Part shown: in pieces, positions 1-64,000 of the stretch | Position numbering within the stretch: the first letter of the stretch is position 1 | Layout: each line of letters begins with the position of its first letter | Origin: Erysipelothrix anatis | GTDB taxonomy: Bacteria > Bacillota_I > Bacilli_A > Erysipelotrichales > Erysipelotrichaceae | Assembly (NCBI RefSeq): GCF_009828745.1 | Contig: NZ_WTSX01000006.1 | Location: 62,001-126,000 of the forward strand | Direction of reading: 5' to 3' | DNA length: 64,000 nucleotides | The notes under the pieces: model-generated | Told to the model about the DNA's origin: nothing | Seen by the model: only the letters and a program-made list of their open reading frames with translations | Databases searched by the model: none | Made by a program: the position numbers and the translations under genes

Positions 1-1
1 C

Positions 2-355
2 TATATTCAATTAGTTAGGCCAGTATGGCTTGTAAGTTCTAGTGAATATATATTTGTTGGTTCAAAAGGTAACCAAGTTACACGACAATACATTCACAAT
101 ATGATAAAATTAAGAAGTAAGGAAATGAATTTAAGTACTGCTATTTCCGCCCATACTTTAAGACATGCATTTGCTACAAGCATTCTTGATGTTGGTGTAG
201 ATTTACGGGTGATTCAAGAGCTTTTGGGACACCAGGATATCCGCACAACTCAAATTTATACGCACGTATCAAAAGATGCACTCAAGAAAGAGTATGATCA
301 GTTTTTGGTCGGTACATTTGCTAATAAAGGAGGCAATACAGATGAAGAAATATAA
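2..355 (+). CDS. xerD: Site-specific tyrosine recombinase, XerD-like (C-terminal part)
   Basis: This is the C-terminal catalytic part of a tyrosine recombinase; the reading frame is open to the window edge, so the N-terminus is missing. Visible motifs are HTLRHAFAT (the H-x-x-R box), [15 protein letters not shown] with the second catalytic His and the nucleophilic Tyr near the C-terminus. XerC/XerD-family enzymes resolve chromosome dimers at dif sites. It overlaps the start of deoB by 14 nt. In Bacillus subtilis xerD (ripX) is also directly followed by the phosphopentomutase gene, which favours XerD over a phage integrase. No phage or attachment-site signal is seen beside it. Confidence 0.82.
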
Positions 356-1529
356 TCGTATAATTACCATAGTTATGGATTCAGTCGGAGCAGGTGCTGC
401 TCATGATGCTGAAAAATTTGGTGACTTAGGTTCCGATACACTTGGTCATATCGCAGAGCGTATGAATGGCCTTAATATGCCAAATATGGAAAAACTAGGA
501 CTTGGAAATTTACATAAAATTCAAGGTGTAAACCCTGTTGATCATCCTGCAGCTTACTATACAAAAATGATTGAAGCTTCAAACGGAAAAGATACAATGA
601 CAGGTCACTGGGAAATGATGGGACTTAATATTCAAAATCCATTCATTACGTTTACCGAAACTGGTTTCCCTAAAGAACTTTTAGATGAACTTGAAGCACG
701 TACTGGTTATGGAATCATTGGTAATAAGTCAGCAAGTGGAACAGAGATTCTCGACGAACTTGGTGAAGAACACATGGCTACTAAGAAAATGATTGTTTAT
801 ACATCAGCAGACTCCGTACTCCAAATTGCTGCTCACGAAGAAGTTTTTGGATTGGATGAGTTGTATCGTGTATGCGAGATTGCTCGTGAATTAACCATGA
901 AAGACGATTGGAAAGTAGGACGTGTCATCGCAAGACCGTTTGTTGGACCTCGTAAAGGTGAATTTGCACGTACATCCAACCGTCATGATTACGCGCTAAA
1001 ACCATTTGGCAAGACAGCACTCGATTCCTTGAAAGCAATTGGAAAAGATGTAATCAGTGTAGGGAAAATTGTTGATATTTTTGATAATGAAGGAATTACA
1101 GAGTCATTCCGCACTAAGAGCAATTCTCATGGAATGGAAGAAACAATTCGTATTGTTAAAGATGTTGATTTTAATGGATTCTTATTTGTTAACTTAGTTG
1201 ATTTCGATGCATTGTACGGACACCGTCGTAATCCAATTGGCTACGGTGAAGCTCTTGAAACGTTCGATAAAGAACTCGGTCAATTATTACCATTCATTAA
1301 AGAGGATGACTTACTCATCATCACTGCTGACCATGGTAACGACCCAATTCATCATGGAACCGATCATACACGTGAGGAAGTTCCAGTACTTTACTACTCA
1401 CCATCATTTGAGGGTAGTGGCATGCTTCCCAAAAATGAAACGTTTGCGGACCTTGGTGCAACAGTAGCCGATAACTTCGGTGCAGAACCAACAGCAAATG
1501 GTCACTCCGTACTGTCACTACTCAAATAG
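342..1529 (+). CDS. deoB: Phosphopentomutase
   Basis: Converts (deoxy)ribose 1-phosphate to the 5-phosphate, linking nucleoside breakdown to central metabolism; cytosolic, Mn-dependent, alkaline-phosphatase superfamily. The 395-residue product has DSVGAG near residue 13 (metal ligand), GKDTMTGHW with the phosphorylated Thr at about residue 85, and ITADHGNDP near the C-terminus. Length is typical. The start is the ATG behind the strong AAAGGAGG site; a longer upstream reading would run back into xerD. Translation is probably coupled to xerD through the overlap. An intrinsic terminator follows at once. Confidence 0.96.
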
Positions 1530-1532
1530 TTT

Positions 1533-1556
1533 AAAACCGCGAAAGCGGTTTTTTAT
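1533..1556 (+). terminator. Intrinsic terminator after deoB
   Basis: AAACCGC-GAAA-GCGGTTTTTT hairpin with a GAAA tetraloop and a T-run, starting 4 nt after the deoB stop codon. Confidence 0.9.
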
Positions 1557-1681
1557 TAGTCTTATTAATAATTAATCAAATTGCTAAGTAGTTCATCGAC
1601 TTCGGATATATTTAAGTTACATAATATACATTATGCGAAGTACCTAATAAAAGAGAAAAACAGTCGGTTAATTCAGACTGT

Positions 1682-1993
1682 TTAAGGTTTAATATATGCA
1701 AAACCTGTAAGTTGCAATTGAGTTAATGAATAAACACCAGCTGGCACAACTTTTACGCCCTCAAGGACATAATCAATATCATGTGCCTTCATTGCATTGT
1801 TACATGCATACACAGTAACTTTTTCCATTGCAACCAATTTGACAATCTGTGGACTGTCTTTAACGACTTTAATAGCTGGACCATTGATTACAAGAATAAT
1901 TTGTTCAATGGGTTCAAATACGAGTAAGTTTTCGATATTAGCCACTGCAGCATCTAAATTCTGTACATCATTTACGTGAAATACTGTTTTCAT
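1682..1993 (-). CDS. DsrE/DsrF-like family small protein
   Basis: A 103-residue soluble protein with the alternating beta/alpha pattern of the DsrE/YchN fold: an N-terminal strand, a helix beginning at DAAVANIENLL, a strand EQIILVINGPAI, a later strand KVTVYACNNAM carrying a single Cys (about residue 64), and a C-terminal strand KVVPAGV. Family members take part in sulfur relay or bind nucleotides, but many stand-alone copies have no known role. Start supported by AGGAGG 7 nt upstream. It stands alone; no sulfur-relay partners are adjacent. Function unassigned. Confidence 0.7.
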   Translation of the reverse strand: MKTVFHVNDVQNLDAAVANIENLLVFEPIEQIILVINGPAIKVVKDSPQIVKLVAMEKVTVYACNNAMKAHDIDYVLEGVKVVPAGVYSLTQLQLTGFAYIKP

Positions 1994-2043
1994 ATGATAA
2001 ACCTCCTATAACTCATTATATCAAGATTTTAATCACGAAGATA

Positions 2044-2406
2044 TTATTGAACGCGATACATTGTATATGTACCAGAATTAACCAAACGGTCGTGATCGTC
2101 AAAAATATTAACTTCCACGAGACATATTTTCGATGTTCTCGAAATTACTCGCGCTTTTGCGTAAATATGACCTGATTTAACAGCAACCATAAAGTGAATG
2201 TTTGCATTAAGCGTCACATAATTTGATCCATTGCTACGAGCTGCAATTCCTGCAGCTGAATCTGCCATTGAAAAATATAAACCCCCATGAAAATAGCCAT
2301 AATAGTTTGTTAATTTTTCACTAAATTCGACTCGGGTTGTTGCGAAATCAATGCCTGAATCGACTACTTCAATATCATTGTTTGTCATGTAATTATTAAT
2401 ATGCAT
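2044..2406 (-). CDS. PaaI-type hotdog-fold acyl-CoA thioesterase
   Basis: 120 residues with the hotdog thioesterase signature: HGGLYFSMADSAAG at residues 40-53 (His-Gly-Gly turn followed by the helix carrying Asp49), then strands ending in GTYTMYRV. Hydrolyses an acyl-CoA or similar thioester; the substrate cannot be read from sequence. Start supported by GAGG 7 nt before the ATG. It lies just upstream of the DsrE-like gene on the same strand (50 nt gap), so the two may be co-transcribed. Confidence 0.8.
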   Translation of the reverse strand: MHINNYMTNNDIEVVDSGIDFATTRVEFSEKLTNYYGYFHGGLYFSMADSAAGIAARSNGSNYVTLNANIHFMVAVKSGHIYAKARVISRTSKICLVEVNIFDDHDRLVNSGTYTMYRVQ

Positions 2407-2436
2407 TTTGTAACCTCACTGTGATAATTCTATCAT

Positions 2437-2461
2437 AAAAAAGACACCAAAGTGTCTTTTT
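2437..2461 (-). terminator. Intrinsic terminator after the LicB-like gene
   Basis: AAAAGACAC-CAAA-GTGTCTTTT palindrome overlapping the end of the transporter gene; on the minus strand it is followed by a T-run. Confidence 0.85.
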
Positions 2462-3428
2462 AACTGTTTTCTTGTGCTTCAGCTTGTGAAGTTTTTAGAA
2501 ATGGAATGAGTTCAGTTGGATCATCCATGCTCATGATGGCACCAATAAAGATTATGATTACAAATACAAGTGTTTTGAAGTCGAAATCTCCCATTAAAAT
2601 ATAGCTAAACAGGAATGCCCAAGCTGGATATGTGATATTTAAACCCATAGCTTTACCAGGTCCAATTAGCGCAATTGCCTTGTAGTAGAACAAGTATGAA
2701 ATGGATCCAATAATACCTGTAAAAAGAATCAACCATAAACTTGGATTTGTGAGTCCAATTAGTGATATTTTATCGTAACCAATTATTGGAATAATGATCA
2801 AGCCATATGTTAAAAAGCTTACCATTTGTCGAATTGCAAGAGCAATTTCTGCTGGAACGTCATCTTTTAAAGCAGCGCCAATGATAACTGCTTCACTACC
2901 CCACCCTATGACACACATTAAGGCAAAGAATAATCCTGCCATCATATTTGGAATATCTCCAATTGTACTTAAACCCATAAAAACGATTGCTGCGATGGAT
3001 AGTATGATCCCTACAATGGCTCTCGGTTTTAGTTTTTCTTTTAGAATGATGTATCCTAAAACAAGACCAAAGGCCGGATAAATCGCTGAAATGCTTGCTG
3101 ATATCGAAGGTCCTAAATTTCTAATTGATAAAATATAACCTGTCATTCCTATTGGTCCACCAAGAAGTGCGGCCCCAATGATTACGAGCCCTGCTTTAGA
3201 ACGTAGAGTTGATAGAAATTGCTTATGCTTCCCAAGAACTAGGATAATGACCATCAAAAAGGCAAACGATGCGCCATCATGGAGAAACGTTGTAATCAAA
3301 GGTGCTGTTTCTGCAAGTGTTGTAAGAAATAATGTGGAAGAGGTCGCAATTCCAAGTAAAACTGTATCAAGTCCCCAAAAAAGACCTGACCCAAGACCGA
3401 TTAATGTACCATTACGCTTCATGTTCAC
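2460..3428 (-). CDS. licB: LicB-like choline permease (DMT/EamA superfamily)
   Basis: A 322-residue integral membrane protein with about ten hydrophobic segments arranged as two EamA repeats, as in drug/metabolite transporters. Its start overlaps the end of the HTH-LicC-LicA gene by 17 nt, so the two are translationally coupled. In pneumococcus and Haemophilus the lic locus pairs choline kinase and cytidylyltransferase with LicB, a DMT-type choline importer. Context and family therefore support high-affinity choline uptake for phosphocholine decoration. Specificity is inferred; DMT proteins alone do not reveal substrate. Confidence 0.82.
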   Translation of the reverse strand: MNMKRNGTLIGLGSGLFWGLDTVLLGIATSSTLFLTTLAETAPLITTFLHDGASFAFLMVIILVLGKHKQFLSTLRSKAGLVIIGAALLGGPIGMTGYILSIRNLGPSISASISAIYPAFGLVLGYIILKEKLKPRAIVGIILSIAAIVFMGLSTIGDIPNMMAGLFFALMCVIGWGSEAVIIGAALKDDVPAEIALAIRQMVSFLTYGLIIIPIIGYDKISLIGLTNPSLWLILFTGIIGSISYLFYYKAIALIGPGKAMGLNITYPAWAFLFSYILMGDFDFKTLVFVIIIFIGAIMSMDDPTELIPFLKTSQAEAQENS

Positions 3429-5193
3429 TCCTATTAAATTCTAAGAATTTTCTACCATAAGTTCGTGCATACTGATATTGTTCAAGGCCGTATGTTCCAA
3501 AGTTCTCACCTTTTGCTTCCTTGAATAAAGTCCAGAGCGCCCACAGGAATCCACCAAGAGCGACATAACCATAAACGAGATGTTGTTGGGCGTCGGTAGG
3601 TTGTTCCTCTAAATAAATCGCAGTTATATCATCAATTTGAGTTTGATTGAATCCACTATAAATTGCATGCATTGCAAGATCAAGATAAGGGTCTGCCATT
3701 GCTGCATATTCCCAATCTATTAGTTTAATCGTTCCATCTTGGATTTTGATAAAGTTATCGATAACTGGATCGATATGTGCCAGAACCTTAGGTCGATTCA
3801 TGGCTTCAATAATTGTAACGACGTCTTCAACAATACTTGATACTTCATCAAAGTCCTCAAAGTATGTAGCATCAGCATCATCGCAAAGCGACTTATAGAA
3901 TTTAATACGCTCACTTAGTACAAATTCGTGATCGACATGAAGATTACTTGTATGTAAGTTGCGTAGGATTCCGAAGGCTGTTGGGTAATCATCGTATGTT
4001 ATTGGTTTTGCACCATCATAGAAGCGCGAAATCTTATACCCAGTATCCGGATTAAAGTAATACAGGCTATCTGCGATACGAAGCGGATCAATTTGAGTAT
4101 AGACATCCCCTTCTTCCTTTCGGTTAATGAGGGCGTCTGTACCGCGTCCAGGCATTCTGAATACAAAGCGTTTGTTTCGAACTGTAAAAAGGAAAGAATC
4201 GTTTGTCATCCCTTTTTTCAGTGTTTGAATATCACTTATTTCAAGTGGTGTAATATTATAGACATCACAAATAATACTAATGATTCGGCTTTGAGAATCA
4301 TCTTGGTACGCTGCATCAAATTCTCGAAGTTGTTCAAAAGTATCAAATTCGTAAATGATTGAATTTTCAAAAATATTCGCATAGATTGGAAAATCTTTTA
4401 AATGATCCGCAATTGAATTCTCCCAGAAGAAACCTGATTTAAAACTCAATCGACTATCATTTTGAACATAATGGGATAATGCCCGAGCCTCTTCTTTGGC
4501 AATATAGGATGGTCCATAAATTGTATTTACAGTTGTTGCCTCGGAATCACCTATAATCGCTGTAACACGTTTGTTTGTGCCAGTTTCAATCGACCAATAC
4601 GTTGGTTTGTTTGGATCATTAACTGCACCAATCCATGATTGAAATTCATATTTATTAAAAATGTTCTCCGTAAAATATACATCCGACGGGATGATATAAG
4701 TATTTCTAATTTGGCTCGAGGCTAACGAAAGCGAAGTTACACTATTCGTTGCATCAAACTGGGGGTTGTAGATAAGTTTTACGCCATACTTATCGCTCAG
4801 ATACTCCATTTTTTCTTTCATGTACCCAATAACAACTGTGACATCGTAAATTTCGCGTTCATGCAATTGTTCGATGAGACGTTCAATAAGACGTTCTCCT
4901 TTAACGCGTAGTAAAGCTTTGGGCTTATCAAATGATAATGGAACAATACGTTCACCAATCCCAGCAGCTAAAATAATCGCGCTATCTACACGATATTCCT
5001 TAAGTAATTCCATTCCTTGGGTTGTAATGTGATATGGAACAACCTGTGCTTCGATTAATTGTTGCTCTTGTAGTTCCGTTACAATACGATTTATTTTCCC
5101 AAGTGAGATATTCAACTGCATACTTAATTGACGTTGATTCGCCAAAGAAGTTTCGCTAATGAGCCTCAGTGTTCTTAATAAGTCTATATTCAT
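3412..5193 (-). CDS. HTH-LicC-LicA fusion: choline-phosphate cytidylyltransferase/choline kinase (copy 1)
   Basis: 593 residues in three parts. Residues 1-65 are a MarR-like winged helix (NQRQLSMQLNISLGKINRI). Residues 70-300 are a LicC-type nucleotidyltransferase (AIILAAGIGERIVPL, then PKALL; later PSDVYF). Residues 310-590 are a LicA/aminoglycoside-phosphotransferase fold kinase (KKGMTNDSF phosphate loop, HIDPVIDN catalytic loop, IDWEYA metal motif). It should phosphorylate choline and convert it to CDP-choline, with a DNA-binding domain that may sense the product. Downstream and coupled is licB. A paralogue of the same architecture lies at 28844-30610. No LicD transferase is nearby. Confidence 0.9.
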   Translation of the reverse strand: MNIDLLRTLRLISETSLANQRQLSMQLNISLGKINRIVTELQEQQLIEAQVVPYHITTQGMELLKEYRVDSAIILAAGIGERIVPLSFDKPKALLRVKGERLIERLIEQLHEREIYDVTVVIGYMKEKMEYLSDKYGVKLIYNPQFDATNSVTSLSLASSQIRNTYIIPSDVYFTENIFNKYEFQSWIGAVNDPNKPTYWSIETGTNKRVTAIIGDSEATTVNTIYGPSYIAKEEARALSHYVQNDSRLSFKSGFFWENSIADHLKDFPIYANIFENSIIYEFDTFEQLREFDAAYQDDSQSRIISIICDVYNITPLEISDIQTLKKGMTNDSFLFTVRNKRFVFRMPGRGTDALINRKEEGDVYTQIDPLRIADSLYYFNPDTGYKISRFYDGAKPITYDDYPTAFGILRNLHTSNLHVDHEFVLSERIKFYKSLCDDADATYFEDFDEVSSIVEDVVTIIEAMNRPKVLAHIDPVIDNFIKIQDGTIKLIDWEYAAMADPYLDLAMHAIYSGFNQTQIDDITAIYLEEQPTDAQQHLVYGYVALGGFLWALWTLFKEAKGENFGTYGLEQYQYARTYGRKFLEFNRSEHEA

Positions 5194-5302
5194 TCCTTAA
5201 AACTCCATTCGTTCATTTCCTTATATTTTACACAGTTTATTGAACAAAAGCCATCTTTGAGCTCTATTTTGATTAATAAAATGATAATGTTAGCTTTATA
5301 AA

Positions 5303-5340
5303 CAAATAAAAAGCACTGATTGGTGTTTCAATCAGTGCTG
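5303..5340 (-). terminator. Intrinsic terminator of the polysaccharide operon
   Basis: Perfect 10-bp stem AGCACTGATT/AATCAGTGCT with an 8-nt loop. On the minus strand it is followed by TTTTTATTTG. It lies just after murJ, closing the long minus-strand unit. Confidence 0.9.
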
Positions 5341-5357
5341 AGGTTGGATTCTAAATA

Positions 5358-6860
5358 TTAGCGTTGTTTGAATGAGATTACTAAATCATTAATGACGTCC
5401 ACTTTTAGAATAATTAGAGCTATAAGATATGAGACTGCTGCAACTGCTATGGTAACCACAAGTGCAATTTTATCTGACATCATACCTACAAACATAGTAT
5501 GGCCAAACTTGACAACAACTCCCATTAGTATAGCCGCAAGTACGACCTTACCTAATTCTTTAAAGAATAATTGATAATTAAAGTTATCAAATAAACGAAT
5601 GGCTAGTGAGAGCAGCGTAATCATACCGATAGTTGATGCAATAGCCATTGCTAAAGTGATCCCGTGTAAGCCAATCATATTTGCTAATAAGAGGCCAAGT
5701 CCGATTTGGATTGAAATATTCATAATAGAAATAAGCATCGGTGTACGTGTGTTTTGGAATGAATAAAACACGCGAGCGAGTAAGCCATAAACTGAATAAC
5801 TAACGAGTCCTAAGCTGTACATTTTAAATACAGGAGCAAGAACGAGAACTTCATCCATACTGAATTCACCACGCATGTATACAAATTCAACGATTGGTTG
5901 TGCCAATAATACCATTCCTAACGCACATGGAATGATGAAAATGAGTAATGAGCTTAGCGAATGTTGAAATTCGTGTTCAGCTTTATCCATTTCTCGGTTG
6001 GCTACAGCTGCGGATAGGGTTGGATACATGACAGATACGATTGCCATACCGAAGATTCCCTCAACCATACCTCCAATTTTTGTTGCGTAGTTGACATGTG
6101 AGATACCACCATTAATCCCCGATGCGAGACCTTGGTTAACTAAGCCTCCAATTGTTGAGGTTGCTGAACCGATAATGAGTGGAATCGCAAGGATAAGCAT
6201 AGTATGTAAGTGCTTGTCGTGTAGATCAAGGTGAAACTTAAACTTAAATCCTTTTCTTCGAGCATAGAGCATGATGAGAAGCGCTTGTGTTCCATATGCG
6301 AATAGTATTCCGTACGGAAGAATATTAACCGATGTAGATTTAGATAAAATGATTGTTCCAATCAGGATGATATTCATTGGGAAAGCAAGTGCTACTGGAA
6401 ATAAGAAACTTTTACGGATTTGTAAAAATCCAGTTAGTATTTGAATAACACAAGTAAACATAACCGTAAAGATGGCTACTTTCGTGAATGGAATCATATA
6501 AGAAAGTGCTTCTGGAGTTGCTAATGGTACAAGGATTGATATAAATTGCTCCGTAAATATGAATACAAGAGCACTGACGATAATAGCAATGACGAGCATG
6601 ACATTTTGAACATTATTTGTAAATTCAATCGCACGTTCTTCCCCATCTTCGCGTTCAATCCGTGTAAACATTGGAATAAATCCAGTTACGAATGCAGCAA
6701 CAAAGACTGAAAACAATGTCGATTGAAGGTTATAAGCAAATATAAATGAATCTGAAATGGCACCTGCGCCATAGGTTGTTGATAATGTTATTTCTCGAGC
6801 GAAACCAAACAGTTTCGATAGGATGGACAATAACATCATTAAAATGGTAATTCGTTTCAT
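5358..6860 (-). CDS. murJ: MurJ/MviN-family lipid-linked oligosaccharide flippase
   Basis: 500 residues with about 14 membrane segments and the MOP/MurJ N-terminal pattern SKLFGFAREITLSTTYGAGAISDSF. MurJ flips lipid II across the membrane; relatives inside glycan loci can flip capsule or teichoic repeat units. No other Wzx-type flippase is found in this locus, and the gene is joined to the upstream glycosyltransferase by an ATGA overlap, so it may serve the surface polysaccharide rather than peptidoglycan. Whether a second murJ exists elsewhere cannot be seen here. It is the last gene before a strong terminator. Confidence 0.88.
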   Translation of the reverse strand: MKRITILMMLLSILSKLFGFAREITLSTTYGAGAISDSFIFAYNLQSTLFSVFVAAFVTGFIPMFTRIEREDGEERAIEFTNNVQNVMLVIAIIVSALVFIFTEQFISILVPLATPEALSYMIPFTKVAIFTVMFTCVIQILTGFLQIRKSFLFPVALAFPMNIILIGTIILSKSTSVNILPYGILFAYGTQALLIMLYARRKGFKFKFHLDLHDKHLHTMLILAIPLIIGSATSTIGGLVNQGLASGINGGISHVNYATKIGGMVEGIFGMAIVSVMYPTLSAAVANREMDKAEHEFQHSLSSLLIFIIPCALGMVLLAQPIVEFVYMRGEFSMDEVLVLAPVFKMYSLGLVSYSVYGLLARVFYSFQNTRTPMLISIMNISIQIGLGLLLANMIGLHGITLAMAIASTIGMITLLSLAIRLFDNFNYQLFFKELGKVVLAAILMGVVVKFGHTMFVGMMSDKIALVVTIAVAAVSYLIALIILKVDVINDLVISFKQR

Positions 6861-8026
6861 CTTAACTCCTTTTTGACTGAATGGTTTTCGATAAGAGCCA
6901 ACCAGCTGTTTTGTATATATTCCTTAGTGTATTTTTGTGACGTTTTTTGAGCATTGCGAGACATTGTGTCACGCATTGTGTCGTCTGTTGCAAGTAATGC
7001 CAATTTATCAGCGAAACTTTGAGCATCATTTTCTTTGATCAAATATCCATCAACACCATCAGTAATGATTGCTGATGGTGATGCGCGAACATCATATGCT
7101 ATAACTGGCGTATATTGACTCATAGCTTCAATAAGCACTAAACCAAAACCTTCTGAAATGGAAGTCAAAGCATAAGCTACTGATGAACCCATTTCTGTAA
7201 TTAAATCGGTATTATCTATGTTTCCTGGAAAAGACACAGTTGATGTAATCTGAAGCTTCGCTGCTTTGTCAATTAAATCGTTTCGTAGTGGCCCATCCCC
7301 ATATATTTTTAATTGATAATCTGGGTGTACTTCTACAAAAAGAGCCCAAATATCAAGGAGACGATCAAAGCCTTTATCTGCATGCAAACGACCGGCAGCT
7401 ATAACTTGTTTTTGTTTCATTGCTATTTGATTTGGCGATGCTACATCAATAAAGTTGGGCATCGTTGAACAATGCGTATGTTTGTTTGTGGGCATCATTA
7501 TTTCTTGTACCTCTTCAGTAAGTCCAGGTGTTAGAAGTAAGAAATCGTCGATATTTTGATAATGATATTTAAAGTCTTTAATCAGTCCTTCATCAAAGTT
7601 GTGGTCGTGATGAAGTTGTGCAATTTTGTGGACATTCTTATGACCGTACTTTGATAATAATACAGAATGTTCGTTTCGTGTCGAAATGATAGTCCCTGAC
7701 TCAATGCTTTTAATCGCCTGAATCATCGATTCTTTTTTGAGGCGTAACGTTTTAAATGCTTTAAGCCCCTCACTTAAGATTGAAAATGGGTTTTTCGACT
7801 TAACAGCTGCTTTGAAGGCATCACGATTTGGTGCATTTTCAGTCAAATAAGTGATTTTTACTGCACTATCCAAAGGATACGCCATAGGGCCTAGATTATA
7901 AGTACATAAAATTTCGACATTGTAATCAAATTCTACAAACATATTTGCTAGAGACGCAATAACTTTTTCGACACCTCCATGTTGCATATGAAGACTTGTA
8001 ATATAGATATTTCGCGAGTTATTCAT
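6857..8026 (-). CDS. Glycosyltransferase family 4
   Basis: 389 residues with the GT-B fold of GT4 retaining transferases: an N-terminal Rossmann half starting MNNSRNIYITSLHMQHGGVEK (Gly-rich loop at HGGVEKV), and a C-terminal donor half with AAGRLHADKGFDRLL and the E-x7-E motif in EGFGLVLIEAM. It would add one sugar to the lipid-linked repeat unit on the cytosolic face; donor and linkage are unknown. It starts exactly at the end of the sulfotransferase-like gene and overlaps murJ, so translation is tightly coupled. Confidence 0.87.
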   Translation of the reverse strand: MNNSRNIYITSLHMQHGGVEKVIASLANMFVEFDYNVEILCTYNLGPMAYPLDSAVKITYLTENAPNRDAFKAAVKSKNPFSILSEGLKAFKTLRLKKESMIQAIKSIESGTIISTRNEHSVLLSKYGHKNVHKIAQLHHDHNFDEGLIKDFKYHYQNIDDFLLLTPGLTEEVQEIMMPTNKHTHCSTMPNFIDVASPNQIAMKQKQVIAAGRLHADKGFDRLLDIWALFVEVHPDYQLKIYGDGPLRNDLIDKAAKLQITSTVSFPGNIDNTDLITEMGSSVAYALTSISEGFGLVLIEAMSQYTPVIAYDVRASPSAIITDGVDGYLIKENDAQSFADKLALLATDDTMRDTMSRNAQKTSQKYTKEYIQNSWLALIENHSVKKELR

Positions 8027-9072
8027 CAGAATGTGACCTTCTGATTTGCTTCACGTTCATATGGAAAATCAAACAAATAATCGCTTAATTCTTGTTCAAT
8101 GATCTTAACTTCTGCTTCGTACTCTACTCGATTGGTGAAGACTTGGGTATTATTGATTGAAATATCTGGATTGAAACTTTCAAATTTACGAACGTGAGCG
8201 GATTCATCTAATTCAAGTAGATTCATGATCTTTTGAATGGACGCATCATAGTCATAAATCAATGACTCGAAATTTATGCGTAGAATATTTGGATTGTCGA
8301 AAAGTTTTTCACTTTCACGCATACGTTTATAGTATTTGCAGAAGTGGACGACATCAGTTGGATAAGGAACAGATTCTCCAGATGCGATGTGAACGTATTT
8401 GTTTAATAAGAAGACATCTCGTGGATCACGCTCAACAACTACAACTTTAATGTGATCATTAAAATAGTTTTCATACCTGTGTAGGTTAAATGGTAATAAA
8501 AATTGGTCTAAAATGAGTGCCCTCTTGTCATTACCAATCATATGGAATAATTTATCCAAGTAAACCCTTGAAGCATCATAAAATTCTTCTGCAGTTGGTA
8601 TTGCTATCCACATTTCTGGATAAAGCAATGGTTTCTTACCTTTAACTTTATTCATTGTGACAAGTTTTAGAATACGATTCCATGTTAAACGAATTGCCAT
8701 TTTAAAGGTCGTATTCTCTTGATAGTACCAATACTGTGTTGTTTTGAGCGTTGTGATGGATTCCATGAACTCTTCTGTATGTTTCAAAAAGTCTTTGCCA
8801 AAGGTCTCGTTATAATGACCAACCCACCAGTATTTTTTGTTATAAAGCATTTTCATCGTATTATGGAATGAATGCATTGCTTCATCACTACGAATCGCAT
8901 TATTACCTACTAGTAATTTATCTTCTAGGTCGAATAGACCATTAGGACAGTGTAGGAATACGTACTCATGAGTACCGTAATCGGCAAAATAACCATCAAA
9001 TTCGGAGACAATATTTGTAATGGCTGATGACCCCGAACTCATATAACCTGTTGGTATTAGTATATTTTTCAT
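8026..9072 (-). CDS. Sulfotransferase-like protein of the polysaccharide locus
   Basis: 348 residues. An N-terminal P-loop-like PAPS 5'-phosphosulfate motif is seen at residues 9-18 (GYMSSGSSAI), and the 3'-phosphate motif VVVERDPRD at 211-219, the two hallmarks of PAPS-dependent sulfotransferases. Such an enzyme would move sulfate from PAPS to a glycan hydroxyl. It sits between a GT2 (2 nt gap) and a GT4 gene in the same operon, which makes the polysaccharide the likely acceptor. The overall fold is clear but the protein is divergent, and the catalytic base was not identified. Some bacterial members of this family have unknown donors. Confidence 0.68.
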   Translation of the reverse strand: MKNILIPTGYMSSGSSAITNIVSEFDGYFADYGTHEYVFLHCPNGLFDLEDKLLVGNNAIRSDEAMHSFHNTMKMLYNKKYWWVGHYNETFGKDFLKHTEEFMESITTLKTTQYWYYQENTTFKMAIRLTWNRILKLVTMNKVKGKKPLLYPEMWIAIPTAEEFYDASRVYLDKLFHMIGNDKRALILDQFLLPFNLHRYENYFNDHIKVVVVERDPRDVFLLNKYVHIASGESVPYPTDVVHFCKYYKRMRESEKLFDNPNILRINFESLIYDYDASIQKIMNLLELDESAHVRKFESFNPDISINNTQVFTNRVEYEAEVKIIEQELSDYLFDFPYEREANQKVTF

Positions 9073-9074
9073 AT

Positions 9075-10031
9075 TTATCCTCGCTTAATTTTTGCAGTAA
9101 TGTCTAAAATAGTTCTTGAAACAGCGTGCATTCCATTTAAGTTTAATTTTGCAATCAACGCACGCTTGCTAGGAATACTGAATTTCTCTTGAGCATCTGA
9201 AATGGATACATCGTTGCTAGTCGCATAGCGACGAAGCTCTTTAATGACGTGATTTCTGGCTTCATTTTTCTGTGTTGAGACACGATTAATCGTCGTAATG
9301 AGTACGTGGTCAACAATCAAGTAATTGAATACGTATTTATTGCTATCCCATAAATTCTGCTTATGTAGATAGTCTTTTAATTCATCCAAGATTACAATCA
9401 TATCTAAATTTTTCTCGGAGTTATTGTTGAACATTGTTGAAACTTCACGTGCGTGACAATGATAAAGTCCTTCATGAATCGTTGCTATTGCATCTGTTGT
9501 AAAGAGTAGCTTTGTAGTGAAGCAAAAATCTTCATACCATAATCCCTTTGGAAAACGAACGTCCCCTACAAAATCACGTTTAAACAACTTGTTGCACGCA
9601 GATGGCGTAACTTTGAATTTATTATCAAATACGGATGCATGGTGGTAGATTGTTCGATTTGGAAAATGATCAACCATATCTACAATGACAATGTCTGCCG
9701 ATGTAGCAGTTGCTTGATGAATCATTTTTTCATACATATCTTTGTCAACCCAATCATCACTGTCTACAAATCCTAAGTATTCTCCAGTAGCAAACTCCAA
9801 TCCATAGTTACGCGCAACAGCTTGACCTTGATTTGCTTGTGTTAATACTTTTAATTTATCAGGATGTTGTGCTTCATATGTTTTCATAATCTCTAGCGTT
9901 CCATCCGTTGATCCATCATCTACAGCAATTATTTCCATATTGGGATATGTTTGGCTAATTAATGAATCCAAGCATTCTCCAATATATTCTTCAGTATTAT
10001 ATACTGGAATGATGACACTTATTTTTATCAT
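9075..10031 (-). CDS. Glycosyltransferase family 2
   Basis: 318 residues, GT-A fold. VIIPVYNTEEYI opens the nucleotide-binding domain, with DDGSTD at residues 38-43 and the DSDDW metal box at 90-94, then the WYEDF acceptor-side motif. An inverting transferase that adds a sugar to the repeat unit; donor unknown. It is similar in layout to the GT2 at 11624-12589 (YEDL/YEDF, late HxR-type motif), suggesting related enzymes. Start supported by GAGGG ahead of the ATG. Confidence 0.88.
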   Translation of the reverse strand: MIKISVIIPVYNTEEYIGECLDSLISQTYPNMEIIAVDDGSTDGTLEIMKTYEAQHPDKLKVLTQANQGQAVARNYGLEFATGEYLGFVDSDDWVDKDMYEKMIHQATATSADIVIVDMVDHFPNRTIYHHASVFDNKFKVTPSACNKLFKRDFVGDVRFPKGLWYEDFCFTTKLLFTTDAIATIHEGLYHCHAREVSTMFNNNSEKNLDMIVILDELKDYLHKQNLWDSNKYVFNYLIVDHVLITTINRVSTQKNEARNHVIKELRRYATSNDVSISDAQEKFSIPSKRALIAKLNLNGMHAVSRTILDITAKIKRG

Positions 10032-10092
10032 AGAATCCCTCTTAATTTCATAGTCTTATTTTACCATTTAGTACCAACCGCTTCAATATCAT

Positions 10093-10119
10093 GGGGTCAA
10101 TGGAAAAACCACTGACCCC
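10093..10119 (-). other. GC-rich hairpin between wzy-like gene and GT2
   Basis: GGGGTCA-x-TGG-AAAAA-CCA-x-TGACCCC, a 10-bp stem with one mismatch, in the 97-nt gap between two operon genes. No T-run follows on the minus strand, so it is not a standard terminator; it could be an mRNA stability or processing element. Confidence 0.55.
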
Positions 10120-10128
10120 TCGAAGCAT

Positions 10129-11613
10129 CTATTTTTTTAATCTAAACCGTTTTAGGATGGTTTCCGAATTTATGGTTACAAGTGCCATTACAAGCGAAAT
10201 GTAGAAGACAACATTCGGTCTTTTAAGTACATGTCCAGAGAATTGCGAAGCACCCATGATTAAACCTAATGCGACAAGATAAATTGCTAAATTTTGGTTG
10301 AATCGGAATTCCTTGCTAAAGAAGTAACTGTAAATACCACGTAGGAGCACATAAAGAATGAATCCGAGGTACATCGCAAAGCCGACATAACCATATGAAT
10401 AGAATATACCGTGAAGGTCATTTTCTAAATCAAAATTCTCGCCGCCAACATAGTAACGTTGTTGCTCAAATCCAAATACATGTTGTAAAGTTGATGCATC
10501 ATCATAGACTAAGGATGCAGCAACGAGTTTAATATTGCGATTATTGATGAGAATTGTAGCATCTAGAGTATAATCGTATTTTTCGGCAACGCGATCAATT
10601 CCAAAAACATCGACGAGCGATTTAGAGTTCAAGCTATATGTTTTAATATAAAGCTCACGATTTTGCTCGAAGTATGCTTTATCTGTTTTTACTGAAATTG
10701 GATTCGTTGGTTTTGTAGGATCTTCTTTCTCTATATCCTCAATTTGATGCTGCCATTCCGCAAATGATTGATCGGTGTAGTAAGTATTCACATACATTGG
10801 CGATTGTGTTCTAAATGCATAGACAGAAACAATTGCGACGATAACTAGTAAGATTTTTAACCATTGTTTTTCTTTTGAAAGAAGAATGATAACGATTAAT
10901 GCTGCTGAAATTAAGTACATTGCATAGAAGGATAGTTTTGTCCCAAAGAAGAACAAAGAACCATAACCTATTGCAAAGAGTCCGATTGTAATGAACCAGT
11001 TTTTAGATTGAACGGCAGTCATTAAAGTAATCGAGACAACGACACACAAAATCACACTCTGTGAATTCCCATTTAAGAACCATCCTTTGATACCGTGTGG
11101 TCCTGCGAGTCCATTGTTATAGGTGTATTCAGGCATACCGATTATGTATGATAAGGCAATGGATGCTGTGATTGTGAGCAGAATTCCAACAACGAGTTTG
11201 TTGACATAATGATTAATTTCTTCAGTTGTGTATTCTTTTTTCATGACATCAAAGACATCTAAGAACGCAAGAAAAAAGAGTGGCAATTGGATGACCCGTG
11301 CATACATGGCAATGTCTGATCCAATTGATAAGTAACCGGCCAGATAATTGGCCATAAAGTGCAATGCAAAAAATGCGGCAAGCACCCCTGCACAAATAAA
11401 ATATCGACCTTTGCGTTTAGAAATAATAAATCCAAAGAGTGTTACAAGTCCTAGCAAGCCAAATCGTACTAGCGTTGATATTGATGTAATTCCGATTTGG
11501 TTAGTGAAGTATGACATAATGTCAAACAAAGGCTGGATAATCATAACAACAGCAAAGGAAATCATAACTGTTCGTGTTGATATTAGCTGTGGTTTGTCTT
11601 CATAAATATTCAT
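10129..11613 (-). CDS. O-antigen polymerase/ligase-like membrane protein (Wzy/WaaL type)
   Basis: 494 residues with about 11-12 membrane segments and one large outside loop (roughly residues 260-405, from TYYTDQSFAEWQ to GGENFDLENDLHG) before the last helices, the layout of Wzy polymerases and O-antigen ligases. The loop includes NDLHGIFYSYGYVGF, comparable to the conserved H near the end of ligase loops. It could join repeat units outside the membrane, or transfer the finished chain. A second candidate polymerase (EpsG-like) lies at 18428-20239. Exact role not decided by sequence. Confidence 0.75.
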   Translation of the reverse strand: MNIYEDKPQLISTRTVMISFAVVMIIQPLFDIMSYFTNQIGITSISTLVRFGLLGLVTLFGFIISKRKGRYFICAGVLAAFFALHFMANYLAGYLSIGSDIAMYARVIQLPLFFLAFLDVFDVMKKEYTTEEINHYVNKLVVGILLTITASIALSYIIGMPEYTYNNGLAGPHGIKGWFLNGNSQSVILCVVVSITLMTAVQSKNWFITIGLFAIGYGSLFFFGTKLSFYAMYLISAALIVIILLSKEKQWLKILLVIVAIVSVYAFRTQSPMYVNTYYTDQSFAEWQHQIEDIEKEDPTKPTNPISVKTDKAYFEQNRELYIKTYSLNSKSLVDVFGIDRVAEKYDYTLDATILINNRNIKLVAASLVYDDASTLQHVFGFEQQRYYVGGENFDLENDLHGIFYSYGYVGFAMYLGFILYVLLRGIYSYFFSKEFRFNQNLAIYLVALGLIMGASQFSGHVLKRPNVVFYISLVMALVTINSETILKRFRLKK

Positions 11614-11623
11614 ATACGGTTCC

Positions 11624-12589
11624 TTACTTAAATAATTTTGCGAGTATTCGATACATTTTCATGTTTAAAAGTTTGTACACAAGTTTTCGTTTCATAGGAA
11701 AACTTGCGATACGTGGGTTCTTTTGGTAATTTGGGAAAGATGTTTCGAACGCATCGCGTACTTGATGTGCCAAGTCCATGGTATTGGTTCGAATTAACCG
11801 TACCATGGTTGCAATATAAAATTCATTAATTGCCATAAATTCGATAAGCTCTTTATATTGTCCATACACACGTTTTTCTTTATAGTACTTAATGAGTTCA
11901 TCAAATACTATCTTAATATCGAGGTTTTTTTCAGACGTCATTGAGGACATGATTGAACCAGGACGTTGAACATAATAGTAGAATTGTTGGTTAATAACCA
12001 TAGCTCTTTTTGCATAGATGAGGTATTGATGTCCAAAGAGAAGATCTTCATACCAAACACCTGACATGAAATGGAGATCGTTATCTATAATTAAATCTCG
12101 AACGTATAGTCGATTCCATACAGAATTATGAATCAAGAACAATTCATCATTGGTTCGTGGGTCAAATACGACATTATGCGGAATTGTTGGTATTGAATAG
12201 GTACTAAGTTTAATGCCATCTTCGTCAACCTGTTCAAAGCCATCAATAACATAATCCAGTTTATTCATTTCTGCTGTTTTATACATAATAGCCAATGTAT
12301 CTGGTTTAATGTAGTCATCACTATCCAAGAAGTAGATGTATTTCCCTTTAGCTTCTTGAATTCCTCGGTTACGTGCGGCACTTTGGCCTGCATTTTCCTG
12401 GTTAATAAGTATTATTCGTTGTGGGTATTGCGCTTGATACGATTCAATAATTGATTGACTGCTGTCTGTTGATCCATCGTTAACAAGTATGATTTCGAAT
12501 TCTTTATGTGTTTGATTCACGAGTGAGTCAAGACACTTTGCAAGATATTTTTCGACGTTGTATACGGGTACAATTACACTGATTGTCAT
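11624..12589 (-). CDS. Glycosyltransferase family 2
   Basis: 321 residues, GT-A fold: VIVPVYNVEKYL at the start, NDGSTD at residues 37-42 and DSDDY at 89-93, then VWYEDLLFG on the acceptor side. Inverting transferase for the surface polysaccharide; sugar unknown. The gene has its own promoter about 40-70 nt upstream and an AAAGGGATA ribosome site, so it begins a separately transcribed part of the locus. Resembles the GT2 at 9075-10031 in length and motif order. Confidence 0.88.
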   Translation of the reverse strand: MTISVIVPVYNVEKYLAKCLDSLVNQTHKEFEIILVNDGSTDSSQSIIESYQAQYPQRIILINQENAGQSAARNRGIQEAKGKYIYFLDSDDYIKPDTLAIMYKTAEMNKLDYVIDGFEQVDEDGIKLSTYSIPTIPHNVVFDPRTNDELFLIHNSVWNRLYVRDLIIDNDLHFMSGVWYEDLLFGHQYLIYAKRAMVINQQFYYYVQRPGSIMSSMTSEKNLDIKIVFDELIKYYKEKRVYGQYKELIEFMAINEFYIATMVRLIRTNTMDLAHQVRDAFETSFPNYQKNPRIASFPMKRKLVYKLLNMKMYRILAKLFK

Positions 12590-12627
12590 CTTTATATCCC
12601 TTTCTCTATTTTGGCAAAACTAGCATA

Positions 12628-12656
12628 ATTATATCATTGATAAATTATGTGTTCAA
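12628..12656 (-). promoter_or_regulatory. Sigma-A-type internal promoter
   Basis: Minus strand TTGAAC (12651-12656), a 17-nt spacer, then TATAAT (12628-12633), close to consensus and about 40 nt before the GT2 start. It would allow the last six genes of the locus to be transcribed apart from the first part. Confidence 0.72.
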
Positions 12657-12740
12657 GTTTTTGAAAATGCATAATTTCCTTTGTTTATTAGTGAAATCTG
12701 CACTATCTATTGTATTACACTTTGATTAAAAACATACGGA

Positions 12741-12758
12741 TATGTGAACATTCACATA
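12741..12758. promoter_or_regulatory. Palindrome resembling a CRP/FNR-family operator
   Basis: TATGTGAA-CA-TTCACATA, a perfect 8-bp inverted repeat. The half-site TGTGA matches CRP-type sites, but the inner spacing is 4 instead of the usual 6. It lies about 85 nt upstream of the internal promoter. Binding is not shown. Confidence 0.4.
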
Positions 12759-12800
12759 AATGAAGAAACAGCAAATTTACCCATTCGCTGTTTCTTCATT
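12759..12800 (-). terminator. Long hairpin at the end of the GT4 gene, possible terminator/attenuator
   Basis: Fourteen-base-pair stem (AATGAAGAAACAGC with its complement) around a 14-nt loop, covering the last codons of the GT4 gene. The descending arm is T-rich (TTTCTTCATTT), but no long T-run follows, so termination may be partial. Confidence 0.5.
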
Positions 12801-13967
12801 AATAAGCATTTTTATATAGTTCTTGATCATCGATTCTTTTGCAAATTCATGTGCGCGTGCAACACATTGGTCAATAGTGTACGCATCAAATGAGAATGTC
12901 TCAAGTGTATTCACTAAGGCATCAATATCATTTGCTGCAACAACCTTCCCTACTGCTTCTGTGACAACTTCAGGCACAGCAGTTTTATCATAGGTGATAA
13001 CAGGTGTTCCAGTAGCAAGTGCTTCAATTGTCGTCATACCGAGTGTTTCCTCAACACTCAGATTCAAATAGACATCAGCATTACTATAGAGTTGAACTAA
13101 TTCTTGCTGGTTATTAGTACGTTGAACTCCTGTTATGTTTTGGGGCAACGTTGTAATTTGTGATTCACTAACACCAACTAGAGTTATGTGATAACGCTCA
13201 TCCAAGCGCTTTGCGAGTTCAATAAAATCTTGCAAGCCTTTGCGCGTTTCCCATAAATTAGCGACTCCTAAAATTTCAATTTTTTTATTTTGTGTTGGTT
13301 CTTGTGGTTTAAAGACTTCTAAGTCGATGCCATTGTAAATTCTCGTAATTGGATACTCAATAAAAAAAGTATCCATTTCAAGATTTTTGAGCCATTCAGA
13401 AGGAACCACAATGTTTAGATTATTAAAGTTGGAAAAAGCTTCGCGTTTCCATTTAAAGTTTTCTTTTTGATTAGCGAAAAGTTTAACTTCAGGATATTCT
13501 TTTGTAGATACACATTCAACACAGCCTTGATCCCACACCTTGCATCCACTATAAGAAAAATATGCAGAACTCCCACTAAATGCCCAGCAATCATGGTGTG
13601 TCCAGACGATGCGCGTATGAGGTCTATTCTTCAAATGATTCATCAACATTTTAACGTTAAGGTAGTATCCGTGAATATTGTGTATGTGAATAACATCAGG
13701 ATTGTAGCTTTCGATTTTTCGAATCAGCCTTGTTGTTGCTTTATTCGAGTGAAGTCCGTGTTGACCAAAAAGTCTCGTCATACCAACATGCCAGTACGTC
13801 GCCAGTTTATCACCAATGTAATATGAATTAGCAGCATTCTCATCATAATTTCGACCATATGCTATGAGTGTTTCATGGCCCTCTTGAATAAGTGCATCTG
13901 ACAGTTGTCGTACAATTTTACCTGTACTACCGAAATCTACAACTGAATTTATAAAGAGTACTTTCAT
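12777..13967 (-). CDS. Glycosyltransferase family 4
   Basis: 396 residues, GT-B fold: MKVLFINSVVDFGSTGKIVRQL start with a Gly-containing acceptor loop, HIHNIHGYY, a WTHHDCWAFSG motif, and the donor-side EETLGMTTIEAL E-x7-E motif. It belongs to the GT4 group often seen in capsule loci. The start chosen is the ATG in an ATGA overlap with the capG stop codon; a TTG four codons upstream is less likely. A Cys-rich stretch (GCKVWDQGCVEC) in the acceptor half is typical of this subgroup. Acceptor sugar unknown; it may act on FucNAc given its capG neighbour. Confidence 0.86.
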   Translation of the reverse strand: MKVLFINSVVDFGSTGKIVRQLSDALIQEGHETLIAYGRNYDENAANSYYIGDKLATYWHVGMTRLFGQHGLHSNKATTRLIRKIESYNPDVIHIHNIHGYYLNVKMLMNHLKNRPHTRIVWTHHDCWAFSGSSAYFSYSGCKVWDQGCVECVSTKEYPEVKLFANQKENFKWKREAFSNFNNLNIVVPSEWLKNLEMDTFFIEYPITRIYNGIDLEVFKPQEPTQNKKIEILGVANLWETRKGLQDFIELAKRLDERYHITLVGVSESQITTLPQNITGVQRTNNQQELVQLYSNADVYLNLSVEETLGMTTIEALATGTPVITYDKTAVPEVVTEAVGKVVAANDIDALVNTLETFSFDAYTIDQCVARAHEFAKESMIKNYIKMLINEETANG

Positions 13968-15091
13968 ATTTTTTGCCAAACTGTTCGGTTAACATAATCG
14001 GTATATGAAATAATGATTCGAAGTACTTTTTCTGAAACATTAGGCATGCTGTAATCGGCGACGGTTCGTAATGTTTCGGTTGATTGTGTCTCGAGAACGC
14101 GTAATGCTTGAAGGATACGATCTTTATGAAGTCCAACCATCATGACCGAAGCCTCTTCCATTGCTTCAGGACGTTCATGTGCTTCGCGAAGATTCAGTGC
14201 TTTAAATCCCAAAATTGATGACTCTTCTGAAATTGTACCACTATCACTAAGCGTTACATTTGCGTGCATTTGTAACGTAACATAGTCGTTAAATCCCATT
14301 GGTTTGAGAATTTGAACATTAGAATGGAACGTAATATTTTTCTTTTCAATCATATTTCGAGTTCGTGGATGTGTACTAACAATAACTGGCATATCATAAA
14401 CTTCAGCTATGGTATTGAGTGTATCCACAAGATTCATGAAGTTCACCTCAGAACTAATGTTTTCTTCACGATGGGCAGACACCACAAAATAGTGTCCTTT
14501 ACGAAGACCCAACGATTCCAATATGGTATTGTTTTCAAGATCTTGACGTCGTGATTCGATAACTTCAAACATAGGACTTCCGGTCTTAATGATTCGATCA
14601 GATGAAATACCTTCGCGTAGTAGATACTCACGTGCGATATCACTGTAGGTAAGATTGATATCAGATATATGATCAACAATTTTTCGGTTTGTTTCTTCGG
14701 GCACTCGTTGATCAAAGGAGCGATTCCCTGCTTCCATATGGAAAATCGGAATGTGCATTCGTTTCGCAGCAATCGCGCATAAACAACTATTAGTGTCACC
14801 GAGGACCAAGAATGCATCCGGTGCTTCTTTTTGTAAAATTGGTTCAATATTAATGAGGATATTACCAATCGTTCCAATTGGCTGTCCTGTTGCAGTTTCT
14901 AAGAAATAATCAGGCTTTTGAATGTTGAAATCTTTGAAAAAGACTTCATTTAATTCATAGTCGTAATTTTGCCCTGTATGAACGAGAACATGTTCAATAG
15001 CATCACTACTCTCAAGACGGTTGATTACTGCTGATAATCGAATGATTTCTGGTCGTGTTCCCACGACAGTCATAACTTTTAACTTTTTCAT
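13964..15091 (-). CDS. capG: UDP-L-FucNAc-forming 2-epimerase (CapG/FnlC type)
   Basis: 375 residues of the non-hydrolysing UDP-GlcNAc 2-epimerase family: VGTRPEIIRLSAVI at the start, HTGQNYDYELNEVFF, GDTNS, HMEAGNRS, and SDSGTISEESS near the C-terminus. Here it directly follows capF and capE in the same order as the Staphylococcus aureus cap5EFG genes, where CapG makes UDP-L-FucNAc from UDP-N-acetyl-L-pneumosamine precursors. Overlaps the next gene by an ATGA junction. A second, more MnaA-like epimerase at 20254-21363 argues that this copy has the specialised role. Confidence 0.86.
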   Translation of the reverse strand: MKKLKVMTVVGTRPEIIRLSAVINRLESSDAIEHVLVHTGQNYDYELNEVFFKDFNIQKPDYFLETATGQPIGTIGNILINIEPILQKEAPDAFLVLGDTNSCLCAIAAKRMHIPIFHMEAGNRSFDQRVPEETNRKIVDHISDINLTYSDIAREYLLREGISSDRIIKTGSPMFEVIESRRQDLENNTILESLGLRKGHYFVVSAHREENISSEVNFMNLVDTLNTIAEVYDMPVIVSTHPRTRNMIEKKNITFHSNVQILKPMGFNDYVTLQMHANVTLSDSGTISEESSILGFKALNLREAHERPEAMEEASVMMVGLHKDRILQALRVLETQSTETLRTVADYSMPNVSEKVLRIIISYTDYVNRTVWQKI

Positions 15092-16201
15092 TTAGACCTC
15101 CATGCTATATGTATCTGGATTATTTGGATCATAATACTCGTTCACCCAAATAATGGTGACAAGATCAGTTGTTCCGGTGTTAATAATATTGTGAGTATAT
15201 CCTGGTGGTATATCAACAATCGTCATATTCTCATCATTGATTTGATATTCAATGATTTCGTTTGTAATAATATGTCGAAATTGAAATGTGCCTTCGCCTT
15301 GGACAACCAAAAACTTTTCAATTTTTGAATGGTGCCAGTGATTACCTTTTGTAATTCCGGGCTTCGATATATTTACAGAAACTTGTCCCGCATGGTCATT
15401 CTTGAATATTTCCGTGAAACTTCCACGGTTGTCGGAATGCATCATTAACGGATACGAGAAATCATTAATATCTAGATAACTTAAATACGTACTATAGAGT
15501 TTTCGTGTCAAGGGGTCCGCAACGTCTGGAATTCTCAAATCAATTCGTGATTGCTTGAAGGATTGAATGAGGTTCAAGAGTTCTTGTAATGTTACGGTAT
15601 GTGAGACAGGAACTGTCGCAATGGATTCATTATCAATATTTGGATTGCCATTGATTGCTCGAATCAACTCGTGTACTACATCATCGATATATTCTAATGT
15701 TAAGGTGACATTTGGATCCGATAAATTTACTTCGAGATCTCGACTGATGTTATAGCACCATGTTGCAACAACCGAATTATAATTGGGGCGCGACCATTTT
15801 CCAAACAGGTTTGAAAAACGGTATATAATAACACGGCTGTTGTTTTTAGCGGCGTGATTTTTCACTATGGTTTCTGCATCATGTTTGCTTTGTCCGTAAG
15901 GATTATCTAAGGAAGCTTGAATACTACTTGAGAGAATAAGTGGTGCTTGATTTTGATGTTGAGCCAACAATTCACAAATTTGTTGCGTTAAATCGGTATT
16001 ACCTTCTTTAAATTCAGCAGGATTTTCAGGTCGGTTTATTCCCGCCAAATGAACAACAGTGTCGGCTTCTTTTGTGTACAAAATGAGATCTTGCTGTGTA
16101 GATTCTCTATCAAACGCAAAAACCTCATAACCGAGGTTATGAAGTGATGCAATGAGGTTTTTACCAATGAATCCTGAAGCGCCTGTTACCAGAACCTTCA
16201 T
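15092..16201 (-). CDS. capF: Bifunctional SDR reductase-cupin protein, CapF/FnlB type
   Basis: 369 residues. The N-terminal two-thirds is an extended SDR domain (VTGASGFIGKNLI, then VVHLAGINRPE, and NPYGQSKHDAE with the catalytic Tyr-Lys pair). The C-terminal 125 residues are a cupin with GNHWHHSKIEKFLVVQGEG, whose His residues bind metal. CapF converts the 4-keto sugar product of CapE by 3-epimerisation (cupin) and 4-reduction (SDR). Start and stop abut capE and capG, so the three are one block. It is full length with both active sites intact. Confidence 0.9.
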   Translation of the reverse strand: MKVLVTGASGFIGKNLIASLHNLGYEVFAFDRESTQQDLILYTKEADTVVHLAGINRPENPAEFKEGNTDLTQQICELLAQHQNQAPLILSSSIQASLDNPYGQSKHDAETIVKNHAAKNNSRVIIYRFSNLFGKWSRPNYNSVVATWCYNISRDLEVNLSDPNVTLTLEYIDDVVHELIRAINGNPNIDNESIATVPVSHTVTLQELLNLIQSFKQSRIDLRIPDVADPLTRKLYSTYLSYLDINDFSYPLMMHSDNRGSFTEIFKNDHAGQVSVNISKPGITKGNHWHHSKIEKFLVVQGEGTFQFRHIITNEIIEYQINDENMTIVDIPPGYTHNIINTGTTDLVTIIWVNEYYDPNNPDTYSMEV

Positions 16202-17217
16202 TATTGAAACCTCGAAAGTTCTTCTTGAATTTCAAATAAATTTGCAAGCCGTTCTTTAATCTCTTCGACATTTAGACGGTATGTATTATCAGAGTTATAC
16301 TCTGCTTCAGTCGGATGTTCTTCACCATCAATAAAATATTTATCGTAGTTTAAGCTTCTTTGATCCATAGGTACACGGTAGTACTCTCCTAAATCATCTG
16401 CTTTCACAAATTCTTCGCGTGTTAAGAGTGTTTCGGAAACTTTTTCTCCATGACGAGTCCCAATAATTCGTGTTCCAACGTCTGAATGTGTCATTTCTAA
16501 GATTGCTGTCGCAAGATCTTCAATCGTACTTGCTGGTGATTTTTGAACAAAAAGATCGCCCGGCTCACCATTTTCAAATGCAAAGAGGACAAGATCTACA
16601 GCATCTTCTAGTGACATAAGGAAACGAGTCATTTGAGGATTGGTAATTGTTAGTGCCTTTCCTTGTTTAATTTGGTCAAAGAACAATGGAATAACGGATC
16701 CGCGTGATGCCATGACGTTTCCGTATCGCGTTCCACAGATTACAGTTCCAGTTGATTGTGCGAGTCGTGCTTTCGCAATGAATGTTTTTTCCATCATCGC
16801 TTTGGAGATTCCCATTGCATTGATTGGATATGCGGCTTTGTCGGTTGATAGGCAAACAACACGTTTTACATTATTCTCAACCGCTACTTCTAGAACGTTA
16901 TCGGTTCCGATTACATTCGTTTTTACAGCCTCAATTGGGAAAAATTCACATGATGGAACTTGTTTTAGTGCTGCGGCATGAAATATAAAATCTACACCAC
17001 GTACTGCATAAGCTAACGATGATTTATCACGTACGTCGCCAATATAAAACTGTAGTCTGTCATCATTAAACTCTTTACGCATATCATCTTGTTTCTTTTC
17101 GTCACGGGATAAAATCCGGATTTCTTTAGCAAGATTATCGTTAAGTAAACGTCTAACGACTGCGTGTCCAAAAGAACCTGTACCACCGGTGATTAAAATA
17201 ATTGTATTCTCGTCCAT
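16201..17217 (-). CDS. capE: UDP-GlcNAc 4,6-dehydratase/5-epimerase, CapE/FnlA type
   Basis: 338 residues, extended SDR fold: ITGGTGSFGHAV for NAD(P), GDVRD, HAAALKQVPSCEFFP, and AMGISKAMMEK in which Met replaces the usual catalytic Tyr (M-x3-K), a known feature of the CapE branch. It performs the first step from UDP-GlcNAc to UDP-L-FucNAc. It shares one base with the capF start and follows a GT4 by 1 nt, so it is embedded in the polysaccharide operon. Length is typical. Confidence 0.91.
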   Translation of the reverse strand: MDENTIILITGGTGSFGHAVVRRLLNDNLAKEIRILSRDEKKQDDMRKEFNDDRLQFYIGDVRDKSSLAYAVRGVDFIFHAAALKQVPSCEFFPIEAVKTNVIGTDNVLEVAVENNVKRVVCLSTDKAAYPINAMGISKAMMEKTFIAKARLAQSTGTVICGTRYGNVMASRGSVIPLFFDQIKQGKALTITNPQMTRFLMSLEDAVDLVLFAFENGEPGDLFVQKSPASTIEDLATAILEMTHSDVGTRIIGTRHGEKVSETLLTREEFVKADDLGEYYRVPMDQRSLNYDKYFIDGEEHPTEAEYNSDNTYRLNVEEIKERLANLFEIQEELSRFQ

Positions 17218-17218
17218 G

Positions 17219-18412
17219 TTATACCTCCATGTGTTTCATGATAATGTCATATGCTTTGTCACTTGTGTAATGGTTTTTGAGGTAAGTGAATGCCGCCTCA
17301 CCCATTTGGATAGCTTTATCAGGATTGTTGATTAGTACGTCCACTGCTTCAAGCCACTGATCGGAATCATTACTTGATACTGCGAAACCATAGTCATTTG
17401 CAACTGCGATTGTTCCGATATCACTACTTTCATCTGTTGCACAGATGATTGGCATGCTTTGTGCCATATATGCAAGAATTCGCTGCGGATAATTAGGAAT
17501 GGTAAATTTATGGTCTAAGAATACCAAACCAACATCACACTGTGCCATCACTTGAATGTACTCATGATGGGGTTTGTGTTTGAAATAGTAGAGTGATTGT
17601 GGTTTTTCATTTGCTATGTAGTCGGTAATCAAATCAGCCTGAGCACCACTTCCAACAATAACGAAGCCAAGGTCTTCTCGATCTTTGATCTTCTCGTAAC
17701 ATTCCAGGATGAATGGTACAGATTGAGGTAACCCCAAATTACCACCATAGAACAGAAGTTTCTTGTTCTCAGGCAATCCCAATTCTTTTCGACTCAAAGG
17801 TCGCCCTTCATCGGTGTTAAGGCTTGTCGTATTAGGAAGTACCTCAACTTTATCAACAAGATCTGGATTTTTTTCAACGATATAGTCTAAGTTTCGGGGT
17901 GACATGGTTCCGATGAAATCAGATAATGCATACAGTTGTTTTTCCATATGTTTGAAATATCGGAAAATAATTCCTTTTCCCATAATATTCAAGTCAACTG
18001 CATTCTGTGGGAAAATATCCTTTAGCATTAGATAGAAGAATGCATTGGGATTTGTTTTGTGTAAATACTTGAGCGTACTTACGATTGTTACTGGTGGCGT
18101 TGCGTAAAGAACAATATCAAAGGTTTCATTGGCAAGTTCTTTCTTTATCGTACGTTTGAGCTTTGAATCAAACGTGATTGTTGCAATTCCTTTTTGAATC
18201 ATATTTTTATTTTTTGTGAGTTTTGCGGATTTGCTCATGACATAACGAATCTTGTCATGAACGTATGAATCTGATACTTCGACTGAAGGTGATTCGCTGC
18301 TATAAGCAATCGTAACATTATGACCTTGTGTTGCGAAATACAACATAAGATCGGAATAAATTCCCTTGTCGACGACGCCAGCATGCGTTGAACTCAGAAA
18401 TAGTACATTCAT
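17219..18412 (-). CDS. Glycosyltransferase family 4 (WbuB-like)
   Basis: 397 residues, GT-B fold. N-terminal MNVLFLSSTHAGVVDKGIYSDLM; donor half with LLFYGGNLGLPQSVPFIL, a conserved VGSGAQ loop, and YPQRILAYMAQSMPII in place of a classical E-x7-E. WbuB-type GT4 enzymes commonly transfer L-FucNAc in loci carrying the FnlABC/CapEFG genes; the adjacent capE supports that reading by context only. Lies between the EpsG-like gene (15 nt) and capE (1 nt). Confidence 0.82.
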   Translation of the reverse strand: MNVLFLSSTHAGVVDKGIYSDLMLYFATQGHNVTIAYSSESPSVEVSDSYVHDKIRYVMSKSAKLTKNKNMIQKGIATITFDSKLKRTIKKELANETFDIVLYATPPVTIVSTLKYLHKTNPNAFFYLMLKDIFPQNAVDLNIMGKGIIFRYFKHMEKQLYALSDFIGTMSPRNLDYIVEKNPDLVDKVEVLPNTTSLNTDEGRPLSRKELGLPENKKLLFYGGNLGLPQSVPFILECYEKIKDREDLGFVIVGSGAQADLITDYIANEKPQSLYYFKHKPHHEYIQVMAQCDVGLVFLDHKFTIPNYPQRILAYMAQSMPIICATDESSDIGTIAVANDYGFAVSSNDSDQWLEAVDVLINNPDKAIQMGEAAFTYLKNHYTSDKAYDIIMKHMEV

Positions 18413-18427
18413 AGTGACACCTTCTTT

Positions 18428-20239
18428 CTAATTCTTAATCGTACTTGTTGATTGTGCGGGCTCTACCCAAATTAATGTATTGTCGAGATTATAAATCTCA
18501 CGAGTTTTAAAACCTTCTGTGACTATAAACGCATTGTTGTAAAGTCGTGTTCCAGTTGAAAAGTGACGATCAACCAATGGTTTATTATCCATATCTGTGT
18601 AGACATGCATTGGAACGGTTTGGAAGACAATTTCGTAGATTTTGTAATCATTTTGTACGAAGGTCCGTTCTAAAATGCTCGTGATTTGTGTTACATCATC
18701 AAATAAAGCTAGAATTCGCGAATCAAGTTCGTTTTGCGTCATCTCAACAGTCACTGGGTACTCATTACTGCGAGCGAAATCAAGCGATACTTCAGGACCA
18801 ATTGTGCGTGGATCAGAAATTGACTCAGTTACTAAATTGTAAACAGAATCAATTGGATATCCTCCATAAAAATTTGGGTACATAATATTGTAGCCATAGA
18901 TTGGACTTCGTGTATTTGATGTTAAATCAGTAACACGTTCCCCTCTTTGGTTCAAGTAAATATATGTTTGAAGACTTTCTGACCATACCGATACAAAAGT
19001 ATCTTGTTCACGGGCTGGTTTAATGTTGCCAGTTACCGTTTGTTCTTTAGCTTTAAAGTCAAGATATCGAACATCACGTTGTTCATAATCATAAACTAAA
19101 TGAGCATAAGTGCTCTTAAATTGTGTTGCATCTTTATTCATGAGTGTCGTGTACGGCATCATTCGTGCATCCCCAACATACTCTGTTTGTTCTGCCATTG
19201 TACTTACTTCTTTCATTAGCGAAACGCCCAAGAAAATTACGAGTGCACTCGTAATCACGATATGGATTGCTGAGAATAGACGTGCATAAACTTCAGGACC
19301 TTTCGTTACAATCATTGGGAATACAAGAATTGCAAGAATATAGTAATAGGATGCAAAGCGCCCCGCAGCAACTGGTGCAAATGACAGTGCAAGGTAGAGT
19401 GCAAATCCAAGAAGGAATGCATTTACAATATTCTTTGAATAAGTATCCGAAGTAATGGCTTTATAGAACAAGACAGTTCCTACAAAGAGTGCTATTCTGG
19501 CTAAAGATGCAAATGATAGTAGATTGCGATACCCTGTTGTTCCGACATATTCAAGAAAACGTGCCACAATTTCAATATGAGCAAATCTTCCAAGTAATGT
19601 ACTGAATGGTAATAAACTGATAACAATACATGTAACAAAAATGACAAGTATCGCATTTCTGGAAATATTGATACGTTTTGAAATAACATACAAGAGTAAA
19701 ATTAAGGCACTTGAATGGAAGAGCGATAATCCAAGAATTAATAGGATTTCAGCCCATACAGGCATTTCAAAATCTTTATCAAATAATAGAAGTGCAAATG
19801 TGATCACAAGACCTTGTCGTAAAGCACTAAAGTTCCATACAAACAAGAACATTGCATAGTAGACAAGCATTGAGAGACCAACATTTTCAGAGTTTCGATA
19901 AATCCACCAAGACATTGCTAAAATTTGGAGTGTTGAGAGGATTGCTACAAAGCCCCAATATGGGATATGTAACAGACCGAATCCTTTCATCAGATAAAGA
20001 AAGCCAATATCAATGTTGGGAAATTCCCATCGCATAACAGAGGTAGATACATAAGACGTCTTATCGTAGAGATATTGATATGAGAAGTAATCGGCACCTA
20101 CGCCATATCTCATAACTGAAATAAGAATCAGTGGCACTGCCGCAAAGATTAAGCGTATAAGTTTGTCTTTCTGTTCGTATTTCTTTGGCAACGGGATAAA
20201 ACTAATTGCCAAAAGATAGATGAATAGTAAATAATACAT
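18428..20239 (-). CDS. EpsG-family membrane protein with long C-terminal extension
   Basis: 603 residues. The first ~350 residues hold about ten membrane segments with the EpsG-family signature around RYGVGADYFSYQYLY and WNFSALRQGLVITFALLLF. EpsG-like proteins are proposed polysaccharide polymerases. The C-terminal ~245 residues (from TMAEQTEYVGDAR onward) have no membrane segments and look like a soluble domain with a repeated Tyr/Asn/Pro content, probably outside the cell. Usual EpsG proteins are 350-400 residues, so the extension is unusual. Function of the extension unknown. Confidence 0.78.
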   Translation of the reverse strand: MYYLLFIYLLAISFIPLPKKYEQKDKLIRLIFAAVPLILISVMRYGVGADYFSYQYLYDKTSYVSTSVMRWEFPNIDIGFLYLMKGFGLLHIPYWGFVAILSTLQILAMSWWIYRNSENVGLSMLVYYAMFLFVWNFSALRQGLVITFALLLFDKDFEMPVWAEILLILGLSLFHSSALILLLYVISKRINISRNAILVIFVTCIVISLLPFSTLLGRFAHIEIVARFLEYVGTTGYRNLLSFASLARIALFVGTVLFYKAITSDTYSKNIVNAFLLGFALYLALSFAPVAAGRFASYYYILAILVFPMIVTKGPEVYARLFSAIHIVITSALVIFLGVSLMKEVSTMAEQTEYVGDARMMPYTTLMNKDATQFKSTYAHLVYDYEQRDVRYLDFKAKEQTVTGNIKPAREQDTFVSVWSESLQTYIYLNQRGERVTDLTSNTRSPIYGYNIMYPNFYGGYPIDSVYNLVTESISDPRTIGPEVSLDFARSNEYPVTVEMTQNELDSRILALFDDVTQITSILERTFVQNDYKIYEIVFQTVPMHVYTDMDNKPLVDRHFSTGTRLYNNAFIVTEGFKTREIYNLDNTLIWVEPAQSTSTIKN

Positions 20240-20253
20240 AATTTACCCCTTCT

Positions 20254-21363
20254 CTACGCCTTATCTTGGAACATTTGGATAATGGAGTCAGCAATTTGAA
20301 CGCATGCGGTTCCGTCACCATAAGGATTCGTTGCATGAGACATCGCATCGTAAGTTTCTTGATTATTCAATAAGTCATAAAATGCATTATAAATTGGAGT
20401 TTCTTCAACACCGACAAGTTTGAGTGTTCCAGCAGCGATTCCTTCAGGGCGTTCAGTTGTATCACGCATAACTAGAACCGGTTTCCCTAAACTTGGTGCT
20501 TCTTCTTGGATTCCTCCAGAGTCGGTTAATACAAGGTATGATGCATTTAAAAAGTTGTGGAAATCAATTACGTCAAGCGGTTCAATTATACGAATGCGAT
20601 CGTCATCTCCGAGGATTTCATCTGCGATACTTCGAACAACGGGATTCATATGAATTGGATAGACTGCTTTAGTATCTGGATGAGTATCGATAATGCGTTT
20701 AATGGCTTTAAACATTTGACGCATCGGTTCACCAATATTCTCACGACGATGAGCAGTAATAAGAATTAATCGACTGCCTTTTGCCCATTGAAGGATTGGA
20801 TGGTCGTAATTATCACGAACCGTCGTTTTTAAAGCATCAATTGCGGTATTACCAGTAATAACCACAAGTTCTTTGGAGATTCCTTCACGAATTAAGTTAT
20901 CGTAAGACTGTTGTGTCGGTGCAAAGTGTTTCGCAGCGAAGAGACCCACAGCACGGCGGTTGAATTCTTCAGGGAATGGTGAATAGATATTGTATGTTCT
21001 TAATCCAGCTTCAACATGACCTACAGGAATTTGCATGTAGAATGCAGCAAGTCCTGAAACGAATGTTGTTTGTGTATCACCATGTACAAGAATAATATCT
21101 GGTTTTTCAATTTCTAACACTTCTTTGATTCTATTGAGAATCTCAGTTGTAACATCGAATAGAGTTTGCTTTGGTTTCATGATTGCAAGGTCATAATCAG
21201 GTACAACATCAAAGACTTCAAGAACAGCATCTAACATTTCACGGTGTTGCCCTGTTACGCAAACGACCGATTGAATCGCTTCGCGGGATTGTAATTCTTT
21301 GACAAGTGGGCACATTTTAATCGCCTCTGGGCGTGTACCAAATATGGATAATACTTTAATCAT
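20254..21363 (-). CDS. mnaA: UDP-N-acetylglucosamine 2-epimerase (non-hydrolysing)
   Basis: 369 residues: FGTRPEAIKMCPLVKEL, TGQHREMLD, HGDTQTTF, HVEAGLRT with FPEEFNRR, ITAHRREN, and LTDSGGIQEEAPSLG, all conserved in WecB/MnaA. Interconverts UDP-GlcNAc and UDP-ManNAc. It overlaps the tagA/wecG-like gene by 4 nt, and ManNAc is the sugar that TagA/WecG adds to GlcNAc-PP-undecaprenol, so the two work together in building the linkage disaccharide. Confidence 0.94.
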   Translation of the reverse strand: MIKVLSIFGTRPEAIKMCPLVKELQSREAIQSVVCVTGQHREMLDAVLEVFDVVPDYDLAIMKPKQTLFDVTTEILNRIKEVLEIEKPDIILVHGDTQTTFVSGLAAFYMQIPVGHVEAGLRTYNIYSPFPEEFNRRAVGLFAAKHFAPTQQSYDNLIREGISKELVVITGNTAIDALKTTVRDNYDHPILQWAKGSRLILITAHRRENIGEPMRQMFKAIKRIIDTHPDTKAVYPIHMNPVVRSIADEILGDDDRIRIIEPLDVIDFHNFLNASYLVLTDSGGIQEEAPSLGKPVLVMRDTTERPEGIAAGTLKLVGVEETPIYNAFYDLLNNQETYDAMSHATNPYGDGTACVQIADSIIQMFQDKA

Positions 21364-22082
21364 TGTTTTTCCTCCGATTTAAGTTTGTAAATTTTTCTCA
21401 TAAACACAACTTGGTTGTTCCAAAAACGTTTCATGCGTTTGGGATCAAATGCAATACGGTAGAGCCATTCAAGGTTCATTGCCATGATTAACTTAGGTGC
21501 GCGTTTAATCATACCGCTTAAAACGTCGATACTACCACCACATCCAATGAATACACCTTGTTGAATTGTGGCAGCTTCAATCATGAAACGTTCTTGACGC
21601 GGTACTCCCAACGCAACGAGTACAAGGTCAGAGTTATACCCTTTCATCGCTTCAATAGCATCTTCAAATGTATTGTCATAGCCATTAAGCAGTTCATTAA
21701 TAACTATTCCTGGATATTCAATATCAAGAATTTCTTTAAATTTGTCGAGAACCTCTTGTTTCGCACCATAGACAAAAAGCGAGAAACCTTGCTCACTAGA
21801 AATCTTGAGCATGTCACTCACTGTATCAACACCTGTAACGCGTTTAATATCTGCTGAAAAAAGCTTGTTGTATCCCTTCACAACCCCGATTCCATCTGGA
21901 GTTATGAGCGTAGATTCATCAAGCAGAAAACGAGCTATGGATTCATCTTGGCTTCCATGCATCATAATTTCTGGGTTTGCTGTCACTAAGTTGACCCGTT
22001 CGTGTTGCATAATTTTTTGTGTCAAAAATTCATTGACTTCGTCACGCGGCATTTGCGTGACTTTTTTAAGTAAGTCTTTCAT
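21360..22082 (-). CDS. tagA: WecG/TagA/CpsF-family glycosyltransferase
   Basis: 240 residues of the GT26 family: NLVTANPEIMMHG, LITPDGIGVVKG, RVTGVD, LFVYGAKQEV, then ALGVPRQERFM and the C-terminal basic patch RAPKLIMAMNLEWLYR that binds the membrane. In teichoic acid synthesis TagA adds ManNAc to GlcNAc-PP-undecaprenol. First gene of the main minus-strand unit, 60 nt behind a good promoter. The priming enzyme (TagO/WecA) is not in the window. Confidence 0.92.
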   Translation of the reverse strand: MKDLLKKVTQMPRDEVNEFLTQKIMQHERVNLVTANPEIMMHGSQDESIARFLLDESTLITPDGIGVVKGYNKLFSADIKRVTGVDTVSDMLKISSEQGFSLFVYGAKQEVLDKFKEILDIEYPGIVINELLNGYDNTFEDAIEAMKGYNSDLVLVALGVPRQERFMIEAATIQQGVFIGCGGSIDVLSGMIKRAPKLIMAMNLEWLYRIAFDPKRMKRFWNNQVVFMRKIYKLKSEEKQ

Positions 22083-22141
22083 TGTTCAATTCCTTTCGGC
22101 ACTTATAAACCGATACGTTCAGTTCGTAAATATCTGTATCT

Positions 22142-22170
22142 ATAATATCATATTTGGTGGTCATAGTTAA
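22142..22170 (-). promoter_or_regulatory. Promoter of the main polysaccharide operon
   Basis: Minus strand TTAACT (22165-22170), 17-nt spacer, TATTAT (22142-22147), 60 nt before tagA. It lies just after the terminator of the upstream gene remnant, so tagA should start a new transcript. Confidence 0.6.
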
Positions 22171-22226
22171 CCATTCCTGATGAATATCTCATGATTACTT
22201 CACCACTAAACTTATTTCAGAAATAA

Positions 22227-22253
22227 GAAAAAACCTAAAGAAAATCTTTAGGT
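22227..22253 (-). terminator. Intrinsic terminator after the sulfatase gene remnants
   Basis: CCTAAAG-AAAAT-CTTTAGG stem followed on the minus strand by TTTTTTC, 8 nt past the remnant's stop codon. Confidence 0.85.
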
Positions 22254-22260
22254 TTAGGGT

Positions 22261-23304
22261 TTATTCTTCGTTGTCTTTGTTCCAGAATATTTTACGGTTA
22301 TAGTATTGGCTTGTTTCACCCAAGGCAGTAAAGATTGGATCATGACCAATAGTTTCTGTCAGAGTAGGAACGCCTGAACTTAAGTCAGTTGCGATACCTA
22401 GTTTTGATCCTTCAATTTCTACACCAATAGCCGATAGAACAGTTGGGAAAATATCTGTAGCATTAAATCCTCGATTCCGAGTGATGCTCGGATCCAACTC
22501 ATCCCATACTGGATTGATAATCATATTGAATGTCGTACGTTCGTAATTCGGATCAATCGTTGTAAAGTATGTCTTATCCATGCTTAAGTGGTCCCCATTA
22601 ACGACGATTGTTGTGTTTTCGTAGAAGTCTTGAGCTTTAATCCAATCAATGAAATCTGCAACAATGCGTTCGTCACATGTGATTGAATTTTCATAAGGAT
22701 GAATTGATGGTGCATCACAGAGTTCATCAACATAACCATCTGGGAAGTGCGTATCGACTGTCTCTACAACTGCATGGAATGGTTGATCTCCGGCACTCAT
22801 CTCAAGAATTGATTCTTTTGCGAATTCTAACATGGTACGATCTTCAATTCCGAATTGACCTTTAAAGTACTCATGTGATGATTGGCCAGTTTCGATGTAA
22901 TGGAGACGATCGTAAATATCATAGTTACCATGTTGTTCGTAGAAGCTCTTGACACCATAGTCTGAACTTCTTGCACCGACTATAAGTCGATTGTGATATC
23001 CGTTCGCATAAAGGATATCACCAAGGTTTGTTAGTCCAGGCATGTAGTTTTCGACAGTTCCATCTTCATGTGATGTTGGTGGCCAAACGTATGGAATTCC
23101 ACTCGTTTGGGTTACCATGCCTCCAATAGACCATGTTGCCCCAGGAACAGTACGGATTCCACCATAAGTCGATTGATGTGAAAAGTTTACAGCTTCCCCA
23201 TCATCAAGGTATTTTGTCAGTGACGGAATAAGGTTTTGCTCCATCGCTCCACCGTTTGCTTTATCAAAGTATGTTGCTTCTAACGATTCAAAGAAAATAA
23301 TGAG
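22261..23304 (-). pseudogene. MdoB/LtaS-like phosphoglycerol transferase remnant B (catalytic domain, N-terminus lost)
   Basis: The frame is open from about 23304 and reads LIIFFESLEATYFD, then a full extracellular sulfatase-fold catalytic domain: TVPGATWSIGGM, DTHFPDGYVDE, VVNGDHLSMDK and FNATDIFPTVL. The nucleophile region ESLEATY matches the MdoB/OpgB type. The membrane domain is missing, so the product could not be placed or exported. Reinitiation at an internal ATG (23244) would cut off the nucleophile region. It is about 60% similar by eye to remnant A over the shared ~110 residues, so it derives from a neighbouring paralogue, not from the same gene. Confidence 0.75.
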
Positions 23305-24389
23305 GCATTCGCTCCTGCAATCAGTCGTTGACGGTAACCTTGTTCGTGAAGAATGTCACCAAGATTTACCATTCCTGGTAAAAACGATTCAACATAGCCA
23401 TCCTCACGTTCTCCTGGAGGTTTCTTATAAGGAATCCCAGACATCTGTGTTGACATTCCTGCAATTGACCATGTTGCGCCAGGGACATTTTGAATTCCAC
23501 CATAAGGCGCATCTGTATTTGAAAAATTAACAGCTCCGCCTTCCAAATAACGTGTTAGATTTGGAATCATATTCACATCATGATTTCCCCCACGTTCTTT
23601 ATCAAGATATGTTGTTTCCAATGATTCAACGAAAATATAGATTAGATTTCGTTTCTTTTCTGGAAACTGTAGGTTTGCATCATGCGGATTCACATAGTGA
23701 TCCTCAAAGAATGTATCGTTCGACAATGCATAACTAATAATTTGCGGTACATATAACGCTTGAGATGATAATGATACCACTAAGACCGCAATTACGGCGA
23801 CACTCATTCGATTTGTGAAACGAAGCCATAATGGTGTGTTACGGCGTGATTTCCAACGAATTGGATTAACGAAATCTTTTGAGTAAGCGATTGTAAAGAA
23901 GCCAAAGAAGATGGCAACGAAGTTGCTACCAAGACCAACTATGTCATTTACAAACGTTCCCGTTTGTGTGTTAATTGGTGAAATTAGATTATTGAGCACA
24001 ATATCAAAGGTTAGTGTTCCCATTGTACTTAGAATCCATAGAATATAAATAATCATAAATAACAAGATACTGAGTATACTTGCGGTGTAAAACCGGTAGA
24101 TTCTGATTGTATAATTGTTTTTCTTCATCATTCGAATAATCAAATATGATGCTAAAACAGCTACTAGAGCAATACCAATATGTAATGCATAGAATCGTGG
24201 ATTGCGATTGACATGACCAATTACTGATTTACCGCGCATGATCCAGTTCACTGCATTGCCGATTGTTACCGTTAATAACATGGCTAGCGCTGCTACATCT
24301 CGAACCTTCATGGTTTGTCGTGTTGCTTTAACTAGAATCCATGCTCCTAGAAGCGGAAACAGAAGTATAAGACTTACATTAAATAGCAT
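23280..24389 (-). pseudogene. MdoB/LtaS-like phosphoglycerol transferase remnant A (membrane domain and start of catalytic domain)
   Basis: 369 residues: about five N-terminal membrane helices, then RNLIYIFVESLETTYLDKERGG (nucleophile Thr region) and the catalytic domain up to RLIAGANAS, where the frame leaves the homology and stops 8 codons later. The last ~210 residues with the metal-binding D-H motif are gone. Start is the ATG behind GAGGG; the upstream ATG is less likely. Directly after the break, remnant B begins in another frame. Intact enzymes of this kind transfer phosphoglycerol or similar groups to surface glycans, which fits the locus. Confidence 0.75.
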
Positions 24390-24462
24390 ATTAATTCCCT
24401 CACTCAATGCTTTTATGATATCACTTTCAGTTAACAAAACAATAACATTTCGTGATTTTCGT

Positions 24463-24487
24463 TAAAAAAGCGCTGTCGTAGCGCTTA
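24463..24487 (-). terminator. Intrinsic terminator after anmK
   Basis: AAGCGCT-ACGAC-AGCGCTTTTTT on the minus strand, overlapping the anmK stop codon. Confidence 0.85.
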
Positions 24488-25630
24488 AAATGGTTTTGGT
24501 TGAATCTGTCCTAAAATGACAGGTTTTGATGCCCCAGTTGCTGTTGGAACATTGCTTGGTTGTTTATTCAGGGTTTCATTCCCTAAAATTACGAAGGCAA
24601 TCGCTTCTTTAGCATCACTTGAGAATCCTAGAGATTCTTGAGTGATGACTACGATGCCGTCAAGCATTTCATCAATTAATGATACAAGGAGTGGATTGTA
24701 TGCTCCTCCCCCACCAAGAATTACTTCATCAATTGTGTGGTGTGGCATCACAAAGTCTTTGTAAGCTTGAGCGATCGTATATGCTGTAAAATATGTCAAA
24801 GTGTAAAGCACATCATTTGCTTGATTTGGATACGTCTCACAAATTGCCTTAACAACATCTTCACCAAACATTTCACGACCTGTTGATTTAGGCGGTGCGA
24901 TGTTTAGGTATGGATTCGTTGCTAAAGTATCAAATATCTCTTGAATTAAATGACCTTGTTTCGCCATTGCAGCATCTTTATCGTACGGTTTTTGGTAAAA
25001 GTATGCCATTGCAGCATTCATCATCATATTACCAGGACCTGTATCAAATGCGCTGACATCATCAAGTTGTGCGTTGGCTGGAATAACAGTGACATTTCCA
25101 ATTCCACCAATATTTTGAAGTAGACGGGTCTTTTTAGCGTCCCGATAAAGCACAAATTCAGTATATGGAACTAACGGTGCACCATCTCCACCAGCAACCA
25201 TATCCATCATTCTAAAATTAAAGACAACATCAGTATTATGATCATACGCTAAATAAGACGGATCACCGATTTGTAAGGTTGAACGGACATGGGGTGCTGT
25301 CGCATTTGGCAAGTGATGAATTGTTTGCCCATGTGATGCGATAAAGTCAATTGCTCCTTCATACTGTGTTTCATCCAGTAATTTTGTTACTGCCTTTGAC
25401 CAAATCATTCCCAGTTCCATGTTTAAAGATGTAATGTCATCAACACGTGATGATTCTGGGTGACTGACATTGAGAATTTTTTGACGAAGTGTGTCATCGA
25501 TGTCGAGTGATGTAAATCCTAAAACCTCAAGATTTGTATCCACACCATACCCACTAATTTTCGTAAGTACAGCATCAACACCATCTAATGACGTTCCTGA
25601 CATCAATCCTATAGCGATTTTTTCTGTCAT
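24485..25630 (-). CDS. anmK: Anhydro-N-acetylmuramic acid kinase
   Basis: 381 residues with GLMSGTSLDGVDAVL (phosphate loop), ASHGQTIHH, and GGIGNVTVIP followed by FDTGPGNMMMNA, and the C-terminal GGGGAYNPLL motif. Converts anhydro-MurNAc from wall turnover to MurNAc 6-phosphate, which MurQ then turns into GlcNAc 6-phosphate. It starts 2 nt after murQ, so the two form one unit. No MurNAc PTS transporter (MurP) is present here; recycling substrate must enter by another route or arise inside the cell. Confidence 0.95.
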   Translation of the reverse strand: MTEKIAIGLMSGTSLDGVDAVLTKISGYGVDTNLEVLGFTSLDIDDTLRQKILNVSHPESSRVDDITSLNMELGMIWSKAVTKLLDETQYEGAIDFIASHGQTIHHLPNATAPHVRSTLQIGDPSYLAYDHNTDVVFNFRMMDMVAGGDGAPLVPYTEFVLYRDAKKTRLLQNIGGIGNVTVIPANAQLDDVSAFDTGPGNMMMNAAMAYFYQKPYDKDAAMAKQGHLIQEIFDTLATNPYLNIAPPKSTGREMFGEDVVKAICETYPNQANDVLYTLTYFTAYTIAQAYKDFVMPHHTIDEVILGGGGAYNPLLVSLIDEMLDGIVVITQESLGFSSDAKEAIAFVILGNETLNKQPSNVPTATGASKPVILGQIQPKPF

Positions 25631-25632
25631 TT

Positions 25633-26538
25633 TTAGCCTCGATTTGCGATTGCAAGTGCAATACGATCTTCATTTGCTTCTAGTAGTGCTCTCGCCTCTG
25701 CTTGAGTTGTATCTGTCTCTTGCATGACAATTGCTGTTTTCACATGGTTTCCGCTTGCATCAAGTAAGTAAGCAGCACGGTCATAGTCAACACCCGTTGC
25801 TTTCATGATAATACCTTTTGCACGTTCAACTAATTTTGCGTTGCTTGTTTTAACGTCAACCATTAGGTTTCCATATACTTTACCGTATTTGATCATAGCC
25901 CCTGTTGATAACATGTTTAGGACCATTTTTGTTGCTGAACCTGATTTCATTCGTGTTGAACCTGTAACAACTTCTTGTCCAACGACAGCTTCGATTGGAT
26001 AATCGGCATATTGTGCGATAACACTATCAGCAACACATGCCAATGAAATTGTTTTAGCATTGAGGCTACGTGCATACTTTAAGCCACCAACACAATATGG
26101 TGTACGTCCTGATGACGCAATCGCACAGAGAATATCATTCTCATTAAAATTAATACGTTTCAGATCTTCAACTACAATTGTTTCATTATCTTCCGCCGCT
26201 TCAACTGGATGACGCAATGCGACATCACCACCAGCAATTAATCCCACAACGGCTTCTTCACCCATTCCAAATGTTGGAAGCACTTCGGATGCATCAAGAA
26301 CCCCAAGACGACCAGATGTTCCAGCACCAATGTATACAAGGCGTCCGCCATTTAAAATTGTTTCATAGATTGCATCAACTGCTTTCGCAATTTGTGGTAC
26401 AGCTGCGCCAACTGCATCAATAACAGCTTGATCTTCTTGATTAATCAAACGAATCATTGCTTCCGTTTCGAGCGTATCAATATGCATCGTATTTTTATTT
26501 TGTTGCTCTGTCCCTATCTTACTCAAATCAATTTTCAT
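25633..26538 (-). CDS. murQ: N-acetylmuramic acid 6-phosphate etherase
   Basis: 301 residues with a SIS domain: YIGAGTSGRLGVLDASEVLPTFG, where the Glu in DASE is the catalytic acid, and VVGQEVVTGSTRMKSGSATKMVLN. Cleaves the lactyl ether of MurNAc 6-phosphate to give GlcNAc 6-phosphate. First gene of the murQ-anmK unit, behind a promoter overlapped by a perfect palindrome and downstream of an RpiR-type regulator gene. Confidence 0.96.
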   Translation of the reverse strand: MKIDLSKIGTEQQNKNTMHIDTLETEAMIRLINQEDQAVIDAVGAAVPQIAKAVDAIYETILNGGRLVYIGAGTSGRLGVLDASEVLPTFGMGEEAVVGLIAGGDVALRHPVEAAEDNETIVVEDLKRINFNENDILCAIASSGRTPYCVGGLKYARSLNAKTISLACVADSVIAQYADYPIEAVVGQEVVTGSTRMKSGSATKMVLNMLSTGAMIKYGKVYGNLMVDVKTSNAKLVERAKGIIMKATGVDYDRAAYLLDASGNHVKTAIVMQETDTTQAEARALLEANEDRIALAIANRG

Positions 26539-26561
26539 AATCTCATCCTCACTTTAATTCC

Positions 26562-26590
26562 ATTATAAAGGGTTTGAAATGTTATTTCAA
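26562..26590 (-). promoter_or_regulatory. murQ promoter
   Basis: Minus strand TTGAAA (26585-26590), 17-nt spacer, TATAAT (26562-26567), 24 nt before murQ, which has GTGAGGA as ribosome site. Close to the sigma-A consensus. Confidence 0.72.
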
Positions 26591-26597
26591 ACCCTTT
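26567..26597. promoter_or_regulatory. Perfect palindrome over the murQ promoter, candidate MurR/RpiR operator
   Basis: AAAGGGTTTGAAAT-GTT-ATTTCAAACCCTTT: 14-bp arms with no mismatch and a 3-nt centre. It covers the whole spacer and -35 element. It could also fold in the rpiR mRNA as a terminator, but the T-run there is weak (CCCTTTATAAT). Confidence 0.6.
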
Positions 26598-26617
26598 TGA
26601 CTTTTTATGAAATTTTA

Positions 26618-27466
26618 TTAAATATCGCGGATTGTTTTGACACTTTGACGTGATGCAACCAGTTTTTTACGGGTAGATTCAATGTCGTCTTTCGCAACTC
26701 CTAAATAAAGTAAATCGGAAACTGCAAGCATTGAAAATCGTGATGCAATGGATCCCAAACGAAGCTCTGACTCTTCTTTTGGAATATGTAAAACGATGTC
26801 CGCATATCGTGAGAGGTCATTACGACCAACTTGAGTAACAGCAATAACACAAGCCCCACCTTCAGTTGCTTCACGTTGTGCAATGAGAATTTCACGCGTC
26901 ATGCCTGAATAGGAAAACGCAATAACGACATCATTCTGATTTATGTGTGTCATCGCAGACACCATCAAGTGAAAATCATCAAAATACAGCACCTGTTTAT
27001 CAATTCGTGTTAACTTTTGATACAAATCCTGTGCTGGTAGGCTGGAACCGCCAATTCCAAGCAGATAAATACGACGAGCCCCTTTAAGCGTTTCGATTGC
27101 CTTTACAAGTTGGTCCACATCAAGAAGTTTGTATGTCTTATCAAAAGTTTCGGCATTTCCAAACTTCGATTTTTGAATCATGGTTTGGACCGAATCGTCT
27201 TGTGTAATTAAGCGATTAATCGAATCAATAACTTCGATATCATCTTTTGATTTCGCAAGCTCTACCTTGAGATGAGTAAATCCTTTATAGCCGATTTTTT
27301 TCGAAAAACGGACAACGGCTGCCGCAGATGAGTCAACCGCTTCTGCTAATTTTTGTGATGAGAGCGTGATAACATACTCCTTGTTTTCAAGAATATAGTT
27401 TGCGATCCGTAACTCTGTATCTGTATAGGTCCCCATATTCTCCTTAATGCGATATATACTACTCAT
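26618..27466 (-). CDS. RpiR-family transcription regulator (MurR-like)
   Basis: 282 residues. N-terminal HTH (TDTELRIANYILEN, then SSQKLAEAVDSSAAAVVRFSKKIGYKGF) and a C-terminal SIS domain (YLLGIGGSSLPAQDLYQK, FSYSGMTREIL) that binds a phosphosugar. In Escherichia coli the RpiR member MurR represses murQP and responds to MurNAc 6-phosphate; adjacency to murQ suggests the same role. The start is the ATG behind GGGAGG with 5-nt spacing; an upstream in-frame start would add 27 residues without family similarity. Confidence 0.9.
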   Translation of the reverse strand: MSSIYRIKENMGTYTDTELRIANYILENKEYVITLSSQKLAEAVDSSAAAVVRFSKKIGYKGFTHLKVELAKSKDDIEVIDSINRLITQDDSVQTMIQKSKFGNAETFDKTYKLLDVDQLVKAIETLKGARRIYLLGIGGSSLPAQDLYQKLTRIDKQVLYFDDFHLMVSAMTHINQNDVVIAFSYSGMTREILIAQREATEGGACVIAVTQVGRNDLSRYADIVLHIPKEESELRLGSIASRFSMLAVSDLLYLGVAKDDIESTRKKLVASRQSVKTIRDI

Positions 27467-27620
27467 AAAAGCCTCCCAAAATTGCTTATTTAACCTTATG
27501 GTAACGTATTTCCTAATAAATGGGAAATATATCACAAAAGATACCACAATTACTGTACTTTCGGTACTCAGTATTACAAAAAGAACTATAAAAACAACTT
27601 ATTTAAAGAAAAGTGCAAAC

Positions 27621-27658
27621 AAAAAGGACTTCGAATCGAAACTCAAAGTCCTTTTTTT
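27621..27658 (-). terminator. Intrinsic terminator after the EutH-like gene
   Basis: AAAAGGACTT...AAGTCCTTTT stem with T-runs on both strands; relevant on the minus strand, directly after the EutH-like stop codon. Confidence 0.82.
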
Positions 27659-27659
27659 A

Positions 27660-28847
27660 CTAGTTTAGAGATTTCTTAGGTTTGAAGACCTTTAAAGCGA
27701 TTGTGACTGCAACAATTCCTGCAGTGAGTTTACCAATCATAACCGGTACAATTAAGTTTGGTTGGAAGTTAGCGGTGAACGCAAGATGGTCCCCGATTAC
27801 AAACGCACCACAGACTGAGAAAGCTATAACTGCGATGATTTCATGATCTTCGAATGAATCGTCAATCATCGAGAAGAGTGCGATTACATTCGCTGCAGCA
27901 GCAAGAATACCTGTCACCACTTTCGATGAAAGTCCAACTTTGTTACCCAAACGTTCCAGCGGTTTCTCGAGTCGCGTCTGCATGAAATACACCATCGGAA
28001 ATGCACCACAGAGCATAATACCAATATAACCAGCAACTTCAAGTGCACGGTTAATATCTGCTTCATCTGCAATGATGGGTTCAAATGGCCAAACACCAAA
28101 GAGTGTGCTGAAGATACCTGTAAAATACTCAACTACGACTAAAGTAAAGACAATTTTGGTAAATGCATCCATGAAACGGCCGAAGCCTTTGAATCCAGCA
28201 ATCATCATATCTGGTTTTTTCCATAAGCCAAACGCCATTAAAAAACAGATGATGAGTAATGGAATCAAGTTAAGAAAGATTGTTTGGAAGGTCATGTTCA
28301 AGATAACTGTTTGAGCTGCAGCGCTTGTGCTCGACAAGGCACGCACACTTGGACTCATCAACGCAATAATAATATTACTTACAAGAACACCAACAGGTAT
28401 CGTAATAAATCCAATCATAATTCCCAATGACATTTGACGGTGGTATTTTTCCTTAACCGTTTTCAAAGCCACAGGAATACTAAAGACGATGGTAGCACCA
28501 GCCATATACCCTACCGTTGTTGCCATAATCCATGATTCTTTCGTTACTGCTAATGATTCCGCAAGTTGATATCCTCCCATATCGACAGCGAGAAATGTAG
28601 TTGCTGCGATTGCTGGATCTGCCCCAAAGAAGGCAAAAACTGGGCTGATAAAGTTTGTAATCAAACTGATTAAGATTGGCAAGGATGCCATAATACCGGC
28701 AACTGGTAAGAAAATACTTCCGATTGCGTTAATTCCTTCAAGGAATTGGTTTCCCATTTCACTTTCCGGTTTAAATATTGATGCCAAACATCCCCATACT
28801 GCAAAGAACATGATGATGTAGACAACAACGTCACTAATTATTTTCAT
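27660..28847 (-). CDS. EutH-like ethanolamine/choline transporter
   Basis: 395 residues, about eleven membrane segments. ADPAIAATTFLAVDMGGYQLAESLA closely follows the EutH signature (GADP...DMGGY.LA), and the closing segment has CGAFVIGDHLAF, also seen in EutH. EutH imports ethanolamine. It overlaps the start codon region of the HTH-LicC-LicA gene by 4 nt, and no ethanolamine-degradation genes are nearby. This suggests it feeds an amino alcohol to the kinase/cytidylyltransferase rather than to catabolism. Choline or ethanolamine cannot be told apart by sequence. Confidence 0.84.
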   Translation of the reverse strand: MKIISDVVVYIIMFFAVWGCLASIFKPESEMGNQFLEGINAIGSIFLPVAGIMASLPILISLITNFISPVFAFFGADPAIAATTFLAVDMGGYQLAESLAVTKESWIMATTVGYMAGATIVFSIPVALKTVKEKYHRQMSLGIMIGFITIPVGVLVSNIIIALMSPSVRALSSTSAAAQTVILNMTFQTIFLNLIPLLIICFLMAFGLWKKPDMMIAGFKGFGRFMDAFTKIVFTLVVVEYFTGIFSTLFGVWPFEPIIADEADINRALEVAGYIGIMLCGAFPMVYFMQTRLEKPLERLGNKVGLSSKVVTGILAAAANVIALFSMIDDSFEDHEIIAVIAFSVCGAFVIGDHLAFTANFQPNLIVPVMIGKLTAGIVAVTIALKVFKPKKSLN

Positions 28848-30610
28848 AGCGTTTCTCCATACTGTGCTAAAGCTTCGTTTGCATATTTAATACTTGAACG
28901 ATACCAAATGTAAAGGTATTCGCCGACCGTTGCGCCATTTGATTCTTGAAGAATAGCCCAGATAAACCAGTAATATGATGCGAGTGCAACGTAGCCAATA
29001 AAGTGGCGACGGCGTTCAAAGCTCATCGGTTTGCCTTCGTAGCGGTCTAAAATATCCATAGCTTCTTCAAAGGTGTAATCTGAACATGCAATAAACGTTC
29101 CTAAATCAACACCTGGATCGTCAACGCCAGCATACTCCCAATCAATGAGATATGGACGTGTACCTTGGAAGAGAATATTTGGATCATAGAAATCACAATG
29201 GCATAGTATTTTCGGATAGTTATCCGATTCTGTAAACTGGAAAACACGTTCTAATTTATTATATAATTCATCGAAATCGTCAAAATCATGACGACCTTTT
29301 TCAGCGATCATCGCAATAAAATCATTTGTTTTTTTCCAAACATTGAACTCATATTTACCTTCCAGTTGGAGATCATGAAGTTTACGAATCATTTCAAGAG
29401 ACGCATTTACTTCATAGTCATTGTGATAGTCCATGGTATGCGTATCGGTAATATAGTTCGCAATTTTCCAACCTTTATCTGGATTCATACAGATAAAGGA
29501 ATCATCAAGTCCATATTCTTTCGCCACTTCTTGCGCATAGGCTTCGGCTCTGCGGTTAATGTAGCTATCCGTTCCGACACCAGGATGACGGTACATATAG
29601 ACTTTATCGAAGACTTCAAATTTGAATGACAAGTTTGTGAGTCCTTTTTTGACTGCCTCAATATTCTTGATATCTTTAAGCTCACAATTTAGCGATGTCG
29701 TAATGTTTTCTAAAATTTGTGAGTCGGTATTCGTAATATACAAAGTATCGAAGTTTTGAAGGTCTTCAAAACTATCAAATTCATGAATTGAATTCGCTGG
29801 ATATTCCTTACCATACATTTTTAATGTTCCGATATGCTTCATGAGGACATATTCCCACAGACGATAACGTGTCGTTTCATCTTTGAATTCTTCTTTTAAG
29901 ATATTAATAAATGTATCCGAAAACTCTTTATCAAAGTAAGCGTGTCCTGTCATCAACGGTTCACCAACGCCAATTTCGATATCTTTAATCAATTTTCGTG
30001 AGTTCATTAATGCATAGAATTCCCCCGAAACATTTGCATGTTCATGAACTACTGCATAACTTGGCCCATACATATATGGATCAAATGGATTTTCATCATA
30101 ATAGATGTCTGAAACACAAAGATAGGTATTCTTAAATTGCGATGCTACTTTCAAAATAGTTGAAATATTGTTGTAGCGGTAGTAGTCTTCATTGATGGCG
30201 ATTTTTACGTTAAACTTGTCTTCTAAATAAAAGAACTTCTCTTTCATGTAACCAAGAACAAGTGTGATGTCCTTAATTCCGGATGCTTGTAATTGTTTAA
30301 TTTGGCGTTCTATAAGGATTTCACCGCGGACTTTCAAGAGTCCTTTTGGGTTTTCATAACCGAGTGGTGCAATCCGGGACCCCATTCCTGCAGCCATAAT
30401 AATCGCATTATCGACTTTATACTGCTGCATAATAGCTGTTCCCTTTTCAGTAATTTGGTTGTCTTTGATATACTCGTTTTCGACTAAAGTGTTTAGAACA
30501 CTGTTAACACTACCCAAAGATAGTTGGTTAAGCGCACTTGCGTCGCGTTGTGTTGTAAACTGATTGAGATGAAATAGTTTTAGGATATCAAATTCATTTT
30601 TTGTTATCAT
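28844..30610 (-). CDS. HTH-LicC-LicA fusion: amino-alcohol kinase/cytidylyltransferase (copy 2)
   Basis: 588 residues in the same order as copy 1: winged helix (residues 1-60, SLGSVNSVLNTL), LicC domain (AIIMAAGMGSRIAPL at about 69, PKGLL), and LicA-type kinase domain (KKGLTNLSF, HCDFYDPN, LIDWEYAGVDDP). All catalytic motifs are intact. Start chosen at the ATG behind AAGGAG with 6-nt spacing, which also aligns with copy 1; an ATG six codons upstream is possible. Partner gene is the EutH-like transporter instead of LicB, so its substrate may be ethanolamine or choline from a different source. Confidence 0.88.
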   Translation of the reverse strand: MITKNEFDILKLFHLNQFTTQRDASALNQLSLGSVNSVLNTLVENEYIKDNQITEKGTAIMQQYKVDNAIIMAAGMGSRIAPLGYENPKGLLKVRGEILIERQIKQLQASGIKDITLVLGYMKEKFFYLEDKFNVKIAINEDYYRYNNISTILKVASQFKNTYLCVSDIYYDENPFDPYMYGPSYAVVHEHANVSGEFYALMNSRKLIKDIEIGVGEPLMTGHAYFDKEFSDTFINILKEEFKDETTRYRLWEYVLMKHIGTLKMYGKEYPANSIHEFDSFEDLQNFDTLYITNTDSQILENITTSLNCELKDIKNIEAVKKGLTNLSFKFEVFDKVYMYRHPGVGTDSYINRRAEAYAQEVAKEYGLDDSFICMNPDKGWKIANYITDTHTMDYHNDYEVNASLEMIRKLHDLQLEGKYEFNVWKKTNDFIAMIAEKGRHDFDDFDELYNKLERVFQFTESDNYPKILCHCDFYDPNILFQGTRPYLIDWEYAGVDDPGVDLGTFIACSDYTFEEAMDILDRYEGKPMSFERRRHFIGYVALASYYWFIWAILQESNGATVGEYLYIWYRSSIKYANEALAQYGETL

Positions 30611-30716
30611 ATATTTCTCCTTGTTCATAATTTCCTTAATTCTACCATAAAATGAACGAAAGCAATATATTTAACGATATTATTGTTGTAAATATCAGAA
30701 ATCACATTTTTCCAGT

Positions 30717-30745
30717 ATAAAAAAAACGGTCGTTTTCGACCGTTT
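30717..30745 (-). terminator. Intrinsic terminator after the ABC-F gene
   Basis: ACGGTCG-TTTT-CGACCGT stem; followed by a run of eight T on the minus strand. Confidence 0.88.
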
Positions 30746-30753
30746 ATCATGTA

Positions 30754-32349
30754 TTATTTATTTTTATTAAACTCGAGATATTCTTCGTAAGTACCGAGGT
30801 AATCAAACACAGATCCATCTGCTTTAAAATCAAAGACTCGTGTTGCTGTTGTTTCGATAATTTGATGGTCATGGGATGCCAGAATAATTGTACCTGGGAA
30901 TTTAATGAGCGCATTGTTCAATGCAGTAATTGATTCCATGTCTAAGTGGTTCGTTGGCTCATCAAGTAAGAGCACATTGGCACCTAAGATCATCATTTTT
31001 GACATCATACAACGGACTTTCTCTCCACCTGAAAGGACATTGACCTTCTTCAATGCATCATCGCCACCGAATAACATACGTCCCAAGAATCCACGAACAA
31101 ATGTTTCATCTTTTTCATCTGAGAATTCCATTAACCAGTCGACGATACGCTCATCAACTTCAAAGTTCTCTTCGAAATTTTTATTAAAGTATGCATATTC
31201 AACGCTAGATCCCCAGTTAATCGAACCCGAATCAGCAGGTGTCGTTTCTGAAATAACATCGAAGAACATTGACTTAGCAAGCTCATTTTCGCCAACAAGG
31301 GCTACTTTTTCGCCATTTCCGACCGTAAGATTAAGATTCTTGAAGTAGGTAATCCCATCCCCTGTTTTCGTAAGGTCTTCAACTTGTAGAATTGAAGTAC
31401 CTAAACTACGTTTTGGTTTAAATTCGATAAATGGATAACGTCGTTTTGAGGGTTGCATTTCTTCGATATTAATTTTTGCTAACGCTTGTTTTCGTGATGT
31501 TGCTTGTTTGGACTTCGAGGCATTCGCACTAAAACGGGCAATAAAGTCTTGAAGTTCTTTGATTTTTTCTTCTTTTTTCTTGTTTGCATCTTTCATTTGA
31601 CGAAGCATCAACTGACTGGATTCATACCAGAAATCGTAGTTTCCTACAAAGAGTTGAATTTTGCCATAGTCAATATCTGCAATATGAGTACATGTTTTAT
31701 TTAAGAAGTGACGATCGTGAGAAACCATGATAACAGTTGTATTATCTAAGTTCATAATAAACTCTTCTAACCATTGAATTGCTTCAATGTCAAGGTGGTT
31801 AGTCGGCTCATCCAGTAGTAAAATATCTGGATTACCAAATACCGCTTGTGCCAATAAGACTTTAACCTTATCAGCTGCAGGAACATCAGCCATTTTAGCT
31901 TCATGATATTGACTGTCAATTCCAAGACCATTTAAAAGCATGAATACTTCGGTTTCAGCATTCCAACCATCCATATCTGCAAACTTTTCTTCCAACTCAC
32001 CCGCACGAATTCCATCGGCTTCTGTGAAATCTTCTTTAGTATAAATTGCATCTTTTTCTTTCATGATGGCATATAAGTCTTGGTTTCCCATGATAACTGT
32101 TTCTAAGACAGTAAATTCATCATATGCAAAATGATCTTGCTTTAAAAATGAAAGACGTTTCCCTGGTTGGACTGATACATGCCCACCCGTTGCGTCAAGT
32201 TCTTTTGATAACAACTTTAAAAAAGTTGATTTACCCGCACCGTTTGCACCGATAACCCCATAACAGTTACCCTCTATAAAATTGATGGATACATCTTCAA
32301 ATAAAGCCTTCCCATCAAACATTAATGATAAATTATTTGTACTAATCAC
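30754..32349 (-). CDS. ABC-F family ATPase (YkpA/YbiT-like)
   Basis: 531 residues, two ABC domains and no membrane part. First domain: GANGAGKSTFLK Walker A, then LLLDEPTNHLDIEAIQWLE. A charged linker (DANKKKEEKIKEL) follows. Second domain: GENELAKSMFF, an atypical Walker A, and LSGGEKVRCMMSKMM with LLLDEPTNHLDME. ABC-F proteins act on the ribosome at stalled translation. The start is a GTG read as MISTNNLSL, which has the only well-spaced ribosome site (AGGAG, 7-8 nt) and matches the family N-terminus; an ATG two codons earlier lies too close to that site. Confidence 0.88.
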   Translation of the reverse strand: MISTNNLSLMFDGKALFEDVSINFIEGNCYGVIGANGAGKSTFLKLLSKELDATGGHVSVQPGKRLSFLKQDHFAYDEFTVLETVIMGNQDLYAIMKEKDAIYTKEDFTEADGIRAGELEEKFADMDGWNAETEVFMLLNGLGIDSQYHEAKMADVPAADKVKVLLAQAVFGNPDILLLDEPTNHLDIEAIQWLEEFIMNLDNTTVIMVSHDRHFLNKTCTHIADIDYGKIQLFVGNYDFWYESSQLMLRQMKDANKKKEEKIKELQDFIARFSANASKSKQATSRKQALAKINIEEMQPSKRRYPFIEFKPKRSLGTSILQVEDLTKTGDGITYFKNLNLTVGNGEKVALVGENELAKSMFFDVISETTPADSGSINWGSSVEYAYFNKNFEENFEVDERIVDWLMEFSDEKDETFVRGFLGRMLFGGDDALKKVNVLSGGEKVRCMMSKMMILGANVLLLDEPTNHLDMESITALNNALIKFPGTIILASHDHQIIETTATRVFDFKADGSVFDYLGTYEEYLEFNKNK

Positions 32350-32494
32350 ACGCATTCTCCTTTTGAATCCAATCAATTATATCATAAAATCAGAATTGGT
32401 ACGTATTCATTGTCTCGAGATCAATACTTCTTGAGTGATGCTCTTGAACTGCTATTCAATTACATCTAAAATAGAACCATATTGAGGTGAACTT

Positions 32495-33733
32495 ATGAAC
32501 GCAGAAATTATTAATGTTGGTACTGAATTATTGATGGGAGATGTTGTAAACACAAATGCAACATTCATCGCTAAACACTTACAAGATTACGGAATCAACA
32601 ATTACTTTCAAACAGTAATTGGCGATAATCCCGCCCGCTTAGAAGCACAAATCAAACAATCACTAAGCCGTAGCGATATGATTATCATCACTGGCGGTCT
32701 GGGCCCAACATATGATGACTTAACGAAAGAAATCGTTGCTCAAGCATTAAACTTAGAAATGGTCATGGATTTGGCATCCAAAGAACGAATTGAGTCTTAT
32801 TTCAAGAAATCACATCGCGCTATGCCTCACAACAACCTTAAGCAAGCCATGATTCCAGACGGTTCGCGAGCATTGGATAATAATTACGGAACCGCACCCG
32901 GTGTGCTCATTGAGCAAAATGACAAAACAGTCATTTTATTGCCCGGACCACCTCGGGAACTGAAACCGATGTTTATGAATGCTATTATTCCGTTTCTCGC
33001 AGAAAAACGTGACTTTATGATTGTTTCTGATCGTGTCTACATCCAGGGTATTGGAGAGTCACACATCGAGGAAGCGCTCTCCAGTCTTATGATTGAAAGC
33101 ACCAATCCCACGATTGCCCCCTATTTGCATGAAAATGGGGTCATGTTACGCGTTAGTGCACGCTCACGTTCACAAGAAGAAGGACATGCTTTAAATCAAA
33201 ACGCAGTCAACGTCATTCTCGAAACCTTCCCAGACAATATTATGGGAGTGAATATCGGCTCTTTAGAAGAAGAGTTAGTTCTCGAACTGACGAAACGCAA
33301 TCAAACTATCGCAACGGCTGAAAGTTGCACCGGTGGCTTACTTGCGAAACGAATTACGGATGTTAATGGAAGTTCTGCCATTTTCAATTATGGTGCAGTC
33401 ACATATTCAAATACCATGAAGACACAAGTCCTCGGTGTCGATTCGTCTCTTTTTGATTCGGTGGGTGCTGTTTCAAAAGAAGTAGCTGAAGCAATGGCAC
33501 TTGGCGTTAAAAAACTTGCTAACGCTGATTATGGTATCGGAATAACAGGAATCGCAGGCCCTACTGGTGGAACTGTTGAAAAACCTGTAGGAACAGTGTA
33601 TATCGCCCTTGCAACGACAGCAGGATGTGTTACTGAAAAATACATGTTTGGCCATCGCCATCTTGATCGTGAAAGTGTTCGATATGCAGCATCTCAGGCG
33701 GCGCTTGCCTTAATTCACAAGCATTTGAAATAA
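32495..33733 (+). CDS. cinA: CinA-like protein (MoCF domain plus NMN deamidase domain)
   Basis: 412 residues. N-terminal molybdopterin-binding-like domain (INVGTELLMGDVVNTNA, ITGGLGPTYDDLTKE, LPGPPRELKPMF) and C-terminal CinA/PncC domain (ATAESCTGGLLAKRI, GAVTYSN, GITGIAGPTGGT). The C-terminal domain deamidates nicotinamide mononucleotide; in competent bacteria cinA is linked to recA. Here no recA follows; a terminator comes directly after. Ribosome site GAGGTGAAC before the ATG. Confidence 0.94.
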   Translation: MNAEIINVGTELLMGDVVNTNATFIAKHLQDYGINNYFQTVIGDNPARLEAQIKQSLSRSDMIIITGGLGPTYDDLTKEIVAQALNLEMVMDLASKERIESYFKKSHRAMPHNNLKQAMIPDGSRALDNNYGTAPGVLIEQNDKTVILLPGPPRELKPMFMNAIIPFLAEKRDFMIVSDRVYIQGIGESHIEEALSSLMIESTNPTIAPYLHENGVMLRVSARSRSQEEGHALNQNAVNVILETFPDNIMGVNIGSLEEELVLELTKRNQTIATAESCTGGLLAKRITDVNGSSAIFNYGAVTYSNTMKTQVLGVDSSLFDSVGAVSKEVAEAMALGVKKLANADYGIGITGIAGPTGGTVEKPVGTVYIALATTAGCVTEKYMFGHRHLDRESVRYAASQAALALIHKHLK

Positions 33734-33757
33734 AAAAGCCTCAACGGGCTTTTTTTA
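33733..33757 (+). terminator. Convergent terminator between cinA and the GH2 gene
   Basis: AAAAAGCC-TCAAC-GGGCTTTTTTT, with T-runs on both strands, between two converging genes. Confidence 0.85.
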
Positions 33758-35488
33758 TTCTTTTCCATCCGACGCTGATAGCAATTCTATGGCCGCTGGT
33801 TGTAGATTGATGGCTTTAATGCGTTCGGCATCAAATTTGGGTTTACGATTGTAGTAACACAACCCATTCTTTTCTTGCTCAATATCATACAATTGTGTGT
33901 AACAATAGCCAAACAATTGTGGGTGCTGGAGTAAAACATTTGTAAGTCCTTCATAGCGCTCTAAAAATTCAGTTTCAGATTGTGGTTCTGTACCATAACC
34001 CCATGAACTTTCACCACTTGGATCCCATTTAATACCGCCATATTCGCTAATACAAAATGCCTGTCCTGATTTATAGGTTTGTCGGGCATCATGTTCATCC
34101 CAAAATGCACCATTTGGGTGATGAATCCCTTGGAAATGATACCGTAATTGATCGACATCTTGAGTATAATCATGAACATCATAAAAATCAGTAACAACAT
34201 GATAATTACCACTCGTATCAACACATGGTCGTGTTGGGTCCATGTCTTTAGTCGTTCGGTAAATTAATTCTATAATTTCGTCACGTTGAGGTCTTCCCTC
34301 AACATTCCATGTCTCATTGAATGGACTCCAGGTGATAATCGATGGGTGATTAAAATCTCGTTTAACGAGTTGTTGCCATTCGGGTAGAAAATCCGTGATC
34401 GATTGGTAATTCGAAAGATCAATGCCCCAGTTTGCCATTTCGGCCCAGACCATGAATCCAGCGCGATCACAATGGTAGTAGAATCTCGGTTCAAATGCTT
34501 TTTCATGTAACCGTGCGCCATTAAAACCCATAGATTGACTTAAAGTAATGTCATGTTTTAGGCTTTCATCATCCTTCGCGGTATAAACACCATCTTCATA
34601 AAATCCTTGTAACAGCACAAATCGTTGGAATATTGTTTTACCATTGAGCTTAAATTCATACCCATCAAGTTCAATTTCACGCATCCCAAAATAACTATGA
34701 ACCGTATCATCTTCAAAAGAGAATCTGACATCGTACAATGCACCTTCACCGATTTCCCACAGATGTAGCTCATCCAGTTTTATTTGTACAAATCCATGCT
34801 TATTGTGGGTCGTTTGATGTTGTCCGACACACCTTCCATCATAGGTAATTTCAACTGATAATTGCCCTTTTCCCGTAGTAAAAGCTTCAATCGCAATTGT
34901 ACTATTATGGATATTTGGATAGTATCGAATGCTTTCGAGTCGTGTAAAAGGCACAAACTCTAACCACACAGTCTGCCATATACCCGTTGTACGGGTATAA
35001 TCACAACCTCGCGAGTAGTAAAAAGAACTTTGTTTTCCTTTTGGCTGTCTTCCCGAACGTACATCATCCTCTACATAAACAGTCAAAGTATTGATACCTA
35101 CATGGACATGCTCTCGAATTTCAAATGAAAATGAATCATAACCGCCTTCATGAGCTCCTATTGACTGACCGTTCACAAATATTTCTGTTTTATAATCGAC
35201 CGCACCGAAGTGAAGTATGATCTCGGATTGAAGCTGATCTGCACCAATTTCAAAATTTCTTTGATACCATACTGCCGGCATAAAATCAGTATATTCAATA
35301 CCGCTAAGCTTGCTTTCTGGAGGATACGGAACAGTTATTTGCCGCGTAAAGGTGTGCTCTTTTTGCCATTGACGATCTAAACCGCTTTTTCCAAAATCAA
35401 AATCAAATTTCCATAATCCATTTAAATTTTGCCAAGTTTGGCGTTCAAATTGCGGATTTGGATGTTCATGTCTGGGTATACTATTCAT
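33755..35488 (-). CDS. Glycoside hydrolase family 2 (beta-galactosidase/beta-glucuronidase-like)
   Basis: 577 residues: N-terminal jelly-roll sugar-binding domain (from about residue 5, with the motif LHFGAVDYKTEIFVNG), immunoglobulin-like middle domain, then a TIM barrel with WSPFNETWN (acid/base Glu in N-E) and CISEYGGIKW (nucleophile Glu). Short compared with LacZ (about 1000), but usual for compact GH2. No signal peptide, so intracellular. Divergent from an AraC regulator gene that probably controls it; no sugar transporter is adjacent. Substrate unknown. Confidence 0.88.
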   Translation of the reverse strand: MNSIPRHEHPNPQFERQTWQNLNGLWKFDFDFGKSGLDRQWQKEHTFTRQITVPYPPESKLSGIEYTDFMPAVWYQRNFEIGADQLQSEIILHFGAVDYKTEIFVNGQSIGAHEGGYDSFSFEIREHVHVGINTLTVYVEDDVRSGRQPKGKQSSFYYSRGCDYTRTTGIWQTVWLEFVPFTRLESIRYYPNIHNSTIAIEAFTTGKGQLSVEITYDGRCVGQHQTTHNKHGFVQIKLDELHLWEIGEGALYDVRFSFEDDTVHSYFGMREIELDGYEFKLNGKTIFQRFVLLQGFYEDGVYTAKDDESLKHDITLSQSMGFNGARLHEKAFEPRFYYHCDRAGFMVWAEMANWGIDLSNYQSITDFLPEWQQLVKRDFNHPSIITWSPFNETWNVEGRPQRDEIIELIYRTTKDMDPTRPCVDTSGNYHVVTDFYDVHDYTQDVDQLRYHFQGIHHPNGAFWDEHDARQTYKSGQAFCISEYGGIKWDPSGESSWGYGTEPQSETEFLERYEGLTNVLLQHPQLFGYCYTQLYDIEQEKNGLCYYNRKPKFDAERIKAINLQPAAIELLSASDGKE

Positions 35489-35583
35489 TTGAGTTCTCCT
35501 TCTCTTTTATCTATAATTGAATTATACAATCACCAATTTCAAAAATGGTGGATATTTCAATCAATTAAGTGAGGAATACACGC

Positions 35584-36417
35584 ATGAAAGAACATATACT
35601 TAGTTTTTTACCCAGTCATTTTCAGACACCGTCCCTTTTTCGTATTGAAATTGCGGGAATCACATACCCATTCAGCACGTATCATGTCCAACGCCAACAT
35701 TCGCATATATACAGTTTCGAGTATGTTGTATCTGGATCCGGAACGCTGAGAATTGACGGCATCGAATACAGTGTGCAACAAGGAGATGTTTTTATCTTGC
35801 CTAAGCACCATGATCATGAATATTGGTCAAACCCCAAAAAGCCACTCCATAAACTATGGATTAATGTGTCAGGCAGTTTATGCGATCACCTGCTTCAAAC
35901 GTATCACATTCACAATAATTATGTATTTCGTAATTTGGATGTATTTGATTGTCTCTCTGAATTTCTGGTTATATGTGAAAGTTACACATTGACACCGCAA
36001 CAACGTTCACAGCAAACATCGCTTCAATTTCATAAATTAATGCTACTTATTCACGACCATTCCATCCAAAACGACGTATTACATCTCAGTGAACCTGTTT
36101 ATAAGGCAAAACAACGATTCGATGACTCAGTGTTTACAACTATATCGATTAGCGAAGTAGCCGCTCACGTGAACATGTCGTCCTCACAATTAACCCGGAT
36201 TTTCAAGCAGCAACTTCATCGAACACCCTACAATTACCTTCTTGATAAGAAACTTGAAATGGCACGATTACTACTCTCGGAGTCTTTTTTAACTGTACAA
36301 CAAATTTCTGATCGGTTGGCATTTTCCGACCCGCAGTATTTCTCCAATATTTTCAAACGTAAAAGTGGATATACACCGACTCAGTGGCGGAATACAAACC
36401 GACGTAAATCCGATTAA
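35584..36417 (+). CDS. AraC-family transcription regulator with cupin domain
   Basis: 277 residues. N-terminal cupin sensor (SFEYVVSGSGTLRIDGIEY, GDVFILPKHHDHEYW) and C-terminal double HTH (TTISISEVAAHVNMSSSQLTRIFKQQLHRTP and AFSDPQYFSNIFKRKSGYTP). Probably an activator of the divergent GH2 gene in response to a sugar. The start chosen is the ATG behind GTGAGG; a GTG five codons earlier overlaps that site. Confidence 0.9.
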   Translation: MKEHILSFLPSHFQTPSLFRIEIAGITYPFSTYHVQRQHSHIYSFEYVVSGSGTLRIDGIEYSVQQGDVFILPKHHDHEYWSNPKKPLHKLWINVSGSLCDHLLQTYHIHNNYVFRNLDVFDCLSEFLVICESYTLTPQQRSQQTSLQFHKLMLLIHDHSIQNDVLHLSEPVYKAKQRFDDSVFTTISISEVAAHVNMSSSQLTRIFKQQLHRTPYNYLLDKKLEMARLLLSESFLTVQQISDRLAFSDPQYFSNIFKRKSGYTPTQWRNTNRRKSD

Positions 36418-36456
36418 CGCCTTACGAAATACCATGCATTTAACTCAATCCCACAT

Positions 36457-36492
36457 AAAAAAAGGAGCCAAGTTTTGACTTGCTCCTTTTTC
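36457..36492. terminator. Convergent terminator between the AraC gene and rlmCD
   Basis: AAAAAGGAGCCAAG and CTTGCTCCTTTTT arms with a small bulge, T-runs on both strands. Confidence 0.82.
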
Positions 36493-36520
36493 GATATAGT
36501 ATTTTTGATTGCTTTAAAAA

Positions 36521-37885
36521 CTATATACTGCTTTTAACTAATAATACGATAGATTCGATATGTGTTGTTTGTGGGAACATATCAACAGGTTGAACACTAT
36601 CAATGCTATAGCCAGCAGATACGAATGGTTTTAAATCACGAACGAGCGTTGCAGGATTACAACTTACATACGCAATTTTCTCTGGACTTAAGGCAATAAC
36701 GTCATTAATAAATGAAGATTCAAGCCCTTTTCGAGGTGGATCAACAACAACTACGTCTGGTTTTAACGATAGTTCTTTAATTCCCTCAATGACATCACCT
36801 GCAATGAACGAGATATTTGAGATTTCATTAATCTCTGCATTTTTAACGGCTACAATAACAGCTTCTTCAACAATTTCAATTCCAATGACTTCCTTAGCTC
36901 TTTGTGCAAGGCTCAGGGATATTGTTCCAATTCCAGAATAAGCATCAAGTACGACTTCTGTTCCATCAAGTTGAAGTGTATCTAAGAGTGTTTGATAGAG
37001 TACTTCCGCTTGCGGAGTGTTCACTTGTAGAAATGATTCCGCTGTGACTTCATAAGTATTTTCGAGAATAACTTCTTTGAATGTATCCTTGCCATATACA
37101 ACTTTTGATTCTGGACCCATTATAGCTGCCGTTTTAAGTGGGTTCACATTGTGAACGATACTTACAATATTATCCGATAGGGCTGCAATTGCCGGAACAA
37201 TTTTAGATTGCGGGAATAAACTCTTCGAACGTGTTACTAAAACAACCATCACTTCTCCAGTATTTTGACCATGGCGAACAATGATGTGACGAATGTTTCC
37301 TGTATTTGTGCGAGCATCATATGGTTTTTCATTAAATTCAACGAGAATATCGCGAATTCCAACAACAATTTCGTCAATTCCAAGTGCATTAATTTTGAAG
37401 TTGTTAACTGGGATGAGTTGGTGTGAGTTATGTTTAAAGACGCCAATTTCCATAGCATCATCAACTTTTCGAACCGGAACTTGTGTTTTATTACGGTAAT
37501 GCCATTCGTTTTCGGCTCCAATAATATGATTTACCAATACATTTTTAAACATAGGATCTTTTTTGAAAGCATCCTCTACAATTTTTGTTTTGAGTTCTAA
37601 TTGTCGGGAATAACTGACATGTTGGAGTGGAATAGTACTGTTTAGAGCAAGATCTTTCGGCTTTACATAGGCGCGATCTTGTGATGGAATGAGAAGTTCG
37701 GTAATACGACCAAAGGCATATTTCTTCTCAACGCGATCAAGCTTTACCAGTGCAGTTTCGCCCGTAATTCCTCCCTCGACAAAAATAGGATAACCGTCGA
37801 CTTTAGCGACGCCTTTTCCTTCGTAAGACATATCAATAAATGTTAATTCAAGAATATCATTTTTCTTTAATGAATCTGTATTCAT
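36521..37885 (-). CDS. rlmCD: 23S rRNA (uracil-5-)-methyltransferase, RlmCD/RumA type
   Basis: 454 residues: N-terminal TRAM-like domain (DILELTFIDMSYEGKGVAKVDGYPIFV), and SAM-dependent methyltransferase domain with LDAYSGIGTISLSLA, VVDPPRKGLESSF and SCNPATLVRDL (catalytic Cys). It methylates U747 and/or U1939 of 23S rRNA. The region where RumA has Fe-S ligand cysteines (before QHVSYSRQLELK) reads LALNSTIPLQH, so the cluster cysteines appear absent. Start behind AAGGAAA. Confidence 0.9.
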   Translation of the reverse strand: MNTDSLKKNDILELTFIDMSYEGKGVAKVDGYPIFVEGGITGETALVKLDRVEKKYAFGRITELLIPSQDRAYVKPKDLALNSTIPLQHVSYSRQLELKTKIVEDAFKKDPMFKNVLVNHIIGAENEWHYRNKTQVPVRKVDDAMEIGVFKHNSHQLIPVNNFKINALGIDEIVVGIRDILVEFNEKPYDARTNTGNIRHIIVRHGQNTGEVMVVLVTRSKSLFPQSKIVPAIAALSDNIVSIVHNVNPLKTAAIMGPESKVVYGKDTFKEVILENTYEVTAESFLQVNTPQAEVLYQTLLDTLQLDGTEVVLDAYSGIGTISLSLAQRAKEVIGIEIVEEAVIVAVKNAEINEISNISFIAGDVIEGIKELSLKPDVVVVDPPRKGLESSFINDVIALSPEKIAYVSCNPATLVRDLKPFVSAGYSIDSVQPVDMFPQTTHIESIVLLVKSSI

Positions 37886-38075
37886 GGTTTCCTTCTTTCT
37901 TCGATTATGTTATCGATTGTGGTTTAAATTTCTTAATAAAATCATGGTTGCAGCAATGTGGAGTTTACATTGGTGCTGAAAGATTTCGCATGAAGTTTAG
38001 TTATTAAAAATTTCGAACATGTTTAGTATATGATTTTGGACTATATAAGTAAACATATATCCTTCATATCTCAAA

Positions 38076-38100
38076 AGAAAAGCATCTTAAAAGATGCTTC
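38076..38100 (-). terminator. Intrinsic terminator after the GntR gene
   Basis: AAGCATCTT-AA-AAGATGCTT stem, followed on the minus strand by TTCTTTTG. Confidence 0.75.
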
Positions 38101-38111
38101 ATTGCTATTTT

Positions 38112-38819
38112 TTAGATTTCATAGTCAATCTGGTATGCTTTCGCATCGGTATTGTAGTAGCCGTAGGATATTTCAACAACTTCCCCCTCCGCGTTTTCTG
38201 TGTGACGTTCACGACATAACACAGGTTGGTCTTCGAGTTTTAGAATCTTACGAATCATCGGATCGACATCCACTACCACATAAAAACGGTCACTAAAATT
38301 TGCCACATCAAAGCCTTTAAGAGCAAGCCATTTGTATAATGAATTTGATTCAATTTCATTAATGGCATGTTTTATCGACATGACTGGAAAATAGTGTTCA
38401 AACGTAATGTACGGTTCACCATCCAAATAGTACATACGTTTTAGGCACGTTGCAGACTCACCAAACGCCTCAAATAATGTGGCATTATTCTGTACATCCA
38501 CAACATCAATTTCCATAAGTTCTTTTTTCAACTCGTGCTGTTTTTCAAGAATTGAAGAAAATGAATTTGCTTTTGAGAGCCGATTGAAAAGTCGATTACT
38601 TAGAACAGTCGTTCCTTTACCACTCTTTTTCTCAAGATATCCTTCATTACTCAGTATTTCTACCGCATTACGAACTGTGATTTTACTAACAGCAAACATT
38701 TCTTCTAATTCACGCTCTGTCGGAATGTAACTGCCAACAGGATAACGGCCCGAGAGAATGTCTTTCTTAATTTGTTGTGCAACTTCTAAATACAATAATT
38801 TTTTTCTGTTCACTGACAT
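38112..38819 (-). CDS. GntR-family regulator (UTRA effector domain)
   Basis: 235 residues. Winged helix at the N-terminus (YLEVAQQIKKDILSGRYPVGSYIPTERELEEMFAVSKITVRNAVEIL) and a UTRA-type C-terminal ligand-binding domain (YLDGEPYITFEHYFP ... RERHTENAEGEVVEISYGYYN), the HutC subfamily. Such regulators sense sugars or amino acids. The genes on both sides do not belong to one pathway, so the target is unknown; it may only act on itself. Own terminator, so monocistronic. Confidence 0.9.
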   Translation of the reverse strand: MSVNRKKLLYLEVAQQIKKDILSGRYPVGSYIPTERELEEMFAVSKITVRNAVEILSNEGYLEKKSGKGTTVLSNRLFNRLSKANSFSSILEKQHELKKELMEIDVVDVQNNATLFEAFGESATCLKRMYYLDGEPYITFEHYFPVMSIKHAINEIESNSLYKWLALKGFDVANFSDRFYVVVDVDPMIRKILKLEDQPVLCRERHTENAEGEVVEISYGYYNTDAKAYQIDYEI

Positions 38820-38903
38820 ACCTCCCTCAATCCCTTAGTTTCTACAATTATAGCTTATTAACAGCTAATATACAGTATGAATGCAAATATTATGATGTTT
38901 TTG

Positions 38904-39875
38904 TTATTCTTCAACAATTTTCCCGATATCTTTAAGCTCGATTGAGACCCGCCCATTGATGTCGGTTTTAATATCGATTATGTTTTGAACATCCAAAATA
39001 TCAAGTGGCAGGATAATTTCGATACCTGATTCTGTTCGAATACGGTGTTTTTTTATGGTTGCCGTTTTATTCATGAGTTTCAAATTAATGAGGTCCGTAA
39101 CGTTATTTGCTTCAAAAGCGTTATGAATTAGCGAAGCTTCATGTTCGTCAATATCCTCAAAAATTTCCTTTAAGATTTGCTCGGGTTCAATCTCATCATA
39201 CAGCTCGACGTTATCTGTAATAATTTGTCGCGCTTTGATTGTATTAGGTAATCGGTCAACGTCCCGTTGATCTGAAATCGATTGAATCAGGGTATCAACA
39301 ACTTGAAATGATTGTTTAGAATTGGCTATCAAGGTCGTATCTAAAAAGGTTTCGATGGCATCTCGATTTGCTGGCACTGCCTTAACTCGAGTATCACCGG
39401 TTGTTAGATCGATTAAAAATCCTGCTTGAACACTTGCGAATCCACTTGGCATAATTGCATGATTGTATACCAATGCATTTTCAACTCCCTGAACATTTTG
39501 CGTGATTTTGATGACACCATCTTTGCTTAGAAGTTCAAACATTCCAAAACCAACAGATTCTCCTAAATCAGCAAGTACAAACACAAGATTGTTGCTCGTA
39601 TAGTCCATATTTTGGATATACTGTTCGAACCATTGGCGGGCTAAATCTTGTGTAGTTTCCAAGAATGGAAATTGAGTTCCGATTAGCGCTTTGAATGGAC
39701 TGCGCTCACCAATTGTTGCCCGTGTCGTAGAAGTGCTGTTTTGCATCCCTTTCACAAGTTTAAGTAAGTAGTTTTCAATTGCATGCTGATTGTTTAAGTT
39801 CAGCGGTTGTTGTGACAAAATTATTGATTTGAGATCATCATCCAAAGTATGAATGATTGCTTTATTAATATCCAT
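38904..39875 (-). CDS. Nucleoid-associated protein, NdpA/YejK-like
   Basis: 323 residues of the 37-kDa nucleoid-associated family: MDINKAIIHTLD at the N-terminus, ALIGTQFPF, VLADLGESVGFGMFELL, and YNHAIMPSGFAS. In Enterobacteria YejK binds DNA and topoisomerases. It follows sbcC by 10 nt, so it is part of the sbcDC transcript, which links it to DNA repair or recombination in this organism. Length is close to the family norm. Confidence 0.8.
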   Translation of the reverse strand: MDINKAIIHTLDDDLKSIILSQQPLNLNNQHAIENYLLKLVKGMQNSTSTTRATIGERSPFKALIGTQFPFLETTQDLARQWFEQYIQNMDYTSNNLVFVLADLGESVGFGMFELLSKDGVIKITQNVQGVENALVYNHAIMPSGFASVQAGFLIDLTTGDTRVKAVPANRDAIETFLDTTLIANSKQSFQVVDTLIQSISDQRDVDRLPNTIKARQIITDNVELYDEIEPEQILKEIFEDIDEHEASLIHNAFEANNVTDLINLKLMNKTATIKKHRIRTESGIEIILPLDILDVQNIIDIKTDINGRVSIELKDIGKIVEE

Positions 39876-39885
39876 AGTTACCCCG

Positions 39886-42800
39886 TTATTCTACTGTGAT
39901 TTGACGCAGCTTACTGCCTTTATCAGTCTTCATTATAACAATTTGTTGCGGAATACGCTCTTTAAGTTCAGAAACATGCGAAATAATACCGACAAGGCGA
40001 TCATTTGATGCTAAGTTTTGTAAGGCATCGACAGCTGATTGAAGAGACTTATCATCCAGTGTTCCGAACCCCTCATCGATAAACATTGCTTCTACACTTA
40101 CTACACCTGAACTATTTTGAATTACATCCGAAAGCCCCAGGGCCATCGATAACGATGCTTTAAATGATTCGCCACCGGATAAGGATTTTACGCTACGACG
40201 TTTCCCCGTCCAATAATCCATGACATCAAGGTCTAACCCTGATTTTTCGCGCTTGTTGCTTGCTATTTCTTGACGAACGAGTTCATATCGCTGAGCAGTC
40301 ATAATCTTAAAACGCTTATTCGCCTCATGAATAATATATTCAAAATAGGCACTTTGAATGTAATTTTCGAGCGTGATTTTATCTTTTCCTTGAAGTTCAC
40401 CATTCATGACTCGCGCTAAATCGGACACCGTTTGATATTCGTTTAGGCTTGCCTTGCTCTGCTGATACAACTTTTGAAGACTGTTATGTATTTCATCATA
40501 CACTAGATATTCTCGCATGGAACTATTTAGTTGTTGATGGTTAGTCTCACGGTGAGTTTTATTTTCGTTAAGCGCTTCTAAAAGTGCTGGTTTTGACCCG
40601 TCTGCAATTGGATTAACTTGCGATCGTAATGCCTTCAGTTCTGTTTCGACATCCCGACTATTTTGTTTATAGTTTTGAATTATCGTTTGTTCCTGTTTGT
40701 ATGCAGCTTCACTCATTAGATGGTCGTTGTATGTTGCCAAACTATCAAGATGATACTCTCTCAGTAATTGATTTAACGACACGTTCAGCGTTTCTAACGC
40801 TTTATCTGTTTGTTGTTTTTGGTCAACATTGTGTTTCATGGTAGTTTGAAGCACGAGTCGATCATTTTGAGTTTTTGTGACCGCAGCATCATAGACGTCT
40901 ACAAGTGATTCAAGACGTTGTTTCGCTTCCTTGAGCGTTTTTAGATGTGTTTGCGCTTCATTTAATGTATCGAAAGATAGACTGCTTTTAATTGCTGAAA
41001 GTTCAGTTTTAAGCGTCGTTTCTTCTGTTCTTTCAGACTGAATTTGCCCCGCTAATGTTTCAACCGTATGATCCAGTATTTTTTTGTCATCAAGAAGTTG
41101 TTGCTTATTCGCGATCTTCGTTTGATAGGTCGAAATTTTACTTTTTAGTGTATTAATTGTAGTAGATTGATCGTTGATTTGTGCAATAAGAGCTTCTAAC
41201 GATGAATCATTGAATGTATCATAGTCCGGAATTTGGACAAGGCTTGATTCAGAATCATCACGTCGCGTCTTCAAATCCCCCAACTCCGCAAGATGTTTTT
41301 GGAATACAGTTTCTTTACTTTGACGAGCTTTAAGGGCGTCTTCAACCGTTTCTCGAGTCACTAAAGCATCATGAAATTCGGCAATGTGTGGGTGCTCTAG
41401 CGATCCACAAACAGGACATGGTTCACCATCTTGTAGGTCTTTAGCGATGATTCCGGCTTGATTCATAAAGAATGTCTTTTGAACATCCATGGTTACTTTA
41501 TTTTGCATCTTTAATTCTTGTTCAACGTCTTGAACCACTTGCTGTTTGGCAGCGAATGAAGTTTTGAGTTGCGTGTTGAGGCGAATCTTTTCAAGCACTG
41601 ATTCAACATGTTGTTTTTGAGTATTCAATGCTTGTTGGGTATCGTGCGCTTTAATTAGCAAAATTTGTTGATTTACAATTTCAGCTTCGGCAAGTGCAAC
41701 TTCCTCTAAACGCTTTTGTATCTGTGCATTCTTCAAAGTTGTTTGGTCATATGAAGAAATAAGCTGAGATAATGCAAGCTGCTGTTTATCGAGGTTTGCC
41801 TGAAGGGTTTTTAGTGCTTCATATTTGGGCATCAATTGTTCTAATTCTTTCATTGCATAGGATTGATTTTGAATCATGGTGCGGTGTGCATCCATCTCAA
41901 TTTTTTGTACCTCTAATGTCTTTATCTTCTCGTCTACAATTTTTTCTTGATTAAGAAGTTCTTGGCCCTCATTACTTAATTTCTGTGAAACCTCCAACGT
42001 TTCTTGATACGATTTGACGATTGGATCGACTGCCGCAACCATTGTATCGTACTGTACTAGGTCCTTTTCTCGTTGAAGAATCTGCTCGCGTTGTTGTTGG
42101 AGCGTTTCATGACGTTTCGTCAGTTCATCAATTTGTTGTGTTAGTGCTTCTTGAGTATTAATTCGTGTTAAGCTGTCTTGTAACCCAATCGCTTCCGTTT
42201 CTAAACGCTGCGCACGTTGCTCAAGTTCTTTGATTTCTGCTTGGGTAGCTGCAATATATTGACTTAATTGACTTAGCACCATTTGAAGATCAAAACTATC
42301 CATATCTGAAGCATCAAAACCTTTGATGCGCATCATTTGGTCATGTGCTAGTTTTTGGATGCTGTCCAACTCTCGTCGAACAAGAAGAGATTGCTCCTTA
42401 AGTTTTCTTTGTACTGTATCATAAAGTTGCGTACTAAAAATTTTTCGAAAAATTTTACTTCGGTCAGAACTGCTTGCAGTGAGTAACGACAAAAACTCTC
42501 CTTGCGCAATCATAACAATTTGTTTAAATTGTGCTGCATCCATACCTAGCAGACTTTCAATCCTGTTTTTAACATCACTAATGCTATCGAATTGCGTGCC
42601 ATCTGGCATCGTTAAAAGAACTGTCGGCTCTTGAGTTGTTGTTCCTTCTCCTCTTAGTTTAGGACGTTCATATCGTGGTGTTCGACGAATCGTATACGTT
42701 TCGTTAAAATGTTCAAACTCCAAAATTACCGCAGTTTCTATCTCTGCTGGTGCATAGTCGCTTCGTAAGGTATCACGTTGGCGCATCGACCCACTCGCAT

Positions 42801-42960
42801 CTTCATACAATGCATAGGAAATAGCGTCAAATATCGTCGTTTTACCAGCACCAGTATCTCCAGATATAACATATAGACCATTCTTAAATTTTGAGAAATC
42901 TACTGTTGTCTGTTCTGCATATGGGCCAAAGGCGCTCATTATTAATTTTTTTGGCTTCAT
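39886..42960 (-). CDS. sbcC: Exonuclease SbcC (SMC-like ATPase)
   Basis: 1024 residues. N-terminal ATPase half with MSAFGPYAEQTTVDF and SGDTGAGKTTIFDAISYALY (Walker A), long coiled-coils, a Zn-hook CPVCGSLEHPH at about residue 510, and the C-terminal half with LSGGESFKASLSMALGLSDV and EAMFIDEGFGTLDD. With SbcD it forms the DNA-end and hairpin nuclease that removes cruciforms and protein-blocked ends. It overlaps sbcD by 4 nt. Confidence 0.95.
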   Translation of the reverse strand: MKPKKLIMSAFGPYAEQTTVDFSKFKNGLYVISGDTGAGKTTIFDAISYALYEDASGSMRQRDTLRSDYAPAEIETAVILEFEHFNETYTIRRTPRYERPKLRGEGTTTQEPTVLLTMPDGTQFDSISDVKNRIESLLGMDAAQFKQIVMIAQGEFLSLLTASSSDRSKIFRKIFSTQLYDTVQRKLKEQSLLVRRELDSIQKLAHDQMMRIKGFDASDMDSFDLQMVLSQLSQYIAATQAEIKELEQRAQRLETEAIGLQDSLTRINTQEALTQQIDELTKRHETLQQQREQILQREKDLVQYDTMVAAVDPIVKSYQETLEVSQKLSNEGQELLNQEKIVDEKIKTLEVQKIEMDAHRTMIQNQSYAMKELEQLMPKYEALKTLQANLDKQQLALSQLISSYDQTTLKNAQIQKRLEEVALAEAEIVNQQILLIKAHDTQQALNTQKQHVESVLEKIRLNTQLKTSFAAKQQVVQDVEQELKMQNKVTMDVQKTFFMNQAGIIAKDLQDGEPCPVCGSLEHPHIAEFHDALVTRETVEDALKARQSKETVFQKHLAELGDLKTRRDDSESSLVQIPDYDTFNDSSLEALIAQINDQSTTINTLKSKISTYQTKIANKQQLLDDKKILDHTVETLAGQIQSERTEETTLKTELSAIKSSLSFDTLNEAQTHLKTLKEAKQRLESLVDVYDAAVTKTQNDRLVLQTTMKHNVDQKQQTDKALETLNVSLNQLLREYHLDSLATYNDHLMSEAAYKQEQTIIQNYKQNSRDVETELKALRSQVNPIADGSKPALLEALNENKTHRETNHQQLNSSMREYLVYDEIHNSLQKLYQQSKASLNEYQTVSDLARVMNGELQGKDKITLENYIQSAYFEYIIHEANKRFKIMTAQRYELVRQEIASNKREKSGLDLDVMDYWTGKRRSVKSLSGGESFKASLSMALGLSDVIQNSSGVVSVEAMFIDEGFGTLDDKSLQSAVDALQNLASNDRLVGIISHVSELKERIPQQIVIMKTDKGSKLRQITVE

Positions 42961-44081
42961 GACACATCTCCAATCTCATCTAAAATGGAAACTACTAAGT
43001 GCTGTTCCGCATCATTCAAATCACGACCTGTCTGTTGTTCAAAAAAATCATGAACAAGTTCTAGTGGTTTTTTTGATACCACTTCTTCAGCTCGTTGTAA
43101 TGAACCATTATGTGTACTCAGCTGATTTTGAACTTCTAAGGTTAATGTGTTTGGATAAACACGTTGAAGTCGTGTAATTGCATTATGAACAACGGTTTCA
43201 TCCGTAATAATCGCATGGATATAGTCTTGCGAAGTTTCAGTTTCTCCAATCTTTATGAGCTCATCAATTGGCCCTTTGATTACGCGAACATCACGAAACG
43301 GTTTAAGGGGTATTTGATCATAAACAACAGTATCATCGACAGTTACTAAGTTTACTGACTTTCGTTGCTGTGCCTCCTCAAATGCATACTTAAGAATTGA
43401 TCCTGAATATCGAATTGTATCACTACCAATTCTTTGTGGACGATGAATATGTCCCAATGCCACATAATCAAACGTTTCAAGAATTGTAGTATTAATTGCA
43501 TCGAGACCACCCAGAGTTAGTCCTGTTTCCGATTGAGCTATTTCAGGTTCACTACTTCCACTCACAAAGAATTGATGACCTATCATGACGTTTTTACGAT
43601 CATTTTTGAGTTCAAGACGATCAAGAACAAATTGATACGCTTCTTGGTAATTTGAACTTTTAAAGTCTTCATAAACATTCGCAACATAGACCGGTTTAAT
43701 AAACGGAATTGGATAGAAATCGACATTAGCAATCGTTATGGGATTAATCGTAGAGGTTAGATGTGTAATAACGTGAATATTCGTTCTTTCTAAAAGGCGC
43801 TTCCCTACCCCTAATCGATCATTAGAATCGTGATTCCCAGATATCACAATCGTTTCTAACTGATGATTGGCTAATTCAACAAGAAACCAATCCCATAAGG
43901 AGAAAGCCTCTTCACTGGGACTGTTTTTATCATACACATCTCCGGCGATAATGAGTGCATCAACATCATGACGCTTAGCAATATCCAGTATTTGACGTAA
44001 GATGTATTTTTGATCTTCAATTAAAGAAACTTGCATTAAGCGTCTTCCTATATGTAAATCAGCACAATGTAAAAATTTCAT
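42957..44081 (-). CDS. sbcD: Exonuclease SbcD (Mre11-like phosphoesterase)
   Basis: 374 residues with all metallophosphoesterase motifs: CADLHIGRR, IIAGDVYDKNSPS, VISGNHDS, IGHQFFVSG and ALGHIHRPQ. Forms the nuclease subunit of the SbcCD complex. First gene in the sbcD-sbcC-ndpA unit; translation of sbcC is coupled through an overlap. Confidence 0.95.
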   Translation of the reverse strand: MKFLHCADLHIGRRLMQVSLIEDQKYILRQILDIAKRHDVDALIIAGDVYDKNSPSEEAFSLWDWFLVELANHQLETIVISGNHDSNDRLGVGKRLLERTNIHVITHLTSTINPITIANVDFYPIPFIKPVYVANVYEDFKSSNYQEAYQFVLDRLELKNDRKNVMIGHQFFVSGSSEPEIAQSETGLTLGGLDAINTTILETFDYVALGHIHRPQRIGSDTIRYSGSILKYAFEEAQQRKSVNLVTVDDTVVYDQIPLKPFRDVRVIKGPIDELIKIGETETSQDYIHAIITDETVVHNAITRLQRVYPNTLTLEVQNQLSTHNGSLQRAEEVVSKKPLELVHDFFEQQTGRDLNDAEQHLVVSILDEIGDVS

Positions 44082-44194
44082 GGTTCACCTCGGTTTGTTA
44101 TCTTTATTGTATCAATGTTTTAATCGTTCTCAAAGGAATAACAGCGAAGTGTCGTATAGTTTTGCTATTTCATCATATTTCGTTAAATTAAGGT

Positions 44195-44231
44195 CAAAAA
44201 AAAGAAAGCAACTAGCTTTCTATGCTTTCTT
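44195..44231 (-). terminator. Intrinsic terminator after the YxeA-like gene
   Basis: AGAAAGCA...TGCTTTCT stem with eight T following on the minus strand. Confidence 0.8.
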
Positions 44232-44557
44232 TATTGTTGGGTTCGAATACGTCGAGGTACTTGATGCGCTTCCACCAAAGACCATTGTGTTAAAGTATCA
44301 TCCACAGTTTCTACTTTCAGATAACTATGACGGTCAATTTGTCCTTTTGATTCGAAACTGATAATTTTTTTATCCCCATCTGAGCTTTCAACCTCCAATT
44401 GATATTTAAAATTACCATTTGCAAGTTGAGAGATTTCAGCGTGTTCAGTCGATCCATACGCAGTGCGATAGTCTTTTTTGAATTGATCTTTTAGCAAGAA
44501 CGCGACACCTACGAAAACAACTGCAACAATTAAGATTCTTTTGAAATTTTTGGTCAT
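44231..44557 (-). CDS. YxeA-like (DUF1093) small secreted protein
   Basis: 108 residues. An N-terminal membrane segment (RILIVAVVFVGVAFLL) could be a signal peptide or anchor; then a beta-rich domain with the family-like pattern NGNFKYQLEVESSDGDKKIISFESKGQ, SYLKVETVDDTL and WSLVEAHQVP. YxeA-type proteins have no established function. Own ribosome site (AAGGAGA) and terminator, so it is likely a single-gene unit. Confidence 0.65.
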   Translation of the reverse strand: MTKNFKRILIVAVVFVGVAFLLKDQFKKDYRTAYGSTEHAEISQLANGNFKYQLEVESSDGDKKIISFESKGQIDRHSYLKVETVDDTLTQWSLVEAHQVPRRIRTQQ

Positions 44558-44646
44558 ACCGGTTCTCCTTTATCTACTCCTATCTTACGCACTTTTAAAC
44601 TTAACTCCCATCGAATTCCAGAACATCTGACTTACAATATTGTCAC

Positions 44647-44680
44647 AAAAAAAAGAAACGACCGTGTCATTTCTTTTTCT
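44647..44680 (-). terminator. Intrinsic terminator after the DhaL-like gene
   Basis: Minus strand GAAATGAC-ACG-GTCGTTTC (one T-G pair) followed by eight T. Confidence 0.78.
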
Positions 44681-44697
44681 CATCAATTTAGAACAAC

Positions 44698-45222
44698 TCA
44701 CTCACCAAACACATTAAGCCAGGCTTGAAACAACAAGTACGATGAAAATGCCCCTGGATCTGCTGAATTCGCAATTGTGATGATTTGTTCCTCTAATTTA
44801 TGTTTCTTAGGAATCGCGACTTCTAAAACATCGCTGTCCGCAAAGTGCTGCCACACTTTAAGCATCGGATGGTCACGAGGTGTCTGTCCACGTTTCGCGA
44901 TCGCCTCATACCCTGTGTGAAACATCACATTTGAAGGATCAAAAGTATGCAATGCCATGGAATTAAATGCTGCTCCATACAAGGGACCACACGCCCCCTC
45001 TAACTTCGCAAGCAGGGTCAAACCGACTTGTTTCATAAATTGCGAAGGGTCGGAATATGGACGCCGCTCCATCATTTCTAAAACAGCCTTTGACCCCTGT
45101 ACGATATTAGTGCCATGATCACCATCACCGCTCATTGTATCATAGTGATTTAAAAGTTCTTCGTTATCTTGAATCAATGCATTAAATTCTTGAATCCATA
45201 GTTCGTACTGCTCTAATTTCAT
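44698..45222 (-). CDS. DhaL-like protein (ADP-binding subunit of dihydroxyacetone kinase), shortened
   Basis: 174 residues against about 200-210 for DhaL. The Mg-ADP-binding aspartates are kept (DTMSGDGDHG, Asp28, 33 and 35), and GACGPLYGAAF follows. The lid segment seen in DhaL as a basic Ala-Arg-Lys-Gly-Arg-Ala-Ser-Tyr stretch before DPGA is missing; here IANSADPGAFSS joins directly. DhaK and DhaM partners are not in the window. It sits 61 nt behind the glycerol-kinase-like gene, likely co-transcribed. It may bind ADP without working as a normal phosphotransferase subunit. Confidence 0.75.
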   Translation of the reverse strand: MKLEQYELWIQEFNALIQDNEELLNHYDTMSGDGDHGTNIVQGSKAVLEMMERRPYSDPSQFMKQVGLTLLAKLEGACGPLYGAAFNSMALHTFDPSNVMFHTGYEAIAKRGQTPRDHPMLKVWQHFADSDVLEVAIPKKHKLEEQIITIANSADPGAFSSYLLFQAWLNVFGE

Positions 45223-45283
45223 GATATTTTACACCTTTCTAAATTGATTTTTACCGAATGCATGTGAAGATACATTACTCCAC

Positions 45284-46801
45284 TTATACCGCAACTGAAT
45301 CATATTCTGTTGTACTTTGCCTTCTACATGCTATACTCGTAGACCTTACAACCGCTTGATGCCATCCATTTATCATCACTTTGCGCGTTTCTAAAGATAT
45401 TTCAGGGTGCCACTCTGTGTTTGTTACGGGTTGGTTTTGTGCGCGAATATCATCACCAAACACCCCAGTAGCAAAACCCGCTAAGAAAGCCACCCCTACT
45501 GCAATCGCCAAATCCTGGTCAATACATCTAATTTTCGTGCCTGTTAGATTTGCTAGTAATTGCATAAGAAAACTATTAGTAGTCATTTGTGAACTTACAT
45601 TTAGTGTTGTCAAAGCGCCACCCCAATCAGTTTCCATTCCCTGAATAATATCGTAGGACTGGTACGCAATTGATTCGAGTGCTGCCCGAATAATATGCTC
45701 TCGTTTAGATGCACGGGTTAATCCCAAAATATTTGCTCGAACTGGTCGATTATAACCAATCTGTAGCGCGTTGGTCTGTTTTGGAATCACATAAATACCG
45801 AGCGTATCTTCTACTTTCGTGGCAAAAAATTCTAAATCATCAGTTTTTTGAATAATCCCCAAATCTTGATGTAACCAATGATTAACAACGGTGTCTGGGA
45901 CGGTAGTTCCTTCCAATGCATAGTGAACTTGGTTATTGATACCCATCGCTATTGTTGTATTTAATCCATGATTGCTGCGAATTTGCTTTAATCCTGTATT
46001 CAGTATTAGGGAATTCCCTGAGTTATATGTATAACTGTTACTTGATCCTAAAAATGTTTGCCCAAGCAAAGCAGCTTGGTCGTTACCTATGATTCCAGTA
46101 ATTGGAATTGACGTGTTTTGGATCGTGGCATACCCATACATATCTGAACTATTTTTGACATCTGGAAGCATTTTACGGGGAATATCAAATAATTGAAGTA
46201 ATGCATCGTCCCATGCACGTGATGTAATGTTAAATAGCATAGTGCGGGCTGCATTAGTTACATCTGTGACATGTATTTTTTCATGCGTTAGCTTATAGAC
46301 CAGCCACGTATCAACTGTACCAAACAACAACTCTCCTTTTTCAGCACGCAGACGCGCTCCTGGAACATTATCCAATATCCATTTAATTTTTGATGCAGCA
46401 TAAAGACTGTCAGCAAATAAACCTGTTGACTCGTAAATGTCTTTCAAGTTATTTTTTTTGAGCCGATGTAAAAAAACGTGTGATGTTGAGTCATCGGTTG
46501 AAACAATTGCGTTGTATATAGGGACCCCGGTTTTTTTGTCCCAAACAAGTATCGTCTCTCTTTGATTTGCGATTCCAATTGCCTCTATAGACTTTATATC
46601 GATGCCCTGAGTCAAAACATCCTTTAACGCTTGCATCTGCGAATCCCAAATTGCTTCTGGACTGAGTTCAACCCTGTACAGATGAGAATAGATTGGTGAT
46701 ATTTCAACAGATGCAGTTGCCACAATCTCTTTGTTTTGATCAACAACAACCGCTCGCGAATATGTTAGTTCATGATGTAATACAACAATGTTTCGTTCCA
46801 T
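45284..46801 (-). CDS. Glycerol-kinase-like protein (FGGY family) with altered active site
   Basis: 505 residues aligning by eye along all of GlpK: NQRETILVWDK (79-89), ELLFGTVDTWLVYKLT, HVTDVTNAARTMLFNI. However the key motifs are changed: the N-terminal phosphate loop DxGTTSSR reads HHELTYSR (9-16), the glycerol-site WQCRRT reads STDDST (101-106), the catalytic Asp of GDQQAAL is Asn240 (GNDQAAL), and the ATP-site GTG reads NSG (260-262). Such a protein is unlikely to phosphorylate glycerol by the known mechanism. It may be a regulator or use another substrate. Coupled in a unit with a DhaL-like protein. Confidence 0.85.
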   Translation of the reverse strand: MERNIVVLHHELTYSRAVVVDQNKEIVATASVEISPIYSHLYRVELSPEAIWDSQMQALKDVLTQGIDIKSIEAIGIANQRETILVWDKKTGVPIYNAIVSTDDSTSHVFLHRLKKNNLKDIYESTGLFADSLYAASKIKWILDNVPGARLRAEKGELLFGTVDTWLVYKLTHEKIHVTDVTNAARTMLFNITSRAWDDALLQLFDIPRKMLPDVKNSSDMYGYATIQNTSIPITGIIGNDQAALLGQTFLGSSNSYTYNSGNSLILNTGLKQIRSNHGLNTTIAMGINNQVHYALEGTTVPDTVVNHWLHQDLGIIQKTDDLEFFATKVEDTLGIYVIPKQTNALQIGYNRPVRANILGLTRASKREHIIRAALESIAYQSYDIIQGMETDWGGALTTLNVSSQMTTNSFLMQLLANLTGTKIRCIDQDLAIAVGVAFLAGFATGVFGDDIRAQNQPVTNTEWHPEISLETRKVMINGWHQAVVRSTSIACRRQSTTEYDSVAV

Positions 46802-46884
46802 AAATCTCCTTTGTTTTATTAATACGATAAGGTAATTTGTTCAGAAGGTTTCATCAAAGTATTATGCATGTCTATCAGTGTAAA

Positions 46885-46898
46885 TGATAGCGCTTCCT
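46885..46898. promoter_or_regulatory. Candidate cre (CcpA) site
   Basis: TGATAGCGCTTCCT matches the cre pattern TGWAANCGNTNNCA at most positions, about 85 nt before the GlpK-like start. Fits carbon catabolite control of a glycerol-type gene; binding is inferred only. Confidence 0.35.
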
Positions 46899-47032
46899 TG
46901 TTGCCTCATAGTATCATAAATAAGGCATTTGTTTGTGATAGAAGATTTATTCACATAAACTTTACAAAACTATCACATTTATAAAAAACTACATTTTAAA
47001 ATCATTTTTGATCCTTATATTTATAAAAACAG

Positions 47033-47058
47033 GCAAAGAAAAGGATGCTTGCGCACCC
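47033..47058 (-). terminator. Intrinsic terminator after brnQ
   Basis: Minus strand GGGTGC-GCAA-GCATCC, a GNRA tetraloop hairpin with one G-U pair in RNA, followed by TTTTCTTT. Confidence 0.65.
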
Positions 47059-47148
47059 ATAACTTTATTTACATTCATTTTTCTTTATCATTCAGACCGC
47101 TTAAATAAGCCTATAATCTAACATTCCTTCAATTTTTAATTTAAAGTA

Positions 47149-48513
47149 CTATGTAATGTTTGGTCTAGTATTACGGTTTGAGATATTTTGAAGCCAATAT
47201 CCAATACAAAGTCCTGTAATCATAAAATTTAACCACCCTAACCCAATTGACGCTAACGGAACATATGTCTGATATGCGGTAAAAATCGGGCTCAGCAATT
47301 GTTGATTTGCAAGTAACGGCAATTGCATCATTGTTTCAAATATAGCTACTACAATCATTATCCCAAGCATGACATTAATCACACGTTTCTTATCTAATAA
47401 TTTCGCAAAAGCCAAACCCACAATGACATGCATGATTGCTAGAGGATAAATAAAATTCAGAACTGGAATCGATAGCTGAATGATTGCTTCAAGCCCTACA
47501 TTAGAAACTAAGAAGCCAGCACTAGCGATCACAACCGCCATTAATTCGTAGGATACTTTCGGGATAATCGAGGAAAAGTAACGAGCACAACTCGTTATAA
47601 GACCAACGGCTGTTGTGATACATGCAAACGTAATTGTAATCCCAAAAAATATCAGTCCAGCACTCCCAAAATAATAATGAAATAATTGCCCTAATGCAAT
47701 ACCGCCGTTAGAAGCAACAGGTAATACATTTAGAGATGACGATCCGATTAACAGAAGCATTGTGTAAATAAAAATCATCGCTCCACCCGAGATCAAAGAA
47801 GCATATACAACATCCTTAACGAGTGATGATTGTGATTCTGGGTGGTTTTCTTTTGTTGATTGTACGATAACAAACCCAAACGATAGTGCTGCTAGAACGT
47901 CCATGGTTTGATACCCCATTTGAAATCCTGTTAGAAATGCTGATGTCTCATAGGTTCCTGAAGGGAGCGTGTTCGATGCACTTCCTAAAGGATTAATCAT
48001 AAACATGATGAAGAAGACTGCTAGAAAGATTAGAAAAAGTGGATTAATGATCTTTGCAACCCAAACCTCAATTTTAGAGGGTTTAATTGCAATTAATAAT
48101 GCACCACCAAAAAATAAGAACGAGTAAACAAACATACCTAATTGATGGTTAGCCTGTGGCATTAGTGCTTTAATCGCAACCTCGTAAGGCACTGTTGCTG
48201 TTCGAGGCAATGCGAACATTGGTCCGATTGTTAGGAGTAGCAAAATGGTGAACATGCGAGCATATCGCCTTCCATATGGCTGTAGCATATCTTCTAGACT
48301 ATCTGCTTTTGATCGTCCACAAACAATTACTCCTAGACTTGCCAATCCCACCGCAGTGAGTATGAAACCAAAACTTGATTGAGCAATATTTGAACCTGAT
48401 AATTGGCCAATATTAACTGGAAAAATCAGATTTCCTGCTCCAAAAAATAAACCAAATAAGAGCGATGCAAGAACTATGCGTGATTTCATCCGTGTTAATA
48501 CTGTTTGCTTCAT
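47149..48513 (-). CDS. brnQ: Branched-chain amino acid transporter, BrnQ
   Basis: 454 residues, about twelve membrane segments, with the BrnQ N-terminal motif SLLFGLFFGAGNLIFPVNIGQLSG and later GFQMGYQTMDVLAALSFGFVI. Imports Leu, Ile and Val with sodium or protons. The start is the ATG behind GGAG with 6-nt spacing; an upstream TTG extension of five residues is unlikely. Single-gene unit. Confidence 0.93.
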   Translation of the reverse strand: MKQTVLTRMKSRIVLASLLFGLFFGAGNLIFPVNIGQLSGSNIAQSSFGFILTAVGLASLGVIVCGRSKADSLEDMLQPYGRRYARMFTILLLLTIGPMFALPRTATVPYEVAIKALMPQANHQLGMFVYSFLFFGGALLIAIKPSKIEVWVAKIINPLFLIFLAVFFIMFMINPLGSASNTLPSGTYETSAFLTGFQMGYQTMDVLAALSFGFVIVQSTKENHPESQSSLVKDVVYASLISGGAMIFIYTMLLLIGSSSLNVLPVASNGGIALGQLFHYYFGSAGLIFFGITITFACITTAVGLITSCARYFSSIIPKVSYELMAVVIASAGFLVSNVGLEAIIQLSIPVLNFIYPLAIMHVIVGLAFAKLLDKKRVINVMLGIMIVVAIFETMMQLPLLANQQLLSPIFTAYQTYVPLASIGLGWLNFMITGLCIGYWLQNISNRNTRPNIT

Positions 48514-48665
48514 AAGAATCTCCTTCAATTTTTCATTATCTTATCGCACATGTAATATGCTTTCAAGCATTTTCTGAATATACTTTCATAATTGACCCCT
48601 AATGCATCAAAAATACATGTGCAGACAAAAAAAACAACATTTTCATGTTGTTTGAATTAACTTAT

Positions 48666-48742
48666 TGGCGCGCTCGACAGGAGTTGAACCCATAACCTCT
48701 TGAGCCGTAATCAAGTGCTCTATCCAGTTGAGCTACGAGCGC
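48666..48742 (-). tRNA. tRNA-Arg (anticodon ACG)
   Basis: 77 nt cloverleaf on the minus strand: acceptor GCGCTCG pairing with CGAGCGC, D-arm GCTC...GAGC, anticodon stem CTTGA/TCAAG around the loop TTACGGC (anticodon ACG), variable region, and TTCAACT T-loop. The CCA end is encoded. ACG-type tRNA-Arg needs A34 to inosine editing to read CGT/CGC/CGA. Confidence 0.94.
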
Positions 48743-48933
48743 ATCACTTAAGGCTTAGTTATAATACCACCAACACCCTAAGAGTGCAACCCATTTCTAC
48801 CAATTACTTGATTTTTTACAAAATTTAATCACGAATACATTAAACGAAATGTGTTCTTGCTATCCATCCATGCGATACAAAATTCTTGCATTCATTTTCT
48901 GATTTCGCTACTATTGGAAATAAGAGGTTTATC

Positions 48934-49602
48934 ATGAAAAATAACAAACATATATTTATTGTATTAACTGCTTTATCATTTATAGCGGCATTTATTAGTG
49001 TTTTAGGTATTTTCGAATTCGGAGACATGTTCATCTCATTCATGAGTGGAAATAGTGCACGGCTGGGAATTCATATCGCAAATGGCCCTATTAAAGAAGT
49101 CGTCTTTTATACAGGAGCACTTACATTCTTTATATTTGGTGTCTATGTCGCGAATATTCTTGTTCCTACATTGGATGCTTTAGGCATGATTCAAATTATG
49201 CTTATCGAATGTGTCTTACTGAGTTTATCTCTTGTCATGGATTCCGTTCATGATTCGCTCCCTAGCTTTCTGTTGCTCACCTTTGCGATGGGAATGCAAA
49301 ACCGGCTACAATTCGCAATTAATGGGTTAATCTTGGGTAAAGGTTATATGACTGGGGTACTTTATGCAATTGGCACAACGCTTGCTCAATGGACTCGTAA
49401 GGAAAAATCAGGCATAGACGTTCTTATTATTGCTTCAACGTGGATAGCCTTTCTAAGTGGTGCAGTATGTGGGGCTCTTAGTCTTTGGGTCGTCGATGAT
49501 TTCTTCTCCTTAATCTTCCCAATTATTTTCATCATGACATTGGTGCTTTATGTTCGTGCACACTTCGATAGCATTGAAACTTCACTCAATTCAAAATTAT
49601 AA
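48934..49602 (+). CDS. YoaK-like membrane protein (DUF1275)
   Basis: 222 residues with about six membrane segments. SFIAAFISVLGIFEFGDMFISFMSGNSARLG matches the DUF1275 N-terminal pattern (D-x-F-x-S-x-M-S-G-N), and AMGMQNRLQFAINGLILGKGYMTGVL the middle motif. The family has no established transport substrate. Start chosen behind AGAGG; a longer in-frame start is not supported. Terminator follows. Confidence 0.82.
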   Translation: MKNNKHIFIVLTALSFIAAFISVLGIFEFGDMFISFMSGNSARLGIHIANGPIKEVVFYTGALTFFIFGVYVANILVPTLDALGMIQIMLIECVLLSLSLVMDSVHDSLPSFLLLTFAMGMQNRLQFAINGLILGKGYMTGVLYAIGTTLAQWTRKEKSGIDVLIIASTWIAFLSGAVCGALSLWVVDDFFSLIFPIIFIMTLVLYVRAHFDSIETSLNSKL

Positions 49603-49615
49603 ATTTGAACACTTA

Positions 49616-49646
49616 AAAAGTCACATTCGAGAATGTGACTTTTTTT
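49616..49646. terminator. Convergent terminator between the DUF1275 and oxidoreductase genes
   Basis: AAGTCACATTC-GA-GAATGTGACTT with T-run; arms are perfect. Confidence 0.88.
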
Positions 49647-50694
49647 AAATGTGGGTGTGAATCGTTTGTTGCGTTTCAAAGGCTTCGAATACTGTTTCGA
49701 GAAGCACCATCACGCGCATGACTTCGTCATTTGCAACGTATGGCATTGCAGTCCCCGCCACAACCGCCGCAAAGTTATCGTAAAACGTTGTATCCAATAC
49801 TAACGGTTCAGGTAGTGGCTTTCGCTCTAATGACGCCTCACGAAGCGGTGCCATCGTTTTTGTGAACCCTGCACCCGCACGAATTGGTTTTGGTGGTACA
49901 TGATCGACATTAGCGCGCAACAGCACCATTTCGCCATTTCGATTCCAGTCATGGATGACTGCAGTCCCCGTTAACCCTTTGACATACCACCGTGGTAAAG
50001 TAATGAAATTAGTTGTTGCAACCTCTATATGTGCTCGAATACCATTTTCAAAAATAAGTTGAGTTACAAATCCATCATCAGAATCATGACCCAAAACAAA
50101 CGATAAATCGCTAGAAACCGATATAACTGGACTCTTTATCATCATGAGAAGTTGATCAAAGACATGAACACCCCAATCATATACCATTCCACCACCATGG
50201 ACTGCTTCACAACGCCAATCACCCGGAATGCCATTGCCACCATGAATTCGTGATTCAATATGGAAGACATCACCAATCTCTTGGTTTTCATATATATTTC
50301 GAATGATTAAGTAATCATCATCCCAACGGCGATTTTGGTGAACCATAAATGTGCGCTCCATTGCTTTAGCAACAACCATGATCCGCTCTAAGGAAGCTGC
50401 TGTTAATGTAACAGGTTTCTCACAAATAACGTGTTTTCCTGCTTGCAGTGCTTGAATCGCAATATATTCATGATAATCGTTCGGTGTTGCAATAAGAATT
50501 GCATCAACGCCATCATCATCGAGTACTGTTTCAAAAGTTTGGTACATAATGAATCCATCCAACCCTGCCTTCTCAAGATTATCTGGGTCCGTATCATAAG
50601 CACCGACACATTGAACATGTCGTGTTTGAGAAATTAAATCTTTTGCATGATGACGTCCCATGCCACCATAGCCAATAATTACTAAATTTAACAT
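49645..50694 (-). CDS. Gfo/Idh/MocA-family oxidoreductase
   Basis: 349 residues. Rossmann start VIIGYGGMGRHHAKDL, ATPNDYHEYIAI and CEKPVTL, typical of the family, and the catalytic-side motif GGGMVYDWGVHVFDQLL. NAD(P)-dependent oxidation or reduction of a sugar or inositol. Last gene in an operon with a ThuA-like protein, a TIM-barrel isomerase and a second Gfo/Idh/MocA enzyme. In rhizobial trehalose use ThuB is of this family and acts with ThuA. Confidence 0.88.
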   Translation of the reverse strand: MLNLVIIGYGGMGRHHAKDLISQTRHVQCVGAYDTDPDNLEKAGLDGFIMYQTFETVLDDDGVDAILIATPNDYHEYIAIQALQAGKHVICEKPVTLTAASLERIMVVAKAMERTFMVHQNRRWDDDYLIIRNIYENQEIGDVFHIESRIHGGNGIPGDWRCEAVHGGGMVYDWGVHVFDQLLMMIKSPVISVSSDLSFVLGHDSDDGFVTQLIFENGIRAHIEVATTNFITLPRWYVKGLTGTAVIHDWNRNGEMVLLRANVDHVPPKPIRAGAGFTKTMAPLREASLERKPLPEPLVLDTTFYDNFAAVVAGTAMPYVANDEVMRVMVLLETVFEAFETQQTIHTHI

Positions 50695-50714
50695 TGTACA
50701 CTATCTCTCCTGTG

Positions 50715-51425
50715 TTAGATTACTTCGAGTGCTTGTCGGTTTCCGAATGCACGATTAATTTTGGGTGCAGGTGCTACCCATTCGACCCCATTTCGTATAA
50801 TTGATTGAATATGGGGATCGTAGTACGTTGGGTAGGTTTCATGACCTGGTCTAAAATAGAATATTTTGCCATGTCCACGAGTAAATGTGCATGCACTTCG
50901 GAAAACTTCGCCCCCTGTAAACCATGATACCATTAAAACATCATCAGGTTTGGGAATATCAAAGAATTCACCATACATTTCTTCATTTTCCAACTCAATA
51001 TATTCAGGAACGCCACGCATTATAGGGTGAATTGGATCTAGAACCCATAATCGTTCCTTTTCCCCTGCTTCACGCCATTTCAAATCACAGCTCGTTCCCA
51101 TTAATCGCATAAACAGCTTCGACATGTGCCCTGAGTGCAACACAACAAGTCCCATGCCTTTTAAGACCTGATTTTGAAGCATTGTCACGATATCATCTGA
51201 GACTTTATCGTGTGCCAAATGTCCCCACCACAATAACACATCCGTATTTTTCAAGATTTCTCGAGAAGCTTCAGTATCGTGATTTTCAAGTGTAACCACT
51301 GAAATCGTGTTGTTTTCATTTCCAAGCATTTCTGCAAGCACCGCATGGATACCCTCAGGGTACACTGCTTTTACAGCCGCTTGTGTTTGTTCGTGTATAA
51401 ATTCATTATAAATTGTGATGTTCAT
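50715..51425 (-). CDS. ThuA-like protein
   Basis: 236 residues of the ThuA/class-I-amidotransferase-like fold: MNITIYNEFIHEQ, LLWWGHLAHDKVSDDIV, LVVLHSGHMSKLF, and IFYFRPGHETYPTYYDPHIQSIIRNGVEWV near the end. ThuA proteins take part in disaccharide catabolism together with ThuB oxidoreductases. Start chosen where its ATG overlaps the upstream gene's stop codon by one base. Confidence 0.85.
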   Translation of the reverse strand: MNITIYNEFIHEQTQAAVKAVYPEGIHAVLAEMLGNENNTISVVTLENHDTEASREILKNTDVLLWWGHLAHDKVSDDIVTMLQNQVLKGMGLVVLHSGHMSKLFMRLMGTSCDLKWREAGEKERLWVLDPIHPIMRGVPEYIELENEEMYGEFFDIPKPDDVLMVSWFTGGEVFRSACTFTRGHGKIFYFRPGHETYPTYYDPHIQSIIRNGVEWVAPAPKINRAFGNRQALEVI

Positions 51426-52393
51426 TAGACCCACCACATTTCGGAAGATGCATTGTGTATCATGACTGCGTTGGTATTTTTAACTGCACGTGCAAAACCT
51501 TCTTCAATTGACATGAGTGGATCTTCGTGCTCAATACTTATTGCACCATCATAGCCATAAATGCGTAAATGACTCATCATGTCTGACCATATTTTTAAGT
51601 CGTGACCGCAGCCAACACTTCTAAATGTCCAAGCTCGTGTCGTAACATCACCATACGGTTGCATATCTGTCACACCGTACAAATTAATGTTGTCTTGATC
51701 CATATAAATGTCTTTGGCATGGAAGTGCACAATAGCATCTTCGCGAGCGAGAATTTTAATCGCTGCCACTGGATCTATACCTTGCCACCACATATGCGAC
51801 GGGTCAAAGTTTACCCCAATATATTCAGATGTTGCATGGCGTAGTTTCAATGCCGTATAGGGACTGTGAACCGAAAATCCGCCATGCATTTCAATACCTA
51901 TCTTAACATCTAGGGATTCTGCTAATTGTGCAATGTCTTTCCAATACGGAATTACTTGAGTTTCCCATTGCCAATCGTAGATCTTTCGATACTCAGTTGG
52001 CCATGATAGCGTTGGCCAGTTTGGATAGGTTGCAGTTTCGCTATCGCCTGGGATTCCTGAAAATGTGTTCACAACAGGAACGCCAAGAAGATGGGCAAGT
52101 TGCAACGTGTCACGAAGTGTTTTATCGGCCAATTCTGCCTCTTCCCGATTTGGAGAAAGTGGATTGTTATGACAGCTTAAGGCACTAATTGTGATATTGT
52201 GATCCGCAAACTTTTGAAGATAATCTTGACGCGCCTCTTCACTTTCTAAAAGAAGATTAACAGGACAGTGATGACTTCCTGGATTACCACCGCTTCCAAT
52301 TTCCAATACACTTAATCCAGCTTGTTTAGCACGAATCAGAAGTTCATCTAATGATAAATTTGCAAAAAGTGGTGTAAATACGCCTAATTTCAT
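51425..52393 (-). CDS. Sugar phosphate isomerase/epimerase-like TIM barrel (AP endonuclease family 2)
   Basis: 322 residues. LGVFTPLFANLSLDELL, LSVLEIGSGG, VNLSCHN-like helix region, IGIEMHGGFSVHSP (metal Glu-x-His), VNFDPSHMWWQGIDP, VHFHAKDIY and SIEHEDPLM are the metal-binding barrel motifs. Likely isomerises or epimerises a keto-sugar formed by the neighbouring dehydrogenases. Overlaps both neighbours, so tightly coupled. Confidence 0.88.
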   Translation of the reverse strand: MKLGVFTPLFANLSLDELLIRAKQAGLSVLEIGSGGNPGSHHCPVNLLLESEEARQDYLQKFADHNITISALSCHNNPLSPNREEAELADKTLRDTLQLAHLLGVPVVNTFSGIPGDSETATYPNWPTLSWPTEYRKIYDWQWETQVIPYWKDIAQLAESLDVKIGIEMHGGFSVHSPYTALKLRHATSEYIGVNFDPSHMWWQGIDPVAAIKILAREDAIVHFHAKDIYMDQDNINLYGVTDMQPYGDVTTRAWTFRSVGCGHDLKIWSDMMSHLRIYGYDGAISIEHEDPLMSIEEGFARAVKNTNAVMIHNASSEMWWV

Positions 52394-53472
52394 TGTGTTT
52401 CCTCCTCAAAATATACAGGTTTACCTGTGCTTGCTGATGTATAGATAGCTTCAAGTATTTCAGTTACAATCAACGCTTCATATGGATCAACGACCGGTGG
52501 TGTATCCATAGTGATAGCATCAATCCATGCCCGCGCTTCTAGATATCCCGGCTCTGTTCCTTTACTATCGTAGAAATCAACGCCACCGATTTCAAAATCT
52601 ATATTTTTTTGGTAAAGGGCTCCATGTTCCTCACCATTGAGGCGTAACCCTTGTTCCATATCCGCACCCATTTTGGTTCCATAAAGAGATGTTTTTGCCT
52701 CTCCAACATCCAATGTGTTCAAAGCCCAACTCGATTCCAAGATAATGGTTGCACCATTCTCCATAACAACGAACCCAAATGCCGAATCCTCAACTGTAAA
52801 TTGGGATGGATCCCATGATCCCCACGCATTCGCAGCATTGGGTGTTTGACTTAGTTCATGATAGGTTGTTCCGACTGCATACTTTGGCTTATAGTTATTC
52901 ATCGTCCACAACGTTAAATCAAGCGCATGCGTTCCAATGTCGATCAGTGGTCCGCCACCTTGCGCTTCCTCATCTAAGAATACACCCCAAGTTGGAACAG
53001 CGCGACGTCGGATTGCTTTGGCTTTCCCCAGATAGATATGTCCCAATTGATTTTCTTGTGCAATCTTTTTTAAGAATATGGAATCACTTCGAAAACGATT
53101 CTGATAGCCGACTGTTAATTTCTTATCGTTACGCTTTGCTGCAGCAATCATTTCACGAGCCTCAGATGCGTATTTAGCCATTGGCTTCTCGCACATAACA
53201 TGTTTTTTGTGATCCAGCGCTGCAATTGTGATGGTTGCATGGGTATTGTTTGGTGTTAAAACATGAACAACATCCAATGGCTCTGACAATAAATCTAAAT
53301 AATCGGTGTATACACGTGCATTGGATGTACCATATTCGTCTTTTGCTTTAGTAGCACGCTCGATGTCTAGATCACAAAACGCGACAAGTTCCACATCATC
53401 CAGCAATTTTAGATTGGGTAAATGCTTCCCAAAAGCAATACCACCACAACCGATAATACCTATTTTAATCAT
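52390..53472 (-). CDS. Gfo/Idh/MocA-family oxidoreductase
   Basis: 360 residues: GIIGCGGIAFGKHLPNLK Rossmann motif, VLTPNNTHATI, CEKPMAKYA, VGYQNRFRSDS and GGGPLIDIGTHALDLTLW with the catalytic Asp/His. First metabolic gene of the operon after the AraC gene; the overlap with it is 4 nt. The presence of two distinct family members suggests sequential redox steps on one sugar, for example 3-keto intermediates. Confidence 0.9.
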   Translation of the reverse strand: MIKIGIIGCGGIAFGKHLPNLKLLDDVELVAFCDLDIERATKAKDEYGTSNARVYTDYLDLLSEPLDVVHVLTPNNTHATITIAALDHKKHVMCEKPMAKYASEAREMIAAAKRNDKKLTVGYQNRFRSDSIFLKKIAQENQLGHIYLGKAKAIRRRAVPTWGVFLDEEAQGGGPLIDIGTHALDLTLWTMNNYKPKYAVGTTYHELSQTPNAANAWGSWDPSQFTVEDSAFGFVVMENGATIILESSWALNTLDVGEAKTSLYGTKMGADMEQGLRLNGEEHGALYQKNIDFEIGGVDFYDSKGTEPGYLEARAWIDAITMDTPPVVDPYEALIVTEILEAIYTSASTGKPVYFEEETQ

Positions 53473-54356
53473 AATTCGCTCCTTTTGATTGCTGATTCTT
53501 CGACACGATCTTGAATATTTTTTCGATACTGTAAGGGACTATCCATTACATGTTTGCGAAACACGCTATGAAAGGTCTTAACACTCTGAAATCCCGACTC
53601 AAATGCAACCTCAGAAATACTCCAGTCTGTTGTAACTAAATACCATTTAGCGCGATTGACTCGGAATTCATTCAGAAACTCTACAAAAGTTTGACCGGTA
53701 TGCTTCTTAAAAAATCGCGTAAAGTAATAACTGTTATAACCAATATGATCCGAAACACGTTCCAGAGAAATATCGTGGTCATAATGAGTCTCGATGTAAC
53801 GGTAGACACGATTTAATTTATCCAAAACATCTTGATTCTTGATACTTGGTGCCAATATATCCGAACCACTTTGTTTTAACGGAAAGTTTCGAAACGTCTT
53901 GACATAAAATCCGTAGAGTAATTCTTGGATGCGAAATCGATATGCAATATCTTTAGACCCAATTTCATGCCCAATTGTGGCAATAAAATGATAAATTTGT
54001 TCGCGAATCGTTTGATCCCAATGAATACTATACGGTTCAATTAAGTTCAGATGTTTAACGAGATCACTGGCAGATGTTTCATGAGTGAAAAACGTTGGAT
54101 CAATTTGCACTACCAAACGGACGCTTCCTGGTGAACTCAGAAAATAATGACTTATTCCACTATTAACGATATAAATATCTCCTTTTTCAAGGGTAAAGAC
54201 GTGTTCTTCGACACCTAAGTTAAGGATTCCTTCTTGAACATAAATGAGCTCAATTTCTTGATGCCAATGTGGTGCAGTTAAGACACGTCCTTCGTGACGG
54301 TAATACATAACCGGCAGGTCGTGTTCAAAGATTGGACGTTCTAAATATTTAATCAT
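53469..54356 (-). CDS. AraC-family regulator with cupin domain
   Basis: 295 residues: N-terminal cupin (APHWHQEIELIYVQEGILNLGV, FTLEKGDIYIVNSGISHYF) and C-terminal double HTH (ISLERVSDHIGYNSYYFTRFFKKHTGQTF, AFESGFQSVKTFHSVFRKHV). Leads the sugar operon and overlaps its first enzyme gene, so it is likely a self-regulated operon activator. The start is the ATG with GAGGG 5 nt upstream. Confidence 0.9.
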   Translation of the reverse strand: MIKYLERPIFEHDLPVMYYRHEGRVLTAPHWHQEIELIYVQEGILNLGVEEHVFTLEKGDIYIVNSGISHYFLSSPGSVRLVVQIDPTFFTHETSASDLVKHLNLIEPYSIHWDQTIREQIYHFIATIGHEIGSKDIAYRFRIQELLYGFYVKTFRNFPLKQSGSDILAPSIKNQDVLDKLNRVYRYIETHYDHDISLERVSDHIGYNSYYFTRFFKKHTGQTFVEFLNEFRVNRAKWYLVTTDWSISEVAFESGFQSVKTFHSVFRKHVMDSPLQYRKNIQDRVEESAIKRSEL

Positions 54357-54485
54357 GCTATCCCTCACTTCTATGTTTATCATACACCACCAAGTAAGCG
54401 GATACATCACACTTCGTTACACATTTGTCTTATATATTGACTTTTTTAGGCAAAGCGCCAAAATTGGATATCCGTGAAATTGCAG

Positions 54486-54513
54486 TTGTATCTCAAAGAA
54501 ATAGGTTTATAAT
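54486..54513 (+). promoter_or_regulatory. Promoter of the YeiH-like gene
   Basis: TTGTAT (54486-54491), 16-nt spacer, TATAAT (54508-54513), 25 nt before the gene. Confidence 0.55.
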
Positions 54514-54538
54514 TTTACGTAAGAGATTGGAGTAACAT

Positions 54539-55531
54539 ATGAAAACTATTAAAGATTATAGCATGGGAATCGGACTCTCTATTGTCATTTGCGGACTCGC
54601 ATATTTAGGCGCCCAATTTATCCCTAAAATTGGAGCTGCAACACTTGCCATCCTACTGGGTATCGCTTTGGGTAACACGTTGTTTAAACAAAATATATGG
54701 GAGCGTGGAACAGGTTTTACTGAAAAACGTTTCTTAGAGGTGTCGATTGTATTGCTTGGCCTCTCGGTAACAACTCAGACCTTGATTGATCTTGGAATTA
54801 ATGCATTCCTCTTCGTTGTAATTTTAATGGCATTAACGTTGGCGTTTGTTTACTTTTTAGCACAGAAAATGGGCTTCAGTAAGAACTTCGCCATTCTTAT
54901 GGCAAGTGGGAATGCAGTCTGTGGTTCAAGCGCCATTGCGTCGGTCGCCCCAAGCATTCAGGCTTCACGTGATGATAAAGGTTCTTCAATTACAATTACC
55001 AATCTATTGGGAACCATCTTAATGCTAGGGCTACCAATCATTGCGACAACCCTTTTTGCCAGTGATACACAAATTGGCGCGCTTCTTGGAGGAACCATTC
55101 AATCCGTTGGACAAGTAGCTGGTGCTGCAAGCAGTATTAGCAAACCTGTCTTCGAGTATGCTATGATTTTCAAAATAATTCGAGTCTTAATGCTTGTCTT
55201 TGTAGTTTTACTTTGGGGCTATGTTGCTGGTAAAGATGTACCATCGAATTCCCAAAAAGTTGAACGCAAATTTTCACAATTTGTTCCATGGTATATTCTT
55301 GGCTTTATCGTCGTATGTATCTTAAATTCAATGGCACTGGTTCCAGTCGAAATTGCACAACCACTCAGTAATGTCAGCACCTTTTTGGAAGTTTCTGCAC
55401 TTGCGGCTATCGGATTGCGGCTGAATATACGCGTTCTTATCCAAAGCGGTCGTCAATTAATCATGTTAGCAGTCGCAATTGGTATTTTTCAAATCCTTGC
55501 CGCTTCTGCACTGATCGCTATTCTTCTTTAA
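54539..55531 (+). CDS. YeiH/PSE-family putative exporter membrane protein
   Basis: 330 residues, about ten membrane segments, of the conserved UPF0324 family: AATLAILLGIALGNT, KRFLEVSIVLLGLSVTTQTLIDLG, SGNAVCGSSAIASVAPSI, and GGTIQSVGQVAGAAS. Proposed sulfate or anion exporter by family annotation; no experimental substrate can be read from sequence. Single-gene unit with its own promoter and terminator. Confidence 0.86.
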   Translation: MKTIKDYSMGIGLSIVICGLAYLGAQFIPKIGAATLAILLGIALGNTLFKQNIWERGTGFTEKRFLEVSIVLLGLSVTTQTLIDLGINAFLFVVILMALTLAFVYFLAQKMGFSKNFAILMASGNAVCGSSAIASVAPSIQASRDDKGSSITITNLLGTILMLGLPIIATTLFASDTQIGALLGGTIQSVGQVAGAASSISKPVFEYAMIFKIIRVLMLVFVVLLWGYVAGKDVPSNSQKVERKFSQFVPWYILGFIVVCILNSMALVPVEIAQPLSNVSTFLEVSALAAIGLRLNIRVLIQSGRQLIMLAVAIGIFQILAASALIAILL

Positions 55532-55542
55532 AGTTATCACAA

Positions 55543-55583
55543 CAAAAAAAACACACCTTGATCCAAAACAAGGCGTGTTTTTT
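55543..55583. terminator. Convergent terminator between the YeiH-like gene and pip
   Basis: ACACACCTTG and CAAGGCGTGT arms (one mismatch), T-runs on both strands. Confidence 0.82.
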
Positions 55584-56497
55584 TAGTATTGCAGTTGTGC
55601 CATAATTGTTGTTAAACGATCATGCATTGGTACATCATAAGGACTGTGACCTGCGGCTTCAACAATGTGTAGCTCGCTTCCCGATAAAGCCTCGTGAAGC
55701 TCATATGCTGCACTCACTCGACAATCTACATCATAGCGACCATGAACAATAAACGTTGGAATGTGTGCAATCTGTGCACTGTGATTTAGAATTGTATTGT
55801 CATCATTCCAAAACATTTTATTTGCGAAAAAGTGACATTCTAGTGTCGCAAGGCTAATATCTGCATCCGTGATTGGGTCAGTTTGAACAGAAAGATCTGG
55901 CACAAGACGTACCAGCGACCCTTCCCATCGGGACCAGGCAAAAGCAGCACGTCGTTTTAGGTCAACATCATCTCCGGTGAATATTTCATAGTAGGCACTC
56001 ACAAGGTCATGACGTTTTGATGGTTCGATCATCTTTTTAAACCCTTCGTGCTCTATTGGGTAGAAATATGAAGCACCCTCTTGATATAACCATGCGACAT
56101 CTTCTTCACGACCTAAGAAAATTCCTCTTAAAACCAATGCTTTTACTGCATCTGGATATGCAATTGCATAAAGCAAAGCAAGGGTTGAACCATAACTACC
56201 GCCAAACACTGTCCATTTTGAAATCCCTAAAGTATGAGCAATACGTGCGATATCCGCTACACCTGCTTGAGGTGTATTATTTTCTAATGTTGCGAACGGT
56301 TTTGAGTTCCCACACCCCCGTTGATCAAATGCGATTACAAACCATTCATTTAAATCAAAAAACGAAAATGACGCCTCTGAAATACGTCCACCTGGACCAC
56401 CATGCAAAAAAATCACTGCAGGTTTTTCAGGGTTCCCCTTTATATAAACTGCTAATTCTTGACCATCCTCAGTTGTAATATATTGTGTTGGTTCCAT
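55583..56497 (-). CDS. pip: Proline iminopeptidase
   Basis: 304 residues, alpha/beta hydrolase: FLHGGPGGRISE (oxyanion), FDQRGCGNSKP, and GGSYGSTLALLYA with the nucleophilic Ser in GGSYGS; catalytic His in EAAGHSPYD near the C-terminus. Removes N-terminal proline from peptides in the cytosol. Length is typical. Stand-alone gene. Confidence 0.92.
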   Translation of the reverse strand: MEPTQYITTEDGQELAVYIKGNPEKPAVIFLHGGPGGRISEASFSFFDLNEWFVIAFDQRGCGNSKPFATLENNTPQAGVADIARIAHTLGISKWTVFGGSYGSTLALLYAIAYPDAVKALVLRGIFLGREEDVAWLYQEGASYFYPIEHEGFKKMIEPSKRHDLVSAYYEIFTGDDVDLKRRAAFAWSRWEGSLVRLVPDLSVQTDPITDADISLATLECHFFANKMFWNDDNTILNHSAQIAHIPTFIVHGRYDVDCRVSAAYELHEALSGSELHIVEAAGHSPYDVPMHDRLTTIMAQLQY

Positions 56498-56546
56498 AAA
56501 TTCTCCTTAATAAAATTATTGTAGCACATTCTCAGACTAATACGCC

Positions 56547-57281
56547 TTATCGCCAACGAATCAAGCGCATTTCAACATAATCAATAAGAATAAAGACGAG
56601 TAATCCAAAAATACTGAGCAAAAGAATACCGGCGTACATATCTTTATATTGAACCATCATCCACGAATTCATAATGGTATAACCCATACCATAAGTTGTT
56701 GCATAGTTCTCTGCAAAAAATAGAACAGCAATGCTCATTCCAAATGCATTTCTACTAGCAGTCAGAATATTGGGAAGTATAGCGGGCAAGTATACGCTTT
56801 TAAACATACTACCTTTCGGTAATTTCATGATTTTTGCAGCTTTAAGAATATCATTATCAATTGCTTCAACTGCATCCACTGTCGCAATCAAAAATTGAAA
56901 AATAATGATGCTTACAATTAATAGAATCTTAGAAAAGTCTTTAATGCCAAATAGAAGCATAAAGACTGGTAAAAAGGCTATTTTAGGAATTGGATACAAC
57001 GTATAGACTAACGGATTAAGAATCTTTTTAACCAATGGAACAACGCCCATCGTAAGACCGATTAAAACACCTAAAATCAATGCGACACTCATACTGATTA
57101 GAATTCGATAGCCACTCACCAGAAGATGGGGAACAAATTTATTGAAATTCCGTATCGATATCATGATAATTGTGTTCGGATTTGGAAACAATGCCGTTTG
57201 AAATATGACATGAAAGAGCCACGCCACTGCATAGATAAACAATCCTGAAGTAAAAATATACTTAACGTGTTTTCGCATCAA
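56547..57281 (-). CDS. ABC transporter permease, SsuC/TauC/NitT type
   Basis: 244 residues, about six membrane helices and the EAA-like cytoplasmic loop (IKAAKIMKLPKGSMFKSVYLPAILPNIL). Pairs with the next two genes. Overlaps the ATPase gene by 20 nt. Family imports sulfonates, taurine, nitrate, pyrimidine precursors or similar; substrate not decided here. Confidence 0.9.
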   Translation of the reverse strand: MMRKHVKYIFTSGLFIYAVAWLFHVIFQTALFPNPNTIIMISIRNFNKFVPHLLVSGYRILISMSVALILGVLIGLTMGVVPLVKKILNPLVYTLYPIPKIAFLPVFMLLFGIKDFSKILLIVSIIIFQFLIATVDAVEAIDNDILKAAKIMKLPKGSMFKSVYLPAILPNILTASRNAFGMSIAVLFFAENYATTYGMGYTIMNSWMMVQYKDMYAGILLLSIFGLLVFILIDYVEMRLIRWR

Positions 57282-57960
57282 ATAAACCTCGCAATTCTAG
57301 ACAGACTTCATAGAAACGAATATCTTGACGGGCATCTTCTAAATCATAAATCGGGTTATCAAACTCGTGCACAATTTCTCCCTGATCCATAATTAAAATC
57401 CGTTTACCAAGGAAAATTGCTTCCTCAATATTATGCGTTACAATGATTTGAGTCATGCTTTTTTGTAATGTTTTGAGGATTGCCTGTATTGTTTCCGCGT
57501 GTTGTGTATCCAGTGATGATGTTGCCTCATCCACAAGCAATAAATCAGGGTGGATACTGAGTGCTCGTGCAATCGCAACCCTTTGTTTCTGCCCTCCTGA
57601 TAGTTGACTCGGATAGCGATCCATATACGCTTGAATTCCTATGTCATTACTTTGCTGTTGGGCTTCTGTTTCCATGTTTATATTCGGATAAGCGCGCATT
57701 GCCAACATGATGTTCTGTTTCACAGTCAACCACGGCATTAACCCAAAATTTTGAAATATCATTGCGGGGCGCTGTGCTACCACTTTTATTGATCCTGCAT
57801 CTGTTTTTATAATATTTCCTATTAAATTTAGAAGTGTTGTCTTCCCACATCCAGATTTTCCGAGCAATACAATTGCTTCTCCATACGCCACTTGAAGATT
57901 TATATTTTTTAGTACACGTTCTTGATTATAGGCGTAATTCAATTTTTGAATTGTAATCAT
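57262..57960 (-). CDS. ABC transporter ATPase, SsuB/TauB/NitT type
   Basis: 232 residues: GKSGCGKTTLLN (Walker A), LSGGQKQRVAIARAL (signature), LLLVDEATSSLD (Walker B), VTHNIEEAIFL (H-loop). Powers the transporter together with the permease. Overlaps the binding-protein gene by 4 nt. Confidence 0.94.
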   Translation of the reverse strand: MITIQKLNYAYNQERVLKNINLQVAYGEAIVLLGKSGCGKTTLLNLIGNIIKTDAGSIKVVAQRPAMIFQNFGLMPWLTVKQNIMLAMRAYPNINMETEAQQQSNDIGIQAYMDRYPSQLSGGQKQRVAIARALSIHPDLLLVDEATSSLDTQHAETIQAILKTLQKSMTQIIVTHNIEEAIFLGKRILIMDQGEIVHEFDNPIYDLEDARQDIRFYEVCLELRGLFDAKTR

Positions 57961-58856
57961 TGGACAAACTGTGCATCTACCATGCTGTCATAATCCACAG
58001 TTACAATTGTGTTAAGAACGTTTTGACTCCATGTCGCAAGTTTCTCTAAATATTCTTTAGAAGGTACGCGAATGACTTGATACTGTGGCAATACAATGTC
58101 TTGTTCAATCTCCGGTTTTAAACCTAAACGATTAACTAAGATTGATCGTACACCAGCCTCATCATTTGCCATTGCAGTCACAGCTTGATTGTACCCTTGA
58201 TGAAATGTTTGAATCGCATCGTGTTTCTCCGCAATTGCTTTATCAGTAAATACAATGACATTAGGACTGAAACTATCATTAACTTTTATTGCTGTTTTCG
58301 TAAGACCATTCAAAACTCCCATGGATGCAACGGGTTCTGGTATAACCGCAACATCGACATTGCCCGAACCAATCATTTCTAATCGTGCAGGAATATCATT
58401 AATGTATATCTTCTCAACGCTTATACCAGCTAACGCTTGATCCGTCAAATAGTTTGTCACACTCACTTCCATTAATGCTGCTTTTAAGTGCTCAGCATCC
58501 AAACGATTAGGGTCTTTTGCCAAAAGTAAAAAACTGGTATCCGTAGACAGGGTGATTTTCATATCAAATCCTGCATTAACATTTTGCATCAAGGCAATAA
58601 CGTCCGTTAATGCGCCATCAATTTGATGGCTTTGAAGTGCACTTTGGCGTTCCATCGCATTCTGATAGATAGCAACATTAACTTCTAAATTTAATCCATC
58701 AAAGATTCCTTTTTCTTGAGCATAGAGAATAGGTGCGGCGTCAACTGCCGGCATCATTCCCAAGTTTAAAACTACATTATCTGGTTTTTTCGCACTGCAT
58801 CCTCCTAGAACGATTGCGAATACTACAACAACTCCTAAAATGACTGTTTTTTTCAT
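57957..58856 (-). CDS. ABC transporter substrate-binding lipoprotein, NMT1/THI5/SsuA type
   Basis: 299 residues with signal peptide and lipobox (VLGGCSAKK, lipid-modified Cys19), then the SBP fold: LNLGMMPAVDAAPILYAQEKGIF, DGLNLEVNV, RQSALQSHQIDGALTDVIAL, and VDVAVIPEPVASMG. Captures a small substrate outside the cell. First gene of the transporter operon; no riboswitch is recognised upstream, so a thiamine-precursor role is not supported. Substrate unknown. Confidence 0.88.
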   Translation of the reverse strand: MKKTVILGVVVVFAIVLGGCSAKKPDNVVLNLGMMPAVDAAPILYAQEKGIFDGLNLEVNVAIYQNAMERQSALQSHQIDGALTDVIALMQNVNAGFDMKITLSTDTSFLLLAKDPNRLDAEHLKAALMEVSVTNYLTDQALAGISVEKIYINDIPARLEMIGSGNVDVAVIPEPVASMGVLNGLTKTAIKVNDSFSPNVIVFTDKAIAEKHDAIQTFHQGYNQAVTAMANDEAGVRSILVNRLGLKPEIEQDIVLPQYQVIRVPSKEYLEKLATWSQNVLNTIVTVDYDSMVDAQFVQ

Positions 58857-59012
58857 AGGTTCCCTCTTTCCCTTTTAGTTTAAACGAAATCACTCAAATA
58901 TAAAGCCTATCCGCTACATCAGCACCGATTTCTAATACCCATAAAATTTAGTTCGTTTCGTTTTGACGACGGCTTGTCGAAATGCGAAGTCATCCTCACA
59001 AAGTTGATCACC

Positions 59013-59603
59013 TTACTTCTGTTTCATCGATTTAACATAACGGCGATGTTGATAGTGCCGTATCCATGACATACGATTATATTTTTTTAAAGAACGTTTC
59101 ATTTGTCGTACGTCTTTTCGACTTAAAACACGTTTCCGTTTCGCAATTGCTTTCGATAAGTTTTTCAATAAGACGGTATTACCGGCATCAGTTTCCAGTG
59201 TACTTTGAGGATGGGTAAAAACAATATAGGACTCAACTGTATTCAGATGGAAAAAATCCCTTAACGCATCACGATGATAGCCGTTTTGAATTTGCGGATT
59301 TCGAAATTGTGTAAGTGTACCGTTTTGATATCGACGATTCCATGAAGAAACATCTTTTTTCCCTTGTATTGCCCCTGCATAATGCTTCACTTCGAAGATA
59401 TAGACACCAAACTTAGAAATCGACAGAACATCAATTTCTCGGATTCCCTGATTCTTTGCGATAGGAACATACGTTCGCATAAATGTAGCTCCAGCAAGAT
59501 TTCGTTTAACTTCAGCAAAAACAGCATATTCAGCACGGATACTGGAATCTTTATGTTTTTTATAAAGTATTTTATATTTTAGATTACGTAGAAAGTTTGA
59601 CAT
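59013..59603 (-). CDS. NERD-domain protein
   Basis: 196 residues, basic. The nuclease-related domain pattern is visible: a long N-terminal helix, GATFMRTYVPIAKNQGIREIDVLSISKFGVYIFEVKHYAGAI with the Asp and E-x-K catalytic-like residues, and SYIVFTHPQST. NERD proteins are thought to act on DNA, but few have known functions. No helicase or restriction partner nearby. Single gene. Confidence 0.8.
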   Translation of the reverse strand: MSNFLRNLKYKILYKKHKDSSIRAEYAVFAEVKRNLAGATFMRTYVPIAKNQGIREIDVLSISKFGVYIFEVKHYAGAIQGKKDVSSWNRRYQNGTLTQFRNPQIQNGYHRDALRDFFHLNTVESYIVFTHPQSTLETDAGNTVLLKNLSKAIAKRKRVLSRKDVRQMKRSLKKYNRMSWIRHYQHRRYVKSMKQK

Positions 59604-59783
59604 AATTGGCTCCGATATTAGTTTGTTTCTTTATTATAGATTAAATGGCCATAAGACTCCACCTTGCAAAAAATTCGAAGTATCAATTATTTTTCATCAA
59701 TCCAACTTCCTGTTTGAAATTTAATACACAACTTGTTAGAATATAAACATTACGCTTTTCTTTCGTATAAACAGGAGGTTCTT

Positions 59784-60224
59784 ATGAACTTAGAAAATTT
59801 TACAGTCAATGATTTAGATGCCTACATTGCTCTTGCATCCGAATTTCACAGTGGTCCAGCATCTTTTACACCACCGAACATTTCTGTGTTTACTCGTAAC
59901 TTTGAATATATCTTAAATAGTTCGGATGCTTATGGATGGTTTATTAAAGTTGATGGTACCATTGCTGGGTATGTTTTATGCTCTCGAATGTTTTCAACAG
60001 AAATCGGAGCACCTCAACTATGGATTGAGGAATTGAGTATTTTAGATTCCCATCAGGGACAGGGTCTTGGATCTGCAGTTCTTGACCAACTTCAAGATAT
60101 GTTCCCAAATGTGCAACGGTTCCGACTCGAGGTTGCACCTGCAAATGAATCTGCAAAACGTTTATACAAACGTAAAGGTTACGACTTCATTGCCTACGAA
60201 CAAATGATTATCGATCGTAAATAA
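59784..60224 (+). CDS. GNAT-family N-acetyltransferase
   Basis: 146 residues: AGYVLCSRMF, LWIEELSILDSHQGQGLGSAVLDQL (acetyl-CoA loop Q-x-x-G-x-G), RLEVAPANESAKRLYKRKGY. Transfers acetyl from acetyl-CoA to an amine; substrate unknown. Start chosen at the ATG behind CAGGAGG; the upstream reading frame is not supported. Terminator directly follows. Confidence 0.88.
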   Translation: MNLENFTVNDLDAYIALASEFHSGPASFTPPNISVFTRNFEYILNSSDAYGWFIKVDGTIAGYVLCSRMFSTEIGAPQLWIEELSILDSHQGQGLGSAVLDQLQDMFPNVQRFRLEVAPANESAKRLYKRKGYDFIAYEQMIIDRK

Positions 60225-60245
60225 ACTCCCTTTGGAGTTTTTTTG
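60223..60245 (+). terminator. Intrinsic terminator after the GNAT gene
   Basis: AAACTCC-CTT-TGGAGTTTTTTT hairpin at the stop codon. Confidence 0.8.
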
Positions 60246-60326
60246 TTACATCTTTGTAAGGATTTCGTTATTGTTATCGATGGCAGTTATGATACAAATT
60301 GGTATGGTAATTACGTGAGGTGTTCT

Positions 60327-60419
60327 ATGAAACGAAAATTCGTCGCCCTATTCTTTTTTATAATTATCTGTTATAGCATCATTTACAGTGCTATTCAGTT
60401 AGTTACCATCATCTCATAA
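60327..60419 (+). CDS. 30-residue hydrophobic peptide
   Basis: ATG behind GTGAGG with 6-nt spacing reads a 30-residue product beginning MKRKFVALFFFIIICYSII, with a basic N-terminus and one membrane helix, ending in TAA just before a terminator. The Shine-Dalgarno, the stop and the terminator together make expression plausible. It resembles small membrane proteins or type I toxin-like peptides in build only; no homologue is recognised. Confidence 0.45.
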   Translation: MKRKFVALFFFIIICYSIIYSAIQLVTIIS

Positions 60420-60453
60420 AAAAAAACAGCCCTTTCACTAGAAAGGGTTGTTT
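60418..60453. terminator. Convergent terminator between the 30-residue ORF and the small-protein operon
   Basis: CCCTTTC-ACTA-GAAAGGG stem with T-runs on the minus strand and A-run on the plus; overlaps the stop codon of the 54-residue ORF. Confidence 0.8.
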
Positions 60454-60602
60454 TGAGCAGCCAATTGATTAATAAATGCCAGTTGCAATTCTGGATTTGT
60501 AATTTCTTGAGCTGCAATGTCAAGAATTGTCTCTATTTTCACTTCTTTTTTTGATGCCTGCGTTTTATTATTTTTTGATAAATCTAATGTCATGAATGTC
60601 AT
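60438..60602 (-). CDS. 54-residue small protein, paralogue of its neighbour
   Basis: Start ATG behind TAGGAGGG; stop TAG within a terminator. Sequence begins MTFMTLDLSKNNKTQ and continues with a Lys-rich middle and an amphipathic helix (TILDIAAQEITN...LAFINQLAAQ). Its C-terminal half aligns by eye to that of the 53-residue product 15 nt upstream (T-x-L/I-x-DIA, then a second helix with x-F-x-x-L). No signal peptide. Function unknown. Confidence 0.65.
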   Translation of the reverse strand: MTFMTLDLSKNNKTQASKKEVKIETILDIAAQEITNPELQLAFINQLAAQNNPF

Positions 60603-60617
60603 GGTGTATCCCTCCTA

Positions 60618-60779
60618 TTATAATGTATTGCTAAGTGCTGTATAGAAACTCTCAACTTGGTCTTTATCAAGATTTGCACTTTCCGCAATATCAAACAATG
60701 TCATTTCAGGTTTTGGTGTAGATGGTTTCTTACCAGCAAGTTTTGTGATAAGTGTTGATGTTAAAGTTACGATGGTCAT
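60618..60779 (-). CDS. 53-residue small protein, paralogue of its neighbour
   Basis: Start ATG behind AAGGAGA; a 53-residue product beginning MTIVTLTSTLITKLAGKKPST, followed by an acidic second half with TLFDIAESANLDKDQVES and FYTAL. A Gly-Lys-Lys junction splits a Thr-rich N-terminal part from the acidic helical part. First gene of a two-gene minus-strand unit with the 54-residue paralogue. No membrane segment and no known family recognised. Confidence 0.65.
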   Translation of the reverse strand: MTIVTLTSTLITKLAGKKPSTPKPEMTLFDIAESANLDKDQVESFYTALSNTL

Positions 60780-60811
60780 AATGTTTCTCCTTGTGGTATG
60801 AATTACCTTTT

Positions 60812-60826
60812 GTATACATAGTATAC
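60812..60826. promoter_or_regulatory. GTATAC-ATA-GTATAC repeat over the small-protein promoter
   Basis: Two GTATAC boxes separated by 3 nt, about 35 nt before the 53-residue ORF. The minus-strand -10-like TATACT (60820-60825) lies inside. Could be an operator; no clear -35 is seen, which fits an activator-dependent promoter. Confidence 0.4.
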
Positions 60827-60856
60827 CTCGGGCGAATCTTACGAGCCATCGAACTT

Positions 60857-60885
60857 AATGACACCTGTCTTACAGCTTTGTCATT
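60857..60885. promoter_or_regulatory. Interrupted palindrome between the small-protein operon and the asnS promoter
   Basis: AATGACA-cc-TGT...ACA-gctt-TGTCATT: outer 7-bp arms perfect, inner CTGT/ACAG arms perfect, 29 nt in all. It lies about 32 nt upstream of the small-protein -10 and 17 nt upstream of the asnS -35, a position fit for a regulator of either promoter. Confidence 0.45.
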
Positions 60886-60901
60886 TAATTTACATTAAAA
60901 C

Positions 60902-60929
60902 TTGCTTTCTGAGAAAACTGCGTTATAAT
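60902..60929 (+). promoter_or_regulatory. Promoter of the asnS T-box transcript
   Basis: TTGCTT (60902-60907), 16-nt spacer, TATAAT (60924-60929), about 20 nt before the T-box RNA begins. Confidence 0.65.
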
Positions 60930-60949
60930 AGTACAAAATAAAGCGTTGA

Positions 60950-61196
60950 CGAGGATATGTTTCGTTGGGAACTGCTATTAGCGAGATGACAGATGGTGAA
61001 AGGTCATTAAGTAAGCCCACTGTAAATAACCCCTTTGAGCAATTTTCCTGAACGTTGAACTAGGGAAAATCGGGTGTAGTCCGTTATCTTACTACACGAT
61101 TTGATAGAATCGTAAAGTGATCATAATTATGATAATTTGGGTGGTACCGCGGAACACAGCATTTCGTCCCTTTGGGATATAATGCTGTTTTTTTAT
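60950..61196 (+). ncRNA. T-box riboswitch for asnS
   Basis: Stem I region (60950-61090) with GCGAGATGACAGATGGTGAAAGGTC typical of T-box distal parts. The T-box itself TGGGTGGTACCGCGG is at 61138-61152, followed by the terminator. Candidate specifier codon AAC (Asn) at 61028-61030. Uncharged tRNA-Asn would pair with the specifier and the TGGN bulge and stabilise the antiterminator, switching on asnS. Confidence 0.93.
61156..61194 (+). terminator. T-box-controlled terminator
   Basis: ACAGCATT...AATGCTGT stem with an inner GTCCC-TTT-GGGAT hairpin and a T-run; competes with the T-box antiterminator. Confidence 0.88.
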
Positions 61197-61213
61197 ACCA
61201 AGGAGGACCTAAG

Positions 61214-62578
61214 ATGTCATTACATTCACTTAAATCACTACATACTTTAGAACATGGGACACCTGTTCACGTTGCGGGATGGGTGCGTACAACACGCCAA
61301 TCTCGCTCTATTCTCTTTATCGAAATCCATGATGGATCACAGTTTGCAACGACTCAATGTGTCATCGATGCAGATCATTCACAGTATTCTGTAATTTCCA
61401 AGCTTACAATTGGGAGCAGTGTTCGAATCCATGGTCAATTGAAAACTGGGCTTACAGGCAAACATAAACATGAAATTGCAATTGACACCATTATCGTTGA
61501 AGGCATGGCTGACAGTGATTATCCATTGCAAAAGAAACGTCACAGTTTTGAGTTTCTCCGAACGATTCCACATCTTCGCCCACGATCTAACACTTTTTAT
61601 GCTGTATTTAAGACTCGTTCAATCCTTACACAAGGGATGCACAAATACTTAGAATCTCAAGATGTCACTTATATACAAGCACCGGCAATCACGACGACTG
61701 ATGCTGAAGGTGGTGGAGATGTTTTCCGAATCAGTACCTTAGACCCTACACAACCTCATCAAGACTTTAAAGACGATATTTTTAAACAAGAAGCATTTTT
61801 AAACGTCACAGGCCAAATTCACATTGAACCATTCATCCAAGCATTTCAAAGAGTATATACTTTTGGACCATCATTTCGTGCAGAGAAGTCAAATACATCT
61901 CGACATGTATCTGAATTTTGGCAGGTGGAACCTGAGTTGGCTTACGTTGATCTTGTGGGATTAATGGACTTCATTGAATCAATGTCTAACGCAATGATTC
62001 AATATGTTCTTGATCATGCCTCAGAAGAACTGGCTTTCTTTGACGAATTCATCGAGAAAGGGCTTATCAAAAAATTACAACAAACAGTATCTGAACCCTA
62101 CGGACGAATTTCGTACTCACAAGCAATCCAGTTACTTGTTGATACAGATCATGCTTTTACAGTCAATCCAACTTGGGAAACCGGGCTCCAAAGTGAACAT
62201 GAACATTATTTAACCGATGTTATCTTTAAAAAGCCTGTATTCGTTACAGATTATCCAAAAGATCAAAAAGCCTTTTATATGAAACTCAACGACGATCAAG
62301 TTACAGTTGCAGCCACTGACCTACTTTTCCCTAAAATTGGAGAAATAGTAGGCGCTAGCGAACGTGAGACACGTCTTGACGTGTTGCAAGAGCGTATCAA
62401 AGCCCATGACCTAGATGAACAGTTGTACACATGGTACCTTGACACACGCCGTTACGGGACAGTTGAGCACAGTGGGTTTGGACTTGGAATCGAACGTTTT
62501 ATGCGTTACATCACCGGGATGGACAACATTCGTGATGTAATTCCCTATCCACGAACACCGGGTTCTGCAGATTTCTAA
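61214..62578 (+). CDS. asnS: Asparaginyl-tRNA synthetase
   Basis: 454 residues, class II synthetase. N-terminal OB-fold anticodon-binding domain (VHVAGWVRTTRQSRSILFIEIHDGS), then LQKKRHSFEFLRTIPHLRPR, FTFGPSFRAEKSNTSRH (motif 2, FRAE), and GFGLGIERFMRYITG (motif 3). The linking motif and YPLQKK pattern separate it from AspS. Start chosen behind AAGGAGG; a longer frame would begin inside the T-box terminator. Controlled by the T-box above. Confidence 0.95.
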   Translation: MSLHSLKSLHTLEHGTPVHVAGWVRTTRQSRSILFIEIHDGSQFATTQCVIDADHSQYSVISKLTIGSSVRIHGQLKTGLTGKHKHEIAIDTIIVEGMADSDYPLQKKRHSFEFLRTIPHLRPRSNTFYAVFKTRSILTQGMHKYLESQDVTYIQAPAITTTDAEGGGDVFRISTLDPTQPHQDFKDDIFKQEAFLNVTGQIHIEPFIQAFQRVYTFGPSFRAEKSNTSRHVSEFWQVEPELAYVDLVGLMDFIESMSNAMIQYVLDHASEELAFFDEFIEKGLIKKLQQTVSEPYGRISYSQAIQLLVDTDHAFTVNPTWETGLQSEHEHYLTDVIFKKPVFVTDYPKDQKAFYMKLNDDQVTVAATDLLFPKIGEIVGASERETRLDVLQERIKAHDLDEQLYTWYLDTRRYGTVEHSGFGLGIERFMRYITGMDNIRDVIPYPRTPGSADF

Positions 62579-62582
62579 TCAT

Positions 62583-62622
62583 AAAACCGCCGATTATCAT
62601 GTATAATCAGCGGTTTCTTTTT
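62583..62622. terminator. Convergent terminator between asnS and kdpE
   Basis: ACCGCCGATTAT-CATGT-ATAATCAGCGGT stem with one mismatch, T-rich on both sides. Confidence 0.85.
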
Positions 62623-62625
62623 ATT

Positions 62626-63306
62626 TTAATGCTTAATCATGCGGTATCCGACACCTACATGTGTTTGTAGGTATTGAAGATCTGGATCATACTTTTCAAG
62701 TTTCTTTCGTAACGTAGTCACAAATACTCTTAAGGCAGGAATATTATCTGAATATAAACCCCATACTTCCTTTAGAATCATATGATAGGTTAGTACCTTA
62801 CCAACATTTTCAATCATCAACAATAACAGTTTAAACTCTGTCGGTGTTACGTGTACATCTTGACCATGGATTTGAACTGTGCTCGCATCACTGTCAATCA
62901 CAAGATTACCATTTCGAAATTGGGTTGATTGTGTATCCGATACATGGAGACGACGATGCGCTACTCGAATTCGAGCCATGAGTTCCTCGGGTTCAAAAGG
63001 TTTCGTGATATAATCATCAGCACCCGCATCCAAAGCCCCTATCTTATCATCTACCTCAGCACGCGCACTCACAACAATAATGGGCGCAAGTGATTGTTTT
63101 CGAATTTCTTGCACCACCCAAACACCATCACGATCTGGAAGCCCTAAATCCAAAATAACGATTTCTGGATTATTGGCATTAAAAAGTTGAACACCTTCCA
63201 AAGCCGTATTTGCAACGTAAGCTGGATACGCTTCGAGCTTAAGTGTATTAAGAATCAAATTTTGAATAATTGGATCATCTTCAACGATTAATATGTGCGG
63301 TTTCAT
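62626..63306 (-). CDS. kdpE: Response regulator, KdpE-like (OmpR family)
   Basis: 226 residues: receiver domain (ILIVEDDPIIQNLI, VILDLGLPDRDG with phosphorylated Asp, VVSARAEVDDKIGALDAGADDYITKPF) and winged-helix domain (VHVTPTEFKLLLLMIEN, VLTYHMILKEVWG, RVFVTTLRKKLEKYD, GVGYRM). Overlaps the kinase gene by 26 nt; in other bacteria KdpDE controls the potassium ATPase KdpFABC. Start ATG chosen at MKPHIL, 10 nt past AAGGAGG; alternative starts are within 3 codons. Confidence 0.9.
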   Translation of the reverse strand: MKPHILIVEDDPIIQNLILNTLKLEAYPAYVANTALEGVQLFNANNPEIVILDLGLPDRDGVWVVQEIRKQSLAPIIVVSARAEVDDKIGALDAGADDYITKPFEPEELMARIRVAHRRLHVSDTQSTQFRNGNLVIDSDASTVQIHGQDVHVTPTEFKLLLLMIENVGKVLTYHMILKEVWGLYSDNIPALRVFVTTLRKKLEKYDPDLQYLQTHVGVGYRMIKH

Positions 63307-64000
63307 CAATAACATACCTCCTTAGACTAACTGAAAAACGAACACCTTGCGGCTCAACATCACTAACGGTGATACTTCCTCCATGAGCCTTCACAATCTC
63401 ATTAACGAGATACAATCCTAAACCCATACCACGGCGACTGTCTTGATTTTGTGTATAGAACATCTCAAAAAGATGTTGCTTGTCGGCAATTCCTGGTCCT
63501 TCATCTTCAACATGAATCGTGACCTTTTCTAAGTCTTTGTTATCGGTACGGATACGGATTTGTGTTCCTTCTGGTGTATATTTTAATGCATTATCTATTA
63601 AATTGGTAAAGACTTGGATCATAAGTTTTGAGTCCACATTGACTAGCACGACATCCTCCGCATCGTCTACAAGAATGGTGTGATGCTTTGCTTTTCCTGA
63701 AACGCGATGCAGACTTTCAGCAATTAAATCTTCAAGCACTTCCCCTTCAAATTGAATAATTAGGTTATCATTATCAATTTTTGTCATCGCAAGTATATTT
63801 TCAATTAAATCCATGAGCCAAATACCATCATTTTTAATATCAGTATAAATTCGATGAACCTCACCATCTTCAAGAGTTCCATGTTGGAGCAAATCAACGT
63901 TGCCCAAAATCGTTGTGAGTGGTGTTCTTAAGTCATGGGAAATTGTTCGAAGGATCGTCGATCGTAGTTTCTCCTGTTCAATCACTATAGCATCGTGGTG
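63281..64000 (-). CDS. kdpD: Sensor histidine kinase, KdpD-like (C-terminal part)
   Basis: The frame is open to the window edge (HHDAIVIEQEKLRS at the boundary), so only the last ~240 residues are present. Seen are the H-box RTISHDLRTPLTTILG, N-box NLIDNALKYTPEG, and G-boxes DEGPGIAD and GMGLGLYLVNEIVKAHGG. Full-length KdpD also has an N-terminal Kdp sensor, USP-like and four-helix membrane domains, which lie outside the window; the KdpD call rests on the KdpE-like partner. Confidence 0.8.
   Translation of the reverse strand, partial: HHDAIVIEQEKLRSTILRTISHDLRTPLTTILGNVDLLQHGTLEDGEVHRIYTDIKNDGIWLMDLIENILAMTKIDNDNLIIQFEGEVLEDLIAESLHRVSGKAKHHTILVDDAEDVVLVNVDSKLMIQVFTNLIDNALKYTPEGTQIRIRTDNKDLEKVTIHVEDEGPGIADKQHLFEMFYTQNQDSRRGMGLGLYLVNEIVKAHGGSITVSDVEPQGVRFSVSLRRYVIDETAHINR

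Follow-up and report, generated by a model that had tools for sequence, protein, structure and literature searches.

What becomes of a gene for glycerol kinase when the residues that bind ATP and catalyse phosphate transfer have been replaced and the reading frame is intact? This question is raised by a gene for a relative of glycerol kinase (GlpK; FGGY family, TIGR01311, PF00370/PF02782) in a stretch of 64,000 nucleotides from Erysipelothrix anatis, which is the window analysed here. The original prediction was that the protein, here called pseudo-GlpK, has lost its catalytic motifs in the active-site loops only, and that selection on a new role, rather than decay, accounts for the changes. 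Below we consider how far the active site is rewritten, how the gene and its neighbour are conserved, and which roles are compatible with these properties.

Replacement of the Active-Site Motifs

The frame was predicted to be complete, and it is: it spans 505 codons (Table 1) behind an AGGAG-type ribosome site, and its product is 43–46% identical to the closest real GlpKs. All four motif replacements that had been named are where they were said to be. HHELTYSR (residues 9–16) stands in place of D-x-G-T-T-S-S-R, STDDST (101–106) in place of WQCRRT, and NSG (260–262) where GlpK has the GTG of the ATP site; N240 occupies the position of the catalytic Asp245. Both N240 and H9, which is at the position of the Mg-site Asp10, are identical in an orthologue from another genome, G007. 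The rewriting extends to further loops that the original prediction did not list, with Y135 changed to L133, F270 to S264, G310 to T304, PAFTGLGAP to PKQTNALQI, and VDGGA to VSSQM. In E. coli numbering, which is our own mapping from alignments, the residues lost are D10, G12, T13, W103, Q104, R106, Y135, D245, Q246, G266, F270, and G310, together with the GLGAP and DGGA loops, and the equivalents of R17, R83, and E84 are retained, with R81 and E82 here taking the places that Arg83 and Glu84 have in the glycerol site. The published substrate signature of GlpK consists of Arg83, Glu84, Tyr135, Asp245, and Phe270 (PMC3245297), and pseudo-GlpK therefore retains two of the five (R81 and E82), with L133, N240, and S264 as the changed positions.

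To express the extent of the rewriting, we counted the altered positions among near-invariant columns, defined by an invariance of 97% or more across 109 normal GlpKs, which come from relatives and from a wide bacterial set. There are 127 such columns, and pseudo-GlpK keeps 85 and changes 42 of them; at most eight are changed in any of the 109 normal GlpKs, and none in the GlpK of the same genome. The changes are found mainly in active-site loops, so that the claim of changes in these loops only is nearly right, but a few columns elsewhere (e.g., P39 and L443) are altered, and the last 50 residues, outside the loops, are variable.

Losses of this kind were also sought in other genera. All 22 additional sequences of the GlpK family, among them second copies from other genera, have D245, and D10 is present in all of those 22 that have their N-terminus. 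One divergent second FGGY gene of glycerol-kinase type in another genus (G013, L167:1123-2586) has the motifs IDQSTQSTK and GDSHAA with the catalytic Asps kept, and adjoins a transketolase-like gene. A sequencing or frame error in pseudo-GlpK was considered and rejected, because the orthologue, from a separate genome assembly, has the same changes in frame.

Family Scores and Predicted Fold

Pseudo-GlpK shares with GlpK its length and its two-domain FGGY fold, both domains of which are recovered by Pfam (FGGY_N 197 bits, FGGY_C 72 bits). The NCBIfam glycerol kinase models align almost end to end at scores under their curated cut-offs, and the score for TIGR01311 is 455.8 bits against a cut-off of 590.35. 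Among solved structures, the best matches are those of the E. coli glycerol kinase, over residues 3–487. In an AlphaFold model (mean pLDDT 84.2, pTM 0.85), which is biased toward the GlpK fold since the 41 aligned sequences are mostly normal GlpKs, pLDDT falls below 50 only at residues 254–256 and 347–351 and in the C-terminal tail. The structures nearest to this model are glycerol kinases (best Z 48.7, rmsd 2.2 over 482 residues). The prediction that the scaffold is kept thus agrees with the modelled fold, and pseudo-GlpK has the features of a pseudoenzyme: homology to an enzyme, loss of essential catalytic residues, and a predicted fold that is intact.

Could such a protein have remained a glycerol kinase, albeit one whose active site is unusual? 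Its score against the GlpK subfamily model falls only slightly short of the cut-off (NF000756; 488.5 versus 498 bits) and the protein keeps the equivalents of R83, E84, and R17, but D10, D245, T13, G266, and the adenine motif DGGA are all replaced, and D245 belongs to the five-residue substrate signature (PMC3245297). Furthermore, a second, normal glpK, the existence of which had been put forward as a check, is found on another contig of the same genome. A surviving glycerol kinase is therefore very improbable, and pseudo-GlpK is in all likelihood devoid of kinase activity.

The segments of pseudo-GlpK that are closest to the GlpK of its own genome are residues 361–390 and 141–175. The first of them overlaps or adjoins, by our mapping of positions, the dimer strand that has been described in the C-terminal domain of the glycerol kinase of the fungus Chaetomium (PMC7765489). 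That the best-kept segment is near the dimer surface suggests that dimerisation may survive; it is a good deal more doubtful that pseudo-GlpK uses this surface to pair with the normal GlpK.

A DhaL-Like Neighbour on the Same Putative Transcript

The original prediction did not include the neighbour of the gene. Starting 61 bases downstream of pseudo-GlpK is a gene for an orphan DhaL-like protein, which scores 90 bits against TIGR02365 (cut-off 138) and has a model with the DhaL helical fold that matches the DhaLs of L. lactis and E. coli. In DhaL, a lid loop closes over the nucleotide. The DGDHG metal motif is invariant in the DhaL alignment, the neighbour protein included, and the lid loop GRASYLGERSIGH is missing from the neighbour protein in both genomes, whereas the loop stands before DPG, with small variations, in all eight of the other aligned DhaLs. 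There is no PF02733 (DhaK) match in the genome of the window (G000) or in G007, nor was a glycerol facilitator of the MIP family found in either, and orthologues of the DhaL-like gene were found in G007 only. In another genome, G012, only a few kb separate a normal dhaKLM cluster (L144:29-7518) from a brnQ-like gene, and the DhaL-like gene of the window is likewise near brnQ; the resemblance may go back to an older dha locus or may be accidental.

Table 1. Coordinates of the two-gene unit and its borders in the window
Feature	Position	Strand	Properties
Intrinsic terminator after DhaL-like gene	44642..44683	-	Long hairpin and T run; -16.9 kcal/mol, z -4.1; conserved in G007
Orphan DhaL-like protein, 174 aa	44698..45222	-	DGDHG Mg-binding motif kept; GRAS(Y/F)xG(E/D)RSIGH lid loop missing
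Pseudo-glycerol kinase, 505 aa, FGGY fold	45284..46801	-	Frame reads 46801 to 45284; motifs for ATP and Mg, and most of those of the glycerol site, replaced
5' region of two-gene unit	46802..47040	-	Patchy conservation between the two genomes
Cre-like site TGATAGCGCTTCCT (TGGTAGCGCTTTCT in G007)	46885..46898	+	Upstream of the start codon, at a distance of about 84 bp; candidate
Terminator-like hairpin after brnQ	47043..47058	-	Separates brnQ from the two-gene unit

From this layout, the two genes are probably on one transcript. The cre-like site is a candidate for catabolite repression, in a setting where about 0.7 such matches are expected by chance per window. Beside it is a short inverted repeat (46873-46893) of the form CTATC..GATAG, which in G007 is CTACC..GGTAG with both arms changed in match, and which is possibly an operator or a hairpin. 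No Rfam element was found in the 5' region, and no regulator gene adjoins the unit; in particular, no DhaR-type gene was seen beside the DhaL-like gene.

Elsewhere in the window, two adjacent ORFs of sulfatase/LTA-synthase type (22261-24437, minus strand) share part of their content, the last part of one being similar to the first part of the other (NVPGATWSIAGM...GIPY), and have the appearance of a partial, truncated tandem duplication. A T-box leader (60937-61174, plus strand, 119 bits) is located directly upstream of an asparaginyl-tRNA-synthetase-like gene (61172-62578).

Distribution and Origin

When 13 genomes of the genus were searched, pseudo-GlpK was found in the genome of the window and, 86% identical and intact, in G007, and it was absent from the other 11. 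The gene order is common to the two genomes over about 17 kb around pseudo-GlpK, and in an 'empty site' comparison sbcD in other genomes of the genus sits in different surroundings. The same substitutions were predicted to be worth seeking in relatives, and 32 of the 42 changes in near-invariant columns recur in the G007 orthologue; a copy broken in a close relative, which would have spoken against the prediction, was not what G007 contained. Apart from the G007 orthologue, no protein of more than 46% identity was found in the 13 genomes of the genus, in 272 genomes of the family, or in a sample of 395 genomes of the class, nor among the matches listed in a scan of GTDB contigs, where the nearest genomes may be left out. 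Since the class was covered by a sample and GTDB by the matches listed, rare relatives of pseudo-GlpK may be missed.

In a tree, where a branch as long as that of pseudo-GlpK can be misplaced, the pair falls together with GlpKs from its own genus (a set of 14 rows, SH-aLRT 96%), with a shared stem of 2.3 changes per site and tips of 0.1 each. These branch lengths fit a history in which a duplication within the lineage would have been followed by a burst of change and then by slower evolution. The normal glpK genes of the two genomes (G000:C27, L147:5159-6652, and G007:C14, L146:2929-4419) have a dS of about 2.0, compared with 0.2–0.57 in flanking genes, which suggests that the allele has been replaced by recombination in one lineage.

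Purifying Selection and Its Limits

When pseudo-GlpK is compared with its orthologue, there are 90 synonymous changes and neither indels nor stops over 505 codons, and dN/dS is 0.237 (bootstrap 0.169–0.323), indicating purifying selection; because the gene is found in two closely related genomes only, this estimate rests on one comparison. For the DhaL-like gene, the frame of which is also without stops or indels, dN/dS is 0.311 (0.165–0.614), and the spacer between the two genes has a 10-base length difference between the genomes. The values for the neighbours brnQ (0.09), yxeA (0.015), and sbcC (0.19) are all below that of pseudo-GlpK, so that the constraint on pseudo-GlpK is weaker than in neighbouring genes.

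Such a pattern might be expected from a dying duplicate, in which catalysis was lost early and the apparent constraint is a residue of selection against toxic misfolding, or in which too little time has passed for decay to be seen. Apart from the dN/dS values of the two genes, which exceed those of the neighbours, this explanation is favoured by a dN in the C-terminal 50 residues about twice that in the rest of pseudo-GlpK and by the occurrence of the gene in two genomes only. Yet both frames are intact although, to judge by the long stem, the losses far predate the split of the genomes; about 20 stops would be expected under neutrality by our own estimate (dS 0.31, nonsense fraction 0.047), and none is present. 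The upstream region, the ribosome sites, and the terminator of the unit are, moreover, conserved between both genomes. We consider a dying duplicate unlikely. Judged by the comparison of sequences, pseudo-GlpK is a retained pseudoenzyme and not a fresh wreck, because its orthologue is intact, its dN/dS is 0.24, and stops and indels are missing. Of the claim that selection has acted on a new role, the part that concerns decay is thus borne out by intact frames and a dN/dS well below 1, and the new role itself is inferred, for a gene less constrained than its neighbours.

An enzyme with new chemistry, its rewritten cleft taking another substrate or carrying out a reaction other than that of a kinase and the DhaL-like protein perhaps serving as one of its subunits, would be under purifying selection as well. 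In favour of this reading, the replaced loops have their full length, are polar, and are largely common to both genomes (STDDxT, HHELTxSR, VSSxM), and the substrate-site residues R81 and E82 are kept. However, neither the phosphate motifs nor the adenine motif is left, and no other known catalytic motif is evident. Part of the rewritten loops (347–351) is predicted with low confidence, and the loops change at an average pace, being 85% conserved between the two genomes when the rest of the protein is 86% conserved. From the last comparison follows that it is the whole protein that is constrained, and that the new loops are not singled out as its functional part. We regard new chemistry as distinctly unlikely.

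A Probable Binding Protein and Its Possible Partner

The explanation that we prefer, with a probability of roughly 0.6, is that a duplicate of glpK in this lineage has lost catalysis and is kept as a non-catalytic binding protein, with the lid-less DhaL-like protein as partner. The two would be transcribed together, the DhaL-like subunit having neither lid loop nor DhaK, and would act jointly through protein contacts, as a regulator or scaffold in glycerol or triose metabolism. As both proteins are derived from kinases and have lost parts that handle ATP, and as both are under purifying selection, binding is the simplest job that remains, and pseudo-GlpK probably functions in this way. Adjacency and parallel loss incline us slightly toward joint action of the two proteins. 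Control of glycerol or triose metabolism by the pair is a tentative proposal, made by analogy, and a new sensory or regulatory complex of two dead kinase scaffolds, in which pseudo-GlpK, possibly with the real GlpK, and the lid-less DhaL would control glycerol or triose use, is more speculative still.

There are precedents for parts of this scheme. DhaQ of Lactococcus lactis is a paralogue of a dihydroxyacetone-kinase subunit that works with a regulator instead of catalysing; it resembles the present pair in the use of such a paralogue in regulation and differs in origin, since it derives from DhaK and not from DhaL or GlpK. According to a report on enterobacteria, DhaR, a regulator, is activated through contact with DhaL (PMC12821955), which is a precedent for a non-catalytic role of DhaL; the neighbour of pseudo-GlpK has the fold and metal motif in common with this DhaL, but has no lid loop, no DhaK in its genome, and no DhaR-type gene seen adjoining. 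Inactive paralogues of glycerol kinase are already known in mammals: Gykl1/Gk2 of sperm have no detectable activity in vitro and have been proposed to be adapters (PMC5566117). The PDB includes a glycerol kinase-like array that is arranged on mitochondrial channels (7nie). GK2 is called active in a later review (PMC12467085), and the non-catalytic status of Gykl1/Gk2 is therefore disputed. These proteins are mammalian, mitochondrial, and of separate origin, whereas pseudo-GlpK is bacterial and has nearly the whole active site rewritten. It is because of the contact between DhaL and DhaR and the proposed adapter role of Gykl1/Gk2 that a regulatory or scaffolding pair is favoured here.

In the open-access literature searched, we found no report of bacterial FGGY pseudokinases, and none of a bacterial GlpK with a near-complete rewrite of the active site that is paired with a lid-less DhaL. 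That pairing, and the restriction of pseudo-GlpK to two closely related genomes, go beyond the original prediction. Routine annotation would probably name a gene like this one 'glycerol kinase', so that pseudoenzymes of central metabolism in bacteria can easily escape notice, and metabolic models should not include this gene as glpK. The pair, provided that it is functional, would offer a compact natural test of the way in which a metabolic kinase becomes a binding protein, with the dead copy, the dead partner, and the intact enzyme in one genome and a close relative for comparison.
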